From positions 186,001 to 250,000 of the forward strand of contig NZ_CP035042.1 in NCBI RefSeq assembly GCF_009834345.1: a stretch of 64,000 nt of DNA, given 5' to 3'. This stretch comes from Billgrantia tianxiuensis. GTDB taxonomy: Bacteria; Pseudomonadota; Gammaproteobacteria; Pseudomonadales; Halomonadaceae. The stretch's first letter is position 1, and each line of letters starts with the position of its first letter. A program made the translations under genes and the position numbers. The notes under the pieces are model-generated. The model did no database searches. It was not told the DNA's origin and worked only from the letters and a program-made list of their open reading frames with translations. Below, in pieces: positions 1-64,000 of the stretch.

Positions 1-1836
1 GCTGCAGTAGTACCAGTGGACCCCAGGCTTGTCGGCGATGAAGGTCACCGAAGAGGTCTGCTGCGGATGGATCTCCATGTTGATGCCGTGGTTGACCAGG
101 GCGAAGCCGTGGCTGACGTCTTCGATGGTGTCCATGTTGGTCACCACGATGGTCACCTCGTCGCCCTGCTTCACGCGGAACTCGGTGGTACCGAAGCTAG
201 GTGCCACGGAGGTCATGTAGACGCGCACCTTGTTGCCGTCGCGGATCACCTTGTTGTCCCGCTCCAGGGTGACGCCGTCGGCCTGGGCCATGGCCACGGT
301 CTCGGCGAAGTACGGATCGTTGCGGTCGTATATCGCCTTCGGGTTGAGCTGGTCGGCGCGAATCATCAGCGCATCGTGGGGCTCGGCGTAGGTCGGACCG
401 TCGTGGATGAGCTTCATCTGCTCGCCGGAGATATCGATCAACTGGTCGTTCTCGGCGTGCATCGGACCCACCGGCAGGAAACGGTCCTTGGAGAACTTGC
501 ACAGCGCGGAGAGGTACTTGCCATCGACGTCACGGCTACAGGCCAGCGAGGCCTTGATGTGGCCGATGTTGTAGTGCACGTCGATGCGGTCGCGAATGTA
601 GTTCACCTCTTCGCCGTTGTAGGCGCGGATGGCGTCCTCCACGTTCCACTTCACCACCTGGCTGTCGAGGAACAACGAGGTGTAGGCGTTGCCGCGGTTG
701 TCGTAGGTGGTGTGCAGCGGCCCCAGGCCCACTTCCGGCTCGGCCACCACGGTGTCGCGCGGGTCGGACAGGCCGCCGTCGAACCACTCGGCCACGCGGG
801 ACCACTCGACCACGGTGCAGGTCGGCGAGAGCTTGCCGCTGACCACGCAGTACTTGCCTTCCGGCGGCATGGTGTTGACGCCGTGCGGGCTGCGCGGGGT
901 CGGCACGTAGAGGGCGAAGGGGTTGCGGCCCTCATGGGCCTGCTCGCGAGCGTCGACCACCGGTACTTGGGAGTCGCCCAGGGTGGTGTAGTTGCCCTCT
1001 GCGACCGCCTTCTCGATGGCCGGCACGTCGAAGAACACCGTCCAGTCACGCTCCGGTCCCATCATTTCCGGCAGGGTCATGCCGCGCGCCGAGTTGTAGC
1101 AGGAGGCGGCGACGAAGCGGCCGGTATAGTCGGTGTCGCAGTTGTCCAGGTTGCCGTCGACGATCGCCTGCCATTTGATCTCCATGGTATCGGCATCGAG
1201 GCAGGTCATCATGGTCCAGTAATCGGACGTGTCATCCATGTTCTGGCCATCGTTGTTCAGCGGAATGATCATCTCGCCGACTGCGAAGACATCCTCGGTC
1301 TTCGGCACCCGCTGCAGGGTGAGTCCGTGAATGGCCTGGACATTGGGGATGGTGACGATCTTGTCGGCGCGCATGATATCAAGGCGGATACGCGCCACCC
1401 GGGTGTTGGCCTTGTCATTGATGAAGCAGTAGCGACCGTCGTAGCGGGCGTCGGTATAGCTCACCTTGGGGTGGTGGGTGTCGCCGTTGAGCGGGGCGTT
1501 CGGCCCCAGTACGCGCTTGGACTCGTTGGTGATGCCCCAGCCGGTGGCGCTGTCGACGTTGAACACCGGGATGCGCAGCAGCTCGCGCATGGAAGGCACG
1601 CCGAGGATGCGCACCTCGCCGGAGTGGCCACCGCTCCAGAAGCCGTAGTACTCGTCGAGCTCGCCCGGCGGGACCTCGTGTTCGTTGCCCGCGGCGGCCT
1701 TGGCGGATCCGCTGCGTACCAGGGCGCCTGCGCCGAAGCCTCCGGCCAGGCTGGCCCCGGCCACGCCGGTCACCGCGCTATTGCGCAGGAAGTGCCGCCG
1801 GCTGAGGTCCTTGATGTGGTCTTTCTTGTCGCTCAT
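1..1836 (-). CDS. nosZ: Nitrous-oxide reductase NosZ (C-terminal end cut by the window edge)
   Basis: Periplasmic copper enzyme reducing N2O to N2, the last step of denitrification. The 612 visible codons start at ATG 1836, preceded by the strong ribosome site AGGAGG. The N-terminus has a twin-arginine signal with SRRHFLRN near residues 13-20, as expected for a Tat-exported folded cuproprotein. The beta-propeller part follows (for example DATMEIKWQ and HGVNTMPPEGKY), then the cupredoxin CuA domain. The frame leaves the window in HWYYCS, exactly where the first Cys of the CuA site lies, so about 25 residues with the remaining CuA ligands are outside. It starts 3 bases after the nosR stop, so the two are almost certainly one nosRZ transcript. 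Confidence 0.97.
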   Translation of the reverse strand, partial: MSDKKDHIKDLSRRHFLRNSAVTGVAGASLAGGFGAGALVRSGSAKAAAGNEHEVPPGELDEYYGFWSGGHSGEVRILGVPSMRELLRIPVFNVDSATGWGITNESKRVLGPNAPLNGDTHHPKVSYTDARYDGRYCFINDKANTRVARIRLDIMRADKIVTIPNVQAIHGLTLQRVPKTEDVFAVGEMIIPLNNDGQNMDDTSDYWTMMTCLDADTMEIKWQAIVDGNLDNCDTDYTGRFVAASCYNSARGMTLPEMMGPERDWTVFFDVPAIEKAVAEGNYTTLGDSQVPVVDAREQAHEGRNPFALYVPTPRSPHGVNTMPPEGKYCVVSGKLSPTCTVVEWSRVAEWFDGGLSDPRDTVVAEPEVGLGPLHTTYDNRGNAYTSLFLDSQVVKWNVEDAIRAYNGEEVNYIRDRIDVHYNIGHIKASLACSRDVDGKYLSALCKFSKDRFLPVGPMHAENDQLIDISGEQMKLIHDGPTYAEPHDALMIRADQLNPKAIYDRNDPYFAETVAMAQADGVTLERDNKVIRDGNKVRVYMTSVAPSFGTTEFRVKQGDEVTIVVTNMDTIEDVSHGFALVNHGINMEIHPQQTSSVTFIADKPGVHWYYCS

Positions 1837-1839
1837 GGT

Positions 1840-3981
1840 TCACTCCTCCTGAAGAGTGGGGATGCGCTGCAGATTGGCCTGGCTGCCCTGCGCAGCGTCG
1901 GCCGGAAGGGTTCCCGCGGCACCGCCGCCGGAGGAGGCGCGAGCGGCCTTCTCGAAGCGTTTGCGGCGCTTGACCATCGGCGGACAGCGCCGGTCGTCGT
2001 GGTAGGTCACTTGGCAATCCAGGCAGTAGTGGCACTCGTTGGCATTGATGCGGCCGTCGGGATGGATGGCGGCCACTTCGCACTCGTTGGCGCAGATCTG
2101 GCAGGGGGTGCCGCAGCTGCCGCGATGACGCTTGAGCCAGTCGAACAGGCGCAGGCGGGCGGGGATGGCGAGCCCCGCGCCCAGCGGGCAGACGTAGCGG
2201 CAGTAAGCCTTGTGGGTGAACGCCGAGATGACGAGCAGGCCCACGGCGTAGAGCAGGAAGGCCCAGTCGCGCTGGAAGCGCAGGGTCACGGCGGTCTTGA
2301 ACGGCTCCACCTCGGCGTAGCGTTCGGCCTGGCCCAGCGAATGCAGCGAGACGGCGAACAGCGCCAGCAGGATGATGTACTTGATGGCCCACAGGCGCTC
2401 GTGCACCGCGAAGGGCACTTCGAGCTGCGGTACCTTGAGCTTGCGCGCCGCCTTGTTGATCAATTCCTGCATGGCGCCGAAGGGACACAGCCAGCCGCAG
2501 AACACGCCGCGGCCCCACATCAGCAGTGTCACCGCCACGAACGACCAGAGGATGAACATCATCGGGTCGATCAGGAACGATTCCCAGCTGAAGCCGCCCA
2601 TCAGCGAGTGCACGAAGGTGAGGATGTTGACCACCGAGAGCTGGGCCAGCGAGTACCAGCCGATGAACACCACGGTGTAGACCAGGAAGCCGACGCGCAG
2701 CGGGGCGAGCACGCGTGGATAGCGCACCAGCACGTCCTGGAACAGCATGATCGCGGTCAGCACGGTGAGCCCCACGCCCAGCACCGCGATCTGGAAGGTC
2801 TTGTCGCGCCATACCTGCACCCACAGCGCTTCCTCGACGGCCGGTTCCGCGCGCTCGACGTAGGCTTCGGGGATACTGTAGTGGGCGTTGAAGCGCACGA
2901 ACTCGGTTTCCAGCGGCCCGGCGGCGCGGCGTACCAGCAGGCCGAGTTCCCAGGGCTCGCCGGGGTCGAAAGCGGCATCGCCGCGCACGATGAAGATGTC
3001 GCGCTCGGTCAGCGCCGGGGCGCCATCGATGGCCAGCCGCACGATGCGGCGGTGGTCGCGGTCGTGGAAGGCGATGTTGGTATTGCCCTGGCTGGCCTCG
3101 ATGCGGTCGAAGATGCCGCCGCGCACGTAGCCCGAGCCCTTGAAGGAGTAGTCGCCCCGGGCCATCACGCCGATGGCGTGCTCGCCCTCCTCCAGGCGCT
3201 CCATCAACTGCTCGTACACCACGTCGCCGAGCAGGTTGCGACCGATGGTGGGCGCGTTGAGATAGGTCACGTAGAGGTCGATGAAGGTGCTGTCGGGATC
3301 CTCGCCGCTGGCGTAGGTCTCGGCGGCGGTGCCGACGAATGCGGCATCGACCTCGCCATGGGTCAGGTGCAGGCGGCGCACGCTGCCGTCGCCTGCCAGG
3401 GTTTCCCAGTCGGCCGGCTCGAACACGTCATGGCGCACCTGGGCCGGTGGGGTGGCCAGCGGGTCATCGATCAGCCCCTGCGCGGCGGCGACCCGACGGG
3501 CGGCGCGCATCACCGTCTCGGTGAGCACCACCACCGTCACCGTGGCACCGGAGATGGCATCGAGGTTCTCGCCCACGCGCAGGCGCTGGTTGACGTGATG
3601 AGGGGTGTGAGCGGCGGCGTAGTCCACCAGGCGCTGCTCTGGGATGCCCACCAGCATGATCGGCTCCTCGTGGCCGAGAATGGTGGCCTGGGTGATGCGC
3701 GCCTCGCGGTCGACTCCCACCAGCATGTTGATCGGTTTGCCGGAATAGGCCGGGATGGGCGTGATGTCCTGGGTCTCGAAGGCGTAGCCCAGCAGTGTCT
3801 CGTCGGCGTAGACCGCCTTGGCGGGAAGCCCGCCGTCGGTGTCGGCCAGGCGCGTGGCGCTGGGGAATCCCACTTGCACCTGTGACAGTTCGAAGGCCTG
3901 CGTGGGCAGGCCGAGCAGCATCAGCATGCCGAACAGCCAAATCAGGGCTAGAGAAGAGAGCGGGCTGCGCCGGATGGGCAT
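1840..3981 (-). CDS. nosR: NosR, membrane flavo-iron-sulfur protein for N2O reduction
   Basis: Electron-donating and regulatory membrane protein needed for nosZ expression and NosZ activity. The 713 residues carry an N-terminal signal/transmembrane stretch, a periplasmic FMN-binding domain with the flavinylation motif SGATVT near residue 155, several membrane helices from about residue 400, two cytoplasmic Cys-Pro motifs (CGWLCPFGAMQEL and CRYVCPLGAG) and a C-terminal double 4Fe-4S ferredoxin region (CQICANECEVAAI, CHYCLDC). This order matches full-length NosR. An FNR/DNR-type box lies about 120 bases upstream of the start, and nosZ follows directly. nosD, nosF and nosY would be expected beyond the left edge. 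Confidence 0.96.
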   Translation of the reverse strand: MPIRRSPLSSLALIWLFGMLMLLGLPTQAFELSQVQVGFPSATRLADTDGGLPAKAVYADETLLGYAFETQDITPIPAYSGKPINMLVGVDREARITQATILGHEEPIMLVGIPEQRLVDYAAAHTPHHVNQRLRVGENLDAISGATVTVVVLTETVMRAARRVAAAQGLIDDPLATPPAQVRHDVFEPADWETLAGDGSVRRLHLTHGEVDAAFVGTAAETYASGEDPDSTFIDLYVTYLNAPTIGRNLLGDVVYEQLMERLEEGEHAIGVMARGDYSFKGSGYVRGGIFDRIEASQGNTNIAFHDRDHRRIVRLAIDGAPALTERDIFIVRGDAAFDPGEPWELGLLVRRAAGPLETEFVRFNAHYSIPEAYVERAEPAVEEALWVQVWRDKTFQIAVLGVGLTVLTAIMLFQDVLVRYPRVLAPLRVGFLVYTVVFIGWYSLAQLSVVNILTFVHSLMGGFSWESFLIDPMMFILWSFVAVTLLMWGRGVFCGWLCPFGAMQELINKAARKLKVPQLEVPFAVHERLWAIKYIILLALFAVSLHSLGQAERYAEVEPFKTAVTLRFQRDWAFLLYAVGLLVISAFTHKAYCRYVCPLGAGLAIPARLRLFDWLKRHRGSCGTPCQICANECEVAAIHPDGRINANECHYCLDCQVTYHDDRRCPPMVKRRKRFEKAARASSGGGAAGTLPADAAQGSQANLQRIPTLQEE

Positions 3982-4098
3982 GGGCGTTCCTTATCGCGTA
4001 CCCGTCGCAGTGAACGTGAGAGACGACAGGTATTACAGGTATATGAAATGAATCTTTGTTACCTGCTGCCATCATGCCAGCTGACTGCCAGTCCTTAA

Positions 4099-4112
4099 TT
4101 GACTTGGGTCAT
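4099..4112 (-). promoter_or_regulatory. FNR/DNR-type box of the nosR promoter
   Basis: The plus-strand sequence TTGACTTGGGTCAT fits the FNR/DNR pattern TTGAY-N4-RTCAA with one end mismatch. On the minus strand a -10-like CATGAT lies at 4076-4071. Its centre is exactly 32 bp from the box centre, which places the box at about -41.5, the class II activator position. The same geometry recurs at three other promoters in the window. Which Crp/Fnr-family protein binds cannot be told from the site. Confidence 0.75.
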
Positions 4113-4210
4113 GGGCGGTGTGACGTGTATCAAGTTCGAGGGAGTAACCCCAACGAGGTAGTCGCTTTGGGGTGCCGCGGTGCGGCAGCACCGGGGAGGG
4201 GGAAAGCAGG

Positions 4211-4249
4211 GGCGGGGCATCTCGCCTGAAGTCGGCTCGATGCCCCGCC
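4211..4249 (-). terminator. Hairpin after the cytochrome c gene
   Basis: Perfect 10-bp inverted repeat GGCGGGGCAT / ATGCCCCGCC about 34 bases past the cytochrome c stop. The T-tract is poor, so this may be an attenuating or 3'-end-protecting hairpin rather than a full intrinsic terminator. Confidence 0.45.
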
Positions 4250-4282
4250 TTAGGAGGGTCTGGTCAGCGAAACCGTGGGAGG

Positions 4283-4594
4283 TTAGAGCACCGGCTCGAG
4301 CATGAAGTCGACGGCGGCCTTCACCTCGTCATCGCTCAGGTTCATATGCCCACCCTTGGGCGGCATGGCGCCAATGCCCTCGATGGCGTGGGCGTAGAGC
4401 GTTTCCATATCCTGCTCCAGGCGCGGCGCCCAGGCATCGGCGTCGCCCTTGATCGGAGCGCCGGCGGCACCGGTCATGTGGCAGGCCATGCAGGCCTGGT
4501 TGTAGATCGCTTCGCCATCGGGCTCCGCCTGGACGGAAGCGGTGAACGCCAAGGCGGCGGTGCCGGCGAGCAGGGCGGCGGTGATTTTCTTCAT
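4283..4594 (-). CDS. Small periplasmic class I cytochrome c (c5-like)
   Basis: A 103-residue protein with a classic Sec signal peptide ending around SVQAEP and one haem-binding motif CMACH near residue 35. The likely axial Met is in the MPPKGGHMN segment near residue 76. Size and the VDFMLEPVL tail fit the cytochrome c5/c555-type monohaem carriers. Its place between nsrR and nosRZ, on the same strand, suggests electron delivery to NosR/NosZ or another periplasmic reductase (inference). It has its own hairpin downstream, and a terminator separates it from nsrR. Confidence 0.85.
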   Translation of the reverse strand: MKKITAALLAGTAALAFTASVQAEPDGEAIYNQACMACHMTGAAGAPIKGDADAWAPRLEQDMETLYAHAIEGIGAMPPKGGHMNLSDDEVKAAVDFMLEPVL

Positions 4595-4675
4595 GGTTTT
4601 CTCCGGTTGCTTACGGTCACGGCGAAGCCTGTCGAAGCGGGTTGCCCCGCGCTGTACGCCAGGCTTCTGTCAAAA

Positions 4676-4694
4676 GCCAAAAATGGATTTTGGC
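4676..4694 (-). terminator. Intrinsic terminator of nsrR
   Basis: Minus-strand stem GCCAAAA / TTTTGGC with a 5-base loop, followed by TTTTG, begins 5 bases after the nsrR stop. Confidence 0.6.
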
Positions 4695-4698
4695 ACAG

Positions 4699-5145
4699 TC
4701 AGGCAGGGCTGGTGGCGATCTGCATCAAGCGGGCGAGCTGTGGCTGTCGCCTGCCGAGCATGTCGGCCAGGGTGTATTGGTCCAGTACCGCCAGGAAGGC
4801 GCCGAGTGCCTCGTTGAAAATCGGCTTGAGCCGGCAGGCAGGCGTGATGATGCACTCGTTGCTGTCGCGGAGACACTCGACCAGGCCGAGTTCGTGCTCG
4901 GTGTCGCGTACCAATGCGCCCAGGGTGATCTCCTGCGGGGAGCGGTTGAGCAGCATGCCGCCGTTCTTGCCGCGAATGGTGGTGATATAGCCTCGGTGGC
5001 TGAGGTCCTGCACCACTTTCATCAGATGGTTGCGCGACACGCCGAAGCTTTCCGCAATCTCGTGGATGGTGGCGCGCTCCTCGCCCTTGACGGCGAGGTA
5101 GATCAGCACGCGCAGCGCATAGTCGGTGTAGCGAGTCAGGTGCAT
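4699..5145 (-). CDS. nsrR: NsrR, Rrf2-family nitric-oxide-sensing repressor
   Basis: Iron-sulfur transcriptional repressor of NO-detoxification genes, relieved when NO attacks its cluster. The 148 residues begin MHLTRYTDYALRVLIYLA, the hallmark Rrf2/NsrR start with its winged helix (YTDYALR, HEIAESFGVSRNHLMKVV). Three cysteines in the cluster loop lie at residues 91, 98 and 104 (VECLRDSNEC, TPACRLKP), matching the NsrR type rather than IscR. It follows a DUF454 gene on the same strand. A degenerate NsrR-like operator lies 33-55 bases upstream of its start, and a better one at nnrS, so autoregulation is plausible. Confidence 0.93.
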   Translation of the reverse strand: MHLTRYTDYALRVLIYLAVKGEERATIHEIAESFGVSRNHLMKVVQDLSHRGYITTIRGKNGGMLLNRSPQEITLGALVRDTEHELGLVECLRDSNECIITPACRLKPIFNEALGAFLAVLDQYTLADMLGRRQPQLARLMQIATSPA

Positions 5146-5177
5146 GGCAAGTCCGGCGTTGGCTGGATAAGCAACAA

Positions 5178-5200
5178 TTTATGTACGCTAAATCCTTCTT
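5178..5200 (-). promoter_or_regulatory. Candidate NsrR operator upstream of nsrR
   Basis: On the minus strand the left half AAGAAGGATTT matches the NsrR half-site AAGATGYATTT at 9 of 11 positions. The right half is weak (5 of 11). It overlaps the end of the DUF454 gene. Confidence 0.35.
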
Positions 5201-5610
5201 ATCATAGCAGTACGCTTGGCGTGGCGTTCGCTGCCCAAAGGTGTGGCATCGGGTCGCGTCCAGACGAAAAGGGCCACACAGCAGAACAGGGTCGCTGTTA
5301 CGCCTAGTACCGGGACAGGTGCGCCGCCCAGCCATAATACCAGCCAGCTCAGGAACAGCAGTACCGTGGCAAGACGCTTGGCTGGCCTGGCGATGGCCCG
5401 CTGCCGTTGCCAGGCGCGCAGCGGCGGGCCCAGCCGAGGGTGGTGCCACAACCAGCGCGCCAGTCGCGGCGAGCCCTTGGGTGCCGCCCAGGCGGCGAGC
5501 AGCAGGAATGGCGTGGTCGGCAGCAGCGGCACCACCAGCCCGGCGGTTCCCAGTCCGATGCAGCTGTAAGCCAGCGCTTGCCAACCAAGGCGTACCAAAG
5601 GGTCTCTCAT
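5188..5610 (-). CDS. DUF454 (YbaN-like) small membrane protein
   Basis: A 140-residue inner-membrane protein of the DUF454/YbaN family, function unknown. The signature GLGTAGLVVPLLPTTPFLLLAAW lies near residues 18-40 (a family-typical leading helix with LPTTPF), and a second helix pair spans about 85-120. I place the start at ATG 5610: the family begins at this MRDPLVRLGW segment and GAGCGAGG precedes it. The frame could be extended to 5721, but this would run into nnrS. It is divergent from nnrS with the NsrR operator between, and co-directional with nsrR, which suggests an NO-stress association (inference). Confidence 0.8.
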   Translation of the reverse strand: MRDPLVRLGWQALAYSCIGLGTAGLVVPLLPTTPFLLLAAWAAPKGSPRLARWLWHHPRLGPPLRAWQRQRAIARPAKRLATVLLFLSWLVLWLGGAPVPVLGVTATLFCCVALFVWTRPDATPLGSERHAKRTAMIRRI

Positions 5611-5668
5611 GGCAACCTCGCTCTGCTCTTGTGACTGGTGCCGCGACATGGTTTCCAGCGGTGTTACT

Positions 5669-5691
5669 AAGTAGTATTTTATATACATGTT
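5669..5691 (+). promoter_or_regulatory. NsrR operator between DUF454 and nnrS
   Basis: The 23-bp site reads AAGTAGTATTT, T, ATATACATGTT. It matches 19 of 23 positions of the NsrR consensus AAGATGYATTT-N-AAATRCATCTT. It covers the only ATG available for nnrS (5687) and lies 59 bases upstream of the DUF454 start, so it could control both directions. Confidence 0.75.
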
Positions 5692-6898
5692 TATAGACGC
5701 TGCCAAGTCCGGTATCGACACTACCGCTCCTCGCTTACCCGCCTGGCGCTGGCTGTTTCCGCTGGCGGCGTTGCATGCCGCCGCGATGGTGCCGCTCTCT
5801 CTGCTGGCGCTCTACCACGGCTGGACACCGGTGCAACTGGCGACGCCGGCCGCCCATGCGCGGGAAATGCTGTTCGGTTTTGCCCTGGCGGTGATCGCCG
5901 GCTACCTGCTGGGCCCCATGCCGCGTCGGCAACTGGGTCTGCTGGTGACGCTGTGGCTGGTAGGCCGGCTGGGCGTGCTGGACTGGTCGGGTGCGGCTAT
6001 CGCTTCGCTGGCCGATGGCGCCTTCGCCCTGTGGGTGGCCTCGCGCCTGGTGCCGCGCTTCATCGCCGCGAAGAAATGGCGTAACCGACTGCTCTCGCCG
6101 CTGCTGGGCATGCTCTGCCTGTTGGCCGTGGTGACCCTCACCTGGCGCTACCTCGGAGATATGCCGACCACGGCGCCGCTGATGCACCAGAGCGTATTGT
6201 GGCTGGTACTGCTGATGTCCTTCATGGGCGGGCGCGTCATCGCCCCGGCGGTCAATGGCTACCTGATGAAGCGCTTCCGCGCTGCCGGCACCGGCGTGCA
6301 GCCACGTCTCGAGGCGGCATTGATCGTGCTGCTGGGAGTGGCCCCGTTCCTGATGCTATGGGTCACGCTACGTCCGCTGGCGGCTCTGATGGTGCTGACG
6401 GCGGGCCTGCTGGTGCTGGCGCGTATCTGGCGCTGGGAGCCGCTACGCTGTCAGGAGCGCCCGGATTTGCAGGTGCTGATGCTGGGCTACGCCTGGATCG
6501 CCATCGGCCTGCTGCTGCTGGCACGCAGCTGGTGGGCGCCGCAGCATGCCAGTACCGCCTTGCACGCCTTCACCGTCGGTGCGCTTGGCACCCTGGCCAG
6601 TGCGATCATGCTGCGTCACGTGATCCTGCGTGCCAAGCGAGGCCCGGAGGAAGAGGCAGCACTGCTACCGCTGGCCGGCCTGTTCGCCGTGGCGGCCGTG
6701 CTGCGCCTGTGGGCGATCGAGGCAGGCTCCCACTGGCTGCTGCTGTTATGGGCCTCGGCCCTGTCCTGGAGTCTGGGTTGGCTGATGGTGGCCTGGCGAT
6801 TGCGGGTGTGGTCGGGGCGTGTGGCAAGGCAGGTGGAAAGGCGTGCGGACCGGAGGGTGTCCACTGCGCACATCGGCAAACTTGACCCGGGACAATAG
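5687..6898 (+). CDS. nnrS: NnrS-family haem-copper membrane protein
   Basis: Polytopic inner-membrane protein of the NnrS family, which contains haem and copper and protects against NO-derived stress. The 403 residues form about 12 hydrophobic helices (for example MLFGFALAVIAGYLLG and LWLVLLMSFMGGRVIAPAVN), and the FMGGR element near residue 178 is characteristic of the family. The start is uncertain: ATG 5687 is the only start codon before the first helix, has no ribosome site and lies inside the NsrR operator. The transcript may be nearly leaderless, or a rare start codon may be used. hemN follows on the same strand. Confidence 0.88.
   Translation: MFIDAAKSGIDTTAPRLPAWRWLFPLAALHAAAMVPLSLLALYHGWTPVQLATPAAHAREMLFGFALAVIAGYLLGPMPRRQLGLLVTLWLVGRLGVLDWSGAAIASLADGAFALWVASRLVPRFIAAKKWRNRLLSPLLGMLCLLAVVTLTWRYLGDMPTTAPLMHQSVLWLVLLMSFMGGRVIAPAVNGYLMKRFRAAGTGVQPRLEAALIVLLGVAPFLMLWVTLRPLAALMVLTAGLLVLARIWRWEPLRCQERPDLQVLMLGYAWIAIGLLLLARSWWAPQHASTALHAFTVGALGTLASAIMLRHVILRAKRGPEEEAALLPLAGLFAVAAVLRLWAIEAGSHWLLLLWASALSWSLGWLMVAWRLRVWSGRVARQVERRADRRVSTAHIGKLDPGQ
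6882..6895 (+). promoter_or_regulatory. Weak FNR-like box upstream of hemN
   Basis: TTGACCCGGGACAA matches TTGAC-N4-GTCAA except for one base in the right core. It overlaps the end of nnrS, 103 bases before hemN. Unlike the four good boxes, no TANNNT hexamer sits 32 bp downstream. Confidence 0.3.
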
Positions 6899-6998
6899 AG
6901 CGGCGAGCTGTCGAGACGACACCGATAGCCGATGTCATACTCACCGGCAACAGGGCATGGCGCGCTCCATGCCGAGGTTTCAAGAGGCTGTTCCGCTC

Positions 6999-8384
6999 AT
7001 GCAAGACGATCAACTGTTCAATCGCCCACTGGTGGAAAAGTACGACCGCCCGGGGCCCCGCTACACCTCCTATCCGACGGCGCCGCAGTTCCATGCGGCC
7101 TTCGCCGAGGACGACTATCGCGCCGCAGCGGAGCGCAGCAACCGGGTCGCCTCGCCCAAGCCGCTGTCGGTCTACGTGCATATCCCGTTCTGCAAGAGCC
7201 TGTGCTACTACTGCGCCTGCAACAAGATCATCACCCACAACACCGAGCGTGCGGCGGAGTATCTCGACTGGCTGAAGCACGAGATCCGTGTGCAGGGCGC
7301 GCTGTTCGACGAGAATCGGCGCATGACCCAACTGCACCTGGGCGGCGGTACCCCCACCTACCTGAGCAACGCCCAACTCGGCGAGCTGATGGCGGCCCTC
7401 GACGAGGCCTTCCACTTCGCCGAGCCTGCGGCGCGCGAGTTCTCGCTGGAAGTCGATCCACGCACGGTCACGCCAAGCCAGATCCACGAGCTGCACGACC
7501 TCGGCTTCAACCGGCTGAGCTTTGGCGTACAGGATTTCGACCCCGACGTGCAGAAGGCGGTCAACCGCGTGCAGAGCGAGGAGCAGGTCATCGAGCTGGT
7601 GGCGGCCGCCCGTGAGGCCGGCTTCCAGTCGGTCAGCGTCGACCTGATCTACGGCCTGCCATTGCAGACGGTGGCAAGCTTCGACGCCACCCTGGCGAAG
7701 ATCATCGCCCTGCGCCCGGATCGTATCGCCGCCTACAGCTATGCCCACCTGCCGGAGCTGTTCAAGGCCCAGCGGCTGATCCGCCCCGAGGACATGCCGC
7801 CGCCGGAGCGCAAGCTGGAGCTGTTGGAACTGACCATTCGCCGCCTGACCGCGGCCGGCTACGTCTACATCGGCATGGATCACTTTGCCCTGCCCGACGA
7901 CGAGCTGACCCTGGCCAAGGAGAACGGCACCCTGCAGCGCAACTTCCAGGGCTACTCCACCCATGCCGACTGCGACATGATCGGGCTGGGCATCACCTCC
8001 ATCGGCAAGGTCGGCGACAGCTACAGCCAGAACGTCAAGGAGACCGCCCAGTACCAGGCGCGGCTCGAGGCGGGGCGGCTGCCGGTGATGCGCGGCTATC
8101 GGCTCAACGATGACGACCGCCTGCGCCGCGACGTGATCAATGCCCTGATGTGCCACGGGCGCATCGACTTCGCTGACATCGAGGTGCGCCACGACATCGT
8201 CTTCCGCGACTATTTCGCCGATGCCCTGGGCCAGCTCGAGGAGATGCAGGCCGACGGCCTGCTGTCGATTGACGCCGCCGCCATCGAGGTGCTGCCCGCC
8301 GGGCGCCTGATGATGCGCAACATGGCCATGGCCTTTGATGCCTATCTCACACCCAACGAGGGGCGCTTCTCGCGTACGGTATAG
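6999..8384 (+). CDS. hemN: Oxygen-independent coproporphyrinogen III dehydrogenase
   Basis: Radical-SAM enzyme converting coproporphyrinogen III to protoporphyrinogen IX without O2, in cytoplasmic haem synthesis. The 461 residues match HemN in length. VEKYDRPGPRYTSYPTAP at the N-terminus and the cluster motif CKSLCYYCAC near residues 66-75 (CxxxCxxCxC) are diagnostic. Start ATG 6999 is chosen because AGAGG lies 10 bases before it and HemN proteins start about here; the frame is open further upstream. Haem for denitrification cytochromes and for NnrS/Hmp would need this enzyme in anoxia. A 7-bp stem hairpin lies 24 bases downstream. Confidence 0.96.
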   Translation: MQDDQLFNRPLVEKYDRPGPRYTSYPTAPQFHAAFAEDDYRAAAERSNRVASPKPLSVYVHIPFCKSLCYYCACNKIITHNTERAAEYLDWLKHEIRVQGALFDENRRMTQLHLGGGTPTYLSNAQLGELMAALDEAFHFAEPAAREFSLEVDPRTVTPSQIHELHDLGFNRLSFGVQDFDPDVQKAVNRVQSEEQVIELVAAAREAGFQSVSVDLIYGLPLQTVASFDATLAKIIALRPDRIAAYSYAHLPELFKAQRLIRPEDMPPPERKLELLELTIRRLTAAGYVYIGMDHFALPDDELTLAKENGTLQRNFQGYSTHADCDMIGLGITSIGKVGDSYSQNVKETAQYQARLEAGRLPVMRGYRLNDDDRLRRDVINALMCHGRIDFADIEVRHDIVFRDYFADALGQLEEMQADGLLSIDAAAIEVLPAGRLMMRNMAMAFDAYLTPNEGRFSRTV

Positions 8385-8407
8385 GTCTGCCGAGAGGAGT
8401 CGAACGA

Positions 8408-8428
8408 GCGGCGTCCAGTGAACGCCGC
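8408..8428. terminator. Hairpin between convergent hemN and the chemoreceptor gene
   Basis: Stem GCGGCGT / ACGCCGC with a 7-base loop in the short gap between convergent genes. It has only two T residues after it, so termination strength is doubtful. Confidence 0.4.
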
Positions 8429-8499
8429 TTCCTGCGGTTCGAGCCCTCGCAAGTGGGCCTCGGGATAGGGCGCCGAGGTGAGCTGTGGCCTTCTCGGCT

Positions 8500-9615
8500 T
8501 CACGCCGGTAGGGGCTTGGCGGCCAGCCTGGCAGGGACAGGTAGCGCTGTCTGGCTGGCTTCGACAGTCTGGGGGCGGTACTTGCGCATGATATGGCGTA
8601 GTCGCTTCATCACGTTGAGGTTGGCTGACTCCATCCTGGCCAGGGCCTGCATCGCCTCGTCCATCTCGCCAGCCTGGTACATGCGTACGGCTGCAATGGC
8701 CTGACGGTGCACCTCGCGATGTGGGAGTTCCAGGGCGCGAAAGTCCTCGTCGTCGCCAAAGTGCATGTCGCCGGCTGCGGCATAGTACCAGCGGCCAAGC
8801 GCGCACTGGGTTTCATCGGGCAGCTCGTCGGCGGTGGTGGAGGAGAGCCCCATGAGGATTCGGTACACCTCCAGCTTCACCTCGAGCTCCTCCAGATTGG
8901 CCAGCTCCACTTCGCTCAGCATGGCAGAGAAGGTCAGCGCCTGACTGCTTTCCCGGCTCAGTGTCAGCAGCCGTTCGGTGCGTTGCATCACCTGGCTGGC
9001 CGCGGCGCTTAGCCGCTCGGTTTCACACGCATTGCGATGCATGGCGGCATCCACCGTGCCGGTCTGGGCGAGAATGCTGCCGGTAAGGCTACTGATCTCC
9101 TCGGTGGCTGCTCCGGTACGGGTGGCAAGTTCGCGTACCTCGGTTGCCACCACGGCGAAGCCGCGCCCGGCATCGCCGGCCCGTGCGGCTTCGATGCTGG
9201 CATTGAAGGCCAGCAGCGTGGTCTGAAGCGAAATCTCTTCGATCAGGTGAACGAAGTTGCCGATGCTGTCAGCGTCGCCGCGCAGAGAGGTGACCTGCAC
9301 CGCCGCCTGGCCGATACGCTGGTTTAGGCTGCTCAGCTCCTCGACCATGGCATCCAGGGCCTCCTGGCTCTGCTGCGATTCGCCTGTGGTGTGGTCGGCC
9401 ACGCGCCGGTTATCGACAAGCAGTCCAGAGAGTTCGGAGAAGGATTCACGCAACGCGGCCAGGGAGTCGCCGAAGCCGGTGAGGTTGGCGAAGAGGTGTC
9501 GATGAACTTGGCGCTCGGCCTCGAGCTCCAGGAGTCGAGCTTGCAGCCGGTCCCGCTCCTCACGCAGCGCTTCGCTGTCGCTCGCCTTGGGTTGGGCCTT
9601 TTTCCATAGTCGCAT
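8500..9615 (-). CDS. Soluble methyl-accepting chemotaxis protein with C-terminal CZB domain
   Basis: A 371-residue cytoplasmic chemoreceptor with no membrane helix and no periplasmic sensor. An N-terminal coiled coil (about 10-45) is followed by the signalling domain with hairpin tip [22 protein letters not shown] near residue 130-150 (tip residues differ slightly from the canonical EIAxQTNLLALNAAIEAARAG), then a chemoreceptor zinc-binding (CZB) domain. The CZB Cys motif CALGRWYY and the two later His (LPHREVH) are present. The first zinc-ligand His appears replaced: the aligned segment reads [12 protein letters not shown] where the family has DHxxWKxxVYxxL. Architecture resembles TlpD-type receptors of redox and zinc signals. 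It sits between NO-response genes. Confidence 0.9.
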
Positions 9616-9642
9616 GGCGTCTCCTGTCGTCAGGAAGGTCTG

Positions 9643-9662
9643 GCGCCCGCCGGGGCGGGCGC
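9643..9662 (-). terminator. Hairpin downstream of ytfE
   Basis: Stem GCGCCCGC / GCGGGCGC with a 4-base loop, 18 bases after the ytfE stop. No T-tract follows. Confidence 0.4.
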
Positions 9663-9679
9663 GGGCAACAAGGCAGGGT

Positions 9680-10336
9680 TCAACCGGCCCGTTCGAACAG
9701 CAGGTTGTTCTCCAGGTGGATGTGCTCCATCAGGTCCTCGCGGAATTCGCGCAGGCCGGTGTAGAGGGCGCGCCAGGTGGTGCAGGCGCCCTTGGGCGGG
9801 GTGATGTCGTCGGTGAGCCGCATTACCTGCTCCAGGTTCTCGCCGTGATCGTCGTGCTCGTGGCGCATCACCGCGATCGGCCCCTGGGCCTGGGCGGCCA
9901 TGCCGTTGCGCAGCATGGGGAACAGGATCTGCTCCTCCTTCTGCATGTGGCTCTCCATTTCCTGGTGAATGACCATCAGCAGGTCGGCCAGCCCGTTGGG
10001 GCAGGTGTCGCGATCGCCATGAACCTGCTCCACCCGGCGCGCCATGCGGATCAGCTCGGGCAACTGCTGGCGGTGCACGTCGTGGTAGCGGGTCAGGATA
10101 TGGTCGATCAGCTCGGCGTTGCTGGCCTCGCGCCAGTCGTGCTGCTCGCTGCTGGCGGCCGGCAGCGCCTCGAGTTCAGCGACCAGCTTGTCGACATGCA
10201 GGCCGGCGCGCTCGGCGGCCTGGCGCAGGCTGATGCGCCCACCGCAGCAGAAGTCGATATGGTGGCTATGGAAGATGCGGGTGGCACCGGGAAGCGACAG
10301 GGCGATGCGGCCAACGGTCTGTTCCAGCAGGTTCAT
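9680..10336 (-). CDS. ytfE: Di-iron iron-sulfur-cluster repair protein YtfE/NorA
   Basis: Cytoplasmic hemerythrin-like di-iron protein (RIC/YtfE/NorA/ScdA family) that counters NO damage to iron-sulfur clusters. The 218 residues have the N-terminal ScdA-type domain with HHIDFCCGG near residue 25 and the hemerythrin-like ligand set ([52 protein letters not shown]). Start ATG 10336 is preceded by GAGGT and matches the family start [12 protein letters not shown]. The open frame runs further upstream through the promoter. It is divergent from norR with three NorR boxes and a sigma-54 promoter between them, the same arrangement as norR-norA in Ralstonia. Confidence 0.94.
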
Positions 10337-10371
10337 GCGGCATACCTCGATGATGGATGACACTCTGACAG

Positions 10372-10387
10372 AGCAATCGCCATGCCA
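10372..10387 (-). promoter_or_regulatory. Sigma-54 promoter of ytfE
   Basis: Minus-strand TGGCAT, GGCGA, TTGCT fits the -24/-12 consensus TGGCAC-N5-TTGCW with one mismatch and correct spacing. Transcription would begin near 10360, about 24 bases before the ytfE ATG. Confidence 0.85.
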
Positions 10388-10427
10388 CTTTTTCACTCCT
10401 TTTTTATCAATGGGTTGCTGTTTGGAT

Positions 10428-10484
10428 GGTAAATTTCACCTTGCTCGGTTAAGGTGATTTCTACCTTGTAAGGTGTTTTTTACC
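10428..10484 (+). promoter_or_regulatory. Three NorR enhancer boxes, GGT-N7-ACC
   Basis: Three copies of GGT-N7-ACC, the NorR motif described in Ralstonia: 10428-10440 (GGTAAATTTCACC), 10453-10465 (GGTGATTTCTACC) and 10472-10484 (GGTGTTTTTTACC). Centre spacings are 25 and 19 bp. They lie about 70-125 bases upstream of the sigma-54 start site of ytfE, the usual enhancer distance. The third ends at the base before the norR ATG. Confidence 0.85.
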
Positions 10485-12041
10485 ATGCTGGACGATTCTC
10501 TCCTCGCCGACCTCACCGCCGACCTGCCCAGTGTCGTGCGCCTGCAGCGTCTGGTACGTACCCTGCGTGAGGGCTTCCGCTGCGGCGCGGTGTGCCTGCT
10601 GCGGTTGCAGGATGACGTGCTGGCGCCGGTGGCGGTGGAGGGGCTGGTGCGCGAAGCGTTGGGGCGACGCTTCGAGGTGGCCCGTCATCCGCGTCTTGCC
10701 GCCATTCTCACGAGCCGCCGCTCGACCCTGTTCCCGCCGGACTCCAGCCTGCCCGACCCCTACGACGGCCTGGTCGAGCAGCAGCCGGGAGAGCCGCTGC
10801 ACGTGCACGATTGCATGGGTATCAGCCTGCACGTCGAAGGGGAGCCGTGGGGCGTGCTGACCCTGGACGCCCTGGTGGCAGGTACCTTTGACGAGGCTGC
10901 ACGCACGGCGCTGGAGCGCTACGCACTGCTGGTCGAGGCTGCGGTACGCGTCTCGCGCCTGGAACAGGAAGTGCGCGCGCTGCGCATGGCGAACCACGGC
11001 GTGATCCCGCATGCCGAGCCGGGCGAGGGTGGCGAAATTCTCGGCCATAGCACCGGGCTGCAGCGCCTGCTGAACGAACTCGACGTGGTGGCGGAATCCG
11101 ACCTGCCGGTGCTGCTGATGGGCGAGACCGGGGTGGGCAAGGAGCTGTTCGCCCGGCGTCTGCACCAGCGCTCGCCACGGCGCGAGCAGCCATTGGTGCA
11201 GGTCAACTGTGCGGCACTGCCCGAGACCCTGGCCGAGAGTGAGCTGTTTGGCCACGTGAAAGGGGCCTTCTCCGGTGCCACGGCGGATCGTGCGGGCCGC
11301 TTCGAGGCCGCCGACGGTGGCACCCTGTTCCTCGACGAGGTGGGCGAGCTGCCGCTGGCAATCCAGGCCAAGCTGCTGCGTGCGCTGCAGAACGGCGAGG
11401 TGCAGCGCCTGGGCGAGGATACCCCGCGCCGGGTCGATGTGCGCATCATTGCCGCCACCAACCGCCGGCTGGCCGACGGCGTGCGCGAAGGCCACTTTCG
11501 TGCCGATCTCTATCACCGGTTGTCGGTCTATCCGGTGGCGATCCCACCGCTGCGCGAGCGCGACAGTGACGTGCTGGTGCTGGCCGGTCACTTTCTCGAG
11601 ATCAACCGTGCCCGGCTCGGCGTGCGCAGCCTGCGCCTGGCGCCGGCGGCCGAGGCGGCGCTGCTGGCCTACGCCTGGCCGGGCAACGTGCGTGAACTCG
11701 AGCACGTCATCAGCCGGGCGGCGATCAAGGCGCTGGGGCATGGCGCCCGGCGCGACGATATCGTTACCCTCGAGCCGGAGTGGCTCGACCTGTCTTATGG
11801 CGAAACGTTGAAGGGCGAAACGTTGAAAGCCAGTCGCGACGAATCCGCTGTCCCTGGTGTGGAGCCGAGTGTGGCAACGAACGACATCGAGCCGCTGCGC
11901 AGCCAGGTCGAATCCGCGCAGCGGCGGGCGATTCGCCAGGCCTTGGCGGCGAGCGGCGACAACTGGGCGAATGCCGCCCGGAGGCTTGCCGTTGACCCCA
12001 GCAACCTTCACAAGTTGGCACGTCGCTTGGGGATCAAGTAG
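10485..12041 (+). CDS. norR: NorR, NO-responsive sigma-54 activator
   Basis: Enhancer-binding protein that senses NO through a GAF-domain non-haem iron and activates sigma-54 promoters. The 518 residues comprise an N-terminal GAF domain (about 20-165), a central AAA+ domain with Walker A GETGVGKE near 210, the sigma-54 contact loop as GAFSGA near 262 (GAFTGA in the canonical form), Walker B GGTLFLDEVGELPL near 278, and a C-terminal Fis-type helix-turn-helix (ANAARRLAVDPSNLHKLARRLG). I choose ATG 10485 over GTG 10473 because NorR box 3 fills the bases between them. It is divergent from its target ytfE. Confidence 0.93.
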   Translation: MLDDSLLADLTADLPSVVRLQRLVRTLREGFRCGAVCLLRLQDDVLAPVAVEGLVREALGRRFEVARHPRLAAILTSRRSTLFPPDSSLPDPYDGLVEQQPGEPLHVHDCMGISLHVEGEPWGVLTLDALVAGTFDEAARTALERYALLVEAAVRVSRLEQEVRALRMANHGVIPHAEPGEGGEILGHSTGLQRLLNELDVVAESDLPVLLMGETGVGKELFARRLHQRSPRREQPLVQVNCAALPETLAESELFGHVKGAFSGATADRAGRFEAADGGTLFLDEVGELPLAIQAKLLRALQNGEVQRLGEDTPRRVDVRIIAATNRRLADGVREGHFRADLYHRLSVYPVAIPPLRERDSDVLVLAGHFLEINRARLGVRSLRLAPAAEAALLAYAWPGNVRELEHVISRAAIKALGHGARRDDIVTLEPEWLDLSYGETLKGETLKASRDESAVPGVEPSVATNDIEPLRSQVESAQRRAIRQALAASGDNWANAARRLAVDPSNLHKLARRLGIK

Positions 12042-12153
12042 TTATCGGATTGCAAGCGTTAGCGTTAAAAATAAAACCCAGATATGGTGCTTGATCCCCT
12101 AGACTTGGCTATATATGGTAGCCAAGGCCCCGGTTGGGGGCATTGGCACAGGC

Positions 12154-12167
12154 TTGACGCATATCAG
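12154..12167 (+). promoter_or_regulatory. FNR/DNR-type box of the ubiT-nrdJ promoter
   Basis: TTGACGCATATCAG fits TTGAY-N4-RTCAA except for the last base. The -10 hexamer TAGGAT lies at 12190-12195, centred exactly 32 bp downstream, giving class II geometry with a start near 12202 and a leader of about 55 bases before ubiT. Confidence 0.75.
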
Positions 12168-12257
12168 TGCAGGCAGGCGGCGTCGAGCTTAGGATGATCG
12201 GTTTCATGGCCACCTGGCCGCACCGAATCCATGGGTTCGCTTCACCGGAGAGTCGCT

Positions 12258-12740
12258 ATGCTTCCTCTTTCTCTGTCGCGCTTGCCACGCCCCCCGGCCC
12301 CGACTCGACTGATTCGTGCCATCGATCCCCGCGTGCCGCTTGCGGTGAAGCGTCAACTGATCGAGCCGCTGCTCAACCGTACCTTCGCCGAGCCTCTGGC
12401 AGAGGGCGAGTTCGATGTGCTCGAAGGGCGGCGCATCTCGCTGCACATCGAGGACCTGGGCGTGGCGCTGACGCTGACCCTCGATGCGGAGCGCTTCCGG
12501 CTCAGCCCGGAGGCGGGCGAAGCCACCATCCGCGGCGGCTGGCGCGAGTTCCTGTGCCTGGCGACCCGGCGCGAGGATCCCGACGCGCTGTTCTTCCAGC
12601 GCCGGCTGGTGATCGAGGGCGATACCGAGCTCGGCCTGATGGTCAAGAACCTGCTCGACAGCCGCGAGGAGGGCCTGGCCCAGGGCCGGCTCGGGGAATG
12701 GCTGGCACGCTTCGAGCGCATGGCGCGCCAGGAACGTTGA
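12258..12740 (+). CDS. ubiT: UbiT, SCP2-domain factor for anaerobic ubiquinone synthesis
   Basis: Lipid-binding SCP2-domain protein (YhbT family) needed, with UbiU and UbiV, for O2-independent ubiquinone synthesis. The 160 residues have the YhbT layout: a basic N-terminus (LSRLPRPPAPTRLIRAIDPRVPLAVKRQLIEPLLNRTF begins near residue 5), then the SCP2 fold with LEGRRISLHIEDLG and LFFQRRLVIEGDTELGLMVKN. Start ATG 12258 has GGAGAG 7 bases before it, and an in-frame ATG at 12231 lacks one. It lies in front of nrdJa behind an anaerobic promoter. Its partners ubiU and ubiV are 33 kb away behind the same type of promoter. Confidence 0.88.
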   Translation: MLPLSLSRLPRPPAPTRLIRAIDPRVPLAVKRQLIEPLLNRTFAEPLAEGEFDVLEGRRISLHIEDLGVALTLTLDAERFRLSPEAGEATIRGGWREFLCLATRREDPDALFFQRRLVIEGDTELGLMVKNLLDSREEGLAQGRLGEWLARFERMARQER

Positions 12741-12777
12741 ACGATTTGAACTTTTGACCCTGACTGGAGATCCCTGC

Positions 12778-14889
12778 ATGAGTACTTCCACCAAGGCCGT
12801 CAAGACATCCCACGAGGTGCCTATGCAAGCGCCCTCACGCGATATCTGGGACTCCAAGTATCGGCTCAAGGATCGTCATGGCCGGCCCGTCGACAAGGAC
12901 GTGGCGGCGACCTGGGATCGCGTTGCGCGTGCCCTGGCCGCGGTGGAAGGCGACAAGGCCGAGGAGTGGCTGCCCAAGTTCCGCTGGGCGCTGGAGAACG
13001 GCGCCATTCCCGCCGGACGCATCATGTCCAACGCCGGCGCCGAGGACTACAAGCCGGCGGTGAGCCTGATCAACTGCACCGTCTCGCGCACCATCCGCGA
13101 CTCCATGCATGACATCCTCTCCTCGGTAGTGGATGCCGGCATGACCCTCAAGGCGGGCTGCGGCATCGGCTACGAGTTCTCCACCCTGCGTCACAAGGGC
13201 GCCTTCGTGTTCGGCGCCGGCGCCGGCACCAACGGCCCGCTGGCGTTCATGGATATCTACGACAAGATGTGCTTCACGGTGGCCTCGGCGGGCGGTCGCC
13301 GCGGCGCCCAGATGGGCACCTTCGACGTCGGCCACCCCGACGTGCGCAGCTTCATCGAGGCCAAGCGCGAAGCCGGCCGGCTGCGCCAGTTCAACCTCTC
13401 GCTGCTGATCACCGACGAGTTCATGGAAGCGGTGAAGAACGACGCCGACTGGCCGCTGGCCTTCCCGCTGCACGCCGGCGAGAAGGAGGACGTCAAGCCC
13501 GAGGACCTGATCTACCGCGACTGGCCGGTGATCGAGGAGGGTTACAGCGTTGACGCCGAAGGCCGCGTGGCCTGCCGTATCGTCGAGGTGATCAAGGCCC
13601 GCGAGCTGTGGGACACCATCATGCGTTCCACCTACGACTTCGCCGAGCCGGGCTTCATCCTGATCGACCAGGTCAACCGCATGAATAACAACTGGTTCTG
13701 CGAGGAGATCCGCGCCACCAACCCCTGCGGCGAGCAGCCCCTGCCGCCGGAAGGTGCCTGCCTGCTCGGTTCGGTCAACCTGACCCGCTTCGTCATCGAC
13801 CCCTTCGGCAAGAAGCCGCGCTTCGACTGGGAGCGCTACCGCCAGGTGGTGGCGATCTTCACCCGTATGCTCGACAACGTGGTCGAGATCAGCGGTCTGC
13901 CCCTTGAGGGCCAGCGCCGCGAGATCGAGGCCAAGCGCCGTCACGGCATGGGCTTCCTCGGCCTCGGCTCGACCCTGACCATGCTCAAGATCCCCTATGG
14001 CTCCGCCGAGTCGCTGGCCTTCACCGAGGAAGTGAGCCGCAACCTGGCCCTCGAGGGCTGGAAGCAGGCGCTGGAACTCTCCCGCGAGAAGGGCATGGCG
14101 CCGATACTGGCCGAGGACTTCGAGATCACGCCGAAGATGATGCGCGAGCGCCCGGAGTTGGCGAAGGACGGCTATGAGATCGGTGATAAGGTGCCGGGGC
14201 GCATCCTGCACGCCCGCTACAGCCGCTACATGCAGAAGGTCGCCGAGGTGGAGCCGGAGCTGGTCGCGGCGCTGGCCGAGCACGGCGCGCGTTTCACCCA
14301 CCACAGTTCCATCGCACCGACCGGCACCATCTCGCTGTCGCTGGGCAACAACGCCTCCAACGGCATCGAGCCGTCGTTCTCGCACCGCTACTTCCGCAAC
14401 GTGATCCAGTCGGGCAAGAAGACCAAGGAGCAGGTGGAAGTGGTCTCCTTCGAACTGGCGGCCTACCGCCACTTCATCGCCAGCGACGCGGTGGAGAGCG
14501 ACCTGCCGGATTATTTCATCACCGCCGACGCGGTCAGCCCCAAGCAGCACGTGGCGGTACAGGCGGCGGCCCAGGTGTGGGTCGACTCGGCCATCTCCAA
14601 GACGGTCAACGTGCCCACCGAGTTTCCCTTCGAGCAGTTCAAGGATCTCTACCTTGACGCCTACGAGAGCAAGCTCAAGGGCTGCACCACCTTCCGCTTC
14701 AACCCCGAGGCGTTCCAGGGCGTGCTGGTGCGCGAGGACGATCTCAAGAACACCACCTACGTGTTCGAGCTGGAGAATGGCGAGACGCTGGAGCTCAAGG
14801 GCGACGAGAAGGTGATCTACGACGGCGAGGAGCACAACGCAGCGAACCTGTATGACGCGCTGAAGGAAGGCACTTATGGCAAATGGTAA
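12778..14889 (+). CDS. nrdJa: Class II (B12-dependent) ribonucleotide reductase, catalytic subunit NrdJa
   Basis: Reduces ribonucleotides to deoxyribonucleotides using adenosylcobalamin as radical source, with or without O2. The 703 residues hold the ten-stranded barrel. The active-site segment NPCGE (Asn315, Cys317, Glu319) and the partner cysteine in SLINCTVSRTI near residue 98 are visible, with ASAGGRRGAQMGTFDVGHPDV and SSIAPTGTISLSLGNNASNG as conserved core elements. Start ATG 12778 has GGAGA 7 bases before it. The C-terminal zinc/redox tail is absent here and is encoded by the next gene, as in Pseudomonas aeruginosa nrdJa/nrdJb. Confidence 0.94.
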   Translation: MSTSTKAVKTSHEVPMQAPSRDIWDSKYRLKDRHGRPVDKDVAATWDRVARALAAVEGDKAEEWLPKFRWALENGAIPAGRIMSNAGAEDYKPAVSLINCTVSRTIRDSMHDILSSVVDAGMTLKAGCGIGYEFSTLRHKGAFVFGAGAGTNGPLAFMDIYDKMCFTVASAGGRRGAQMGTFDVGHPDVRSFIEAKREAGRLRQFNLSLLITDEFMEAVKNDADWPLAFPLHAGEKEDVKPEDLIYRDWPVIEEGYSVDAEGRVACRIVEVIKARELWDTIMRSTYDFAEPGFILIDQVNRMNNNWFCEEIRATNPCGEQPLPPEGACLLGSVNLTRFVIDPFGKKPRFDWERYRQVVAIFTRMLDNVVEISGLPLEGQRREIEAKRRHGMGFLGLGSTLTMLKIPYGSAESLAFTEEVSRNLALEGWKQALELSREKGMAPILAEDFEITPKMMRERPELAKDGYEIGDKVPGRILHARYSRYMQKVAEVEPELVAALAEHGARFTHHSSIAPTGTISLSLGNNASNGIEPSFSHRYFRNVIQSGKKTKEQVEVVSFELAAYRHFIASDAVESDLPDYFITADAVSPKQHVAVQAAAQVWVDSAISKTVNVPTEFPFEQFKDLYLDAYESKLKGCTTFRFNPEAFQGVLVREDDLKNTTYVFELENGETLELKGDEKVIYDGEEHNAANLYDALKEGTYGKW

Positions 14890-15078
14890 GTCTGTGCCCT
14901 TCCAACGGCCGGTAGCGAGGGGCGCCGGGGACACGTCGAAGAGGAGGTCCGACACCATGGATGGTATCGGTAGCGTACAGGGAAGTATTCACAGCGCCTC
15001 CTCGCAGACGTGTCGCCGGATCAGCCCCGAGCGAGCGAAGCTGCGCGTCTTTGAATTCCTTTCCGCAGGAGCCCCGTG

Positions 15079-15834
15079 ATGGCCGTCGAAATCAAGTCCA
15101 AGATCGTTTCCTACAGCGTCAAGAAGGCGGTGGAAGCGCCGCCGCTGGCCGACGAGAACCCACTCACGGTACGTATCCCCTCGCGTCCCGAGGGCACCCT
15201 CGAGGCCGTTTCAGAGAAGATCTCCTACGTCGGCGCCGAGGGCCGCAAGAAGGTCTACCTGTTGGTCTCCTTCATGCCGGTGGAGGGCGTGCTCGACGGC
15301 AAGCGCGTGGTGATCGAGCGTCCGGTGGAGTTCTTCTTCCCCTCCGGCCAGCTCTCCAGCGAACACCAGTGGATCACCGCCACCATGCGCAGCCTGTCGC
15401 TGGCCGCCCGCGGCGGCTACGTCACCCAGGCGGTGGCCGACCTGCGCAAGGTGGCGTGGGACAAGGGCCTGGTGCGCTGCGGCATGAACCGCTGGGGCAA
15501 GCCGATGTTCCACGACTCCGAGGTGGCGGCCATCGCCTGGTCGATCCAGCAGATCCTCTACCGCCGCGGCTTCCTCGACCAGGACGGCAACCAGGTGCCG
15601 GTGGAGGAGCTGGTGCGCCGCTACGCCCACCGCCTGACCCACGGCCACCCCTGGCAGCCGCCCACGCCGGAAGAGGAAGCGCAGGCCGAGCAGCAGGCCA
15701 AGGCGGCAGTCGCCGAAGAGAAAGGCGATGGCCCCACCGTGGTCGGTCACTGCCCGGAGTGCCGCGGCGAGCTGATCATGATGGATGGGTGTCCGACGTG
15801 CTATGCGGGCTGTGGCTGGTCCAAGTGCGGGTAG
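15079..15834 (+). CDS. nrdJb: NrdJb, C-terminal subunit of the split class II ribonucleotide reductase
   Basis: A 251-residue protein with the detached C-terminal part of class II reductase. It begins with the NrdJ-type segment EIKSKIVSYSVKKA and ends in a Cys-rich tail with CPECRGELIMMDGCPTC and the redox pair in CGWSKCG. That tail normally re-reduces the active-site disulfide in NrdJa. ATG 15079 has AGGAG upstream; GTG 15076 is adjacent and less likely. The 189-base gap after nrdJa is unusual for two subunits that must dock. A 9-bp hairpin terminator follows. Confidence 0.9.
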   Translation: MAVEIKSKIVSYSVKKAVEAPPLADENPLTVRIPSRPEGTLEAVSEKISYVGAEGRKKVYLLVSFMPVEGVLDGKRVVIERPVEFFFPSGQLSSEHQWITATMRSLSLAARGGYVTQAVADLRKVAWDKGLVRCGMNRWGKPMFHDSEVAAIAWSIQQILYRRGFLDQDGNQVPVEELVRRYAHRLTHGHPWQPPTPEEEAQAEQQAKAAVAEEKGDGPTVVGHCPECRGELIMMDGCPTCYAGCGWSKCG

Positions 15835-15878
15835 GCTTGGACGAAAACTGGCTGCGCTCGGCCATTACCACCACTCCA

Positions 15879-15901
15879 GAAGCCGGACGTGTTCCGGCTT
15901 C
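15879..15901. terminator. Hairpin between convergent nrdJb and deoR
   Basis: Perfect 9-bp stem GAAGCCGGA / TCCGGCTTC with a 5-base loop in the gap between convergent genes. It probably acts in both directions. T-tracts are poor on both sides. Confidence 0.55.
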
Positions 15902-15914
15902 GTCGTGTCCGGGG

Positions 15915-16670
15915 TCAGGCGGCGACGATCCTGGGGCCGCCGTTGGTCTGCGGCAGTGCCATGTCGCCGTCGGTGATGACCACGTCGAAGTCGTCGAGGC
16001 GGGCGAAGTAGGCAGGGCGCACCTGGCCGATCTTGCTCTCGTCTACCACCAGCAGGCGTTGCTCGGCGCAGGCGATGGCGGCCTGCTTGGGAGCGACCTC
16101 GTGGAAGTGGAAGCAGCTGACGCCGCGTTCGGCGTGCACGCCGGCGGCGGAAATGAAGGCGCGGTTGATGCCCAGGCGCTTGATCGCCGCGCTCATGTCG
16201 TCGCTGCCGAAGGACTGAGAGCTGGCATGGTAGAGGCCACCCAAAAGTACCAGGCGCACCTCGGACATCAGGCTGACCGCGTTGGCCACGTTGAGGGCGT
16301 AGGTCACCACGGTGAGGCGTTCGCGGGTGGCGAGCTGGCTCACCAGGGGGAGCAGGGTGGTGCCGCAGTCGATGAACAGGGTGTCGCCATCGGCAATGAA
16401 ACCGGCGGCGCGTTCGCAGAGACGACGCTTGGCCAGGGCATGGCTGTCCTTCTGCACGTCGACGTCGTAGACCGGGGCATAGTGCGGATGGTTGGCCATC
16501 ACCAGGCGTCCGCCGAGCAGGGTCATGGCGCCATCGCTTGCGGCCAAGTCGCGGCGAATGGTCATTTCCGAGACACCGCAGAGGCGGGCGGCCTCGCGGA
16601 GATGGATGGTACCGCCACCGGCAAGCGCCTGCTGTAGACGGGCCAGGCGCATGGCGCTGCGGTCTTTCAT
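15915..16670 (-). CDS. deoR: DeoR, deoxyribonucleoside-operon repressor
   Basis: DeoR-family repressor, best match to DeoR itself (251 residues against 252 in E. coli). It represses deo genes until deoxyribose 5-phosphate accumulates. The N-terminal helix-turn-helix reads LREAARLCGVSEMTIRRDLA, the sugar-phosphate sensor domain has DTLFIDCGTTLLPLV near 97-110, and SAAGVHAERGVSCFHFHEV and LLVVDESKIGQVRPAYF match E. coli DeoR segments closely. A DeoR-type operator (TGTTA-N6-TAACA) lies in front of nupC-deo at 33.57 kb, so regulator and target are now separated by the polysaccharide island. Confidence 0.88.
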   Translation of the reverse strand: MKDRSAMRLARLQQALAGGGTIHLREAARLCGVSEMTIRRDLAASDGAMTLLGGRLVMANHPHYAPVYDVDVQKDSHALAKRRLCERAAGFIADGDTLFIDCGTTLLPLVSQLATRERLTVVTYALNVANAVSLMSEVRLVLLGGLYHASSQSFGSDDMSAAIKRLGINRAFISAAGVHAERGVSCFHFHEVAPKQAAIACAEQRLLVVDESKIGQVRPAYFARLDDFDVVITDGDMALPQTNGGPRIVAA

Positions 16671-16724
16671 TCCCTGCTCCCCACCTTGGTCACTGCTTCG
16701 AAAGCCTCACTCAATGAGAATGCC

Positions 16725-16846
16725 GACAAACTACTGCGCTCGCCCATGCGGCGTTGAAAACCTTTTCAAGATGCTCATTTACAGCCAGTAAACTGCGCTC
16801 TTTCAAAGGTTTTCGCCTTGCCTGGCCATCGCTCGCTACGTTTGTC
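16725..16846. repeat. 122-bp nested imperfect palindrome
   Basis: Outer arms GACAAAC and GTTTGTC, middle arms GAAAACCTTT (16756-16765) and AAAGGTTTTC (16805-16814), and an inner hairpin TTTAC-AGCCA-GTAAA. The stretches between the paired arms also pair partly. The shape is that of a palindromic intergenic repeat (REP/MITE-like). No second copy was seen in this window. Confidence 0.7.
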
Positions 16847-16961
16847 AGTATCCTCAATGTCCCTCGCTCGAAGATCGCTTCGGCTGGTCCTATGCTGAGC
16901 CAGATGCCAATGTTTTTCCACTCATCATGGGCTGGACGCAGCGATAATCGGAAAGAACTCT

Positions 16962-16997
16962 TTTCTTGAGAGTACTACGTTTCTTGAGAGTACTACG
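16962..16997 (+). repeat. 18-bp perfect tandem duplication before wzb
   Basis: TTTCTTGAGAGTACTACG occurs twice without interruption, ending 3 bases before the wzb ATG. Each copy contains GAGAG, so the duplication also doubles the possible ribosome-binding sequence. Confidence 0.9.
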
Positions 16998-17000
16998 TTC

Positions 17001-17438
17001 ATGATCCACTCCATCCTAGTGGTCTGTCGCGGCAATATCTGTCGCAGTCCCGTAGCGGCGGCGATGCTCCAGCGCCAGTTGCCCCGCTGCCGCGTGAGTT
17101 CGGCCGGGTTGGCCGCCTTGACCGATCGAGGCGTCGAGCCCAGTGCGCGAGCGCTTGCCGAAGCCGAGGGGCTCGACGTGTCCCGCCATGCGGCCCGGCA
17201 GCTCGAAGCGCAGCATCTGATGGAGGCAGACCTGGTACTGGTGATGAGCGAAGAGCAGCGGCGAGAGATCACCGAGCGCTGGCCCCAGGCGATGGGTAAG
17301 GTCATGCGTCTGGGGCACTGGCTTGCCCAGGGCCAGGGGTGCGATATTCCCGACCCTTATCGTCGCTCTGTGGAGACGTTTCGGCAGACGCACCAGCTCC
17401 TGGGCGACGCCGCCCGAGAGTGGATCAGGCGACTGTAG
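17001..17438 (+). CDS. wzb: Wzb-type low-molecular-weight protein-tyrosine phosphatase
   Basis: Cytoplasmic phosphatase that dephosphorylates the Wzc tyrosine cluster and so permits high-molecular-weight polysaccharide assembly. The 145 residues begin with the P-loop CRGNICRSP (catalytic Cys9, Arg15), and the general-acid Asp is in IPDPYRRS near residue 116. It precedes wza and wzc as the first gene of the export module. A 402-base gap separates it from wza, so it may have its own promoter upstream of the ops element. Confidence 0.92.
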   Translation: MIHSILVVCRGNICRSPVAAAMLQRQLPRCRVSSAGLAALTDRGVEPSARALAEAEGLDVSRHAARQLEAQHLMEADLVLVMSEEQRREITERWPQAMGKVMRLGHWLAQGQGCDIPDPYRRSVETFRQTHQLLGDAAREWIRRL

Positions 17439-17840
17439 CGCCAGGGCCGTGCTCAAGGACTGACGTCCAACTGCTTGATGTTCCTTCGCAGTAGGTATCG
17501 TGGCTCTTGCCAAGGATCGCTTTGGCTCACTTTTCCTGCTGATTTTTCCTCATACGTTTTTTCCTGTCCTTCCATGCTTTTCTTAGCGTTTTTTTATTCC
17601 CCATTTTCAGCCCACGGCTGACCCAAAAACCATCTGGTGCCGTTGAAACGCCAATGTAACCTGAATGTATCTTTGGCTTCATCAAGGCGTCATGTTTTTT
17701 GCATCTGCGAAGTTACGAAATGTAACTACCAGGTCGGTGCCGCAACGAAGCCGGACAAGAAGAAAAGAATGGCTTCGGATGGCTGCCAGTGAATCCGGGG
17801 CGGTAGCGTGTCGATGGGATCCCGCAGGGGAGACGGAACA
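17439..17840 (+). promoter_or_regulatory. Long AT-rich leader of the polysaccharide operon
   Basis: 402 bases without a gene, visibly richer in A and T (many T-runs) than its surroundings. It holds an inverted repeat AGTTAC-GAAAT-GTAACT at 17711-17727. The motif AATGTAAC occurs inside that repeat and again upstream near 17652. An exact ops element lies at 17799-17809 close to wza. The overall plan resembles JUMPstart leaders of RfaH-controlled surface-polysaccharide operons. Confidence 0.65.
17799..17809 (+). promoter_or_regulatory. ops element (RfaH recruitment site)
   Basis: GGCGGTAGCGT, identical to the core ops sequence, lies 31 bases before the wza ATG. The bases before it (GCTGCCAGTGAATCCGGG) resemble the JUMPstart context. 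It would load RfaH onto RNA polymerase for the roughly 16-kb transcript downstream. Confidence 0.85.
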
Positions 17841-19019
17841 ATGATGACGTTAGCGAACAGAGAAGGCATTTGGGCTCTTGACAGTTCGAATGGCCGCTCC
17901 CGGGCAGCGAGCAAAGCGAGATTTCTAGCTGCGTTGACGCTGATGATCGTGCTGATTTTCCTGGCTGGTTGCGCATACTCGCCGGGTGGCCATATCGATG
18001 AAAGGCGGCTTGACGAAGCGCTCGATGCGAGGGTCGACATACAGCCAATAACGCCAGAACTGGTCATGGGCATGAGGATTGTCGAGCCGGCTTCGAGGCC
18101 GCTTCCCGCCGAACTGCAGCGTGAACTCGAACAATATGAGTATCGTCTTGGGCCCGGTGACGTCGTCAGCGTCATCGTCTACGACCACCCGGAATTGACC
18201 ATACCGGCCGGTAGCGAGCGCGCGGCGTCGGAAACCGGCAATCGGGTGCGCCCCGACGGGACTATGTTCTATCCCTATGTCGGCCGGGTGCAGGTGGCGG
18301 GAATGACGCTCGAGGAATTGCGTGGACTGATCACCCGCCGGCTTTCCGAGGTCATCACCAACCCGCAGGTGGAGGTTGGCATCGCCGCGTTCCGCTCGCA
18401 GAAGATCTATGTGAGCGGAGCCGTGGAACGCCCGGGAGTGCAGCCTCTGACCATCGTGCCGTTGACCGTTCTGGACGCCATCAGCGAAGCGGGCGGTGCG
18501 CGCAACGATGCCGACTGGCACAACGTGCTGCTCAACCGCGACGGGCGTGAGGAGCGCATCTCCTTGTTCGCCATGCTGCGCCAGGGCGATCTGACACAGA
18601 ACCGTCTGCTGCGTGACGGCGATCTGTTGCACGTACCCACCTCCGAGAACCAGAACGTGGTGGTGCTTGGTCAGGTATTGAAGCCTGGAGCCATTGCGCT
18701 GGGCAACGAGCGCCTGTCGCTGACGGATGCTCTGGCCCGGGCCGGCGGCGTCAATGAGAGCCGGGCGCAACCCTCCGGTATCTTTGTAGTACGCGGAAAT
18801 CCGCCGGAAAGCGAGAAATTGGCAACGGTCTATCAGCTGGATATCAGCGATGCAACACGCCTGATGCTGGGCACCAGATTCCCCCTGAATCCCCAAGATG
18901 TCGTCTATGTGACCTCAGCGCCGCTGGCACGTTGGAACAATGTCATCTCGCTGCTGATTCCTTCGGTGACACTGCCGGGTGATGTTGCCAGGTCGGTGGA
19001 TAACGTCGGTGAACTGTAA
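17841..19019 (+). CDS. wza: Wza-type outer-membrane polysaccharide export lipoprotein
   Basis: Forms the octameric outer-membrane channel for group 1-type capsule or EPS. The 392 residues have a lipoprotein signal with the lipobox LAGC, a Poly_export domain (YRLGPGDVVSVIVYDHPEL near residue 100) and SLBB domains (SQKIYVSGAVERPGV, NVVVLGQVLKPGAIAL). ATG 17841 is favoured by GGGGAG 8 bases upstream; ATG 17844 is also possible. It sits directly downstream of the ops element, with wzc 42 bases after it. Confidence 0.93.
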   Translation: MMTLANREGIWALDSSNGRSRAASKARFLAALTLMIVLIFLAGCAYSPGGHIDERRLDEALDARVDIQPITPELVMGMRIVEPASRPLPAELQRELEQYEYRLGPGDVVSVIVYDHPELTIPAGSERAASETGNRVRPDGTMFYPYVGRVQVAGMTLEELRGLITRRLSEVITNPQVEVGIAAFRSQKIYVSGAVERPGVQPLTIVPLTVLDAISEAGGARNDADWHNVLLNRDGREERISLFAMLRQGDLTQNRLLRDGDLLHVPTSENQNVVVLGQVLKPGAIALGNERLSLTDALARAGGVNESRAQPSGIFVVRGNPPESEKLATVYQLDISDATRLMLGTRFPLNPQDVVYVTSAPLARWNNVISLLIPSVTLPGDVARSVDNVGEL

Positions 19020-19061
19020 GGCTTGCTTGTCTCGTTAAATCACGAGTAAAGAGGCATCGAC

Positions 19062-21317
19062 ATGACGATTTTTTCCAACCCGCCAGGATCTCCTCCGGCA
19101 CCTTCCGAGAGCAGCGACATAAGCCTGAGGAAGCTGGTCGACGCGCTGAACGGCAGGAAATTTCTCCTACTTGGCAGCATCCTGGCATTCATGCTGGCGG
19201 GGTATTTTTATTCGAGTTCCCAGCCACGTATCTATCAATCCGATGCGCTGATCCAGGTCGAGAACCGGGCCGCGATATTGAGCCTTCTCGATTCGCTGGC
19301 CGGGGGTGAGCAGCTCGGCAACCCGACCGCGGCCGAGCTCGAGATACTTCAGTCGCGCATGGTCATGGGGGAAACCGTCGATCGGCTCGACCTGACGCTT
19401 AACATCGAGCCGCGCCGAATGCCATGGGTAGGCGACTTCCTGGTCAACCATGGCGTCCAGTACGCCTGGTTGGAACGTCTCGTACCCGAGTTCCTGCTCC
19501 AGCGTTTGCCGGGTGCCAAGGCGTCGTTGGGATCGCCTTATGTCTGGGCGGGAGAGACGCTACGGCTCTCCCGCTTCGAAACGCCGGTAGAGAACGAAGG
19601 CTGGCAGCACACTCTGAGGGTCACGGGTGAAGACACCTACGAGCTGTGGCTGGACGAGACGCTCCTGCTGAGCGGCCGAGCCGGCGAGACGGTCTCCAAC
19701 GAACAGGGCTATCGCATATTCGTCAGCCAACTGGACGCCCATGCGGGGGCCGAGTTCCACGTCCGGCGCATGTCCCGGCTCAGTGCCATCGGTCAGCTCC
19801 AGCGGCGCTTCATGATCATGCCGCGCGGCAAGGACTCGGGCGTCTACCAGGTATTCCTGAACGGGCCGGATCGGATCCTGACCCAGCAGACGCTGGATAC
19901 CATCACCGGGGTATTCCTGACCCAGAACGTGCAACGCCAGTCGGAGGAAGCCGAGAAACAGCTCGCCTTCCTCGACGAGCAGATTCCCCAGGTCAACGAG
20001 CTGTTGACGGAAGCGGAAAATCAACTGAACAGCTATCGTTCCCAGCGCGATTCCGTCGATCTCACCTTCGAAACCCAGAACCTGCTCACCCGGCTGGTAG
20101 CGGTCGAGAATCAGCTCACCGAACTGGCCTTGGCCGAAGCGGATCTGGCCGAGCGCTTCCGGCCGACGCATCCCAACTATCAAGCGCTGCTACGGCAGCG
20201 TTCACAGCTGCAGGCGGAGCGCGAGAGAATCAATGCTTTGGTCGGCGAGCTACCCGAAACCCAGCAGGAGGTACTGCGGCTGACCCGGGATACCCAGGTC
20301 AACCAGCAGGTCTACGTGCAACTGCTCAACCAGCGTCAGGAGATGCGCCTGCTCAAGGCCGGCACGGTGGGCAACGTGCGTATTCTCGACAATGCCGAAA
20401 TGCAGCCGGGTATCATCTCGCCACGGGTTCCGCTCACTACGCTCATCAGTGGCTTGATCGGTGCGCTGCTGGCAGCGTTGGGCGTCATCCTGCGGCTGTT
20501 GCTGAGCCAGGCGGTCAAGAGCCCCGACCAGCTCGAGGAGATCGGGCTGCCGGTGTATGCCACGCTGCCTGACTCGGCGGGACAGGGCCGGCTCACGCGA
20601 CGCATGCGGCTGGCCGGAGCGAAGCAGCAGCAGGATGTCTTCCGCGGCCTGCTGGCAGTGGAAGAGCCCGCAGAACTTTCCGTCGAGGCGCTGCGCAGCC
20701 TGCGTACCAGCCTCTACTTCGCCATGCTGGAGGCGGGCAACAACCGCCTGATGATTGCCGGGGCGGGGCCGGGGGTGGGCAAGAGCTTCGTGGCGGCCAA
20801 TCTCGCGGTGGTGTGCGCCCAGGCCGGCCAGCGCGTGCTGCTGATCGATGCCGACATGCGGCGCGGTCGTCTGCACCATGCCTTTCACGTCAAGGGTGTA
20901 CCGGGCCTCTCGGAGCTGCTGGCTCAGCGAATCGAGCGTGACGAGGCGATTCGAGCCAGTGAGGTGGAGGGTCTGGACTTCGTGACCCGGGGCACGGTGC
21001 CACCCAATCCTTCCGAGCTGCTGATGCAGCGCAGCTTCCATGACTTTCTCCAGGCCATGAGCGGCGTCTACGACCTGGTGGTGATCGACACGCCGCCGGT
21101 ACTGGCGGTCACCGATGCGGCCGTCGTCGGCAAGTTGGCCGGCACCAGCCTGCTGGTGGTGCGCTTCGGTGTCAATCCGCCAGCCGAGATCAAGGCGGCC
21201 AAGCGCCGGTTGGAGAGTGCCGGGGTGCGGCTGAAGGGCGCAATCCTCAACGGTCTGGAAAAGCCGACCAGCAACCGCTATGGCCATTATGGCAACTACA
21301 TCTATGCCTACCGGTGA
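19062..21317 (+). CDS. wzc: Wzc-type polysaccharide co-polymerase and tyrosine autokinase
   Basis: Inner-membrane chain-length regulator and autokinase that docks with Wza. The 751 residues have an N-terminal Wzz domain with a first helix near residues 32-50, long periplasmic coiled coils, a second helix near 455-480 (LISGLIGALLAALGVILRLL) and a cytoplasmic BY-kinase domain. The kinase domain has Walker A AGPGVGKS near 570, Walker A' VLLIDADMRRGRLH and Walker B VVIDTPP. The C-terminus carries the tyrosine cluster NRYGHYGNYIYAYR. The 4-5 closely spaced Tyr are the substrates of Wzb, encoded two genes upstream. Confidence 0.95.
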   Translation: MTIFSNPPGSPPAPSESSDISLRKLVDALNGRKFLLLGSILAFMLAGYFYSSSQPRIYQSDALIQVENRAAILSLLDSLAGGEQLGNPTAAELEILQSRMVMGETVDRLDLTLNIEPRRMPWVGDFLVNHGVQYAWLERLVPEFLLQRLPGAKASLGSPYVWAGETLRLSRFETPVENEGWQHTLRVTGEDTYELWLDETLLLSGRAGETVSNEQGYRIFVSQLDAHAGAEFHVRRMSRLSAIGQLQRRFMIMPRGKDSGVYQVFLNGPDRILTQQTLDTITGVFLTQNVQRQSEEAEKQLAFLDEQIPQVNELLTEAENQLNSYRSQRDSVDLTFETQNLLTRLVAVENQLTELALAEADLAERFRPTHPNYQALLRQRSQLQAERERINALVGELPETQQEVLRLTRDTQVNQQVYVQLLNQRQEMRLLKAGTVGNVRILDNAEMQPGIISPRVPLTTLISGLIGALLAALGVILRLLLSQAVKSPDQLEEIGLPVYATLPDSAGQGRLTRRMRLAGAKQQQDVFRGLLAVEEPAELSVEALRSLRTSLYFAMLEAGNNRLMIAGAGPGVGKSFVAANLAVVCAQAGQRVLLIDADMRRGRLHHAFHVKGVPGLSELLAQRIERDEAIRASEVEGLDFVTRGTVPPNPSELLMQRSFHDFLQAMSGVYDLVVIDTPPVLAVTDAAVVGKLAGTSLLVVRFGVNPPAEIKAAKRRLESAGVRLKGAILNGLEKPTSNRYGHYGNYIYAYR

Positions 21318-21323
21318 CAGCGC

Positions 21324-23126
21324 ATGGTGACCCAACTGCGCGAGCTTTACTCCTTGCTGTCTCCGGGACAGCGGCGACGCCTGCTGCGGTTGCAGGGCCT
21401 TATCATCGTCATGGCCTTCGCCGAGATAGCCAGCGTCATCGCCATCGGACCCTTCATGGCGGTGGTGGGCGACATGAGCCGGCTTCAGGGCGAGGGCTGG
21501 CTGGCCCAGGCCTACCGATTGAGCGGCTTCGACAGCCCCGAGCGCTTTCTCTCGCTGCTGGGCGTCAGCGTGCTCGCGGTACTGCTGGTGGCGGCAATGT
21601 TCTCCATGTACACCACCTGGCGACTGTCGCTCTATGGCGCCCAGGTCGGTGCGGAGCTCTCCAGCCGGCTCTATCGCTACTACCTGCATCAGCCCTGGCT
21701 GTTCCATGCCGGTGGCAGCAGCAGTCGGCTGATCAACCGTGCTTCACAGGAAGTCCAGCGAGTCACCAACCGGGTGATCAACCCCTTCATGCAGCTCAAT
21801 GCCAAGCTGGTCATGGTGACCTGCATGTCGCTCACCATCTTCCTCTACAACCCGGTCGTGGCGGCCAGCGGCATCCTGATCTTCATTGCCTCCTACCTAT
21901 TGCTGTACAAGACGGTTCGGCGCTTTCTGATCTCCAATGGCCGGCGGGTATCACGCTCACAGGCCAAGCGCTTCAAGCTGATGACGGAGGGGTTCGGCGG
22001 GATCAAGGATCTGCTGTTGCTGCGTCGCCAGGCCACCTTCACCACTCAGTTCGACCGGGCCAGCCAGCAGGTGGCGCGCGGCCAGGGGGTGACCCAGGGC
22101 CTGAGCGAGGCGCCCCGCTATGCCATCGAGATGGTTGCCTTTGGCTCGGTGATCCTGCTGGTGCTCTATTTGCTGAATTCCCACCAGGGCAACCTGGGCA
22201 CGATCCTGCCGGCGCTGTCGATCTATGCACTGGCGGGTTTCAAGATGCTGCCGGCCTATCAGAAGATGTACGGCGCCATCTCGCATATCCGCGGCAACCT
22301 GGCGGCCTACGAATCGATTCGCGAGGATCTGATCGCCAGTCAGGCGCATGCCGAGGCAGAGCTGGTGGGAACCCACGACAAGGTACTTCCGCTGGTGCCG
22401 CAGAGAAGCATTCGGCTCGAGGAGGTGCACTTTCACTACCCGGGCAAGCGCGTGGCGGCACTCAACGGCCTGAACCTGACCATTCCCGTTGGAGCCCGGG
22501 TGGGGCTGGTGGGGGCGTCCGGTTCCGGCAAGTCCACTGCCGTGGACTTGCTGCTGGGACTGATCCAGCCGCAGCAGGGCCGGATTCTGGTGGACGAGAG
22601 GCCGCTGACCGAGGAGACCCTGCCACGCTGGCAAGCCTGCATCGGTTTCGTGCCTCAGCACATCTTCCTGGCCGATGCCACCATTCTCGAGAACGTCGCC
22701 TTTGGCGTGCCGCGCGAGGAGATCGATGCAGGGCAGGTCGAAGAGGCGGTGCGCATGGCCCAGCTCGACGAACTGCTCGCTTCCTTGCCCGACGGGCTCG
22801 AAACCTATGTCGGCGAACGTGGCGTACAGCTCTCCGGCGGGCAGCGCCAGCGTATCGGGATCGCCCGGGCACTTTACCGCAACGCCCAAGTGCTAGTGCT
22901 CGACGAGGCCACCAGCGCCCTTGACGGCATCACCGAACAGCGCGTGATGGCCGACATTGCGGCTATCGCCGGTGGCAAGACTCTGGTGATGATCGCGCAC
23001 CGCCTGACCACGGTGAAGGATTGCGATGTGATCCATATGGTCGACCAGGGGCGGGTCACCGACAGCGGTACCTACGACGAACTGGTCGCGCGCAATGTCG
23101 CGTTCCGCATGATGGCCAATCTCTAG
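21324..23126 (+). CDS. ABC-type flippase/exporter (PglK/MsbA-like)
   Basis: A 600-residue half-transporter: six membrane helices in the first 330 residues, then an ATPase with Walker A GASGSGKS near 394, ABC signature LSGGQRQR near 503 and Walker B VLVLDEATSALD. It resembles PglK-type flippases for polyprenyl-linked oligosaccharides more than Wzm/Wzt systems, because both domains are in one chain. It starts 6 bases after wzc and would be the repeat-unit flippase in a cluster where no Wzx is seen (inference). Lipid or protein export cannot be excluded. Confidence 0.85.
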   Translation: MVTQLRELYSLLSPGQRRRLLRLQGLIIVMAFAEIASVIAIGPFMAVVGDMSRLQGEGWLAQAYRLSGFDSPERFLSLLGVSVLAVLLVAAMFSMYTTWRLSLYGAQVGAELSSRLYRYYLHQPWLFHAGGSSSRLINRASQEVQRVTNRVINPFMQLNAKLVMVTCMSLTIFLYNPVVAASGILIFIASYLLLYKTVRRFLISNGRRVSRSQAKRFKLMTEGFGGIKDLLLLRRQATFTTQFDRASQQVARGQGVTQGLSEAPRYAIEMVAFGSVILLVLYLLNSHQGNLGTILPALSIYALAGFKMLPAYQKMYGAISHIRGNLAAYESIREDLIASQAHAEAELVGTHDKVLPLVPQRSIRLEEVHFHYPGKRVAALNGLNLTIPVGARVGLVGASGSGKSTAVDLLLGLIQPQQGRILVDERPLTEETLPRWQACIGFVPQHIFLADATILENVAFGVPREEIDAGQVEEAVRMAQLDELLASLPDGLETYVGERGVQLSGGQRQRIGIARALYRNAQVLVLDEATSALDGITEQRVMADIAAIAGGKTLVMIAHRLTTVKDCDVIHMVDQGRVTDSGTYDELVARNVAFRMMANL

Positions 23127-23146
23127 CTCGCCCGGAGCCTATCGCC

Positions 23147-24301
23147 ATGAACCTGATTGCTGCGGTGCTGCTGTTCTTCGGCCTTAGCCTGGCGAGTCTC
23201 TACGTCTTCCCCAGCGGGTTGCCCCAGCCCGCCGATTTCCTGTTGCTTGGCTTCGCGGGGCTGATGTCGCTGCTGGCACTGGGCGACAAACGGCTTGCGG
23301 CATCCTCCTTTGCCCTCTGCTGGGCGCTGATGGTGCTGTGGGTACTGCTGGTCTGCCTGGGCTGGGCGCTGGTCATGGAGAGTACGGCGTTTTTCATCTA
23401 CCCCGCCTTCTATCTCTTCAACTTCCTGGTGGGCATGGCATTGCTGCGTTTTCTCAGCCTATCCGGCGAGATGGGGCGCAGCCTGGTGCGCAACGGGCTC
23501 TCCATCGCGCTGCTGGTGGCGGCGAGCCAGGTGCTGCTGCAACTCGGAGCGGGGGCGAACCGTACCACGGGGAGTTTCAACAACCCCAACCAGCTGGCCT
23601 ACTTCTCGCTGTGTGGCATCGTCGTGCTCATGCTGCTGGATGATTTTCGCCCGCCGCTGCGTCCGCTGATGCTGGCTGGATTGGTGGCGGCCGTGATCAG
23701 CATTCTCGCGGCTTCATCCCTGGGGGCCATGGGCGGTGCGGTGCTGGTCGGCTTGGGCTGGGTGGTGGCCAATCTGGATCGACTGCACCGTTTCGCCAGG
23801 CTGTTGCTGGTGGTGCCGCTGATTCTGGTGGTGGTGGTGGTGGTGAACCTGAGTTCGGATGGCCAGGTGCAGAGCAATCTGCAGTCGCGCATGGATCGCG
23901 CCCCGGACAAGGTGGAGAACGCCTACGAGGAGCGCAAGTACGACCGGCTGGCCAACTTCCCGGAATACGCCATTCTGGGGGCGGCGGAGGGCGAGCGTCG
24001 TCGCTTCGCTCCCTATCACAACAGCGAAATCCACTCCTCCTACGGCAACATGCTGTTCGCCTATGGCATCCCCGGGTTTGGGCTGTTCCTGGCCGTGATC
24101 TTCCTCGCGCTGCGCAATGCGCCGGTCTACGTCTGGATGGGGGTGGCGGGGCCGCTAGTCTATTCGCTCACCCACAATGGGCTCCGCTCGACGCTGTTCT
24201 GGATGATGCTGGCGATCTGCTGGCACCTCTATCGACAGGGTTGGGTGAGGCTGCGGGACACGGTGGCTGCGGCACCGGACATTCCGGAACTCGAACGTTG
24301 A
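23147..24301 (+). CDS. wzy: O-antigen polymerase/ligase-family membrane protein (Wzy-like)
   Basis: A 384-residue protein with about 10-12 hydrophobic helices and a periplasmic loop near residues 245-310, followed by [20 protein letters not shown]. That loop pattern is typical of the Wzy_C/O-antigen polymerase family. It probably polymerises repeat units in the periplasm. ATG 23147 is 20 bases after the ABC gene; the upstream extension of the frame has no recognisable start. A ligase role is possible, but the co-location with wza/wzc favours polymerase. Confidence 0.78.
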
Positions 24302-24321
24302 TGATAAAGGGGGCAAGGCCG

Positions 24322-25394
24322 ATGCACTTCATGCCAAACAACCGCTTTTATCGATCGCTGCTGGGAATCGCGGCGACGCTTGGGGTCATCCAGGTGCTGC
24401 TTTGGTCCGGCTCGTCGTCCGCGCCGGCTGCCGCCTTCCCCTTGGCCGTCATCAGTGCCCAGGGGGAAACGGTACCGGTGGCGAGCCGCGGCGATGCCGC
24501 CGACGACCCGGCCATCTGGTACAACGCCGATGCTCCGGAGCGCAGCCTGGTGCTGGGAACCGACAAGAAGCGTGGCCTGGAAGTCTACGACCTGCAGGGG
24601 AACGTGTGCAGTCCCTGCCGGTGGGACCACTCAACAACGTCGATCTGCGCCAGGACGTGCTGCTCGACGGGCGGCGCATGGACGTCGCCGTGGCGACTCA
24701 TCGTGAGGAGGAGAGCCTGGCGGTATTCGAGATCGATGCGAACGGGGAGGTGAGCCTGATCGGACTGGTCCCCACCGATTTGGAGGGTATCTACGGCATC
24801 TGCCTTTATCGCCACGGCGAGGAGCTGCACGTCTTCACCAATGCCAAGGATGGTAATTACCTCCAGCATCGCCTGGAGATCGTCCAGGGCGAACCCCGCG
24901 CCGAGCTGCTGCGCTATTTCCGGCTGGAAACCCGGCCCGAGGGTTGCGTGGTGGACGATGCCCGCTCGCTGCTGTTCGTCGGCGAGGAGGAGTTCGGTGT
25001 CTGGGTCATGCAGGCATCGCCGGAGGCGGGAACGAGCCGCGAGGTGGTGATCGAGGCGAAGACGCCGCTGGAGCCCGATATCGAGGGGCTGGCGCTGTAC
25101 GCCGACCGGTACCTGATCGTCTCCAGCCAGGGCAACCATCGCTTCGCCGTGCTCGAAGCCTCGCCGCCCTATCGTTTGCTGGGCATCTTCCGTATCGACG
25201 AAGACAGCGAGAACGGCATTGGCAGCGTGCGTGAGACCGACGGGATCGAGGTCAGCGCGCTGAACTTCGGCGAGCGCTTTGCTACCGGGCTGGTCGTGGT
25301 GCAGAGCGGTAGAAATGCCTCGCAAAACCAGAACTTCAAGTATCTCGACTGGGCGCAGATCGCTGCGGCCCTGGAGCTTCCCGGTCAGGAGTGA
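24322..25394 (+). CDS. 3-phytase-like beta-propeller protein, frame broken at 24597-24600
   Basis: Exported six-bladed propeller of the bacterial 3-phytase (BPP) family, which hydrolyses phosphomonoesters. The first part has a signal anchor and the blade-1 motif [11 protein letters not shown] near residue 53. It reads into the wrong frame at a GGGG run (24597-24600). Adding one G restores [20 protein letters not shown] and the whole C-terminal part ([43 protein letters not shown]). Repaired length is about 357 residues. ATG 24322 has AAGGGGG upstream; it also overlaps an in-frame ATG at 24301. A phytase-like phosphatase inside a polysaccharide operon is unusual. Confidence 0.8.
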
Positions 25395-25424
25395 CCGGCG
25401 TCAGGCAATTCAGAGGAAGAGGCC

Positions 25425-27374
25425 ATGCAGATTCCCTTGCAGCCACTGCTGGTGTTGCCACGCTGCGTCAAGCGGCGTGTGTTGGTGATGACCGATGCTG
25501 CGCTGATGGTGGCCAGCCTGCACGTTGCCGCTGCGCTGCATCGTGAAAGTCTGGCGCCGTTCGCCGAGCTGGGGCTATGGAGAACCAGCATCGTCGTGGC
25601 CCTGGCCAGCCTGGTGCTGTTTCACTGGCTCGGGCTCTATCGGATGGTGATCCGCTACATGAGCCATACCACGGTGCCCATCGTTGGTGCGGCGGTACTG
25701 CTCTCGGCACTGGTGGCGGAACTGGTCGGGCAGTGGATGGGCACGGGACTGGTGATGCCCATCGTGGTGACCTACGCCCTGCTGTTGCTGCTGGGCATCG
25801 GTAGCGTACGGTTTCTGCTGCGCGAACTCTATCTCCACAGCCAACGGCGCAAGCGGCGCCCGGTAGTGATCTACGGGGCCGGGGCGGCCGGGAGCGAGCT
25901 GGTGTCGGCCCTGCGCCATGGCCGTGAGTACGAGCCGGTGGCCTTCGTCGACGATTGGCGTGGTCTCAACGGTGCCTTGGTCGAAGGCTTGCGCGTGCAC
26001 CAGCCGGTGGCCTTGGCGGCGCTGATCGAGGAGTACAAGGCCGCCATGGTGCTACTGGCCATTCCCAGTGCCCCGCGCTGCAGGCGCCGGGAGATCCTGC
26101 AGCGCCTCTCGGCCCTGTCGGTACCCGTCAAGACCATTCCCGGCAGCGCCGACGTCATCGCCGGTCGCGCGAGCATCTCGGAGGTGCGCGACGTGGCGCT
26201 GGAGGATTTGCTGGGCCGGGAGCCGGTGCCGCCCTTTCCCGACCTGATGGACGCCGATATTCGCGGCAAGACGGTGATGGTGACCGGCGCGGGCGGCTCC
26301 ATTGGCAGCGAGCTGTGCCGGCAGATCCTGGCACAGCGGCCGGTGCGCCTGCTGCTGCTCGACAAGTGCGAGTTCGCTCTCTATGCGATCGAGCAGGAGT
26401 TGTCGCGACACCCCGCCGTGGCGGCAGGCGTCGAGCTCAAGCCGCTGCTGGTGTCGGTTCAGAGCGGCGATGCGCTGGCCACGCTCTTCGACACCTTCGA
26501 GGTGAATACCGTCTACCATGCCGCTGCCTACAAGCACGTGCCGATGGTCGAGTACAACCTGGTCGAGGGGGTGCGCAACAACGTCTTCGGCACCCTGGCG
26601 CTGGCCCAGGCGGCGATCCAGGGCGGCGTGTCTACCTTCGTCATGGTGTCCACCGACAAGGCAGTGAGGCCCACCAACGCCATGGGCGCCTCCAAGCGCT
26701 TGGCCGAACTGATCTGCCAGGCGTTCGCACATGCCGGCAGCCAGACCCGGTTCTGCATGGTGCGCTTCGGTAACGTGCTCGGCTCGAGCGGCTCGGTAGT
26801 GCCGCGATTCCGCCAGCAGATCGAGCGGGGCGGCCCGGTCGAGGTCACTCACCCCGATATCACCCGTTACTTCATGACCATTCCCGAGGCGGCACAGCTC
26901 GTCATCCAGGCCGGAGCCATGGGCAGCGGAGGGGAAGTGTTCGTGCTCGACATGGGAGAGCCGGTACGCATTCACGACCTGGCGGTGAACATGATCCGTC
27001 TCTCCGGCCTGTCGGTGAGGGACGAGCGGCACCCCGAGGGGGACATCGAAATCGTCTATACGGGGCTGCGGCCGGGCGAGAAGCTGTTCGAGGAGCTGCT
27101 GATCGGCGATGCGGCGGCACGCACGTGCCACGATCGGATCATGACCAGCTCCGAGCGCTACTGGGAGTGGTCGCTGCTCGAAGCCTTCCTGCGCCGGCTC
27201 GAGCGGGCGCTGGCCGCTTCCGACCACGCCACCGTTCGTCAGCTGCTGCTGGCGGCACCGCTGGATTACCGTCCGAGCGACGGCCTGGCCGACCTGATCT
27301 GGGAAGCGCGCCAGGCCCGGCAGTCGAGCGTCCGGCTCGACACCGTATTGAGTCCGATGGTCAAGGGAGGCTGA
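25425..27374 (+). CDS. Membrane nucleotide-sugar 4,6-dehydratase (CapD/WbpM/PglF-like)
   Basis: A 649-residue polysaccharide-biosynthesis protein: four N-terminal helices (about 20-130), a CoA-binding-like Rossmann domain (VVIYGAGAAGSELVSAL near 147) and a C-terminal short-chain dehydratase with TGAGGSIGSE near 286. The active-site region is STDKAVRPTNAMGASKR near 408-424. WbpM/PglF homologues convert UDP-GlcNAc to the 4-keto-6-deoxy sugar for amino-sugars such as QuiNAc, FucNAc or bacillosamine. Start ATG 25425 has GAGGAAGAGG before it. The substrate is inferred from the family only. Confidence 0.9.
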   Translation: MQIPLQPLLVLPRCVKRRVLVMTDAALMVASLHVAAALHRESLAPFAELGLWRTSIVVALASLVLFHWLGLYRMVIRYMSHTTVPIVGAAVLLSALVAELVGQWMGTGLVMPIVVTYALLLLLGIGSVRFLLRELYLHSQRRKRRPVVIYGAGAAGSELVSALRHGREYEPVAFVDDWRGLNGALVEGLRVHQPVALAALIEEYKAAMVLLAIPSAPRCRRREILQRLSALSVPVKTIPGSADVIAGRASISEVRDVALEDLLGREPVPPFPDLMDADIRGKTVMVTGAGGSIGSELCRQILAQRPVRLLLLDKCEFALYAIEQELSRHPAVAAGVELKPLLVSVQSGDALATLFDTFEVNTVYHAAAYKHVPMVEYNLVEGVRNNVFGTLALAQAAIQGGVSTFVMVSTDKAVRPTNAMGASKRLAELICQAFAHAGSQTRFCMVRFGNVLGSSGSVVPRFRQQIERGGPVEVTHPDITRYFMTIPEAAQLVIQAGAMGSGGEVFVLDMGEPVRIHDLAVNMIRLSGLSVRDERHPEGDIEIVYTGLRPGEKLFEELLIGDAAARTCHDRIMTSSERYWEWSLLEAFLRRLERALAASDHATVRQLLLAAPLDYRPSDGLADLIWEARQARQSSVRLDTVLSPMVKGG

Positions 27375-27375
27375 G

Positions 27376-28344
27376 ATGCGAATCGAGCTACAGCTGATCA
27401 GGCTCTGGTTCATCCGCAAGGTGGAGGCCGCCGGCTACCATCTCCAGTCGATGAAGCGCTTCCGGCCCGTGGATGCGCGCAGTCACGAGGGCAACCCGCT
27501 ACTGCTCAGCTATCGCCACCCGGGGCGCCGCCTGCTGCTGAACGCACCCGTGGCCTGGGGCTTCGGCCTGCTCAACTTCCCCTTCGACCGACCGCGCCCG
27601 CTCGCTGCCGTGATGCAGCGGGCCCTGTCCAGTCCTGGCCAGGAGCGTGCGCTGATTCGAGAGGCGCTGACGCACTTCTACCGTGACTGGCAGCCCCGTA
27701 CGGCGGCTGAGTTCTTCGGTCTCGACGAGGACGAGGCCGGAGAGCTGGCTGCGCTGCCGACGTGGCTCTCGCCCTGGCCCTGGGACCCGCTCACGCTGGA
27801 GCAGAAGCGCGCCCAGCGGCGGCGTACGGAGGGGCGCGAGAACGCCAGGGTGCTGGGCCGGCCGCTTGGCGTCGAGGCGGGCTGGAAATTCTGCGGACCG
27901 GTGAGCGAACTCAAGCTGCACGTCGAGGTAGAGCGCCTGGCGCGGGTGCTGGAGTCGGTGCGCATCCATGGGATTCGCCGCCACGACGGCACCGATGGCG
28001 ACATTCGCGCCATCGTGCTGAGTCATCCCGATGGGCGCTGGCGCTGGCAGGTGCTGGCAGGCCAGCATCGCTACGCCGTGATCAGTGCCCTAGGCGAGCC
28101 CCGCATCCCCATCCGGGTGGAGCACTTCGTGCGCCGCGAGGATGTGCTGCTCTGGCCGGGCGTGGCGTCCGGCCTGTTCAAGCCGTCGGCGGCGCTGAAG
28201 GTATTCGACGACTGCTTCAGCGAACGCGTGATGCAACCCGTTCTGGCGCTGACGGAGCCGTGCCTGCCATATCGGAACCGAGAGGGGGCTCAGCATGAAG
28301 TGGAAGCAGATACGAAAAGGTTTGACCCGGGGCTGGCGCAGTAA
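27376..28344 (+). CDS. Unrecognised polysaccharide-cluster protein with a ParB/sulfiredoxin-like GQHR segment
   Basis: A 322-residue soluble protein with no signal or membrane helix. The C-terminal half contains WQVLAGQHRYAVISALG near residues 223-239, followed by PIRVEHFVRRED. This resembles the GxHR loop of the ParB/sulfiredoxin-like nucleotide-binding fold. The N-terminal half has a conserved-looking YRDWQPRTAAEFFGL segment. No function can be assigned. It starts 1 base after the dehydratase stop and overlaps the next gene by 50 bases, so it is surely co-translated with the cluster. Confidence 0.7.
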   Translation: MRIELQLIRLWFIRKVEAAGYHLQSMKRFRPVDARSHEGNPLLLSYRHPGRRLLLNAPVAWGFGLLNFPFDRPRPLAAVMQRALSSPGQERALIREALTHFYRDWQPRTAAEFFGLDEDEAGELAALPTWLSPWPWDPLTLEQKRAQRRRTEGRENARVLGRPLGVEAGWKFCGPVSELKLHVEVERLARVLESVRIHGIRRHDGTDGDIRAIVLSHPDGRWRWQVLAGQHRYAVISALGEPRIPIRVEHFVRREDVLLWPGVASGLFKPSAALKVFDDCFSERVMQPVLALTEPCLPYRNREGAQHEVEADTKRFDPGLAQ

Positions 28345-30112
28345 GCGGCGTGGCCAGCGGCAGTACCATGTTGCCGGGCTGGCCGGATTCGAAGCGTTGG
28401 CCGCGGCCTTGGCCGAGCGCGATATCGATCATCTCTTCCTGCATTGGCCGGGTGCCGAGGTGGCCTGGCCCGGCGGGGAGGAGATCGTGCTGCTGGTGGC
28501 CGACGAAGGTGTGCCGCAGGCGACGGCACTGATGCGTCCCGCGGCGCGGCCGGGTGACCTGCGCTGTACACTTTACAGCGTGGGAGGCCTGCCGGGTAGC
28601 GACCGCAACCGCGTGGCCTATCTGCCGGTGCGCCGAGCGCGCGAACTGCTTGCCAGCATGCGCGGCCGGCCGGCGCCCCGGCGAGCCAACGATGCCCAGC
28701 GGCTATTGGCAGTCAGTGCGGAGGCGGTCTACCACCTTGGTCTTGCCAGCAGCCTGCCAACTGCCGCAACCGCCGGCGAGGGCGACTCAGCCTCGCCTTT
28801 GGCCTCAGCCCATGGCAGGGCCATTGTGGCGCTGGATGAACGCTGTGGACTGTGGTCGCTACCGCACCGTTTCGGCCTGGAGGAGCTGGAGGCACGGCTC
28901 ACCCAGGCGGGGTGGGCGCCGCTCACGGATACCCTGTTCAAGTTGTCGGGCGTCAACCCGTGGCTCAAGACGCGTCTGCAGGGCCATGGCCGGGACGCAG
29001 TGCCGGGCCTCGCCGTCTACCTGATCCGTGAACGTGGGCTGCCCCATCTCGATGCCCTGCGGGGAATCCTCGCCCGCCATGGCTTCGACGTGCTCTACGA
29101 GATGCCGATCGACGGAGCGCATCGCGACGAAGTGGCCGACCAGATCCGCGGCGGCAACTGGGGACGCGGCCCGTTCCCATGCAGCGGTGGCTTGCCTTCC
29201 TACCTGCTCGTGACTCATGACGTCTACCCGGACCGCTCACCCTCGAAGGCATCTGGCGCTTCCGAGATGGTGGACAATGCGCGGGTCTTTGCGGTGAAGG
29301 AGCAGATGCGCCGGCAGGTGAACCGCGGGCGTCCCGCTGCCCAGCACTGCAACCCGGTTCACTCCTCCGATAACGCCATGCAGGCGATGGAATATCTCGC
29401 CGTGGTGGCGCCCGAGAAGGTGGCGGAGATGGTGGCGAGCGCCAGGCGGCGCAACGCTGCCTTTGCCACGCCCTATCCGGTGCTGGCCGACCTCAGCAAG
29501 CATGCGCGCCGGGCCAAGGTGGAGCTGATCGACTTCCATGGTCGGCGGGCGATCTGCAAGACCTTCCGCCCGGGCCGGGAGCGTTTCCTGGAGCGTGAAG
29601 TCAAGGCGCGGGAGCTCGGCAGTTCGCTGCCGGAAGTCTCACGAATCCTGGAGATCGGCCCTTCCTACCTGGTGTTCGAATGGTACGAGGACAGCCTACC
29701 GAGCATTCTCGCCCCGAAGCCGCTGTTTTATCCCCACGGGCTGCTGCCGATCTGGGCCATCGAGCGCCTGCGCACGCTGATCCTGCACTATCGGCGGCTG
29801 GGGTACGAGTGCATCGACTTCAATCCGCACAATGTGATCTACGACCCCTGCCAAGGGCTCAAGGTCATCGATTTCGAGTACCTTCAGCCCGGTAGCCAGG
29901 TACGGGACTCGTTGAAGGGCAACTACGCCTGGTATCCGGTGCCGGATACCTTCCCCGGCGACATCCCGCCCACGACCCAGTATCGCCCCTACTTTCGCCG
30001 CTGGCTGCCCTATACCGGCCTGCCGCGCTTCATGTGCCTGTACCCCTTTCCGAGGCCGCTGCTGGTCGCCGTGCGCCACGTCACGCTGGTGGCCATGTCG
30101 CTCTCGGAATGA
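28295..30112 (+). CDS. Three-domain fusion: degenerate nucleotidyltransferase, NDP-kinase-like and protein-kinase-like domains
   Basis: A 605-residue soluble protein that I cannot match to a named family. Residues about 25-230 are homologous to the 233-residue gene two positions downstream (shared YSV-GLPG, YHxGxxSxxP patterns). The catalytic Asp pair seen there (Asp65, Asp67) is Glu63 and Val65 here. Residues about 237-375 resemble nucleoside-diphosphate kinase: CNPVHSSDNAMQAMEYL carries His356 in the place of the phospho-accepting His (family NxxHGSDS). Residues about 415-560 resemble a RIO/APH/Kdo-type kinase with Lys422, Asp508 in CIDFNPHNVIYD and Asp526 in KVIDFEY. ATG 28295 has GAGAGGGGG upstream. 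It probably modifies or primes a phosphorylated surface glycan (inference). Confidence 0.72.
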   Translation: MKWKQIRKGLTRGWRSKRRGQRQYHVAGLAGFEALAAALAERDIDHLFLHWPGAEVAWPGGEEIVLLVADEGVPQATALMRPAARPGDLRCTLYSVGGLPGSDRNRVAYLPVRRARELLASMRGRPAPRRANDAQRLLAVSAEAVYHLGLASSLPTAATAGEGDSASPLASAHGRAIVALDERCGLWSLPHRFGLEELEARLTQAGWAPLTDTLFKLSGVNPWLKTRLQGHGRDAVPGLAVYLIRERGLPHLDALRGILARHGFDVLYEMPIDGAHRDEVADQIRGGNWGRGPFPCSGGLPSYLLVTHDVYPDRSPSKASGASEMVDNARVFAVKEQMRRQVNRGRPAAQHCNPVHSSDNAMQAMEYLAVVAPEKVAEMVASARRRNAAFATPYPVLADLSKHARRAKVELIDFHGRRAICKTFRPGRERFLEREVKARELGSSLPEVSRILEIGPSYLVFEWYEDSLPSILAPKPLFYPHGLLPIWAIERLRTLILHYRRLGYECIDFNPHNVIYDPCQGLKVIDFEYLQPGSQVRDSLKGNYAWYPVPDTFPGDIPPTTQYRPYFRRWLPYTGLPRFMCLYPFPRPLLVAVRHVTLVAMSLSE

Positions 30113-30313
30113 GGCGGGTGGGTTGGCGGCGTCTCAGGCGCATGTTCCGGGGAGGCTCTCCCGCAACGGGGCGACGGAAGGAACCCGCCGGTATTGGCCA
30201 GCGTCCGGCGGCCTGACCGATGCCTTGCAACCTGCTGATCGTTGCTGATCGTACCTGTACACCGGGCCGCGCCTAGCGCCGGTGCCGGAACGCTGCGATA
30301 CACGGAGGGCGGA

Positions 30314-31015
30314 ATGTTGCTCAAGAAACTGAAGCGATATGGCCGACAACGCTACGCGAGCCTGCTGCGGCGACCGCTGACGCATCGGCGTTACATCGAT
30401 GGCAAGGCCGGTATGACGGCGTTTCTCGATACCCTGAAGGCGAAGCGCGTCGATTACGTCGTGCTGCGCTGGTTCGACACCCTGCCCGACATCTCGCCGG
30501 GAGAGGACGTCGACATCCTCGTCGCCGATGAAGATGCCGCCAGAATCGTCGACTGCGTGAGCGTGAACCGCAGGAGCCAGGACATCGCCTGCGACATCTA
30601 CAGCGTCAGCGGCCTGCCCGGTACGAGCCATCGCGACGGCAGCTACTACCCGCCGGACAAGGCCCGTCAGATGCTGGAGCACGCCGTCTGGATGAACGGT
30701 CTCGTGCGGGTGCCCTCCGTCGACGAGCACTTCCTGTCGCTGAGCTATCACGCCATCTATCACAAGGGGTACCTGTCGGGTATCCCATCCGAACATCGCA
30801 TGCGCAATACCAAGGTGGTGGTGCCGCAGGACCACGACTACCGAGGCATTCTCGAAAATCTTCATGGCCAGTCGAGCCATGCCTCCACGGCGCTGGACAT
30901 GACCCTCGAACGACTCGATGCATTCCTCTCCGGGCTGGGCTGGCGGCCCGACCCGGACACTCTGAAGCGACTATCGAAACGAAATGAGTGGATTGGCGAG
31001 CACTTCTTCGGCTGA
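30314..31015 (+). CDS. Nucleotidyltransferase-like protein
   Basis: A 233-residue soluble protein. VVLRWFDTLPDISPGEDVDILVADED near residues 49-74 has the two acidic residues (Asp65, Asp67) expected of the polymerase-beta nucleotidyltransferase fold. It shares an extended pattern with the N-terminal domain of the 605-residue fusion upstream. ATG 30314 has GGAGGG just before it, after a 201-base gap with no other gene. Activity and substrate are unknown; the setting suggests sugar or polyol nucleotide chemistry. Confidence 0.7.
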   Translation: MLLKKLKRYGRQRYASLLRRPLTHRRYIDGKAGMTAFLDTLKAKRVDYVVLRWFDTLPDISPGEDVDILVADEDAARIVDCVSVNRRSQDIACDIYSVSGLPGTSHRDGSYYPPDKARQMLEHAVWMNGLVRVPSVDEHFLSLSYHAIYHKGYLSGIPSEHRMRNTKVVVPQDHDYRGILENLHGQSSHASTALDMTLERLDAFLSGLGWRPDPDTLKRLSKRNEWIGEHFFG

Positions 31016-32046
31016 TGGCAAAACCGCGTGTCGGCCCTGGGCCGGGTACGAAAAGTCGACGAGCGCAGGCACTTTCCGGACATAGCCTGACTGAGTGGGG
31101 GTGGGCGATGAGCGCGACGTATGCAGGCCTGGAGTTGCCAACCAACCCGATGACGCGAAGCTCCGCCCTGCAAGCCCTGGCGTCGGCTGACTCAGCCTGG
31201 CGGCTGGCGATGCGACCCGGCGGCGGAAGAATACGTGCCAGGTCGAGAGCATTGCCGTTTGCCACGGGAGAGGTCGGCTACCGTGAGAGCATACGGCTCA
31301 CGCCCCGCGCCAGAGTCAATCTGGAGCGGCTGACCGGCGTCATCTTTCCGGGCCAGGCGTCCGTGCTCGAACTGCTGGTCTATCGCCAGTGGTCGTCGGC
31401 CGGCAGCCAGGCGGTGGACAAGCGCGGTGAGTGGCTGATTCTGGCGGGCGAGGAGGCAGTGGGCATGGGACGCTGGCTGCTCGAAGACAGCGCCGCGCAT
31501 TTCCTGCGTTTTGCCCGCCTCGGACGCTTCGCTGTCACCTCGGCCCGGCTCTCTTATTTTCGCTCCTTCATGGCCAACAACCATTTCCGGCCTGACGAGG
31601 TGCTGCTGGAGGCGAGCCTGGTCCTCGAGCTATACGGGCTGCGCAAGGCCGAGAACATCGACTATCTGGCCTTGACTACCCAACTGACGCCTCGGCCGCG
31701 GATAAAGCGCAACGACCGCCACCGCGAGCATCACGGCGCCACGCTGCGGGAAATGCTCGACGACTCCCGCTATCACTTCCGCCTGGGCGAGCTGCGCTGT
31801 GTCTCGTTCAGCCAGATCGCAAGCTTCAAGCGCTCGCGCGGCACCTTCGGGGATCGCCAGGACCTGGGTATGATGCGGGCACTGGAGACGGGCAGTCGCC
31901 TGGCGTGGCTCTGGCATCGCAGCCTCTACGAACTCGACCTGGGGTACCGCTGCTTCCTGCGTTGGCTGCATCGTCTGGTACGTCCGTGGGTCGGCGAGCA
32001 GGCGGTAGCGTTCTATCATCGTTGGCGTCGCCGTCGGAGCCACTGA
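31015..32046 (+). CDS. Putative nucleotidyltransferase-fold protein of the polysaccharide cluster
   Basis: About 343 residues from ATG 31015, which overlaps the previous stop as TGATG; ATG 31108 is an alternative start. The centre has VLELYGLRKAENIDYLAL near residues 210-228. The later CVSFSQIASFKRSRG with DRQDL resembles the tail of nucleotidyltransferase-fold proteins that carry a K...R...KD motif. Only one clear Asp is seen at the usual metal-binding position. Function unknown. It is translationally coupled on both sides (1-base gap to the glycosyltransferase). Confidence 0.6.
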   Translation: MAKPRVGPGPGTKSRRAQALSGHSLTEWGWAMSATYAGLELPTNPMTRSSALQALASADSAWRLAMRPGGGRIRARSRALPFATGEVGYRESIRLTPRARVNLERLTGVIFPGQASVLELLVYRQWSSAGSQAVDKRGEWLILAGEEAVGMGRWLLEDSAAHFLRFARLGRFAVTSARLSYFRSFMANNHFRPDEVLLEASLVLELYGLRKAENIDYLALTTQLTPRPRIKRNDRHREHHGATLREMLDDSRYHFRLGELRCVSFSQIASFKRSRGTFGDRQDLGMMRALETGSRLAWLWHRSLYELDLGYRCFLRWLHRLVRPWVGEQAVAFYHRWRRRRSH

Positions 32047-32047
32047 C

Positions 32048-32956
32048 ATGGCGTTCTTTTCGGTTGTGATGCCTGTCCGTGACAAGGTAGACGCGCTGTC
32101 GGCTTCGCTCTCCAGTCTGTTCCAGCAGACCTTTCGCGATTTCGAGGTCGTGGCGGTGGATGAGGGCTCGACCAACGGTTCCCGCGAGCTGCTCGAGCGA
32201 CATGAGCAAAAAGGGCGGCTGCGGCTGCTCCAGTGTAGCGAGCCCGATCCCGGCGACTACGCCGCTTGCAACCAAGGGGCCTCACAGGCCGAGGCGTCGT
32301 GGCTGGTCTTCTTCGAGGCCGGCAACATGCTGCTCTTCGACCACCTGTCCCGTTTTGCCGAAGCCATCGCCACTCATTCCAATGTCGAGCTGTTCGTCCA
32401 TGCCTGCCAGATGATGGAAGGCCAGCAGCAGCTGCCCAGGCAGGAGAGCGGGCCCACCGGAGTGTTGACGCGCCGCGAGGCGCTCAAGACCTTTTCCCGC
32501 TTCGACTTCATCCACCTGAGCGGCGTCTGCATGAGCCGGGAGCGCTTCCTGGCGCTGGGCGGCTTTCCGGCCGACCGCCAGCGCTGCGATGGCGATGCCT
32601 GGTTCTGGCTCAAGTCGCTGTGTGAACTCGAGCGAATCCACTACGACGACACGGTCACCAGCCTGCTGCTGCTCGATAGCGATAGCGTTGCCCGGGAAGA
32701 GCGTCTGGCGCAGGTCCATCCCGCCGCCCAACTGCTGGCCGACTACACGGGGCGACTGTCGTGGCGGGAGGCTCGCTACCTGCACGCAGCGGTCAACCGC
32801 AAGGTACTTGCCTGGGCGATGGAAAAGAAGCGGCTTGGCCATTCGGTGAAGGGCGAGCTGTCCGCCCTTTCGCTTAGAGGAATGGAGCTGAGGCACGCAC
32901 TCGATGCCGCCAGCCTGCTGCTTCCCTCACCTTACTACGAGCGATTGAGGAAGTGA
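32048..32956 (+). CDS. Family 2 glycosyltransferase
   Basis: A 302-residue GT-A fold transferase. The N-terminal FSVVMPVRDKVDALSASLSSL and VVAVDEGSTNGSREL match the GT2 nucleotide-binding region, where the family more often reads DDGSxDGS. The usual DxD metal site seems replaced by FEAGNML near residue 91. The remaining length includes a C-terminal helical part. It would add a sugar to the repeat unit on the cytoplasmic side. It is co-directional and immediately after the nucleotidyltransferase-fold gene. Confidence 0.82.
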   Translation: MAFFSVVMPVRDKVDALSASLSSLFQQTFRDFEVVAVDEGSTNGSRELLERHEQKGRLRLLQCSEPDPGDYAACNQGASQAEASWLVFFEAGNMLLFDHLSRFAEAIATHSNVELFVHACQMMEGQQQLPRQESGPTGVLTRREALKTFSRFDFIHLSGVCMSRERFLALGGFPADRQRCDGDAWFWLKSLCELERIHYDDTVTSLLLLDSDSVAREERLAQVHPAAQLLADYTGRLSWREARYLHAAVNRKVLAWAMEKKRLGHSVKGELSALSLRGMELRHALDAASLLLPSPYYERLRK

Positions 32957-32998
32957 GTGAAGCGAAGACATCACTGTGCCAACCGGGAGGAGAGTGAA

Positions 32999-33460
32999 AT
33001 GGGTGGGACCGTCATTACCTATGGCACCTTCGACATGTTTCATATCGGCCATCTCAATTTGCTGCGCCGGCTGGCCGGCATGGGAAACCGCCTGATCGTG
33101 GCGGTCTCCACCGACGAGTTCAATGCCGGCAAGGGCAAGCGAACCCTGATCCCCTTCGAGCAGCGCGCCGAGATCGTGCGCTCCATTCGCTATGTGGACG
33201 AAGTCATTCCCGAAACCAATTGGGAGCAGAAGATCGAGGACGTCCAACGCTACGACGTGAGCACCTTCGCCATCGGCGATGACTGGCGTGGCCACTTCGA
33301 TTTTCTGACGCCCTACTGCGAGGTAGTCTACCTGCCGCGTACCGAGGGGGTTTCGACCACTGACCTGAAGCGTTCCCTGAATCGCTTCTGCAGCGTATCC
33401 CGCGAGGACCTGCTGCGCGCCTTCGACGTGCTCGAGGCGCTGCGCAAGGACTTCGGCTGA
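32999..33460 (+). CDS. Glycerol-3-phosphate cytidylyltransferase (TagD-like)
   Basis: Makes CDP-glycerol from CTP and sn-glycerol 3-phosphate, the precursor of poly- or oligo-glycerol-phosphate in glycans. The 153 residues follow Bacillus TagD closely: ITYGTFDMFHIGHLNLL with the HIGH motif near residue 15, AVSTDEFN, IRYVDEVIPETNWEQK, GDDWRGHFDFL and the signature RTEGVSTTDLK (RTEGISTT in TagD). ATG 32999 has GGGAGGAG upstream. It is the last gene of the operon before a strong terminator. It suggests glycerol-phosphate decoration of the polysaccharide. Confidence 0.9.
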   Translation: MGGTVITYGTFDMFHIGHLNLLRRLAGMGNRLIVAVSTDEFNAGKGKRTLIPFEQRAEIVRSIRYVDEVIPETNWEQKIEDVQRYDVSTFAIGDDWRGHFDFLTPYCEVVYLPRTEGVSTTDLKRSLNRFCSVSREDLLRAFDVLEALRKDFG

Positions 33461-33499
33461 CGACTTCTCGCACCGGGCGCCGATAAGCCCGAGGCTATC

Positions 33500-33534
33500 G
33501 ACGAGACCGCGACGCCCAGCGTCGCGGTCTCGTC
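33500..33534 (+). terminator. Strong terminator ending the polysaccharide operon
   Basis: Perfect 15-bp stem (GACGAGACCGCGACG at 33500-33514, its complement at 33520-33534) with a 5-base loop, followed by GTTTTC. It begins 39 bases after the cytidylyltransferase stop. Confidence 0.85.
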
Positions 33535-33550
33535 GTTTTCGGGTGCTCGG

Positions 33551-33566
33551 TGTTGGCGATGTCACA
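33551..33566 (+). promoter_or_regulatory. Candidate CRP-type site upstream of nupC-deo
   Basis: TGTTG-GCGATG-TCACA matches the CRP pattern TGTGA-N6-TCACA at 8 of 10 positions. It overlaps the proposed -35 (TTGGCG, 33553-33558), so direct class II activation of that promoter would not fit. Confidence 0.35.
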
Positions 33567-33568
33567 CT

Positions 33569-33590
33569 AAATGTTATATTTTTAACATTT
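33569..33590 (+). promoter_or_regulatory. DeoR operator at the nupC-deo promoter
   Basis: AAATGTTA-TATTTT-TAACATTT contains TGTTATATTTTTAACA at 33572-33587. The E. coli DeoR operator is TGTTAGAATTCTAACA, so both 5-bp arms are identical. A -10-like TATATT (33575-33580) lies inside it, 16 bp after TTGGCG, so binding would block the promoter. Confidence 0.85.
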
Positions 33591-33654
33591 CGCAGGATCT
33601 TCGCACGACCTTCGCAGGATCTTCGCATGATCTTCGCATGGTCTTCGCGTTAGC
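33589..33654 (+). repeat. 11-bp tandem repeats in the nupC leader
   Basis: Five full units of 11 bp (TTCGCAGGATC, TTCGCACGACC, TTCGCAGGATC, TTCGCATGATC, TTCGCATGGTC) and a decayed sixth (TTCGCGTTAGC). They lie right after the DeoR operator. The period equals about one turn of the DNA helix. Confidence 0.9.
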
Positions 33655-33738
33655 CCCGTACGCTTCCTACTATAACCAAGTGCGTCAACCCGGTGTGCCC
33701 CCGCCGCGGCCACCCAGCACGAACGGAAGGACCCTCAC

Positions 33739-35010
33739 ATGACCGCCATCATGAGCCTGGTCGGCATGGCGACGCTGATCGCCATCGCCCTCGTCTTTTC
33801 TACCAACCGGCGCGACATCCGCCTGCGAACCGTGGGCGGCGCCTTCGCCATCCAGGCCGGCATCGGCGCCTTCGTGCTCTACGTGCCGTTCGGCCAGGCG
33901 GTGCTGCAGACCATTTCCGCCGGCGTCAGCCAGGTGGTGCTCTACGCCAACGACGGCATCGACTTCCTGTTCGGCGGCCTGGCCGACGTCGACAACATCG
34001 GCTTCGTGTTCGCCATTCGGGTGCTGCCGGTGATCATCTTCTTCTCCTCGCTGATCGCCGTGCTCTACTACCTCGGCATCATGCAGTGGGTGATTCGCCT
34101 CCTCGGCGGCGCGCTGCAGAAGGCGCTGGGCACCTCGCGCACCGAATCGCTCTCGGCCACCGCCAACATCTTCGTCGGCCAGACCGAGGCGCCGCTGGTG
34201 GTGCGTCCCTTCATCGCTCGCATGACCCCCTCCCAGCTGTTCGCGGTGATGTGCGGCGGGCTGGCCTCGGTGGCGGGCTCGGTGCTGGCCGGCTACGCGG
34301 CGCTGGGCATCCCCATGGAGTACCTGGTGGCGGCCTCGTTCATGGCCGCCCCCGGCGGGCTGCTGTTCGCCAAGCTGATCATGCCCGAGACCGAGACACC
34401 GGTGGACGACGTCGAGGAGGCCAACGAGGTCATCGAGGAGGAGGACAAGCCGGTCAACGTGCTCGACGCGGCGGCGGCCGGGGCCACGGCGGGGCTACGC
34501 CTGGCAGCCAACGTCGGCGCCATGTTGCTCGCTTTCATCGGCCTGATCGCGTTGATCAACGGCATGCTCGGCGGGGTGGGCGGCTGGATCGGCGTCGAGC
34601 AACTGAGCCTGGAACTGATCCTCGGCTGGCTGTTCGCGCCGCTCGCCTTCGTGCTCGGTGTGCCCTGGGAGGAGGCGACCCTGGCCGGCTCCTTCATCGG
34701 CCAGAAGCTGGTGGTCAACGAGTTCGTCGCCTTCATCAACCTGTCGCCCTACGTCGAGGGTACGTCGATGGTGGTCAATACCGGCCAGGCCATGAGCGGC
34801 CATACCGTGGCCATCCTCTCCTTCGCCCTGTGCGGCTTCGCCAACCTCTCATCGATCGCCATCCTGCTCGGCGGCCTGGGCAGCATCGCCCCCAGCCGGC
34901 GCCACGACATCGCCCGCTTCGGGATCAAGGCGGTGCTGGCCGGCACGCTCTCCAACCTGATGTCGGCGGCCATTGCCGGCTTCTTCCTCTCCATAGGCGG
35001 GGTGATCTGA
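33739..35010 (+). CDS. nupC: NupC-type concentrative nucleoside transporter
   Basis: Cation-coupled nucleoside uptake across the inner membrane (CNT family). The 423 residues have about 10 helices and the family signatures VFGxQ-like [21 protein letters not shown] near 147-166 and [12 protein letters not shown] near 327-338. An acidic linker ([15 protein letters not shown] near 221-235) is unusual but lies in a loop. ATG 33739 has GGAAGG upstream. As first gene of the deo operon, it supplies the substrates for the catabolic enzymes after it. Confidence 0.94.
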
Positions 35011-35049
35011 TGGCTACCGCAAATCCATTCCGTATCGACAGGTAACGTC

Positions 35050-35823
35050 ATGACCGAACTGCAGCAGGCCGCGCGCCAGGCGCTGGCGCTGATGGACCTC
35101 ACCAGCCTCAACGAGGACGACAGCGACGCCGTCATCCGCGAACTGTGTGCCCGCGCCAACACGCCGGCGGGCCACCCGGCGGCGGTGTGCGTCTATCCCG
35201 CCTTCGTGCCAACCGCCCGCGAGGCGCTGACCGAGCAGGGCCTGGCCGGCAAGGTGAAGGTGGCCACGGTGACCAACTTCCCTCACGGCGAGGCGGATAT
35301 CGAACGCGCCGCGGCCGAGACCCGAGCGGCCGTCGCGTCCGGCGCCGACGAGGTCGACGTGGTCTTCCCCTACCGCGCGCTGATGGCGGGCGACGCCGAG
35401 GTCGGCCGTGCGCTGGTTGCCGCCTGCAAGCGCGAGTGCGGCGATGCCGTGCTCAAGGTGATCCTGGAAACCGGCGAATTGAAGGAGGCCGGGCTGATCG
35501 ACCGCGCCGGCATGCTGGCCATCGACGGCGGCGCCGACTTCCTCAAGACCTCCACCGGCAAGGTGGCCGTCAATGCCACCCTGGACGCCGCCAAGATCCT
35601 GCTCACCGCGATCAAGGCGAGCGGCCGTGACGTCGGCTTCAAGGCCGCCGGCGGCGTGCGCACCGTCGAGGATGCCGCCGCCTACCTGCGCCTCGCCGAG
35701 CAGGTAATGGGGGCGGATTGGATCACCCCGGCGCACTTCCGCTTCGGTGCCTCGGGGCTGCTCGGCAACCTGCTCGAAACCCTTGGCGTTGCTGAGGGCG
35801 AGGGGCCCACGGAGGGTTACTGA
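35050..35823 (+). CDS. deoC: Deoxyribose-phosphate aldolase
   Basis: Cleaves 2-deoxyribose 5-phosphate to glyceraldehyde 3-phosphate and acetaldehyde. The 257 residues form a class I aldolase TIM barrel. The Schiff-base Lys is in DFLKTSTGK near residue 163, with [12 protein letters not shown] and [14 protein letters not shown] as further family segments. It overlaps deoA by the shared TGATG. Confidence 0.96.
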
Positions 35824-37179
35824 TGCCTGCACGTGCACTACCTCAAGAGCTGATTCGCGCCAAGCGCGACGGCGAGGTGCTCGATGCGGATGCCATTCGC
35901 GAACTGGTAAGCGGCATCAGCGACGGCAGCCTCTCCGACGCCCAGGTCGGCGCGCTGGCCATGGCGATCTACCTCAACGGCATGAATGCCGCCGAGACGG
36001 TGGCGCTGACCGAAGCCGTACGCGACTCCGGCGAGGTGCTGGCGTGGCGCGGCCTGGGCCCGGAATTGGACCTGCCGGGACCGGTGCTCGACAAGCACTC
36101 CACCGGTGGGGTGGGCGATCTCGTCTCGCTGGTGCTGGGGCCGTGGATCGCCGCCTGCGGCGGCTACGTGCCGATGGTCTCCGGTCGCGGCCTGGGCCAC
36201 ACCGGCGGCACCCTGGACAAGCTCGAGGCGATTCCCGGCTACGACATCGCCCCCTCGCGGATCGCTTCCGCACCCTGGTGCGCGAGACGGGCGTGGCCAT
36301 CGTCGGTCAGACCGCCGAGCTGGCCCCGGCCGACCGGCGGCTCTACGCCATCCGCGACGTCACCGCCACGGTGGAGTCGCTGCCGCTGATCGTCAGCTCG
36401 ATCCTGGGGAAAAAGCTGGCCTGCGGCCTCGACGCCCTGGTGATGGACGTCAAGACCGGCAGCGGCGCTTTCATGCCCACCCCTGAGAAATCGCGGGAGC
36501 TGGCGCAGACCATCGCCGAGGTGGCCAGCCGCGCCGGTACGCCGACCACCGCGCTGCTCACCGACATGAGCCAGCCGCTGGCGCCCTGTGCCGGCAACGC
36601 CGTCGAGGTGCGCGAGGCGATCGCGCTGCTGACTGGCGAGAAGCCGGGCGGACGTTTGCTGGAGGTGACCCGCACGCTTGCCGCCGAGCTGCTGTTGGCC
36701 GGAAAGCTGGCCCACGACCGGGAAGCAGCCCTGGCCCTGCTCGACGAACGGCTCGCCTCGGGCGCCGCCGCTGAACGCTTTGCCCGTATGGTGGCGGGCC
36801 TGGGCGGTCCCACCGACCTGCTCGAGCGTCACGAACGCTACCTGCCCCGGGCGTCCATCGTGCGCCCCGTGCATGCCGAGCGCAGTGGTCGCGTGACGCG
36901 CATGGACACTCGCGCCGTAGGGCTTGCCGTGGTCGAGCTGGGAGGCGGGCGCCGATCGCCTGACGATGCCATCGATCATTCCGTTGGCCTGACCGGCATC
37001 GCCGCCATCGGCGAGGCTGTCGACGGAGAACGCCCGCTGGCCTGGGCGCATGCGGCAAGCGAGGCGGCGGCCGAGCGCGCGGCCGCTCGGCTGCTCGCCG
37101 CCATCGAAGTGAACGACGTCGCGCCCGGCGGCGTCACACGGCCTACACTCATTCAGGACGTGATTCGTCGGGAGGCACC

Positions 37180-37183
<4 letters not shown>
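35823..37183 (+). CDS. deoA: Thymidine phosphorylase, frame broken at 36250-36254
   Basis: Phosphorolysis of thymidine to thymine and deoxyribose 1-phosphate. The first 145 codons ([43 protein letters not shown]) and the rest in another frame ([50 protein letters not shown]) together cover the whole family. One extra C in the run at 36250-36254 joins them and gives about 453 residues against 440 in E. coli. Every catalytic segment is intact, which argues for a base-call error rather than a pseudogene. It overlaps deoC (TGATG) and deoB (ATGA). Confidence 0.9.
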
Positions 37184-38415
<1,232 letters not shown>

Positions 38416-38425
38416 GAGCCTCGAC

Positions 38426-39154
38426 ATGGCGACTCCCCATATCCAGGGCGAACGCGGCATCTTCGCCGACACCATGCTGATGCCCGGCGACCCGCTGCGT
38501 GCCAAGCATATCGCCGAGACCTTCCTCGAGGATGCGCGCGAGGTCACCAGCGTGCGCAACATGCTCGGCTTCACCGGCCGCTACCGCGGCCGTGAGATCT
38601 CGGTGATGGGCCACGGCATGGGCATCCCCTCGGTCTCCATCTACGCCAAGGAGCTGATCACCGACTATGGCGTGAAGCGCCTCATCCGGGTCGGCTCCTG
38701 CGGCGCGGTGCGCGACGACGTGGCAGTGCGCGACGTGGTGATCGGCCTCGGCGCGAGCACCGATTCGGCGGTCAACCGCACCCGCTTCATGGGCCATGAC
38801 TTCGCCGCCATCGCCGACTTCGAACTGACCCGACACGCGGTGGACGCCGCCGCGGCCCAGGGCGTGCCGGTCAAGGTGGGCAACCTGTTCTCGGCCGACC
38901 TGTTCTACAACCCCCAGGCGGAGCTGTTCACGCTGATGAAGCGCTACGGCATCGTCGGCGTGGAGATGGAGGCGGCGGGACTCTACGGCGTAGCGGCGGA
39001 GTTCGGCGGCCGGGCAATGACCATCTGCACGGTCTCGGACCACATCCTCAAGGGCGAGTCGCTGCCCAGCGAGGCCCGCGAGCGCAGCTTCAACGAGATG
39101 GTCGAGGTGGCCCTAGATGCAGTGCTGCGCGACGACGCGGCGGGGGCGGCATGA
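38426..39154 (+). CDS. deoD: Purine-nucleoside phosphorylase
   Basis: Hexameric DeoD-type phosphorylase releasing purine bases from (deoxy)ribonucleosides. The 242 residues align with E. coli DeoD from the first residues ([36 protein letters not shown]) through [20 protein letters not shown] and [16 protein letters not shown]. The catalytic Asp is in [10 protein letters not shown] near 204. It lies 10 bases after deoB and overlaps cdd by ATGA. Confidence 0.96.
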
Positions 39155-39561
39155 GCGACATCGATCCGAGCGTCGTCGGCGCGCTGATCGCGGCGCGCGG
39201 CAACGCCTACGCGCCCTATTCGCGGCATCCGGTGGGCGCCATGGTGGAGAGCGAGAGCGGCGCGCGTTACTTCGGCGCCAACGTCGAGGTGGCCCACTAC
39301 AAGGGAGTGTGCGCGGAAGCCTCGGCCATCGCCGCCATGGTCAGCGCCGGCGAGCGGCGCCTGCGTCACGTCTACGTGATCGGCCCCGGTGAGCACCTGT
39401 GTTCGCCCTGCGGCGACTGCCGCCAGCGCATCCGCGAGTTCGCCGACGCCGAGACCCGTATCCACGTGGTCGACGCCGAGGGCCGGCTGCTCAAGCGCTA
39501 CACCATGGAACAGCTCCTGCCCGATGCCTTCGGACCGGAGAATCTGGAACTCACTCCCTGA
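39151..39561 (+). CDS. cdd: Cytidine deaminase
   Basis: Deaminates cytidine and deoxycytidine to the uracil nucleosides. The 136-residue tetrameric-type enzyme has the zinc site C-A-E in VCAEASA near residue 51-57 and PCGDCRQ near 88-94, and the substrate segment [10 protein letters not shown]. It is the last gene of the deo operon. Its 3' end overlaps convergent nrdG by 11 bases. Confidence 0.95.
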
Positions 39562-40300
39562 ACTCGATGCGTTCGAAGTGCGGCCCCAGGCGCCTGACCA
39601 GCCCGGCCAGCATCGCCCGTGGCGGAGCGTTCTCCACCGGCTGGCAGTAGGCCGGGTCGAGGCACTGGCGGGTGCGGGCCACCTGGATGGCGTAGCGGCG
39701 TACGCCGCAGTCGGCCAGGGTCAGTGCCAGACGCTCCACCTCGGCCAGCGAGAAGTCGCGCCAGTGCACGGTGGTGCGGCATTCGAAGTCGACGCCGCCG
39801 TCGAGCAGCGCCATCAGGCTCTGGCTGTTGCGCTGCCAGATGCCGGGGCGCCCGCAGATGCGGTCGAAGTCGCCCCCGCGTCCCTTCACGTCGAGCCCCA
39901 CCCAGTCGAGCCACGGCAGCAGCCGCGAGAGCCGCGCCGGGTAGGGGCCGGCGGTGTGCAAGCCGACCTTGAAGCCCATCGCCTTCACCTCGCGTACCGC
40001 CGCCGGCAGGGCGTTGTGCAGCGTCGGCTCGCCGCCGCTGAACACCACCGCCTCGAGCAGGCCCCGGCGGCTCTCCAGGAACTCCCGTACCGCCTGCCAC
40101 TCGCTCTCGTCGCCGCGGCGCGGCGGCATCATGTGGCCGTTGTGGCAGTAGCCGCAGCGCAGCGGACAGCCCTGCAGGAACACCACGCAGGCCAGGTGAT
40201 CCGGATAGTCCAGGGTGGTCATCTGGGTCAGGCCGGCAATGGGGAGGCGGATGCCGTCGAGAGGCGCGAGGGCGGGCGGGTCGAGGTCGGTGGCGATCAT
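39551..40300 (-). CDS. nrdG: Class III ribonucleotide reductase activase NrdG (copy 1)
   Basis: Radical-SAM enzyme that installs the glycyl radical on the anaerobic reductase. The 249 residues hold the cluster motif CPLRCGYCHN near residues 45-54, FSGGEPTLHNAL and TVHWRDFSLAEVERLA. It is the longer, YjjW/PflA-like NrdG type rather than the 154-residue E. coli form. It follows the split nrdD and the 54-residue glycyl-radical gene in one operon. A second copy, nearly identical over most of its length, lies at 44523-45268. Confidence 0.92.
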   Translation of the reverse strand: MIATDLDPPALAPLDGIRLPIAGLTQMTTLDYPDHLACVVFLQGCPLRCGYCHNGHMMPPRRGDESEWQAVREFLESRRGLLEAVVFSGGEPTLHNALPAAVREVKAMGFKVGLHTAGPYPARLSRLLPWLDWVGLDVKGRGGDFDRICGRPGIWQRNSQSLMALLDGGVDFECRTTVHWRDFSLAEVERLALTLADCGVRRYAIQVARTRQCLDPAYCQPVENAPPRAMLAGLVRRLGPHFERIEFRE

Positions 40301-40358
40301 GAGAGGCTCCTCGGCTTGGGGCGTGAATGCCGGGCACAGGGCCCGGCAGGTCAGGCAG

Positions 40359-40523
40359 TCAGGGCGTCAGGTCGGCGGCCCGCTCGGTGAAGTGACGGCG
40401 CTCGCGGTGCTCGGCGCGCTTGCCGACGTTGAACTGGCTGACCGGGCGGTGGTAGCCCATCACGCGGGTCCAGACCTCGCAGCGCTGGCGTTGTTCGGTG
40501 GGCAGGGTGTCGATGTTCGTCAT
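40359..40523 (-). CDS. Detached glycyl-radical C-terminus of class III ribonucleotide reductase (54 residues)
   Basis: A 54-residue gene. The segment CEVWTRVMGYHRPVSQF near residues 15-31, then NVGKRAEHRERRHF, matches the extreme C-terminus of NrdD proteins (Thermotoga-type RVVGYLRPV...GK..EF..R). The Gly in RVMGY (Gly23) is the position of the stable glycyl radical. Start ATG 40523 has the strong site AAGGAG 7 bases upstream. It lies 46 bases after the nrdD stop, in a different frame, so it is not a simple frameshift of nrdD. It probably assembles with NrdD and is activated by NrdG, as GrcA does for Pfl (inference). Confidence 0.85.
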   Translation of the reverse strand: MTNIDTLPTEQRQRCEVWTRVMGYHRPVSQFNVGKRAEHRERRHFTERAADLTP

Positions 40524-40569
40524 GGTTTGGCTCCTTCCAAGGGGTTGATGACAGCGGTTAAAAAAACGC

Positions 40570-42300
40570 TCAGGCCGGTACGGCCGCGGCGCGTCTTGCC
40601 AGCAGTGCCTCGTCGCACTTCGGGCAGAACTCGTGTTCGCCGGCCAGGTAGCCGTGCACCGGGCAGATCGAGAAGGTCGGCGTCACGGTGATGTAGGGCA
40701 GGCGGAAGCGCGACAGCGCAGTGTGCACCAGCTTGCGGCAGGCGGTGGCGCTGGAGAGCCGCTCGCGCATGTAGAGGTGCAGCACGGTGCCGCCGGTGTA
40801 GCGGGTCTGCAGCGGGTCCTGGTGGATCAGCGCCTCGAAGGGGTCGTCGGTATGCCCCACCGGCAGCTGGCTCGAGTTGGTGTAGTAGGGCGCCTCTGGC
40901 GTGCCCGCCTGCAGAATGCCCGGGAAGTGCTCGGCGTCGGCGCGGGCGAAGCGATAGGTGGTGCCCTCCGCCGGGGTCGCCTCCAGGTTGTAGAGGTGGC
41001 CGGTCTCGGCCTGGAACTCCTGCATCCTGGCGCGCACGTGGTCGAGCACTTCCAGGGCGAGTTGGCGCCCCTCGGGGGCGGTGATGTCGTAGCGGTCGTC
41101 GCAGAAGTTGCGCACCATCTCGTTGAGCCCGTTCACGCCCAGGGTGGAGAAGTGGTTGCGCAGGGTGCCCAGGTAGCGCTGGGTATAGGGGTAGAGCCCT
41201 TCGTCCATCCACTGCTGGATGCGCTCGCGCTTGAGCTCCAGGCTGTCGCGGCCCAGCGCCAGCAGGCGGTCGAACTCGGTGAACAGCCCCGCCCGGTCGC
41301 CGGCGAAGCGGTAGCCCAGCCGCGCGCAGTTGAGCGTCACCACGCCCAGCGAGCCGGTCTGCTCGGCGCTGCCGAACAGGCCGTTGCCGCGCTTGAGCAG
41401 CTCAGAGAGGTCGAGCTGCAGGCGGCAGCACATGGAGCGCACCATGTGCGGCTCCAGGTCGGAGTTGAGGAAGTTCTGGAAGTAGGGCAGGCCGTACTTG
41501 GCGGTCAGTGCGAACAGCCGCTCGGCGTTGTCGCCCTCCCAGTCGAAATCGGGGGTGATGTTGTAGGTGGGGATAGGGAAGGTGAACACCCGTCCCTGGC
41601 GGTCGCCGGCCTCCATCACCTCCAGGTAGGCGCGGTTGAGCAGGTCCATCTCCGCCTGCAGCTCGCCGTAGGTGAAGGGCTGCTCCTCGCCGCCGACGAT
41701 CGGTACCTGATCGCGCAGGTCCGCCGGGCACACCCAGTCGAAGGTGAGGTTGGTGAAGGGAGTCTGGCTGCCCCAGCGCGACGGCACGTTGAGGTTGTAG
41801 ATGAACTCCTGGATCGCCTGCTTCACCGCGGCATAGTCGAGTCCGTCCCTGCGCACGTAGGGGGCGAGATAGGTATCGAAGGAGCTGAAGGCCTGGGCGC
41901 CAGCCCACTCGTTCTGCAGCGTGCCGAGGAAGTTGACCATCTGCCCCAGGGCGCTGGAGAGGTGGCGCGGCGGGCCGCTCTCGGCGCGCCCGGGCACGCC
42001 GTTGAAGCCCTCGATCAGCAGCTGGCGCAGCGACCAGCCGGCGCAGTAGCCGCACAGCATGTCGAGATCGTGGATGTGCAGGTCGCCCTCGCGGTGGGCG
42101 GCGCCGACCTCGGCCGGGTAGACCTCGTCGAGCCAGTAGTTGGCGATCAGCTTGCCCGAGACGTTGAGGATCAGCCCGCCCAAGGAGTAGCCCTGGTTGG
42201 CGTTGGCGTGCACGCGCCAGTCGGCGCGGTCGAGGTATTCGTCGACGGTCGAGGCGACGTCGATGCGGCGCGGGCCGGCTTGGCGTATGGGGGCGTTCAC
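40570..42300 (-). CDS. nrdD: Anaerobic (class III) ribonucleoside-triphosphate reductase NrdD without its glycyl-radical tail
   Basis: Catalytic chain of the oxygen-sensitive reductase. The 576 residues from GTG 42300 (AGGGAG 7 bases upstream) contain NANANQGYSLGGLILNVSGK, GDLHIHDLDMLCGYCAGWSLR and GFNGVPGRAESGPP near the N-terminus. At the C-terminus the zinc site reads CPVHGYLAGEHEFCPKC. After it, the protein stops within about 14 residues, where other NrdD proteins continue into the radical Gly loop. An N-terminal ATP-cone is also missing, although the frame is open to 42483. An FNR-type promoter lies upstream. Confidence 0.93.
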   Translation of the reverse strand: MNAPIRQAGPRRIDVASTVDEYLDRADWRVHANANQGYSLGGLILNVSGKLIANYWLDEVYPAEVGAAHREGDLHIHDLDMLCGYCAGWSLRQLLIEGFNGVPGRAESGPPRHLSSALGQMVNFLGTLQNEWAGAQAFSSFDTYLAPYVRRDGLDYAAVKQAIQEFIYNLNVPSRWGSQTPFTNLTFDWVCPADLRDQVPIVGGEEQPFTYGELQAEMDLLNRAYLEVMEAGDRQGRVFTFPIPTYNITPDFDWEGDNAERLFALTAKYGLPYFQNFLNSDLEPHMVRSMCCRLQLDLSELLKRGNGLFGSAEQTGSLGVVTLNCARLGYRFAGDRAGLFTEFDRLLALGRDSLELKRERIQQWMDEGLYPYTQRYLGTLRNHFSTLGVNGLNEMVRNFCDDRYDITAPEGRQLALEVLDHVRARMQEFQAETGHLYNLEATPAEGTTYRFARADAEHFPGILQAGTPEAPYYTNSSQLPVGHTDDPFEALIHQDPLQTRYTGGTVLHLYMRERLSSATACRKLVHTALSRFRLPYITVTPTFSICPVHGYLAGEHEFCPKCDEALLARRAAAVPA

Positions 42301-42387
42301 CGTTATCTCCCTATATGTGCTGCCGTTAGATGTGTTGATGCACAACATATGGTATGTGAAGGCTAGTGCCTTCGGCGGCGGGAGAAC

Positions 42388-42401
42388 ATGACCCAGGTCA
42401 G
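42388..42401 (-). promoter_or_regulatory. FNR/DNR-type box of the nrdD promoter
   Basis: ATGACCCAGGTCAG contains the full inner core TGAC-N4-GTCA of the FNR-type site, with mismatches only at both ends. The minus-strand -10 hexamer TAGCCT at 42365-42360 is centred exactly 32 bp from the box centre. Confidence 0.65.
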
Positions 42402-42435
42402 AAAAAGACCAATTGTAAGCTCGGGGAACGACGAA

Positions 42436-42453
42436 CCCCGCCGGCTGGCGGGG
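42436..42453 (-). terminator. Hairpin after the DUF6448 gene
   Basis: Stem CCCCGCC / GGCGGGG with a GGCT/AGCC loop, between the DUF6448 stop and the nrdD promoter. No clear T-tract on the minus strand. Confidence 0.4.
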
Positions 42454-42557
42454 CTCGAAAACGGTTGCAAAGATGCTGATCACGGGCGGCGTCGAAGATG
42501 GCGATCCATGGGCTTCCGGTAGCGTCGGTTAGCTGCTGCTAGCCGCCAGTAGCTTCC

Positions 42558-43157
42558 TTAGTGGCCATGCCCACTATTGCCGGCAATGACGTTGTGCACG
42601 TCCTCCAGATAGTGAACGTAGTGCACATAATGGTCGACGAACACCCGGCCCCGCTCGGGATCGTTGTCCGCTTGCTGCTTGGCGGCCAGCGTGGCCTCGA
42701 AGGCAGAGCGGGCATTGTGTTCGAACTTCTCTACGATGCGCGCCAGAAAGGCATTGATCTCGCCCTCTTCTAGCGCCTTATCGGCGAGCTGCACGACCGG
42801 GTCGATTTTTCCGGCCGGCTTGATGCCGGTGAAGGGAGCGCCTTCCGAAGCGCGATGGCTTTCCACCAGCTCCGCGAAGAACTGCTGGTCGGCCAACTCT
42901 TGGGCGCTGCCGCCGTTCTGGCGAACCTCGCGCGCTTTCTCGAACGTCGACGAGATTCGAGCCTCGTCCGCGGCTGGAACCCACTTCAGGACCGGGGTGA
43001 CATCTCCTGATTCCAGGGCGATTCGTGCCTCAGAAATCACCGGGCCATCAAGGGCATCGCAATGGGCCATCGCGGGGGCAGCAAGAGCCAGGGTCAAGGC
43101 GGAGGAAGCGGCAAGGGCGAGCAGCGTCTTGCGTAGGGGTAGGCGAAGGTAGGTCAT
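42558..43157 (-). CDS. Secreted DUF6448-family protein
   Basis: A 199-residue exported protein of unknown function. The signal peptide ends at APAMA-HCD, and the mature part starts HCDALDGPVISEARIALESGDVTPVLKWV, the family hallmark. A His-rich end (VDHYVHYVHYLEDVHNVIAGNSGHGH) could bind metal. ATG 43157 has AAGGAGA upstream. It has no obvious link to the neighbouring anaerobic genes. Confidence 0.75.
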   Translation of the reverse strand: MTYLRLPLRKTLLALAASSALTLALAAPAMAHCDALDGPVISEARIALESGDVTPVLKWVPAADEARISSTFEKAREVRQNGGSAQELADQQFFAELVESHRASEGAPFTGIKPAGKIDPVVQLADKALEEGEINAFLARIVEKFEHNARSAFEATLAAKQQADNDPERGRVFVDHYVHYVHYLEDVHNVIAGNSGHGH

Positions 43158-43358
43158 GATGGTCTCCTTGGTTCAAGGTTGCAGCCGTTTACGTGTTTCG
43201 GCTGTCCTTCATGCTATGGAGACTGGGGATTCGAATCGTTCGCCAAGGCGATCTCGAACGCTGTCGGAAAACTGAAGAAGTTTTGTTAAATCAAATTCTT
43301 GCGGGTTCTGTTCTGGGGCGGCAAGAAGTCGAACTTCCTTCTGTGCCGGGCGGTCCGG

Positions 43359-44504
43359 TCACTCGCCGTCAGCAGCCAATTGTCGTGCACGATACTCGCG
43401 GGGCGTCATGCCGGTCGCTCTCTTGAATGCCGTATTGAAGACCGACTTCGAGTTGAAGCCGGAGTCGTACATCACTTGCAGTATGGTCTGGTGGGTGTCG
43501 GCAGTCAGACGCCTGCGCGCCTCGGCGACACGGTAATCGCTGACGAATTCGAAGAAGTTCTTCCCCAGCCCCTGGTTGATGGCGCGCGACAGCTCCCGGG
43601 TGGGCACATTGAGCTGTCGAGCGAGCTGTTGAACGGTCAGATTGGCGTCGAGGTGGGGAGCGGTGCGCCGCATATGATCCTCGAGCCGCATCAGCAGGAC
43701 GGCATTGGCTGGCTGGTCCGTTGTTGTATCCTTGCTGCTGGTTAGCAAACGGGACTCCTCAGCACTGAGGCCCGAGAACACGATGGGCTGTCGCAGAGCG
43801 TGAAGGAGCAAGTAGTTGATGAACAGGAAGCCCGTCACCCCGCCCACTGTCGATACCCACCATACGCTGGCGCTGCTCTTGAACACGTGCGCCGACAGGC
43901 AGTAGACCAGACTGACACTCCACACGACCGTATAGCCCAGCAACAGCACACGTAGCCAGGCCAGCTGCTTGTTCTCGATGTTGGAGAATATTTGCCTCAA
44001 ATCCGTGCCAAAAACCGTGATCTCGCGAATGGTGGCGATCAGATAGCCGAGAAAGACCAGGTGGATCGCAGCTGCCAGGAGCGGTGAGGTCAATACCCCC
44101 GGATGATCGCGCTCCATCAGGATCAGGCGCTTCAGTTCGTCCGGTTGAAGATAGTACTCGACCAGGAAGATGGCGCCGACTATCCAGAATAGAAGGGTAT
44201 GGATCCAGTGCCCTGGAGTCAGGCGAAAGTCCTGATACATCAGGGATTTGGCATAAAGAAACAACAGGCCGGCCTGCAGTAGGCCGACCAGCGTGCCCAG
44301 GTAGGCCAGGTTGAGGAAACGCTGCGCCAGCCCCGTGCTGTACAAGAAGACTTCGGCCAGGCCTGCAGCAAAGGCAAGCACTGTCGCCAACAGCAGGCGG
44401 TTGCTGAGTAGATGGATGTTGTCTGGCATTAGCAGGAAACCGGCGAGCACCAGCGATTGCAGGATGCTAGTCAATAGCAGGATGTCCGCCACGCTCAAGT
44501 ACAT
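43359..44504 (-). CDS. Membrane-anchored AraC-family regulator
   Basis: A 381-residue transcription factor with about seven N-terminal membrane helices (residues 5-235) and a C-terminal AraC/XylS DNA-binding domain. Helix-turn-helix segments are LTVQQLARQLNVPTRELSRAINQ near 290 and ILQVMYDSGFNSKSVFNTAFKRATGMTPREYR near 340-372. Such proteins sense a membrane or periplasmic signal. It begins 18 bases after the nrdG2 stop on the same strand, so it may be transcribed from the anaerobic ubiU promoter. Its targets are unknown. Confidence 0.85.
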   Translation of the reverse strand: MYLSVADILLLTSILQSLVLAGFLLMPDNIHLLSNRLLLATVLAFAAGLAEVFLYSTGLAQRFLNLAYLGTLVGLLQAGLLFLYAKSLMYQDFRLTPGHWIHTLLFWIVGAIFLVEYYLQPDELKRLILMERDHPGVLTSPLLAAAIHLVFLGYLIATIREITVFGTDLRQIFSNIENKQLAWLRVLLLGYTVVWSVSLVYCLSAHVFKSSASVWWVSTVGGVTGFLFINYLLLHALRQPIVFSGLSAEESRLLTSSKDTTTDQPANAVLLMRLEDHMRRTAPHLDANLTVQQLARQLNVPTRELSRAINQGLGKNFFEFVSDYRVAEARRRLTADTHQTILQVMYDSGFNSKSVFNTAFKRATGMTPREYRARQLAADGE

Positions 44505-44522
44505 CGTGTCACTCCGGCCAGC

Positions 44523-45268
44523 CTACTCGCGCAGCTCTATGCGTTCGAAGTTTGGCGCCAGGCGCTTGACCAGCCCGGCGAGCATGGCCCGGGGCGGGGC
44601 GCCTGCGACCGGCTGGCAGTAGGTCGGGTCGAGGCAGTCGCGGGTGCGGGCCACCTGAATGGCGTAGCGGCGCACGCCACAGTCAGCCAGGGTCAGTGCC
44701 AGACGCTCCACGTCGGCCAGATCAAAGTCGCGCCAATGGACGGTGGTACGGCACTCGAAGTCGATCCCGCTTTCGAGCAGCGCCATCAGGCTCTGGCTGT
44801 TGCGCTGCCAGATGCCCGGCCGCCCGCAGATTCGATCGAAGTCGCGCCCGCGACCCTTCACATCGAGCCCCACCCAGTCGAGGTGCGGCAGCAGGCGTGT
44901 AAGTCGTGCGGGGTAGGGGCCGGCGGTGTGCAAGCCCACCTTGAAGCCCATTGCTTTCACCTCGCGAATGGCGATTGGCAGAGCGTTGTGCAGCGTTGGC
45001 TCCCCGCCGCTGAAGACTACCGCCTCGAGCAGCCCCGGCGGTGCTCCAGGAACTCCCGTACCGCCTGCCACTCGCTCTCGTCACCGCGTCGCGGCGTCAT
45101 CCGCTGGCTATTGTCGCAGTAGCCGCAGCGCAGCGGGCAGCCCTGCAGGAACACTACGCAGGCCAAGTGGTCGGGGTAGTCCAGTGTCGTTAACTGGTTC
45201 ATGCCCGCCACCGGCAGGCGAATGCCGTCGAGAGGTGTCGATACCCCGTCTATGGCAATCAGCGGCAT
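44523..45268 (-). CDS. nrdG: Second NrdG radical-SAM activase, frame broken at 45033-45036
   Basis: A near-duplicate of the nrdG at 39551-40300: CPLRCGYCDN cluster motif near residue 44, FSGGEPTLHNALP, GLDVKGRGRDFDRICGRPGIWQRN. The first 80 codons and the rest are in different frames. One more G in the minus-strand GGGG run (45036-45033) gives HRRGLLEAVVFSGGEPT and a full protein of about 248 residues. It lies behind ubiU-ubiV with its own start at 45268, so this copy would also be expressed in anoxia. Confidence 0.88.
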
Positions 45269-45293
45269 GGCGTTCTCCCTTGCACGTGGTTGA

Positions 45294-46208
45294 TCAGCCG
45301 GCGGGCAGACGGGTGTTGTCCATGCCCGGGCGGCCGTGCCAGTAGCCGTCGCACACCTCGGCCTCGACCAGGCTGAGTGGATCAGCGGCGGGCAGCTCGC
45401 CGCGGCGGGCGGCGTCGAAGGCGGCGACCACCTCGGCCATGCCCTCGGCGCGGGGGCTCAGGCGCGCCACGCTCACGCCCATCGCGGTCATGTCTTTGAT
45501 CTCGTGGCGTAGGTCCTGGCAGGCGCCGGAGAGGGTCTGGATGCCGTTCAGGGTGAACACTTCCTTGGATTCCTGGGAGCGCAGCGCCAGGCCCTCGGGG
45601 TACTTCTGGCACACGAACATGCAGCGGTCCTTGGGCTTCTGGTGGCGCCGTGCGGTGAAGCAGCGTGACGACCAGGCCAGCGGCAGGTGACCGTAGGCGA
45701 ACACCTCGCAGGGCGCATCGAGCCCCTCGGCGGTGCAGTCGGCGAGCAGCCGGGCGAGGTCGTCGCGCGACATCTCCACCGGCGCCTGCCAGCGCTGCAT
45801 GCCGGCCCGCGCCATCACGCCGATGGAAGCCGGGTTGTAGAGATTCAGCGCCGCCCCGGCAACGAAGGGCAGGCCGGCGGCGGCCAGGCGTTGCAGGGCG
45901 CTCTGGTCGTTGGCCTCGACCATGAACTCGCCGTTGTCGCACAGCTTGCGCAGGTCGCGCAGGTCGGCCTCGGACTCGATCAGGGTCTGGCTCGCCAGCA
46001 CCACCTGCTTGCCGCTCTGGGCCAGCTCGCGGCCGATGCCGAGCCAGTCGTCGAGCTTCATGTCGCGGCGGCGAGAGCAGACGGATTCGCCCAGGGTGAC
46101 GATCTCCACCGGCCAGTCGGCGGCTTCACGGTAGAAGTCGGCGTAGCGCTCGCGGGTCCAGTAGAACAGCACCGGGCCCAGGGCGAGCTGCAGGGAATCG
46201 GATGACAT
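45294..46208 (-). CDS. ubiV: UbiV, O2-independent ubiquinone hydroxylation subunit
   Basis: U32-peptidase-like iron-sulfur protein that forms a heterodimer with UbiU for the three ring hydroxylations of ubiquinone without O2. The 304 residues carry the four cluster cysteines in the UbiV pattern: one in SVCSRRRD (Cys44) and three in RCFTARRHQKPKDRC-MFVC (C-x12-C-x3-C). ATG 46208 has AGGAGG upstream. It is 8 bases after ubiU. Confidence 0.93.
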   Translation of the reverse strand: MSSDSLQLALGPVLFYWTRERYADFYREAADWPVEIVTLGESVCSRRRDMKLDDWLGIGRELAQSGKQVVLASQTLIESEADLRDLRKLCDNGEFMVEANDQSALQRLAAAGLPFVAGAALNLYNPASIGVMARAGMQRWQAPVEMSRDDLARLLADCTAEGLDAPCEVFAYGHLPLAWSSRCFTARRHQKPKDRCMFVCQKYPEGLALRSQESKEVFTLNGIQTLSGACQDLRHEIKDMTAMGVSVARLSPRAEGMAEVVAAFDAARRGELPAADPLSLVEAEVCDGYWHGRPGMDNTRLPAG

Positions 46209-46216
46209 GAAACCTC

Positions 46217-47212
46217 CTATTTCCAGCGGCGTTCGTAGGCGCCCAGGGTAGTGGTGGCGCCCTCGGAGACCTCGCCGAGGCCGGCCATCCAGGCGGGGTC
46301 GGGGTGGAAGCGCTCGGGCGCGCGCTCCAGGCGGTCCAGCGCCTGGCGCCAGATCCCGGCCACCTTCGACACGTAGGCCGGGCTGCGCTGGCGGCCCTCG
46401 ATCTTCACCGCGCTGATGCCGAGTTCGGCGAGCTCCGGCAGCAGCTCCAGGGTGTTGAGGCTGGTGGGCTCCTCGATAGCGTGGTAGGTCTCGCCGCCGA
46501 CCTCGAAGCGCCCCTTGCACAGGGTGGGGTAGCCGGCCCGCTCGCCCTCGCCGTAGCGGTCGATCAGCACGCCGTTGAGCCGCGACTCGAGTCCTTGCGG
46601 GGTCTCCTCCCAGCGTACGTGGGCCGCCGGCGAGCAGACCCCGCGGGTATTGGGCGACTCGCCTGTGAGGTACGACGACAGGTAGCAGCGCCCCTCGGCC
46701 ATGATGCACAGGCTGCCGAAGGCGAACACCTCGAGCTCCACTGGGCTCTGCTTGGCCAGATCCCGCACCTGGGTGATGGAGAGCACCCGCGGCAGCACGG
46801 CGCGCTTGATGCCGAACTGGTCGTGGTAGAAGCGCAGCGCCTCATGGCTGGTGGCCGACCCCTGCACCGAGAGGTGGCGAGGGAGCTCCGGATAGCGACG
46901 GGCGGCATAGTCGAGCAGGCCCATGTCGGCCATGATCAGGGCGTCGACGCCGAGCTCGGCGGCCTGGTCCACGGCGCGGGTCCACTGGGCCCAGCCGTCG
47001 GGCTGCGGATAGGTGTTGATGGCGCAGAACACCCGCTTGCCGCGGGCATGGGCGTAGTCGATGCCTTCGCGGGCGCGCTTGTCGGTGAAGTTCAGGCCGG
47101 CGAACTGCCGGGCGTTGGTGGCGTTCTGGAAGCCGAAGTAGACGGCATCGGCGCCTTCATCCACCGCCCGCTTCAGGGCCGGCAGGTTGCCGGCCGGGCA
47201 GACGAGCTCCAT
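46217..47212 (-). CDS. ubiU: UbiU, O2-independent ubiquinone hydroxylation subunit
   Basis: Partner of UbiV in anaerobic ubiquinone synthesis. The 331 residues begin MELVCPAGNLPALKRAVDEG as in YhbU, and the four 4Fe-4S cysteines fall at 169, 176, 193 and 232, the same numbers as in E. coli UbiU. The U32 segments VEVFAFG and KIEGRQRSPAY are also present. It is the first gene of ubiU-ubiV-nrdG2(-araC), behind an FNR-type promoter. Confidence 0.95.
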   Translation of the reverse strand: MELVCPAGNLPALKRAVDEGADAVYFGFQNATNARQFAGLNFTDKRAREGIDYAHARGKRVFCAINTYPQPDGWAQWTRAVDQAAELGVDALIMADMGLLDYAARRYPELPRHLSVQGSATSHEALRFYHDQFGIKRAVLPRVLSITQVRDLAKQSPVELEVFAFGSLCIMAEGRCYLSSYLTGESPNTRGVCSPAAHVRWEETPQGLESRLNGVLIDRYGEGERAGYPTLCKGRFEVGGETYHAIEEPTSLNTLELLPELAELGISAVKIEGRQRSPAYVSKVAGIWRQALDRLERAPERFHPDPAWMAGLGEVSEGATTTLGAYERRWK

Positions 47213-47273
47213 GTCGCTCTCCTCGCAGTCTGGGTAAACCCGACCATGCTAGTCGACTACGCGAGGGCCGCTT

Positions 47274-47287
47274 TTGATGAGGGTCAT
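47274..47287 (-). promoter_or_regulatory. FNR/DNR-type box of the ubiUV promoter
   Basis: TTGATGAGGGTCAT fits TTGAY-N4-RTCAA with one end mismatch. The minus-strand -10 hexamer TAGCAT (47251-47246) is centred exactly 32 bp from the box centre. Transcription would begin near 47239, 27 bases before the ubiU ATG. Confidence 0.8.
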
Positions 47288-47325
47288 GGCGAAGCGGGAT
47301 AGCGCTGGCGCGGTGAGTATTCTCG

Positions 47326-47357
47326 CCATAAGATAGTAACTAGTCACTATCTTATGG
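47326..47357 (+). promoter_or_regulatory. 32-bp palindromic operator before the tetR gene
   Basis: Arms CCATAAGATAGT and ACTATCTTATGG flank an 8-bp core AACTAGTC; only one symmetric position pair is mismatched. It ends 8 bases before the likely tetR start (47366). It is the obvious autoregulatory site for this TetR protein. Confidence 0.85.
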
Positions 47358-47365
47358 GGTCGGGT

Positions 47366-47983
47366 ATGTCAGGAAAACGCAATCTAACCGCTGCAGAGCG
47401 CCGGGAACGAACTGTCGATACGGTCATTGAATTGAGCGCACGGGATGATCCCGCCAATATCACTACCGGCAGCATCGCCAAACACATGCGGGTTACTCAA
47501 GGAGCACTGTTCCGCCACTTTCCGAGTAAGGACGCGGTCTGGGAGGCGGTCATCGGCCGAATAGCCGAGCGTATAATCAAGCGGCTGGATAGAGCCGCTG
47601 CCTCGGCAGATAGTCCTTTGGCTGCGCTGGAAGCAATGTTTCATGCCCATATCGCCTTCATTGTCGAGCACCCTGGTGTGCCTCGGCTGATGATGGGGCA
47701 ACTGCAGCACGCTCGGCCGACCCCGGCCCGCCGTATGGTTCGCTCACTGCTGTTTCTCTACCGTGAGCGGATCGAGAAATTGCTGATCGAGGCACAGGAA
47801 GCCGGCGATCTGCGCCGAGAGCTGAATATCGAGGCGGCTGCCACGCAGTTCATCGGCACCATCCAGGGCCTGGTCATGCAATCGCTGATGATCGGTAGCA
47901 TGAACCATATAGCCGAGCAGGCCCAAGGAGCGTTCGATCTTTACTGTCACGGCATCCAGCAGGAGCGAGGGACGCACCCATGA
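47366..47983 (+). CDS. TetR/AcrR-family repressor of the adjacent RND operon
   Basis: A 205-residue regulator with the N-terminal helix-turn-helix TTGSIAKHMRVTQGALFRHFPSKDAVWEAV near residues 33-62 and a C-terminal ligand domain. ATG 47366 is preferred over ATG 47354, which lies inside the palindromic operator. Its stop overlaps the membrane-fusion gene (ATGA), so it heads the tetR-mfp-rnd operon. The effector is unknown. Confidence 0.88.
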   Translation: MSGKRNLTAAERRERTVDTVIELSARDDPANITTGSIAKHMRVTQGALFRHFPSKDAVWEAVIGRIAERIIKRLDRAAASADSPLAALEAMFHAHIAFIVEHPGVPRLMMGQLQHARPTPARRMVRSLLFLYRERIEKLLIEAQEAGDLRRELNIEAAATQFIGTIQGLVMQSLMIGSMNHIAEQAQGAFDLYCHGIQQERGTHP

Positions 47984-49319
47984 CAGTCCTGGCTCAACGT
48001 CTGGGGCGTGTACTGGCGGTTGTCATTGGCCTGGCCGTCGGCGTGGTGCTTCTGGTGATGTTTGTGGTCAACCGTCAGACACCGGAGCACAGTGACTCAC
48101 CGCCTGCCCCCAAGGCGGTGGCGGTGATCGAGGCCCGGCCCCTGCCGTTTCGCCTCGAGGCGCGCGGCCACGGCGTGGCGCGCCCCGCCGAGACCTGGCA
48201 GGCGGTGGCCAATGTCTCGGGCAGGGTGGTGGAGCGCCATCCGGCGCTGGAGAGCGGCACACTACTGCGTGCAGGCACCCTGCTGCTGGCGCTAGACCCG
48301 AGTCGCTATGAGCTGGCCATCGCCGAAGCCGAGGCGGAATTGACTCAACTAGAGGCAGAGGAGGCCAATACTCGGCGTTTGCTGGGCCTGGAGCGCCAGG
48401 CACTCGATCTCGCCGAGCAGGAGCTTTCACGCATCGAGCGCCTGGCGTCTACCGGTTCTGTTTCCACTTCTCAACGTGATGCTCAGCGTCGCAGCACTGT
48501 AGCGCAACGCCAGGCGGTGGCCACGTTGGAGAATGCCTTGGCCTTGCTGCCAGCCCAGCGCGAGCGAGCATCGGTGCGCCTGGCCCAGGCGCGTCGTGAC
48601 CTGGCGGATACCCGTTTCGTGGCGCCCTATGACTTGCGCTTGGGTGAGGTAGAGGTAGAGCTTCACCAGTTCGTCAGTGTGGGCCAGAGCCTATTCGAGG
48701 CGGATAGCCTGGCGGCTGCCGAAGTGGAGGCGAGGCTTCCCTTCAGCGTGGTGCGACGCCTGCTGGGTAGTGTGGCGCCGGCCGAACTCGAGCCCGGCTC
48801 CCTGGATCTGAGCGAGCGCATCGACCTTGATGCAATCGATGCGGAGCTGGAGCTGGTCGGGGCGTCCGGTGTGGGCTGGACGGGCCGGGTGGTGCGCGTG
48901 GCCAGCGGCCTCGACCCGGCCACCCGCGCCGTTCGAATAGTCGTCAGGGTCGACCATCCTTGGCGCGGTGCACGGCCTCCCGATCGACCGCCGCTGCAGC
49001 GCGATATGTATACCCGGGTGCGGCTCACGGCCCCCGGCCCCGAGGCCTCAATGGTAGTGCCATCGTCGGCGCTCCATCAGGGTGAGCTTTATCTGGCTGA
49101 CGAGCAGGGGCGCCTGGTGCGACGCCCGGTCTCCGTGGCATTCAAGCAGGGGGGGCTGGCGGTGATCGAGGCGGGCTTGGTCCCGGGGAGCGCGTAATCC
49201 TCGATGACCTGCAGCCGGCCATCGATGGAATGGCGCTCTCCGTGCGTCGAGACGATGCTGCCGAGGCACGCCTGGCCGCCCTGGCCCGGGGCGAAGCATC
49301 GTCGGGAGAGCGGCCATGA
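47980..49319 (+). CDS. RND membrane-fusion (periplasmic adaptor) protein, frame broken at 49185-49188
   Basis: HlyD/AcrA-type adaptor with an N-terminal anchor (VLAVVIGLAVGVVLLVMFVV near residues 11-30), a lipoyl/barrel-sandwich split by coiled-coil helices (about 110-205), and a beta-barrel part (YTRVRLTAPGPEASMVVPSSALHQGELYLADEQGRLV beginning near 345). The frame ends early at 49197. One more G in the run at 49185-49188 restores VPGERVILDDLQPAIDGMAL, then ends by ATGA overlap with the pump at 49316. Repaired length is about 446 residues. Confidence 0.85.
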
Positions 49320-52300
49320 TTCGCTGGTTCGCCGGGCATCCCACCGCTGCCAACCTGCTGCTGATCCTGCTGCTGGCCGCCGGATTGTTCGCCGCCCCCA
49401 GCCTCAAGCGCGAGACTTTCCCCGACTATCGCCCGGTTGAGGTGTCCGTGGAGGTGGCCTACCGCGGGGCCAGCGCCGCCGACGTCGAGGATGCAATCTG
49501 CCGGCGCCTGTTCGATGCCGTTAAAGGCGTGGAATTCCTCGATGAGTTTGTCTGCGTGGCTCAGGACAACCTGGCCAGCGCCACCGCCACCATGGAGGCC
49601 GGCGGCGATGCCATACGCTTCATGAGCGAGATCGATACCGAAGTCGGTGCCATCACTGAGCTACCGGCACGGGCCGAGCTCCCAGTAGTTCGCGAACTGC
49701 ACCGCAGCGATCTGGTCGCCGCGGTCGCAGTAACAGCCGACATGCCCATTCGCCAGCTCGAGGAGTACGCCCTGCGCCTGGAGGAGCGCATCATGGCGCT
49801 GCCCGGCGTGGCGGACGTGGCAATCCATGGCATGTCGCAGCGCCAATGGCAGGTCGAGGTGCCCCGCGAGGTGCTCGGCCAGCATGGCCTCTCGGCTCAG
49901 GAGCTGGCGCAACGCATCTCCGCTCAGAGCCTGGACCTGCCGCTGGGCACTCTGGAAACGGCCGATCGCGATATTTTGCTGCGCTTTACCGACCAGCGCC
50001 GCTCCATGGCCGAACTGGCCGAGCTGGTGGTAGTTTCCGACGCCGGAGGTGGTGAACTTACTCTTGGTGAGCTGGCCACCTTCACTGAGGCCGGTGAGCG
50101 CGCGGAAGAGACGCTTCGCTTCAATAGCGAGCCGGCGCTGGTGCTGGAGGTTAGCAAGGCGCTGCGTGAAGATGCCCTGACGGTCAAGGAGCGGCTCGAG
50201 GCGCTGCTCGAGGACGAGTGTCACCGCTTCGACGGCGGCATATCGCTGACTTTGACCCAGGATGCGACAAGCATTGTCCGCGACCGCTTGCGGATGCTGG
50301 TGGATAACGGCTTGATGGGCCTGGTACTGGTAGTGCTGGTGATGAGCCTGTTCTTCCGCCCCCGTCTGGCGCTGTGGGCGGTGCTGGGTCTGCCGGTTGC
50401 CTTCATGGGCGCTTTCGCGGTGATGGCGTTCGCCGGGCTGTCGCTCAACATGATCACTCTGGTGGCGCTGTTGATGGCCATCGGTATCGTCATGGATGAT
50501 GCCATCGTTATCACCGACAACATCGCCTCTCATGCCTTGCACCGGAAGTCGCCGCTGGAGGCAGTGGTCGAGGGAACCCGCCAGGTGCTGCCCGGGGTGC
50601 TTTCGTCATTTCTTACCACGGTAGCGGTGTTCACCCCGCTCTCCTTCCTTGCCGGGGAGTTGGGTGCAGTGCTGGAGGTGCTGCCAGTAGTGCTGATCGC
50701 AGCGCTAATGGCGAGCCTCATCGAGGCGTTCTGGATCCTCCCTCACCACCTCAAAGGCAGCGTGGGGAGCCTGGGCGATGGTCACGACTCCCGCTTCCGG
50801 GCCGCCTTCGAGCGACGTTTCGCAAATTTTCGTGAGGCCGTCGGGGGCTGGCCGACCGGGCGATCCGCTTTCGGCATGCGGTGCTGGGCCTGTTGCTGAC
50901 GGTGACCCTGGCCTCCGCCGGCTTCATTGCCGGGGGGCACGTGGGTAGTGAGGCGATGCCGGATATCGATGGCGACGTGCTGGAGGCGCGCATTCTGATG
51001 CCCCAGGGTACGCCCCTGGCGCGCACCGAGGCGGTGGCCGAGCGGGTCGAGGCGGCGATGCGTGACCTGGACGCGCGCTACTCACCCGAACAGCCGGAGG
51101 GCGCCTCCCTGGTCGAGGCGATACAGGTGCGCTTCAACCACAACCTCAGCGCCCGAGAGGCGGGCCCCCATGTGGCCACCGTCAGCGTCGACCTGCTCAC
51201 CGCCGAGCGACGTAGTGTCACTCTCGATACGCTGACCGAGGCATGGCGGGAGGCTATCGGCAAGATCGAGGGCCTGCAGCGGCTTATCATCCAGGAACCC
51301 GGCTTCGGCCCCGCCGGGGTGCCGGTAGAAGTGCGACTGGCCGGGGAGAACCTAGAAGCCATGAAGGCGGCGGCGCTGGAGCTGGGGGCCATCTCGAGGG
51401 CTACGCGGCCGTCCACAACGTCATGGATGACCTGCGTCTGGGCAAGACCCAGCTGGCCTTCTCCATGGCCGAGGGTGCCCACGGCCTGGGGCTTTCCGCC
51501 GAGGAGGTGGCCGGCCAACTGCGCGCGGCGCTGCTGGGTGAGATTGCCGATACCCAGCGCATCGGCGACCAGGAGATCGAAGTGCTGATCCGCCTAGCCG
51601 AGGGGGACAGAAGCTCCCTTGATGATCTGGCGGACCTTACCATCGCCCTGCCGGGTGGGCTCCGGGTGCCTCTGGAGGTGGTGGCCAACGCCGAGGAGCG
51701 ACGCGAATGGGCGCGCATCACCCGTATCGACGGGCGGCGTACCGTCACCGTGGAAGCCAACGTGGATGCACGCCAAGCCAGCGGCCAGGCTATCGTCGAT
51801 GACCTCACCGGTAGCGGCTGGCTGGAGGTTTTCCTTACCCGCCACCCCAATGTGGCGATCTCCTTCGAGGGGCAGGTGGCCAGCTCCGCCGAGACCGGCG
51901 GCTCCATCGGCCGCGGGCTGTTGATCGGCCTGGTGGGGATCTTCGTGATCCTCTCCTTCCAGTTTCGCAGTTACGTGGAGCCGCTAATCGTCATGCTCTC
52001 GATCCCGCTGGCCTTCATCGGCGCCATCTGGGGCCATGTGCTCATGGGCTACTACCTCTCCATGCCCTCGCTGATTGGTGCGGCGTCGCTGGCCGGTATT
52101 GTGGTCAACAACGCCATCCTGCTGATCCACTTCATCAAGACCCATCGCGAGCGTGGGTTGGATGCCGTTGCAGCCGCCGGCCAGGCTAGCCGCGACCGGC
52201 TGCGCGCCATCCTGATCTCGTCCACCACTACCATCGCCGGGCTGCTGCCACTGCTGGCAGAAACCAGTACCCAGGCGGCGGCCATCAAGCCACTGGTGAT

Positions 52301-52442
52301 CTCGGTGGTGTTTGGCCTGCTCAGCGCTACTGTGCTCGTACTGTTGGTGATCCCGGCACTCTACGTGCTGTTCGACGACTGGGGGTGGCTAGGCAAGGCA
52401 ACGGAGATGGAGCCGCTCCCGGATCAGTTGAGCAAGGACTGA
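49316..52442 (+). CDS. RND efflux pump, frame broken at 50843-50847 and 51384-51388
   Basis: Inner-membrane proton-driven exporter of the AcrB/MexB superfamily, about 1042 residues when repaired. It is seen in three frames: residues 1-509 (WFAGHPTAANLLLILLLAAG, MAIGIVMDDAIVITDN with the TM4 Asp pair), a middle part (VLGLLLTVTLASAGFIAGGHVGSEAMPDIDGD) and the end (LIGLVGIFVILSFQFRSY, SLIGAASLAGIVVNNAILLIHF). A single G added to each of two GGGGG runs joins all parts. No outer-membrane factor gene is nearby. The substrate is unknown. Confidence 0.88.
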
Positions 52443-52452
52443 AATCCTTCCC

Positions 52453-52480
52453 TTGACGGGGCCGGAATAGACTCTAGTCT
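52453..52480 (+). promoter_or_regulatory. Likely sigma-70 promoter of the small exported-protein gene
   Basis: TTGACG (52453-52458) and TAGTCT (52475-52480) with 16-bp spacing lie 11 bases after the RND stop and about 75 bases before ATG 52554. Confidence 0.45.
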
Positions 52481-52553
52481 TGAAAAGGTAGATTGAATGC
52501 TTCTTATAAAGTGTCCTCCCGGCAAGGCACAACGAAAACAACAGGAGCCAGCC

Positions 52554-52904
52554 ATGACGATCATTGCGCCGAAGTCCTCCGCGACCAGGTACGCAAGCAT
52601 TGCTATCGTAAGCCTCCTAGGGCTACTGATGGGTGCGGCCGTCCTATCGGCGGACGAACACGAGGGGCAGGCAGCCTCCGATTCGTGGTTGCCCAGTCTC
52701 ATGACGGAAACTCCTCGGGAGGGGTTTGCCCTGGCCGTGAAACTATCGCAGAAGGGTGTCGCCACGACACAGACCGATGCCGAAGTGCGAAAAGAGCTAC
52801 GACCGGAGTACGCAGCAGATCCCAACAGCCTTATTGCCATTTCGCATGTCATTGCGACCCATTTCCAGACGGTGGCTGCGGCTAACGACTACTGGCGCGA
52901 GTGA
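52554..52904 (+). CDS. Small exported protein of unknown function
   Basis: A 116-residue protein with an N-terminal signal or anchor (YASIAIVSLLGLLMGAAVLS near residues 13-32) followed by a soluble acidic part ending VIATHFQTVAAANDYWRE. I do not recognise a family. ATG 52554 has AGGAG 8 bases upstream, and a sigma-70-like promoter precedes it. It lies between the RND operon and convergent hmp, with a hairpin (53056-53088) downstream. Codon usage looks less biased to G/C than that of the neighbours. Confidence 0.6.
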   Translation: MTIIAPKSSATRYASIAIVSLLGLLMGAAVLSADEHEGQAASDSWLPSLMTETPREGFALAVKLSQKGVATTQTDAEVRKELRPEYAADPNSLIAISHVIATHFQTVAAANDYWRE

Positions 52905-53055
52905 CCGGTCCAGTTAAGACACTATCGCTAACTCCAAGCCGAATGATCTGGCTCGGATGCTATTTCTGCTTGGCGCTGTTCGCGCACGGCATCAGATGCC
53001 TCGATGCAGTGTTCAGCGCGGTAGGCGCTGATGGGTCATGGGGCGAAATGCTCGA

Positions 53056-53088
53056 CCCCGCCAAAGATGGCCTGTGCCTTTGACGGGG
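53056..53088. terminator. Hairpin between the small exported-protein gene and hmp
   Basis: Arms CCCCG-C-CAAAG (53056-53066) and CTTTG-A-CGGGG (53078-53088) form a 10-bp stem with one mismatch, 16 bases from the hmp stop. It probably serves the convergent transcripts. Confidence 0.5.
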
Positions 53089-53103
53089 CTAGTAGCGAGA
53101 GTA

Positions 53104-54276
53104 TCAGGCAGCTTCAATAGGGCGGGACGGGCCGAAGTGCTCAAAGTGGCGTCGATCCTCTTCAACGCCGAGCTCTGCCAAGGCCTGGTTCACCGCACTC
53201 ATGAAACCCTGGGGGCCAACGAAGTAGCAGCGCGGGTTGGATGCGGGCAGGTAGTGTCTCAGTAGCTCGCGATCGAGGCGGCCGCAGTGGTCGGCATCGT
53301 CGCCGTATTCGTGTATGGCGACGACCTTGAGCTTAGAGGGATGCACTTCGCGCATCGCGGCGACCTCCTGCCGGAAGGCGTGATGCTCGGCGTCGATGGC
53401 GGCATGAAGATAGACTACCTGCCTACCCTCGGCCAGCGCCTGGCGAGCCAGCGGCAGAATAGGTGTCTGGCCCACTCCACCACTGATCAACAGCAGCGGT
53501 TCATTGCCTCCCTGTAGCGTAAGCTCCCCGGCCGGAGGCAGAAGGTCTACGCTGTCGCCAACGTTGAGCACGTCGTGAAAGTAGCGGCTGGCTCGACCCT
53601 CGGGCTCACGCTTGATCGAGATCCGATAGGTGCGGCCATTTGGCAGGTCCGAGAGGCTGTAGTGGCGATAGAGCGTCTCGCCCTCGATACCGAGTCGCAC
53701 GCCGATGTACTGGCCGGGCTCATGATCTGCTACCGGGCCTTCGTCCTCCGGCTCGAGGACGAAGGAGCGAATCATCGCGCTTTCTTGCCGAGTCGCGGCG
53801 ATGCGGAATCGACGTAAACCGCGCCAGCCACCGGGTTTCAGAGCGAAAGCCTGGTACCGACGATCTTCCAGCTCAATCAACAGGCCGGCCAGCTCTTCAT
53901 AGAGCGCTGCCCACGCTTCGGCGATCTCTGGCGTCAGAGCGTCACCCAGCTCCTCGCCGATGGCGGCCATCAGGCACTCGCCGACAATGGGGTACTGGTC
54001 GGGCTGAATGCCCAGCGACACGTGTTTCTCTACCACTGTGGCCAGCACTCCTCTCGCCCTGGCGGGATCCTGGCGCAGCTGCACGTAGGCCAATACGGCA
54101 CCGGCCAGGGCCCGTTGCTGGGCACCGCTCTGCTGGTGCGCCTCATTGAACAGCGAGGCCACGTCGGGGTAGCGCTTGAACATCAACGGATAGAAACGCT
54201 GGGTAATGGCATCGAGGTGCTCTGCTACCACCGGGGCGGTGGCCTCGATGAGCTGCTCCTGCTGTGAGGTGAGCAT
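53104..54276 (-). CDS. hmp: Flavohaemoglobin Hmp (NO dioxygenase)
   Basis: Converts NO to nitrate with O2 and NAD(P)H, or slowly reduces NO in anoxia. The 390 residues join a globin domain (proximal His in VVEKHVSLGIQPDQYPIVGE near residue 85; distal Tyr/Gln region FYPLMFKRYPD near 28) to an FAD/NAD reductase with YRHYSLSDLPNG near 200, LLISGGVGQTPILPL and CYFVGPQGFM. ATG 54276 has AAGGAGA upstream. An NsrR-like operator lies 28-50 bases before it. Confidence 0.95.
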   Translation of the reverse strand: MLTSQQEQLIEATAPVVAEHLDAITQRFYPLMFKRYPDVASLFNEAHQQSGAQQRALAGAVLAYVQLRQDPARARGVLATVVEKHVSLGIQPDQYPIVGECLMAAIGEELGDALTPEIAEAWAALYEELAGLLIELEDRRYQAFALKPGGWRGLRRFRIAATRQESAMIRSFVLEPEDEGPVADHEPGQYIGVRLGIEGETLYRHYSLSDLPNGRTYRISIKREPEGRASRYFHDVLNVGDSVDLLPPAGELTLQGGNEPLLLISGGVGQTPILPLARQALAEGRQVVYLHAAIDAEHHAFRQEVAAMREVHPSKLKVVAIHEYGDDADHCGRLDRELLRHYLPASNPRCYFVGPQGFMSAVNQALAELGVEEDRRHFEHFGPSRPIEAA

Positions 54277-54303
54277 GAGGGTCTCCTTCGTCGGGGAAAT
54301 TAT

Positions 54304-54326
54304 AATAATCATGTAAAATACTTGTT
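54304..54326 (-). promoter_or_regulatory. NsrR-like operator of hmp
   Basis: Halves AATAATCATGT and AAATACTTGTT around one base. The second half matches 9 of 11 and the first 7 of 11 positions of the NsrR consensus. Placement over the promoter region of hmp, a common NsrR target, supports it. Confidence 0.5.
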
Positions 54327-54811
54327 ATTTGGTGCGCGAACCTGAGGCGAATTGTCGCAGAGCAAAGCAAACCCATCATAACGTGGGGGCGCAAAGGATC
54401 GAAAAGCAAGAAGGGCTGCTACAAAGGCACTCCTGCAGGGGGCCGGGGAACGTCAGCCCTTAGTACACGGTGGCTTTTTTAGTATATCTAGCGCTTCTGA
54501 TGCACGCTTCAGCTCGGCCTCCCCCGCATGGCCTGCAACTTTTTGTTCTCGATGGCGCCGGCAATTTCCGGGAGGCTGCAGATGAATGCGTCATCAGAGC
54601 CGCCCGGTCGGTGGTCGAACGCACGGTCTCTCGGAACGTGAAGCTCAGCACCCCGACCGAGCCCGTGAGTGCTTGTGGATCAAGCTGGCTGGTTACGACC
54701 ACGAGGCGTTCGGCTGCCATGGGCTCGTCAACCGCTTGATATGGCAGGGCATGTCGCATTCCGGCACGCCGCTGTCGTTGACCGTGCGGGGTCGGATTGC
54801 TAGCTTAGCGA
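54327..54811. other. Gap between hmp and the cobalamin riboswitch
   Basis: 485 bases with no intact gene. A decayed IS3-type transposase OrfA end lies at 54460-54570. The remainder holds only weak, overlapping short frames on both strands that I do not recognise. The promoter of the riboswitch transcript should be near its right end. Confidence 0.55.
54460..54570 (-). mobile_element. Remnant of an IS3-family transposase OrfA
   Basis: On the minus strand, three frames together read EIAGAIENKKLQAM, then GEAELKRASEALDILKK, then ATVY and a stop. This resembles the OrfA leucine-zipper end (LRxANEILKKATAYF). Two single-base gaps in G and A runs break it. No terminal repeats or OrfB were seen. Confidence 0.4.
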
Positions 54812-55008
54812 CACTCTCAGGTGCCCTAGGCGCGCGCAGACGCGCCGGGGTGAAACGAGAAGTCGGTGCGCCTCGTGCCATTCCGACGCTGCCCCCGCAA
54901 CGGTAATCGAGTCAAGGAAAGCCTTACACCACTGTGCCCTGACACGGGAAGGTGGCCTTCTGGGACGCTAATTGTCCACTCGTCAGCCCGGAGACCGGCC
55001 AGAGAGTG
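54812..55008 (+). promoter_or_regulatory. Cobalamin riboswitch
   Basis: Closing stem CACTCTC (54812-54818) / GAGAGTG (55002-55008). Inside are the conserved B12-box elements AGGTGCCC, GCTGCCCCCGCAACGGTAA (the most diagnostic element), CCACTGTGCCCTGACACGGGAAGG and AGCCCGGAGACCGGCC in the correct order. It lies about 165 bases before btuB, and would shut off B12 uptake when adenosylcobalamin is plentiful. Confidence 0.95.
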
Positions 55009-55171
55009 CAGGAAATGCTGTATGACAGCGTTTCCCTCATGCCGGGTTGCGGTGGGCGACTCCGAGGCAGGGCTGGCGCTATTGCTGTCGTTCTCCCTTT
55101 CTCGTTCCTTGCTAACCCGGTGATTGCACCACGACTGCCGTGCGGGCAGGTACGGCGAGCAAGGGACACTG

Positions 55172-57017
55172 ATGAACACTACCAGAAACGCTTCCCGTGG
55201 CCTGGCCGCCTTTGGTCTGGCCCTCATTCCTCTGGGCCTTCACGCCCAATCCGAAGCCGACAGCGATGATATCGCCGTCGACCTCAACCCCTTGGTAATC
55301 ACCGCCACCTTAGCGCCGCGTACCGCCGACGAATCGCTGGCCTCCGTTACGCTGCTCGACGAGACGACCCTACGCCGCCAGGACCCCACCGGCGTCACCG
55401 ATCTGCTGCGCGGCCAGCCCGGGGTGGACGTCAGCTCCAACGGCAGCTTCGGCAAACAGAGCAGCGTGTCGATTCGCGGCACCTCGAATAACCAGAGTCT
55501 GCTGATGATCGACGGCATTCGCCTGCGCTCCGCTACGGATGGCGGCCCTGCGTGGCAGTACCTCGACCCGCGCATGTTCCAGCGCGCCGAGATCGTGCGC
55601 GGCCCGCGGGGCAGCCTCTACGGCGCCGACGCGGTAGGCGGCGTGGTGCAGCTCTTCACCCATGACGCTCAGGAGGGCGGCCCGCACCCGCGCATCTCTG
55701 CAGGCGGCGGCTCCTTCGATACCCAGCGATACAGTGCAGGACTCTCCGGCAGTAGCGGCGGTACCCGCTACAGCTTTGCCGGCAGCCACTTCACCACCGA
55801 TGGCACGCCGGTGCGTCGTGGTGGTGAGGATATGGGGTACGACAACACCTCTGCGCTGGCGCGAATGTCGCACACCTTCGATAGCGGCGCAGAAGTGGGA
55901 TTTCTGGCGCTGAGAGCCCGCGGTACCACGGAGTATGACGAGAGCGGCTCCATGGCCACGACTGATTATATGCAGCAGGTGGCGGGAATTTATGGAGAAC
56001 TGCCGGTAACTGACAGCTGGAGTAGTCGCTTGACGCTGAGCGAAGCGCGCGATGAAAGCGTCAACCACTTCTGGGGGTCTATCCTTGATACGCAGACACG
56101 CACGGCCCGCTGGGAGAACACGCTGACTTCAGGGGGCATGAGTTGATTATCGGTGCGGAGTATATGAACGATAGCGTGGCCGGTAGTGTCACGGGGAATA
56201 TGCCATGGGATGGTCCTTATGACATCGAGGAGCGTGATAACAAGGCCGTTTTCGGCCAGGCGCTACTCGATTTCGAACCGTTAGCCGTTCAAGCCAGCCT
56301 GCGTTATGACGATAACGAAGCCTACGGTGACGAGATTACCGGTAGCCTGGCGCTGGGGTATGACATCAATTCCCACCATACCCTGCGAGCCAGCTATGGC
56401 ACCGCCTTCAAGGCGCCAACTTTCAACGACCTTTATTGGCCGGGGTTTGGCAATCCCGAGTTAGAAGCGGAAACATCCAAAACGGTGGAGCTCGGAGTAC
56501 GTGGCCAATATGTGCGCTGGTTCTGGGATGCCGCAATCTATCAGACCGATATTGACAACCTGATCGTCTGGCAGCAAATGGGGCAGCCGACAACGAACGT
56601 ACCCACTACGCGTATCCGTGGCGTCGAACTCTCCGTGGGCGCTGAGGTAGATGATTGGACGTTAGCTGCCGCCGCGACCTACACCGACCCTGAAGATCGG
56701 GCTACCGGAAATCGTCTTAGGCGCCGTTCCAGTCAGAGCGCCCGCTTCGACGTGGATCGTGAGCTGGGCGAGTGGTTCCTGGGGGCTCCTGGGTTCTGCA
56801 GGGCTATCGCTACGAAGATGCCGCCAACACGGATCGAATCGGTGGCTTCGGGCTGGTCAATCTGCGTGCCGGCTGGCAGTTTGCACCGCTGTGGTCGGCT
56901 CGACTGACTGTGGAGAATGCCATTGATAAAGAGTATGTCACGACACGTTTCTTCGATGGCGATGACTACCTCAACGCCGGTCGTGCGGCCTTCGTCAGTG
57001 TCCACTTTGGCCAGTAG
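55172..57017 (+). CDS. btuB: TonB-dependent B12 receptor BtuB, frame broken at 56132-56136 and 56781-56785
   Basis: Outer-membrane cobalamin receptor, about 614 residues when repaired. It has a signal peptide, TonB box NPLVITATLAPR near residue 36 and a plug domain (TDLLRGQPGVDV, SIRGTSNNQSLLMIDGIRLR, IVRGPRGSLYGADAVGGVVQLF). The barrel is spread over three frames, ending VENAIDKEYVTTRFFDGDDY and a terminal aromatic-type strand FVSVHFGQ. One G added to each of two GGGGG runs restores one frame (TSGGHELIIGAEYMND, then FLGGSWVLQGYRYED). Control by the riboswitch and btuFCD downstream confirm the substrate. Confidence 0.92.
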
Positions 57018-57927
57018 CGGCCGGTTCGGCGGGGCCGTTGGCCCCGCCGTAGGTTTCAGCGCCTTGCTGGCCCTGTCGGGGCCGGCGGCCGGCGAGGCGT
57101 ATGCCGATTCGCTCTGCGCCACCGACGACCGCGACCGCGAGGTGTGTCTGCCGGTGCCCGCCGGTCGCATCGCCGCGCTGTCGCCCGGTGCGACCGAGCT
57201 GGTCTATGCCGCCGGGGCCGGTGACCAGGTAGTGGCCGTAGTGGACTTCAGCGACTACCCGCCGCAGGCCCAGGCGGTGCCTTCGCTGGGCAGCCATACG
57301 CGCATCGACATGGAGCGCCTCGTCGCCCTGCGGCCCACACTGGTGATCGGCTGGGTGACCGGCAATCCCTCCGAGCAGCTGGAGATGCTGGAGGCGCTCG
57401 GCCTGCCGGTGTTCTACCTCGAGCCGCGGTCCTTCGAGGGCGTGGCCAGCGCCATCGAGCGCCTGGGACGCCTGGCCGGCACAGCCGATGCCGCGGATCG
57501 CGAGGCGAGGCGCTTTCGCGACGGCATGATCGAGCTTCGAGAACGCTATGCCGGGCGAGCACCGGTGCGCGTCTTCTATCAGGTGTGGGACGAGCCGCTG
57601 ATGACCGTCAACGACGCGCACCTGATCGGCTCGGTGCTGACCGCCTGCGGTGGCGTCAACGTTTTCGGCGACCTTGAGCGCCTGGTGCCGCGCATCGGCG
57701 ACGAGTCGGTGCTCGACGCCGACCCCGAGGCGATATTGGCCGGCGGCATGGGCGAGGAGAGCCGTGAATGGCTCACCCACTGGGAGCAGTACACGAACCT
57801 CACGGCGGTGGCGGAGGGCAACCTCTTCTTCGTGCCGCCGTCGCTGATCCAGCGCCCCACGCCGCGCCTGCTCGAGGGCAGCCGGCTGTTCTGCGAGAAA
57901 CTGGAGGCAGCCCGTGCACGCCGCTAG
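56997..57927 (+). CDS. btuF: BtuF, periplasmic cobalamin-binding protein
   Basis: Delivers B12 to BtuCD. The protein is of the helical-backbone binding-protein type: RIAALSPGATELVYAAGAGDQVVAVVDFSDYPP near the N-terminus, LVIGWVTGNPSEQLEMLEALGLPVFYLEP, and VWDEPLMTVNDAHLIGSVLTACGGVNVFGD. The start is uncertain. GTG 56997, inside the end of btuB, gives a signal peptide ending near GEAYA; ATG codons further upstream (56917, 56934) would extend it. No good ribosome site is seen, so translational coupling to btuB is likely. It overlaps btuC. Confidence 0.85.
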
Positions 57928-58918
57928 GTACTCACTGGTCGCTGTCAGGCACGGAGGGCTGGCCTTCCCGCTGGGCCTGCTGGCGCTGGCGGCGATGGCC
58001 GCCATGGCGTTGGCGGTGTCGGTCGGCAGCGTCAACATCACCCCCGCCGCGCTGTGGGAGGTGGCCCTGGGGCGCGGCGACGCCCTGGCGCGCACCTTGG
58101 TGTTGGAGCTGCGTGTGCCGCGGGCCCTCTCGGCATTTGCCACCGGTGGCCTGCTGGCATTGGCCGGTGCGCTGATGCAGGTATTGCTGCGCAATCCCTT
58201 GGCGGACCCCTACGTGCTGGGCCTCTCGGGCGGTGCCGCAGTGGGAGCGCTGGCGGCGATGCTTGCCGGGTTGGGCGGCGCGGTGATCAGCGGCTCGGCT
58301 TTCGCCGGGGCCTTTCTCTCGACACTGCTGGTTTTTGGCCTGGCCCATGGCACCGGCAGTTGGACGCCTTCCCGCCTGCTGCTCACCGGCGTGGTGGTGG
58401 CGGCCGGGTGGGGCGCGGTGGTCACGTTGATGCTGGCGGTGAGCCCCGTTGAGCGTCTTCCCGGCATGCTCTACTGGCTGATGGGCGATCTATCCTACGC
58501 CCACACACCCGGCTATCCGCTCGTCGTGCTGCTGGGGGTGTGCCTGCTCGCCTTCCCGCTGGGGCGCAGCCTCAACGTGTTGGCCCGCGGGGCGCTGCAG
58601 GCCGCGGCCCTGGGCGTGGTGGTGCGTCCGCTGGAGTGGACGATCTACATCACGGCTAGCCTGCTCACCGCCATGGCGGTGACCACGGCCGGCAGCATCG
58701 GCTTCGTCGGCCTGGTGGTACCGCACATGCTGCGCCTGATGCTGGGCAACGACCAACGTCTGATCCTGCCTGCTTGTGCCCTGGCTGGCGGCACCCTGCT
58801 GGTGCTCGCCGACACCCTGGCGCGCACCATCATCGCTCCGGAACAGCTTCCGGTGGGGGTGATCACGGCGCTGCTCGGCGTACCGACCTTCCTCTACCTG
58901 CTCTACCGGAGCCGCTGA
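57914..58918 (+). CDS. btuC: BtuC, cobalamin ABC permease
   Basis: Inner-membrane permease of the FecCD/BtuC family, 334 residues, about ten helices. Family segments are LELRVPRALSAFATGGLLALAGALMQVLLRNPLADPYVLG near residue 57-96, GSIGFVGLVVPHMLRLMLG near 257 and PVGVITALLGVPTFLYLL at the end. GTG 57914 overlaps btuF by 14 bases, and the stop overlaps btuD (TGATG). Confidence 0.94.
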   Translation: MHAARYSLVAVRHGGLAFPLGLLALAAMAAMALAVSVGSVNITPAALWEVALGRGDALARTLVLELRVPRALSAFATGGLLALAGALMQVLLRNPLADPYVLGLSGGAAVGALAAMLAGLGGAVISGSAFAGAFLSTLLVFGLAHGTGSWTPSRLLLTGVVVAAGWGAVVTLMLAVSPVERLPGMLYWLMGDLSYAHTPGYPLVVLLGVCLLAFPLGRSLNVLARGALQAAALGVVVRPLEWTIYITASLLTAMAVTTAGSIGFVGLVVPHMLRLMLGNDQRLILPACALAGGTLLVLADTLARTIIAPEQLPVGVITALLGVPTFLYLLYRSR

Positions 58919-59685
58919 TGAGCCGACTCGAGGCGCGAAATCTGGTCATCGACGTACCGGGCCGTCGCGACGGTCGGGCGCTGAACCTGGACCTGGAGCC
59001 CGGGCAGGTGTGGGGCGTGCTCGGCCCCAACGGGGCCGGCAAAACCACCTTGCTGCATACCCTGGCGGGGCTGCGAGCACCGCGGGCCGGCAGCGTGCGT
59101 CTCGACGGGGGCGCGCTCGCCTCGCTGCCGCGCCGCCGGGTCGCCCGCGCCCTGGGCCTGGTCTTCCAGGAGCGCCAGGACGGCTTTCCCGCCACGGTGC
59201 GCGAGACGGCATTGATCGGGCGCCATCCCTGGCTGTCGCCCTGGCAGATGGAGGGCGGCGAGGATCTACAGTTGGCCGAGGCTGCGCTCGAGCGGCTCGA
59301 TGTCGACCACTTGGCCGAGCGGCTAGTCAGCACGCTCTCGGGCGGTGAAAGGCAGCGCCTGGCCATCGCCACGGTGCTGACCCAGGCGCCGGCCATCTGG
59401 CTCGCCGACGAGCCAACCAACCATCTTGACCTGCATCACCAGACCGCGGTGATGGCGCTGCTCGCTGGCGAGGCCCAGGCCGGCAGGGCGGTTATGCTGT
59501 GCCTGCACGACCTCAACCTCGCCGCTCGCTGGTGCGACCATCTGCTGCTGCTCTACCCCGACGGTGAAGCGTGTTGGGGGTCGCGCGATGCCATGCTGGT
59601 ACCTGCAGCCCTTGAGCGCCTCTACGGCCAGCGATTGGCCACCGCCATGGTGGGTGGCGCCCCAGTCTTCGTTTCCGTGAGGTGA
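58918..59685 (+). CDS. btuD: BtuD, cobalamin ABC ATPase
   Basis: A 255-residue ATPase: Walker A GPNGAGKTT near residue 38, Q-loop LVFQERQDG, signature LSGGERQRLAIA near 140, Walker B IWLADEPTNHLD and switch LCLHDLNLAARWC. The start at 58918 overlaps the btuC stop. With btuF and btuC it forms a complete importer for the B12 brought in by BtuB. Confidence 0.94.
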   Translation: MSRLEARNLVIDVPGRRDGRALNLDLEPGQVWGVLGPNGAGKTTLLHTLAGLRAPRAGSVRLDGGALASLPRRRVARALGLVFQERQDGFPATVRETALIGRHPWLSPWQMEGGEDLQLAEAALERLDVDHLAERLVSTLSGGERQRLAIATVLTQAPAIWLADEPTNHLDLHHQTAVMALLAGEAQAGRAVMLCLHDLNLAARWCDHLLLLYPDGEACWGSRDAMLVPAALERLYGQRLATAMVGGAPVFVSVR

Positions 59686-59943
59686 TATGCACCGCTCGAC
59701 CCCGATACGCGGCGAGTTCCACAGGGACTTTCCCTCCCCCCGGACAGGTGGCCGCGCTCTTCCACGGCCAGTCGCCGTGGACCTGATGCCATACCAGGCG
59801 TTCGTCATGCGCGACAACGCTAAGGACCCATGCCCGCCATGCCAATCGCATGGCCGCCGAGCGGCCACAGCCAATCGCGTACAACCACGGCGGATAGCGC
59901 AAACTGATGCGCAGATCAGCGAAATGAAGGTGGCACTCCCCCG

Positions 59944-60633
59944 ATGAGACTGTTTCAGCTGAAACATGAACTCGAGGCGCATGGGCTCGTTTTGCGCGGA
60001 GCCTTCGAGGTGGAGCCGGAGGATCATGTGCCCCCGATTGCCCACGCCATCCCGGCCGCAGCACTGGTGCTAGTGGGTAATGTCGGTTCGTCGCTGTGGC
60101 CCCAATTCGCTGCTTCGCCCGAATATTGTGACGGAAGACGCGATCCGCTGGACCGCTGGAGCCAACGCATTGGAGAGGCGCTTGCTGCCCGCTACGGTGC
60201 GCGTGCGCTCTATCCGTTCGGCGGGCCGCCGCATTATCCCTTTCAGCGCTGGGCGTCGCGTGCCGAGTCGGTACACCCATCTCCGCTCGGCCTGGTCATA
60301 CACGCCGAATACGGCTCGTGGCACGCCTACCGCTTCGCGCTCGCGCTTGACCACGTGCCGGACGATCTCGCGCCAATGGCCGAACACGAGTCGCCGTGCC
60401 TGGGATGCGCCGAGCGTGCCTGTCTCGACGCCTGTCCGGTCGATGCCTTCACCGGTTCCGAGTATCGGATCGGAGCTTGCGCACAGCACCTGCGCGACAT
60501 GCCCGACGGCGCCTGCATGCGGCTGGGCTGCGCGGCGCGACGTGCCTGTCTGGTCGGTGCCCCATCACGCTACGACTCGCAACATGCGGCATTCCACATG
60601 CAGGCCTTCGTTTTCGCTCGATCATCCGAATAG
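59944..60633 (+). CDS. 4Fe-4S ferredoxin-like protein, QueG/reductive-dehalogenase-like
   Basis: A 229-residue soluble protein with a double cluster region CLGCAERACLDACPVDAF near 152-169 and CMRLGCAARRACLVG near 191-205. The middle resembles the ferredoxin end of epoxyqueuosine reductase and reductive dehalogenases, which are corrinoid enzymes. Length is too short for QueG. Its place after btuBFCD suggests a role in cobalamin reduction or trafficking (inference). ATG 59944 is 258 bases after btuD. Confidence 0.7.
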   Translation: MRLFQLKHELEAHGLVLRGAFEVEPEDHVPPIAHAIPAAALVLVGNVGSSLWPQFAASPEYCDGRRDPLDRWSQRIGEALAARYGARALYPFGGPPHYPFQRWASRAESVHPSPLGLVIHAEYGSWHAYRFALALDHVPDDLAPMAEHESPCLGCAERACLDACPVDAFTGSEYRIGACAQHLRDMPDGACMRLGCAARRACLVGAPSRYDSQHAAFHMQAFVFARSSE

Positions 60634-60670
60634 CTACATGATTCCGGCCATGGCCGGGGCGTATGGCTTG

Positions 60671-62683
60671 TCATGTTCGAGTACGGCGCGGTGGTCCGAT
60701 GGCCAAGGCCGTTACCCTCGCCTCGAAGAAGACTTCCCCGTCGATGTCGTTATCGACACGGTTTTCCTCAATCTCGAAGCGCACCTCCACCTCGGCCGCA
60801 CCGGCCTGCCAAGCCAAGGCTTCAGCGCGCTCGGCGGCCGTTTGCCGCGCCATCGCATAGGCTGCCTCGAGTGTGACGTGGTCGCAGGGGCCATTGGGCA
60901 GGAAGACCCTAAAGCGGCCTTGTACTGGCTGCAGAACAGAGACATGAACCCGCTGAACCACTTGGCCGAGCAGCGTGCCCACGGCGTTAGCCACCTCGCC
61001 GTGGGAAGGCAACACAACTTCGGCGCCCAGCGCCTCGCCAACCGCCGGATAGTAGCTTGCTGCCGGCCCGCCCACCGCGACCACAGGGGATGTCGGCGCG
61101 AATTTCAGCGTGAAGACCGATGGGGCCACGGCGACACGGGACTTCCCACGCAGGATCAATGCCGCCAAGGAGGCCGCCAGCCGCCCTTGCTGGCTATCGA
61201 CATCGGCATCATGCAGCCCCGCCTCGATCAGTTTGGTAGAGATGGCCTCGACCACTCGGCCATAGATCTCGCGTGATGGCGCTTCCGCATCGCCTTCCGG
61301 CCAGCGTCCAAGCCCGTATTGGCGGCGCATGCGCTTGGCCCAGATGATCGCTGCCAGGCGGGCGGCCTCGACATCCCAGTGGCGTGAGATACCCAGGACA
61401 TGGGCGGCATCGGTGGGTGTGAAACCGCTGAAGATCACCAGGCCACGACGTTCCAGGCTGGTTAGTGCACGGGCCAGCCAGCGTTTCTCTTCCACCGCAC
61501 TCAGCATTTCCACTGGTCCGTCGCCCAACTGCGCCCAGGCCTCATGCTCATCGACGCTGAGCTGGCCCATAAGCGCTTCGTCGTGTTGTAGGCGCATGGC
61601 GAAGCGATTATGGTTGCTGCCCGGAGGAAGGTTGAGCTGCCGCAGCAGGGCCTCGTGTAGCTCGGGATGCTGACTGACCAACAGGCTCATGGGCAACACG
61701 CGGCGAGGTCCGATGGCAAGGCCTCGACCAGGCGCGAAGGTGACTTCACTATCGCCGCCAAGGCCGATGGAATAGAGCTTGATCGCCTCTACCATGGGAC
61801 GCCAGTCCCCCACCCGGGCGCCGTCGAAGGAGAGCGTCGGCAAACCGTCTCGCACCACGGCAATATCCGTCGTGGTTCCCCCCATGTCGGCGACGATCAG
61901 GTTACGGCGGCCGCTAAGCATCATGGCGCCGTTGACACTGGCCGCTGGCCCGGACAGCACCGTGGTGATGGGCTGCAGGATGGCGCTGTCAGCGGAAATC
62001 AGTGAACCGTCGCCCTTCACGATCATCAGCGGTGCCAAAATACGGTGGCGGTGCAACAGCCCTTGGACCGCCTCAATGAGACGAGCAACATAGGCGATCA
62101 TGCGGGCATTCAGCGCTGCGGTCATGGCACGGCGCGGCGCCCCCAGAGAAGCCGCCAGCTCATGGCCGCAGGTCACCGGTTTGCCTGTCAGCTCATGCAC
62201 GAGTTCCGCCGTGCGCTGCTCGTGAGCCGGGTTGCGGACACTGAAGGAGGCCGAGACGGCAAAGGCCGATACCCGCTCCCGCCAGGCCAGGATTGTTCTG
62301 CGTAGGGCTTGCTCATCCAGGGGCGCGAGTTCGCGACCTTCCGCGTCATGGCCGCCGCCCAGCATAATCAGACTGTTGGCGCCAAGGAGTGAGACCAGTC
62401 CGGTCGCCTTGACCTGTCGCTCGTCATACCCAATCAGTAGTACACAGATCGGTGCTCCCTTGCCCTCTACCGCCGAGTTGGTCGTCAGCGTCGACGACAG
62501 TGACACCAGGTCGACCCGGGACAGCAAGTCGGCGGGCAGCGCCCTCAAGGCATCGGCGATGCCCTGCTGAAGGTCCAGGCGCGTCGTCAGACGCTTGGCC
62601 ATCGCCACCACCTGGTCGGCCTCGTCCAGGAGGACCGCGTCGGTAAAGGTACCGCCCGTATCGATGCCCAGCCGATAACCCAT
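60671..62683 (-). CDS. Hydantoinase/oxoprolinase-family protein (HyuA-like)
   Basis: A 670-residue ASKHA-fold ATPase-like enzyme. The N-terminal domain starts MGYRLGIDTGGTFTDAVLLD (phosphate loop), and the second domain has LIVADMGGTTTDIAVVRDG near residue 262. VVAVGGPAASYYPAVGEALG and PSHGEVANAVGTLLGQV near 535-580 are also typical. Members act on hydantoins, oxoproline or acetone, or are found with corrinoid methyltransferase systems. The neighbouring RACE-type gene on the same strand favours the last setting. GAGGAGAG precedes ATG 62683. Confidence 0.85.
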   Translation of the reverse strand: MGYRLGIDTGGTFTDAVLLDEADQVVAMAKRLTTRLDLQQGIADALRALPADLLSRVDLVSLSSTLTTNSAVEGKGAPICVLLIGYDERQVKATGLVSLLGANSLIMLGGGHDAEGRELAPLDEQALRRTILAWRERVSAFAVSASFSVRNPAHEQRTAELVHELTGKPVTCGHELAASLGAPRRAMTAALNARMIAYVARLIEAVQGLLHRHRILAPLMIVKGDGSLISADSAILQPITTVLSGPAASVNGAMMLSGRRNLIVADMGGTTTDIAVVRDGLPTLSFDGARVGDWRPMVEAIKLYSIGLGGDSEVTFAPGRGLAIGPRRVLPMSLLVSQHPELHEALLRQLNLPPGSNHNRFAMRLQHDEALMGQLSVDEHEAWAQLGDGPVEMLSAVEEKRWLARALTSLERRGLVIFSGFTPTDAAHVLGISRHWDVEAARLAAIIWAKRMRRQYGLGRWPEGDAEAPSREIYGRVVEAISTKLIEAGLHDADVDSQQGRLAASLAALILRGKSRVAVAPSVFTLKFAPTSPVVAVGGPAASYYPAVGEALGAEVVLPSHGEVANAVGTLLGQVVQRVHVSVLQPVQGRFRVFLPNGPCDHVTLEAAYAMARQTAAERAEALAWQAGAAEVEVRFEIEENRVDNDIDGEVFFEARVTALAIGPPRRTRT

Positions 62684-62776
62684 TGGGGCCTCTCCTCATG
62701 TACTTGGGTGTTTTGCCGACCACCCTTGGTGTCATTCTGTGCAGCCACATTGACAGAGCGTTAGAGAGTCGCCCCT

Positions 62777-64000
62777 TCAGGCGCGCTGCCGGCGCCGGCG
62801 CCGGCCGCCGCGCGCTGTGGCGCTGGCATCCTCCGTCACCGCCGGCAGGGTCACGTGGGCGCTCAGTTGCGGGAAGGGATCGTGGCGATGAGGGATCGCC
62901 ATGGCGGCCACGAAGTGCTCCTGGAAACGCGGCTCGGTGGCGGTCTCCACCTTTTCCACGCGGCGCACCACCTCCTCGATTTCGCGGCGCGCCTTGCGGC
63001 TCAATAGGGCGATGCGCGCGCCCGTGCCAGCGGCGTTGCCCGCCGAGGTGACGTGCGCCAGATCACAGTCGGGGATCAACCCCAGGGTCATGGCGTACTT
63101 GACGTCGATGTGAGCGCCGAAGGCCCCGGCGAGGCGGATGCGATCGACGCGGTCGGTGCCGAAGTGCTCCATCAGCAGGCGGATGCCCGCGTAGAGCGCG
63201 GCCTTGGCCAGCTGGATGGCGCGGATGTCGGCCTGGGTGATGGCAATGGTCCGCGTCGCGTCGCGATGCAGCACGTAGGCGAAGGTGCGCCCGTCGGCCA
63301 CGATCCGTTCGCTGCGCGCCGCCAGGCCGCCCTGCACGATGCCGTCCCGAGTGATGACGCCGGCCAGGTACATCTCGGCGACGACCTCGATGATGCCCGA
63401 GCCGCAGATGCCCGTGATACCGTGGGACGCCATCGCCGCGTCGAAGCCCGGCTCGTCGGACCACAGCTCGCCACCGATGACCTTGAAGCGCGGCTCCAGC
63501 GTCAGGGGGTCGATGCGCACCCGCTCAATGGCACCGGCAGCCGCACGCTGCCCGCCGCTGATCTGGGCGCCCTCGAAGGCCGGCCCGGTGGGGCTGGAGC
63601 AGGCCAGCAGCCGGTGGCGGTTGCCCAGCACGATCTCGGCATTGGTGCCCACGTCGACCAGCAGCATCAGTTCCTCGCCCAGGTAGGGCGACTCGGAGAG
63701 GATCATCCCGGCGGTGTCGGCCCCCACGTGCCCGGCGATGCAGGGCAGGCCATAGACCCGGGCGTTGGGGTGGATGGCCAGGTCCATCTCGGTGGCCCAC
63801 AGCCCGTCGATGGCCTCGTCGGTGGCCAGCGCAAAGGGCGCACCGCCCAGCTCCACCGGGTTGATGCCGAACACCAGGCTCTGCATGATCGGGTTGCCGA
63901 CGAAGGTCGCCTCGAGGATGGCGTCCAGCGGCACGTCAGCCTCGGTGGCCAGTTCCACCGTCAGCTCGTTCAGGGCGTCGCGCACCGAGCGCGTCATGGC
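62777..64000 (-). CDS. Corrinoid-protein reductive activator (RACE/RamA-like, DUF4445), N-terminus outside the window
   Basis: ATP-dependent activator that reduces Co(II) corrinoid back to Co(I) in methyltransferase systems. About 408 residues are visible and the frame is open to the right edge. The family normally has an N-terminal 2Fe-2S domain, so the start is probably beyond 64000 rather than at the ATG 63997. Visible ASKHA segments are ATFVGNPIMQSLVFGINP, LLVDVGTNAEIVLGN, CSSPTGPAFEGAQISGGQRAA, GICGSGIIEVVAEM and IRLAGAFGAHID. The Arg-rich tail GGRRRRRQRA is unusual. Confidence 0.88.
   Translation of the reverse strand, partial: AMTRSVRDALNELTVELATEADVPLDAILEATFVGNPIMQSLVFGINPVELGGAPFALATDEAIDGLWATEMDLAIHPNARVYGLPCIAGHVGADTAGMILSESPYLGEELMLLVDVGTNAEIVLGNRHRLLACSSPTGPAFEGAQISGGQRAAAGAIERVRIDPLTLEPRFKVIGGELWSDEPGFDAAMASHGITGICGSGIIEVVAEMYLAGVITRDGIVQGGLAARSERIVADGRTFAYVLHRDATRTIAITQADIRAIQLAKAALYAGIRLLMEHFGTDRVDRIRLAGAFGAHIDVKYAMTLGLIPDCDLAHVTSAGNAAGTGARIALLSRKARREIEEVVRRVEKVETATEPRFQEHFVAAMAIPHRHDPFPQLSAHVTLPAVTEDASATARGGRRRRRQRA

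Follow-up and report, generated by a model that had tools for sequence, protein, structure and literature searches.

The window analysed here is a stretch of 64,000 nucleotides (positions 186001-250000) of the Billgrantia tianxiuensis genome, and it contains, on the minus strand, the genes of a class III ribonucleotide reductase. The nrdD gene (40570..42300, minus) starts with GTG at 42300, stops at 40570-40572 and encodes the 576-residue catalytic barrel, which matches Pfam NRDD (profile positions 2-531) and NF006126. The MCCR motif at NrdD residues 290-293 (41422..41433, minus) was assigned from the sequence and from invariant alignment columns. The zinc site predicted by family, CPVHGYLAGEHEFCPKC (Cys546, His549, Cys559, Cys562; 40615..40665, minus), is the last element before the stop codon, and the chain ends 14 residues past it as ...SICPVHGYLAGEHEFCPKCDEALLARRAAAVPA. 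A gap of 46 nt (40524..40569, minus) containing AAGGAG at 40531-40536 separates the nrdD stop from a small gene (40359..40523, minus), which is read in a different frame and whose 54-residue product, MTNIDTLPTEQRQRCEVWTRVMGYHRPVSQFNVGKRAEHRERRHFTERAADLTP, carries an RVMGY loop (Gly23 codon at 40455-40457) and matches NRDD positions 531-562. Downstream, nrdG (39551..40300, minus) encodes a 249-residue radical-SAM activase of the NrdG2 type (TIGR02495). The sequence-only reading had placed the end of NrdD just past the zinc site, with a radical-glycine gene 46 nt further on in another frame, preceded by a strong ribosome site and followed by nrdG; the position of the NrdD end was borne out, and the details of the arrangement are all correct. 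An Rfam scan of window positions 38000-46000 gave no matches. A second nrdG-like gene lies at 44523-45268 (minus), with an AraC-like regulator (43359-44504) on one side and the ubiU region (anaerobic ubiquinone genes) on the other; it is 89% identical to nrdG over 170 residues, is broken across two frames and is probably a decayed duplicate.

NrdD scored 1013 bits against NF006126/PRK08270 over profile positions 92-653 of 684 and is devoid of the N-terminal ATP-cone, and NrdG scored 192 bits against TIGR02495 (cut-off 131). The Pfam NRDD profile is distributed over two products, with 570 bits on the NrdD chain, which has no glycyl radical loop, and its terminal portion on the small protein. 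In a 60-row NrdD alignment, fused relatives included, the four zinc-site residues are invariant, as are M290, C291, C292 and R293; MCCR is the finger-loop motif type of this lineage according to the accessible part of PMC9669993. The locus shares with class III NrdD/NrdG systems of the PRK08270 type the barrel, the MCCR motif, the zinc residues, the NrdG2 activase and the loop sequence. An NRDD barrel, an R-V-x-G-Y loop glycine (counted on any chain) and an NrdG activase are all present, whereas the radical glycine does not lie on the barrel polypeptide as it does in characterised members. The locus is a variant rather than a standard class III member because NrdD ends 14 residues after the zinc site. 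In the relatives with solved structures, the NrdDs of T. maritima, P. copri, S. thermophilus and phage T4, the glycine loop is part of the NrdD chain; here, and likewise in many genomes, it is a separate 54-residue protein. The small protein aligns, weakly (E 0.32), with T. maritima NrdD residues 616-644, the region of Gly621 in the accessible text of PMC4493059. A second full-length NrdD elsewhere, which the sequence-only reading had named as evidence against a split enzyme, was not found: NrdD and the small protein of the window account for every NRDD match in the genome (5.0 Mb, one contig).

The split recurs in related genomes. In an order sample of 194 genomes, 29 had NRDD matches, and by our reading of the match table the gene is split at the same point in 20 of these and unbroken in 9. 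The 20 comprise 17 genomes with two separate matches, among them G092 with its oddly coded contig, and three with one match across a stop. In the class sample (369 genomes), 33 passed the NF006126 cut-off: four are fused (G412, G518, G246, G205), G527 shows only profile positions 3-436, and 28 are split. The small gene is present in 28/28 of the class-sample genomes with a split-type NrdD whose end is visible, and a small-gene match at E <1e-20 occurs in these 28 genomes and in no others of the sample. The remaining 10 of the 38 small-gene matches in this sample are the four fused genes, five matches at E 1e-4 to 1e-3, and G339, where the contig ends inside the small gene and NrdD residues 13-42 are joined almost directly to it; G339 is a deleted or misassembled copy of the same locus. 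Of the 398 genomes of a partly overlapping phylum sample, 16 passed the cut-off, three of them fused (G246, G205, G895) and 13 split; here too the split genomes, and they alone, have a small-gene match below 1e-20. The lack of conservation of the small gene that would have spoken against the sequence-only reading is therefore not what the class sample shows, and its proposal of a separate radical-bearing subunit is supported both by this conservation and by the missing second NrdD. That the split reflects a sequencing or assembly error in this genome is extremely improbable; nothing was found in favour of such an error, and it was ruled out because the same break recurs in 20 of the 29 order-sample genomes with NRDD matches, as well as on the finished plasmid pHG1.

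We also asked how the two genes are arranged across 122 distinct bacterial split loci, in all of which the small gene lies downstream of nrdD. The gap between them has a median of 32 nt (range -38 to 258), and the frame of the small gene relative to nrdD is 0 in 31 loci, +1 in 55 and +2 in 36. A ribosome site of at least five bases precedes the small gene in 106/122 loci, a count somewhat favoured by taking the best of several candidate ATGs per gene, while 11 have four bases and five have none; among control ATGs, 96/2440 had a site of at least five bases. Two further rows without a nearby small gene, both from G831, stand outside the 122: in this genome the truncated nrdD (C4:22532-24490) is separated by ~9 kb from a small gene (C4:33649-33786) that directly precedes nrdG. 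These data bear on the proposal that a programmed frameshift or stop read-through joins the frames into a full-length NrdD. Both genes do share one frame in 31 of the 122 loci, but all three relative frames occur, most small genes have a strong ribosome site of their own, and in G831 and in viral records carrying the small gene alone (below) there is no adjacent nrdD to read through from. Because unlinked genes exist, frameshifting or read-through is excluded as a general mechanism, and we consider joining of the frames highly improbable. On plasmid pHG1 of C. necator H16, RefSeq lists three proteins, a 'ribonucleoside triphosphate reductase', a 66-residue 'nrdD' and the activating protein, in agreement with the earlier expectation that short proteins of this kind would stand in databases under an nrdD label.

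A scan of named genomes returned at least 584 related stretches, of which 80 were listed. The 80 listed loci comprise 75 split loci (L152 among them), three fused ones (L148, L156 and the tandem L137), L144, which has no NrdD nearby and lies beside phage tail genes, and L163. By record title they come from Billgrantia, Halomonas, Pseudomonas, Stutzerimonas, Thiobacillus, Verrucomicrobiaceae and Candidatus Magasanikbacteria, several being MAG contigs whose titles may be wrong. L163 belongs to genome G959, a possibly incomplete MAG in which the small gene and nrdG were found and no NrdD was. In addition, 29 plasmid records matched, including Paracoccus, Cupriavidus and Bradyrhizobium, and three were inspected. 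On plasmid pS11L-3 of Bradyrhizobium japonicum (L269), an IS3-family transposase gene is flanked on either side by nrdD matches and nrdD therefore looks interrupted, while the small gene and nrdG are annotated downstream. A split nrdD on contig C163 of G092 (L027 / L252) contains nine in-frame TGA codons, six of them aligned to glycine, and TGA is also the codon for the radical glycine of its small protein. From the codon alignment this looks like UGA=Gly recoding (NCBI table 25), and the contig is perhaps misbinned.

Across 41 small proteins, the window protein included, R12, C15, E16, R20, M22, G23, R26, P27, N32, G34, K35, E38, R42 and F45 are invariant, although the sequences were gathered with motifs that contain part of these positions, Gly23 included. 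The scan patterns contain VMGYHRP or part of it, and the loop conservation in fetched sequences is partly selected for that reason. Over 36 codons around the loop, and for pairs with a synonymous divergence of 0.08-0.6, dN/dS was below 1 in 2345/2345 bacterial pairs (median 0.20) and in 267/267 viral pairs (median 0.29). Cys15, which precedes the loop (codon 40479-40481), is kept in 122/122 bacterial sequences (the tandem fusion L137 among them; the figure is partly selected because one scan pattern contains this Cys) and in 59/62 viral sequences; of the six fused forms in the tree described below, four have Thr at this position. It comes on top of the four zinc-site residues already on NrdD. 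The split forms are extended at both ends, with DEELLA... on NrdD and ...DEERQRC on the small protein, and we infer from these sequences that the extensions would suit a docking interface.

In the fused relatives L032, L052, L055, L060 and L071 the loop strand follows 3-5 residues after the last zinc Cys, as T/C-E-V or T-K-V, and in the actinobacterial L148 and L156 the linker is longer and the Cys ahead of the loop is kept. In L137 (QKJH01000002.1, an alphaproteobacterial MAG), NrdD is fused in one reading frame to a tandem pair of almost identical glycyl radical domains, as if with a built-in spare. A quick tree was built from 62 NrdD cores (56 split, 6 fused), thinned from 127 distinct rows with all fused rows kept. 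It requires four switches of state (no fewer than three by starred branches) and places the fused L052, L055 and L060 outside the split group and the fused L032 and L156 nested among split forms; the long branches of L060, L071, L070 and L147 make the deepest joins unsure. The simplest reading of L156 is re-fusion. For L032, whose tail resembles that of L071, an exchange of tails is as possible as re-fusion.

A rival reading gives the split no role in repair. If the split arose by neutral gene fission, the enzyme would still have two chains, held in a stable, non-exchanging complex. Class III enzymes tolerate a break between zinc site and loop, the fused and split states alternate on the tree with three to four changes, and exchange of the small subunit is argued by analogy, all of which suits such a history. 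Against it stand the retention of the split across many families and the existence of stand-alone viral copies, unlinked genes and second copies, which are hard to explain unless the small protein joins an NrdD made elsewhere. We therefore regard neutral fission as unlikely, though a reading to be taken seriously. The structure model was built as one tethered chain with fused relatives in the alignment, and has no bearing on affinity or exchange.

Small genes of this kind also occur on viral contigs, where a scan gave 281 relatives, of which 80 were listed. In 78 of the 80 listed loci no nrdD or nrdG match was present in the fetched flanks (up to 4 kb), and the extra match in L187 is an extended match of the small gene itself. 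Of 40 whole viral records (16-108 kb), 39 had no other NRDD match, an upper figure since viral records may be fragments. The exception, L200 (64.5 kb), is the sole whole record with a catalytic NrdD, which is split too and has more than 100 codons of extra sequence inside. Among the 111 proteins scanned in the fetched flanks of 18 viral loci are members of the terminase, portal, integrase, DNA polymerase, clamp loader and endolysin families; tape-measure and Mu-like head proteins occur in single cases. A ribosome site of at least four bases precedes the start codon in 38 of 62 distinct viral proteins, fewer than in bacteria. Ten of these 62 (L166, L172, L177, L182, L187, L191, L202, L204, L216, L235) share a Cys-rich N-terminal extension ahead of the radical loop, with conserved Cys and often a GRxxPxDC-like motif, which is possibly a metal-binding domain. 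A search of 50,697 annotated phage records returned one match, an archaeal virus protein of 50% identity annotated as 'anaerobic ribonucleoside triphosphate reductase', and because of this single match metagenomic viral contigs are the sole source from which the stand-alone form is known here. The window protein and 10/10 other stand-alone or second-copy proteins scanned, including L258, L167, L144 and L187, matched phrog_4132, a family of 'unknown function', within positions 110-156 of its 179-position profile. From this similarity, an identification made in this analysis, the matched region of PHROG_4132 is the NrdD radical loop; the likeness lies in this region, and the family differs in that it has no function assigned and its first 110 positions are unexplained.

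In two assemblies, a second copy beside phage genes accompanies a split enzyme elsewhere. G458 has one copy beside its split nrdD and another, 91% identical over 55 residues, on a different contig between recT-like and single-strand-binding-protein genes, in a block with a RecE-like exonuclease, a primase, a processivity factor and a class II (B12-type) reductase. In the Thiobacillus MAG G955, one copy stands next to the split nrdD and another (L144) is found among tail genes. These second copies may be integrated prophages or phage contigs binned with the MAG.

Phage copies could in principle be decoys that titrate NrdG or occupy the barrel of the host NrdD to block it, and phages do, as is generally known, often inhibit host enzymes. 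A decoy, however, need not keep the glycine, which is present in 80/80 of the listed viral loci (in part through selection by the scan patterns), and every usable viral pair has a dN/dS below 1. The second copy of G458, 91% identical to the one beside nrdD and placed in a replication block with a class II reductase, also argues against a decoy, which we consider improbable. That phages instead supply the radical subunit is the reading we favour by a small degree: during infection, the phage-carried protein would most likely provide the host enzyme with its radical subunit or with a fresh one.

Collectively, the results very probably describe a two-chain class III ribonucleotide reductase with its glycyl radical on a small subunit that acts in trans. 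That catalysis uses the glycine in trans is very probable, given its presence on a separate protein in genome after genome. NrdD would provide the barrel, the MCCR cysteines and the zinc site, and the 54-residue protein the strand-glycine-strand radical loop. The small protein would receive its radical from NrdG, probably while docking or once docked, and its loop would insert into the NrdD barrel in trans; for this step the sequence, the conservation and the unlinked genes are observed, and we infer the chemistry. In the accessible parts of PMC2795772 and PMC4390871, the activase places the radical on the NrdD glycine and oxygen cuts the chain. Since the radical glycine is the point at which O2 cleaves glycyl radical enzymes, only the cheap 54-residue subunit would be damaged, and it could be replaced without loss of the large NrdD. 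By analogy with known spare parts, the chances that an oxygen-cleaved subunit can be swapped for a new one appear evenly balanced. As a whole, the combination of a two-subunit enzyme, a replaceable radical part and supply by phages is likely the best explanation, although the re-fusion in L156, in the tandem L137 and perhaps in L032 is unexpected if exchange were the sole advantage, and the small gene and nrdG without an NrdD in G959 also speak against it.

The sequence-only reading also took the radical subunit to be dissociable, which is possible, and compared the small protein with GrcA (YfiD). As in GrcA/YfiD and Y06I of phage T4, a small stand-alone glycyl radical protein here would complete a large catalytic protein in trans, and this part of the comparison holds. 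The remainder does not: a Pfam scan (E up to 1) found NRDD only, and no PFL-type glycine-radical domain, on the small protein, so the homology to the C-terminal glycine-radical region of pyruvate formate-lyase that marks the GrcA type is missing, and so is a partner with a glycine domain of its own. The enzyme for which YfiD serves as a spare possesses a glycine domain, whereas here NrdD has none and the target is a ribonucleotide reductase. The bacterial small protein is an obligate subunit because the catalytic NrdD lacks a glycine domain, and it is the stand-alone copy carried by phages that comes closer to a spare part. The accessible text of PMC8683613 describes Y06I as a phage-encoded spare part for pyruvate formate-lyase, gives YfiD and Y06I as the only validated spare parts and speculates that others for glycyl radical enzymes are possible.

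The small gene is already annotated, and counts as such because RefSeq and Pfam recognise the pieces. Neither a two-chain class III reductase, nor stand-alone radical subunits in phages, nor any experiment on the small protein was described in the open literature searched, with subscription papers mostly outside it, and 'split NrdD' had no match there. The likeliest place for prior art is the 1999 work on pHG1. In that work Siedow et al. reportedly found that nrdD and nrdG of the pHG1 anaerobic reductase of C. necator H16 are needed for anaerobic growth, and NrdD is said to be ~76 kDa. A C. necator transposon fitness paper contained no nrdD or nrdG term. Class II reductases are B12-dependent and have no glycyl radical loop; the split class II reductase of Pseudomonas aeruginosa, known here by title alone, is likewise a reductase spread over two genes. 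A survey of phage reductases (PMC3653736) reports phage nrdD genes that introns and homing endonucleases have split; neither 'glyc' nor 'C-terminal' occurs in its accessible text.

The arrangement is a trap for annotation, since the catalytic gene by itself gives the impression of a truncation and its small companion can easily be overlooked or named nrdD. In a natural two-chain form, installing the radical, docking and catalysis are separated, and each becomes assayable alone. The finding bears on a question left open in the accessible part of PMC8683613, that of spare parts beyond pyruvate formate-lyase, and it would give a function to the unnamed phage family PHROG_4132. It is an even call whether many bacteria hold a disposable radical subunit and phages carrying that part alone recharge or take over the host anaerobic reductase. 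If they do, a gene of ~200 bases would recharge a host enzyme, radical-part replacement would be general enough to reach DNA precursor synthesis, and the small protein would be the ribonucleotide reductase counterpart of YfiD and T4 Y06I.
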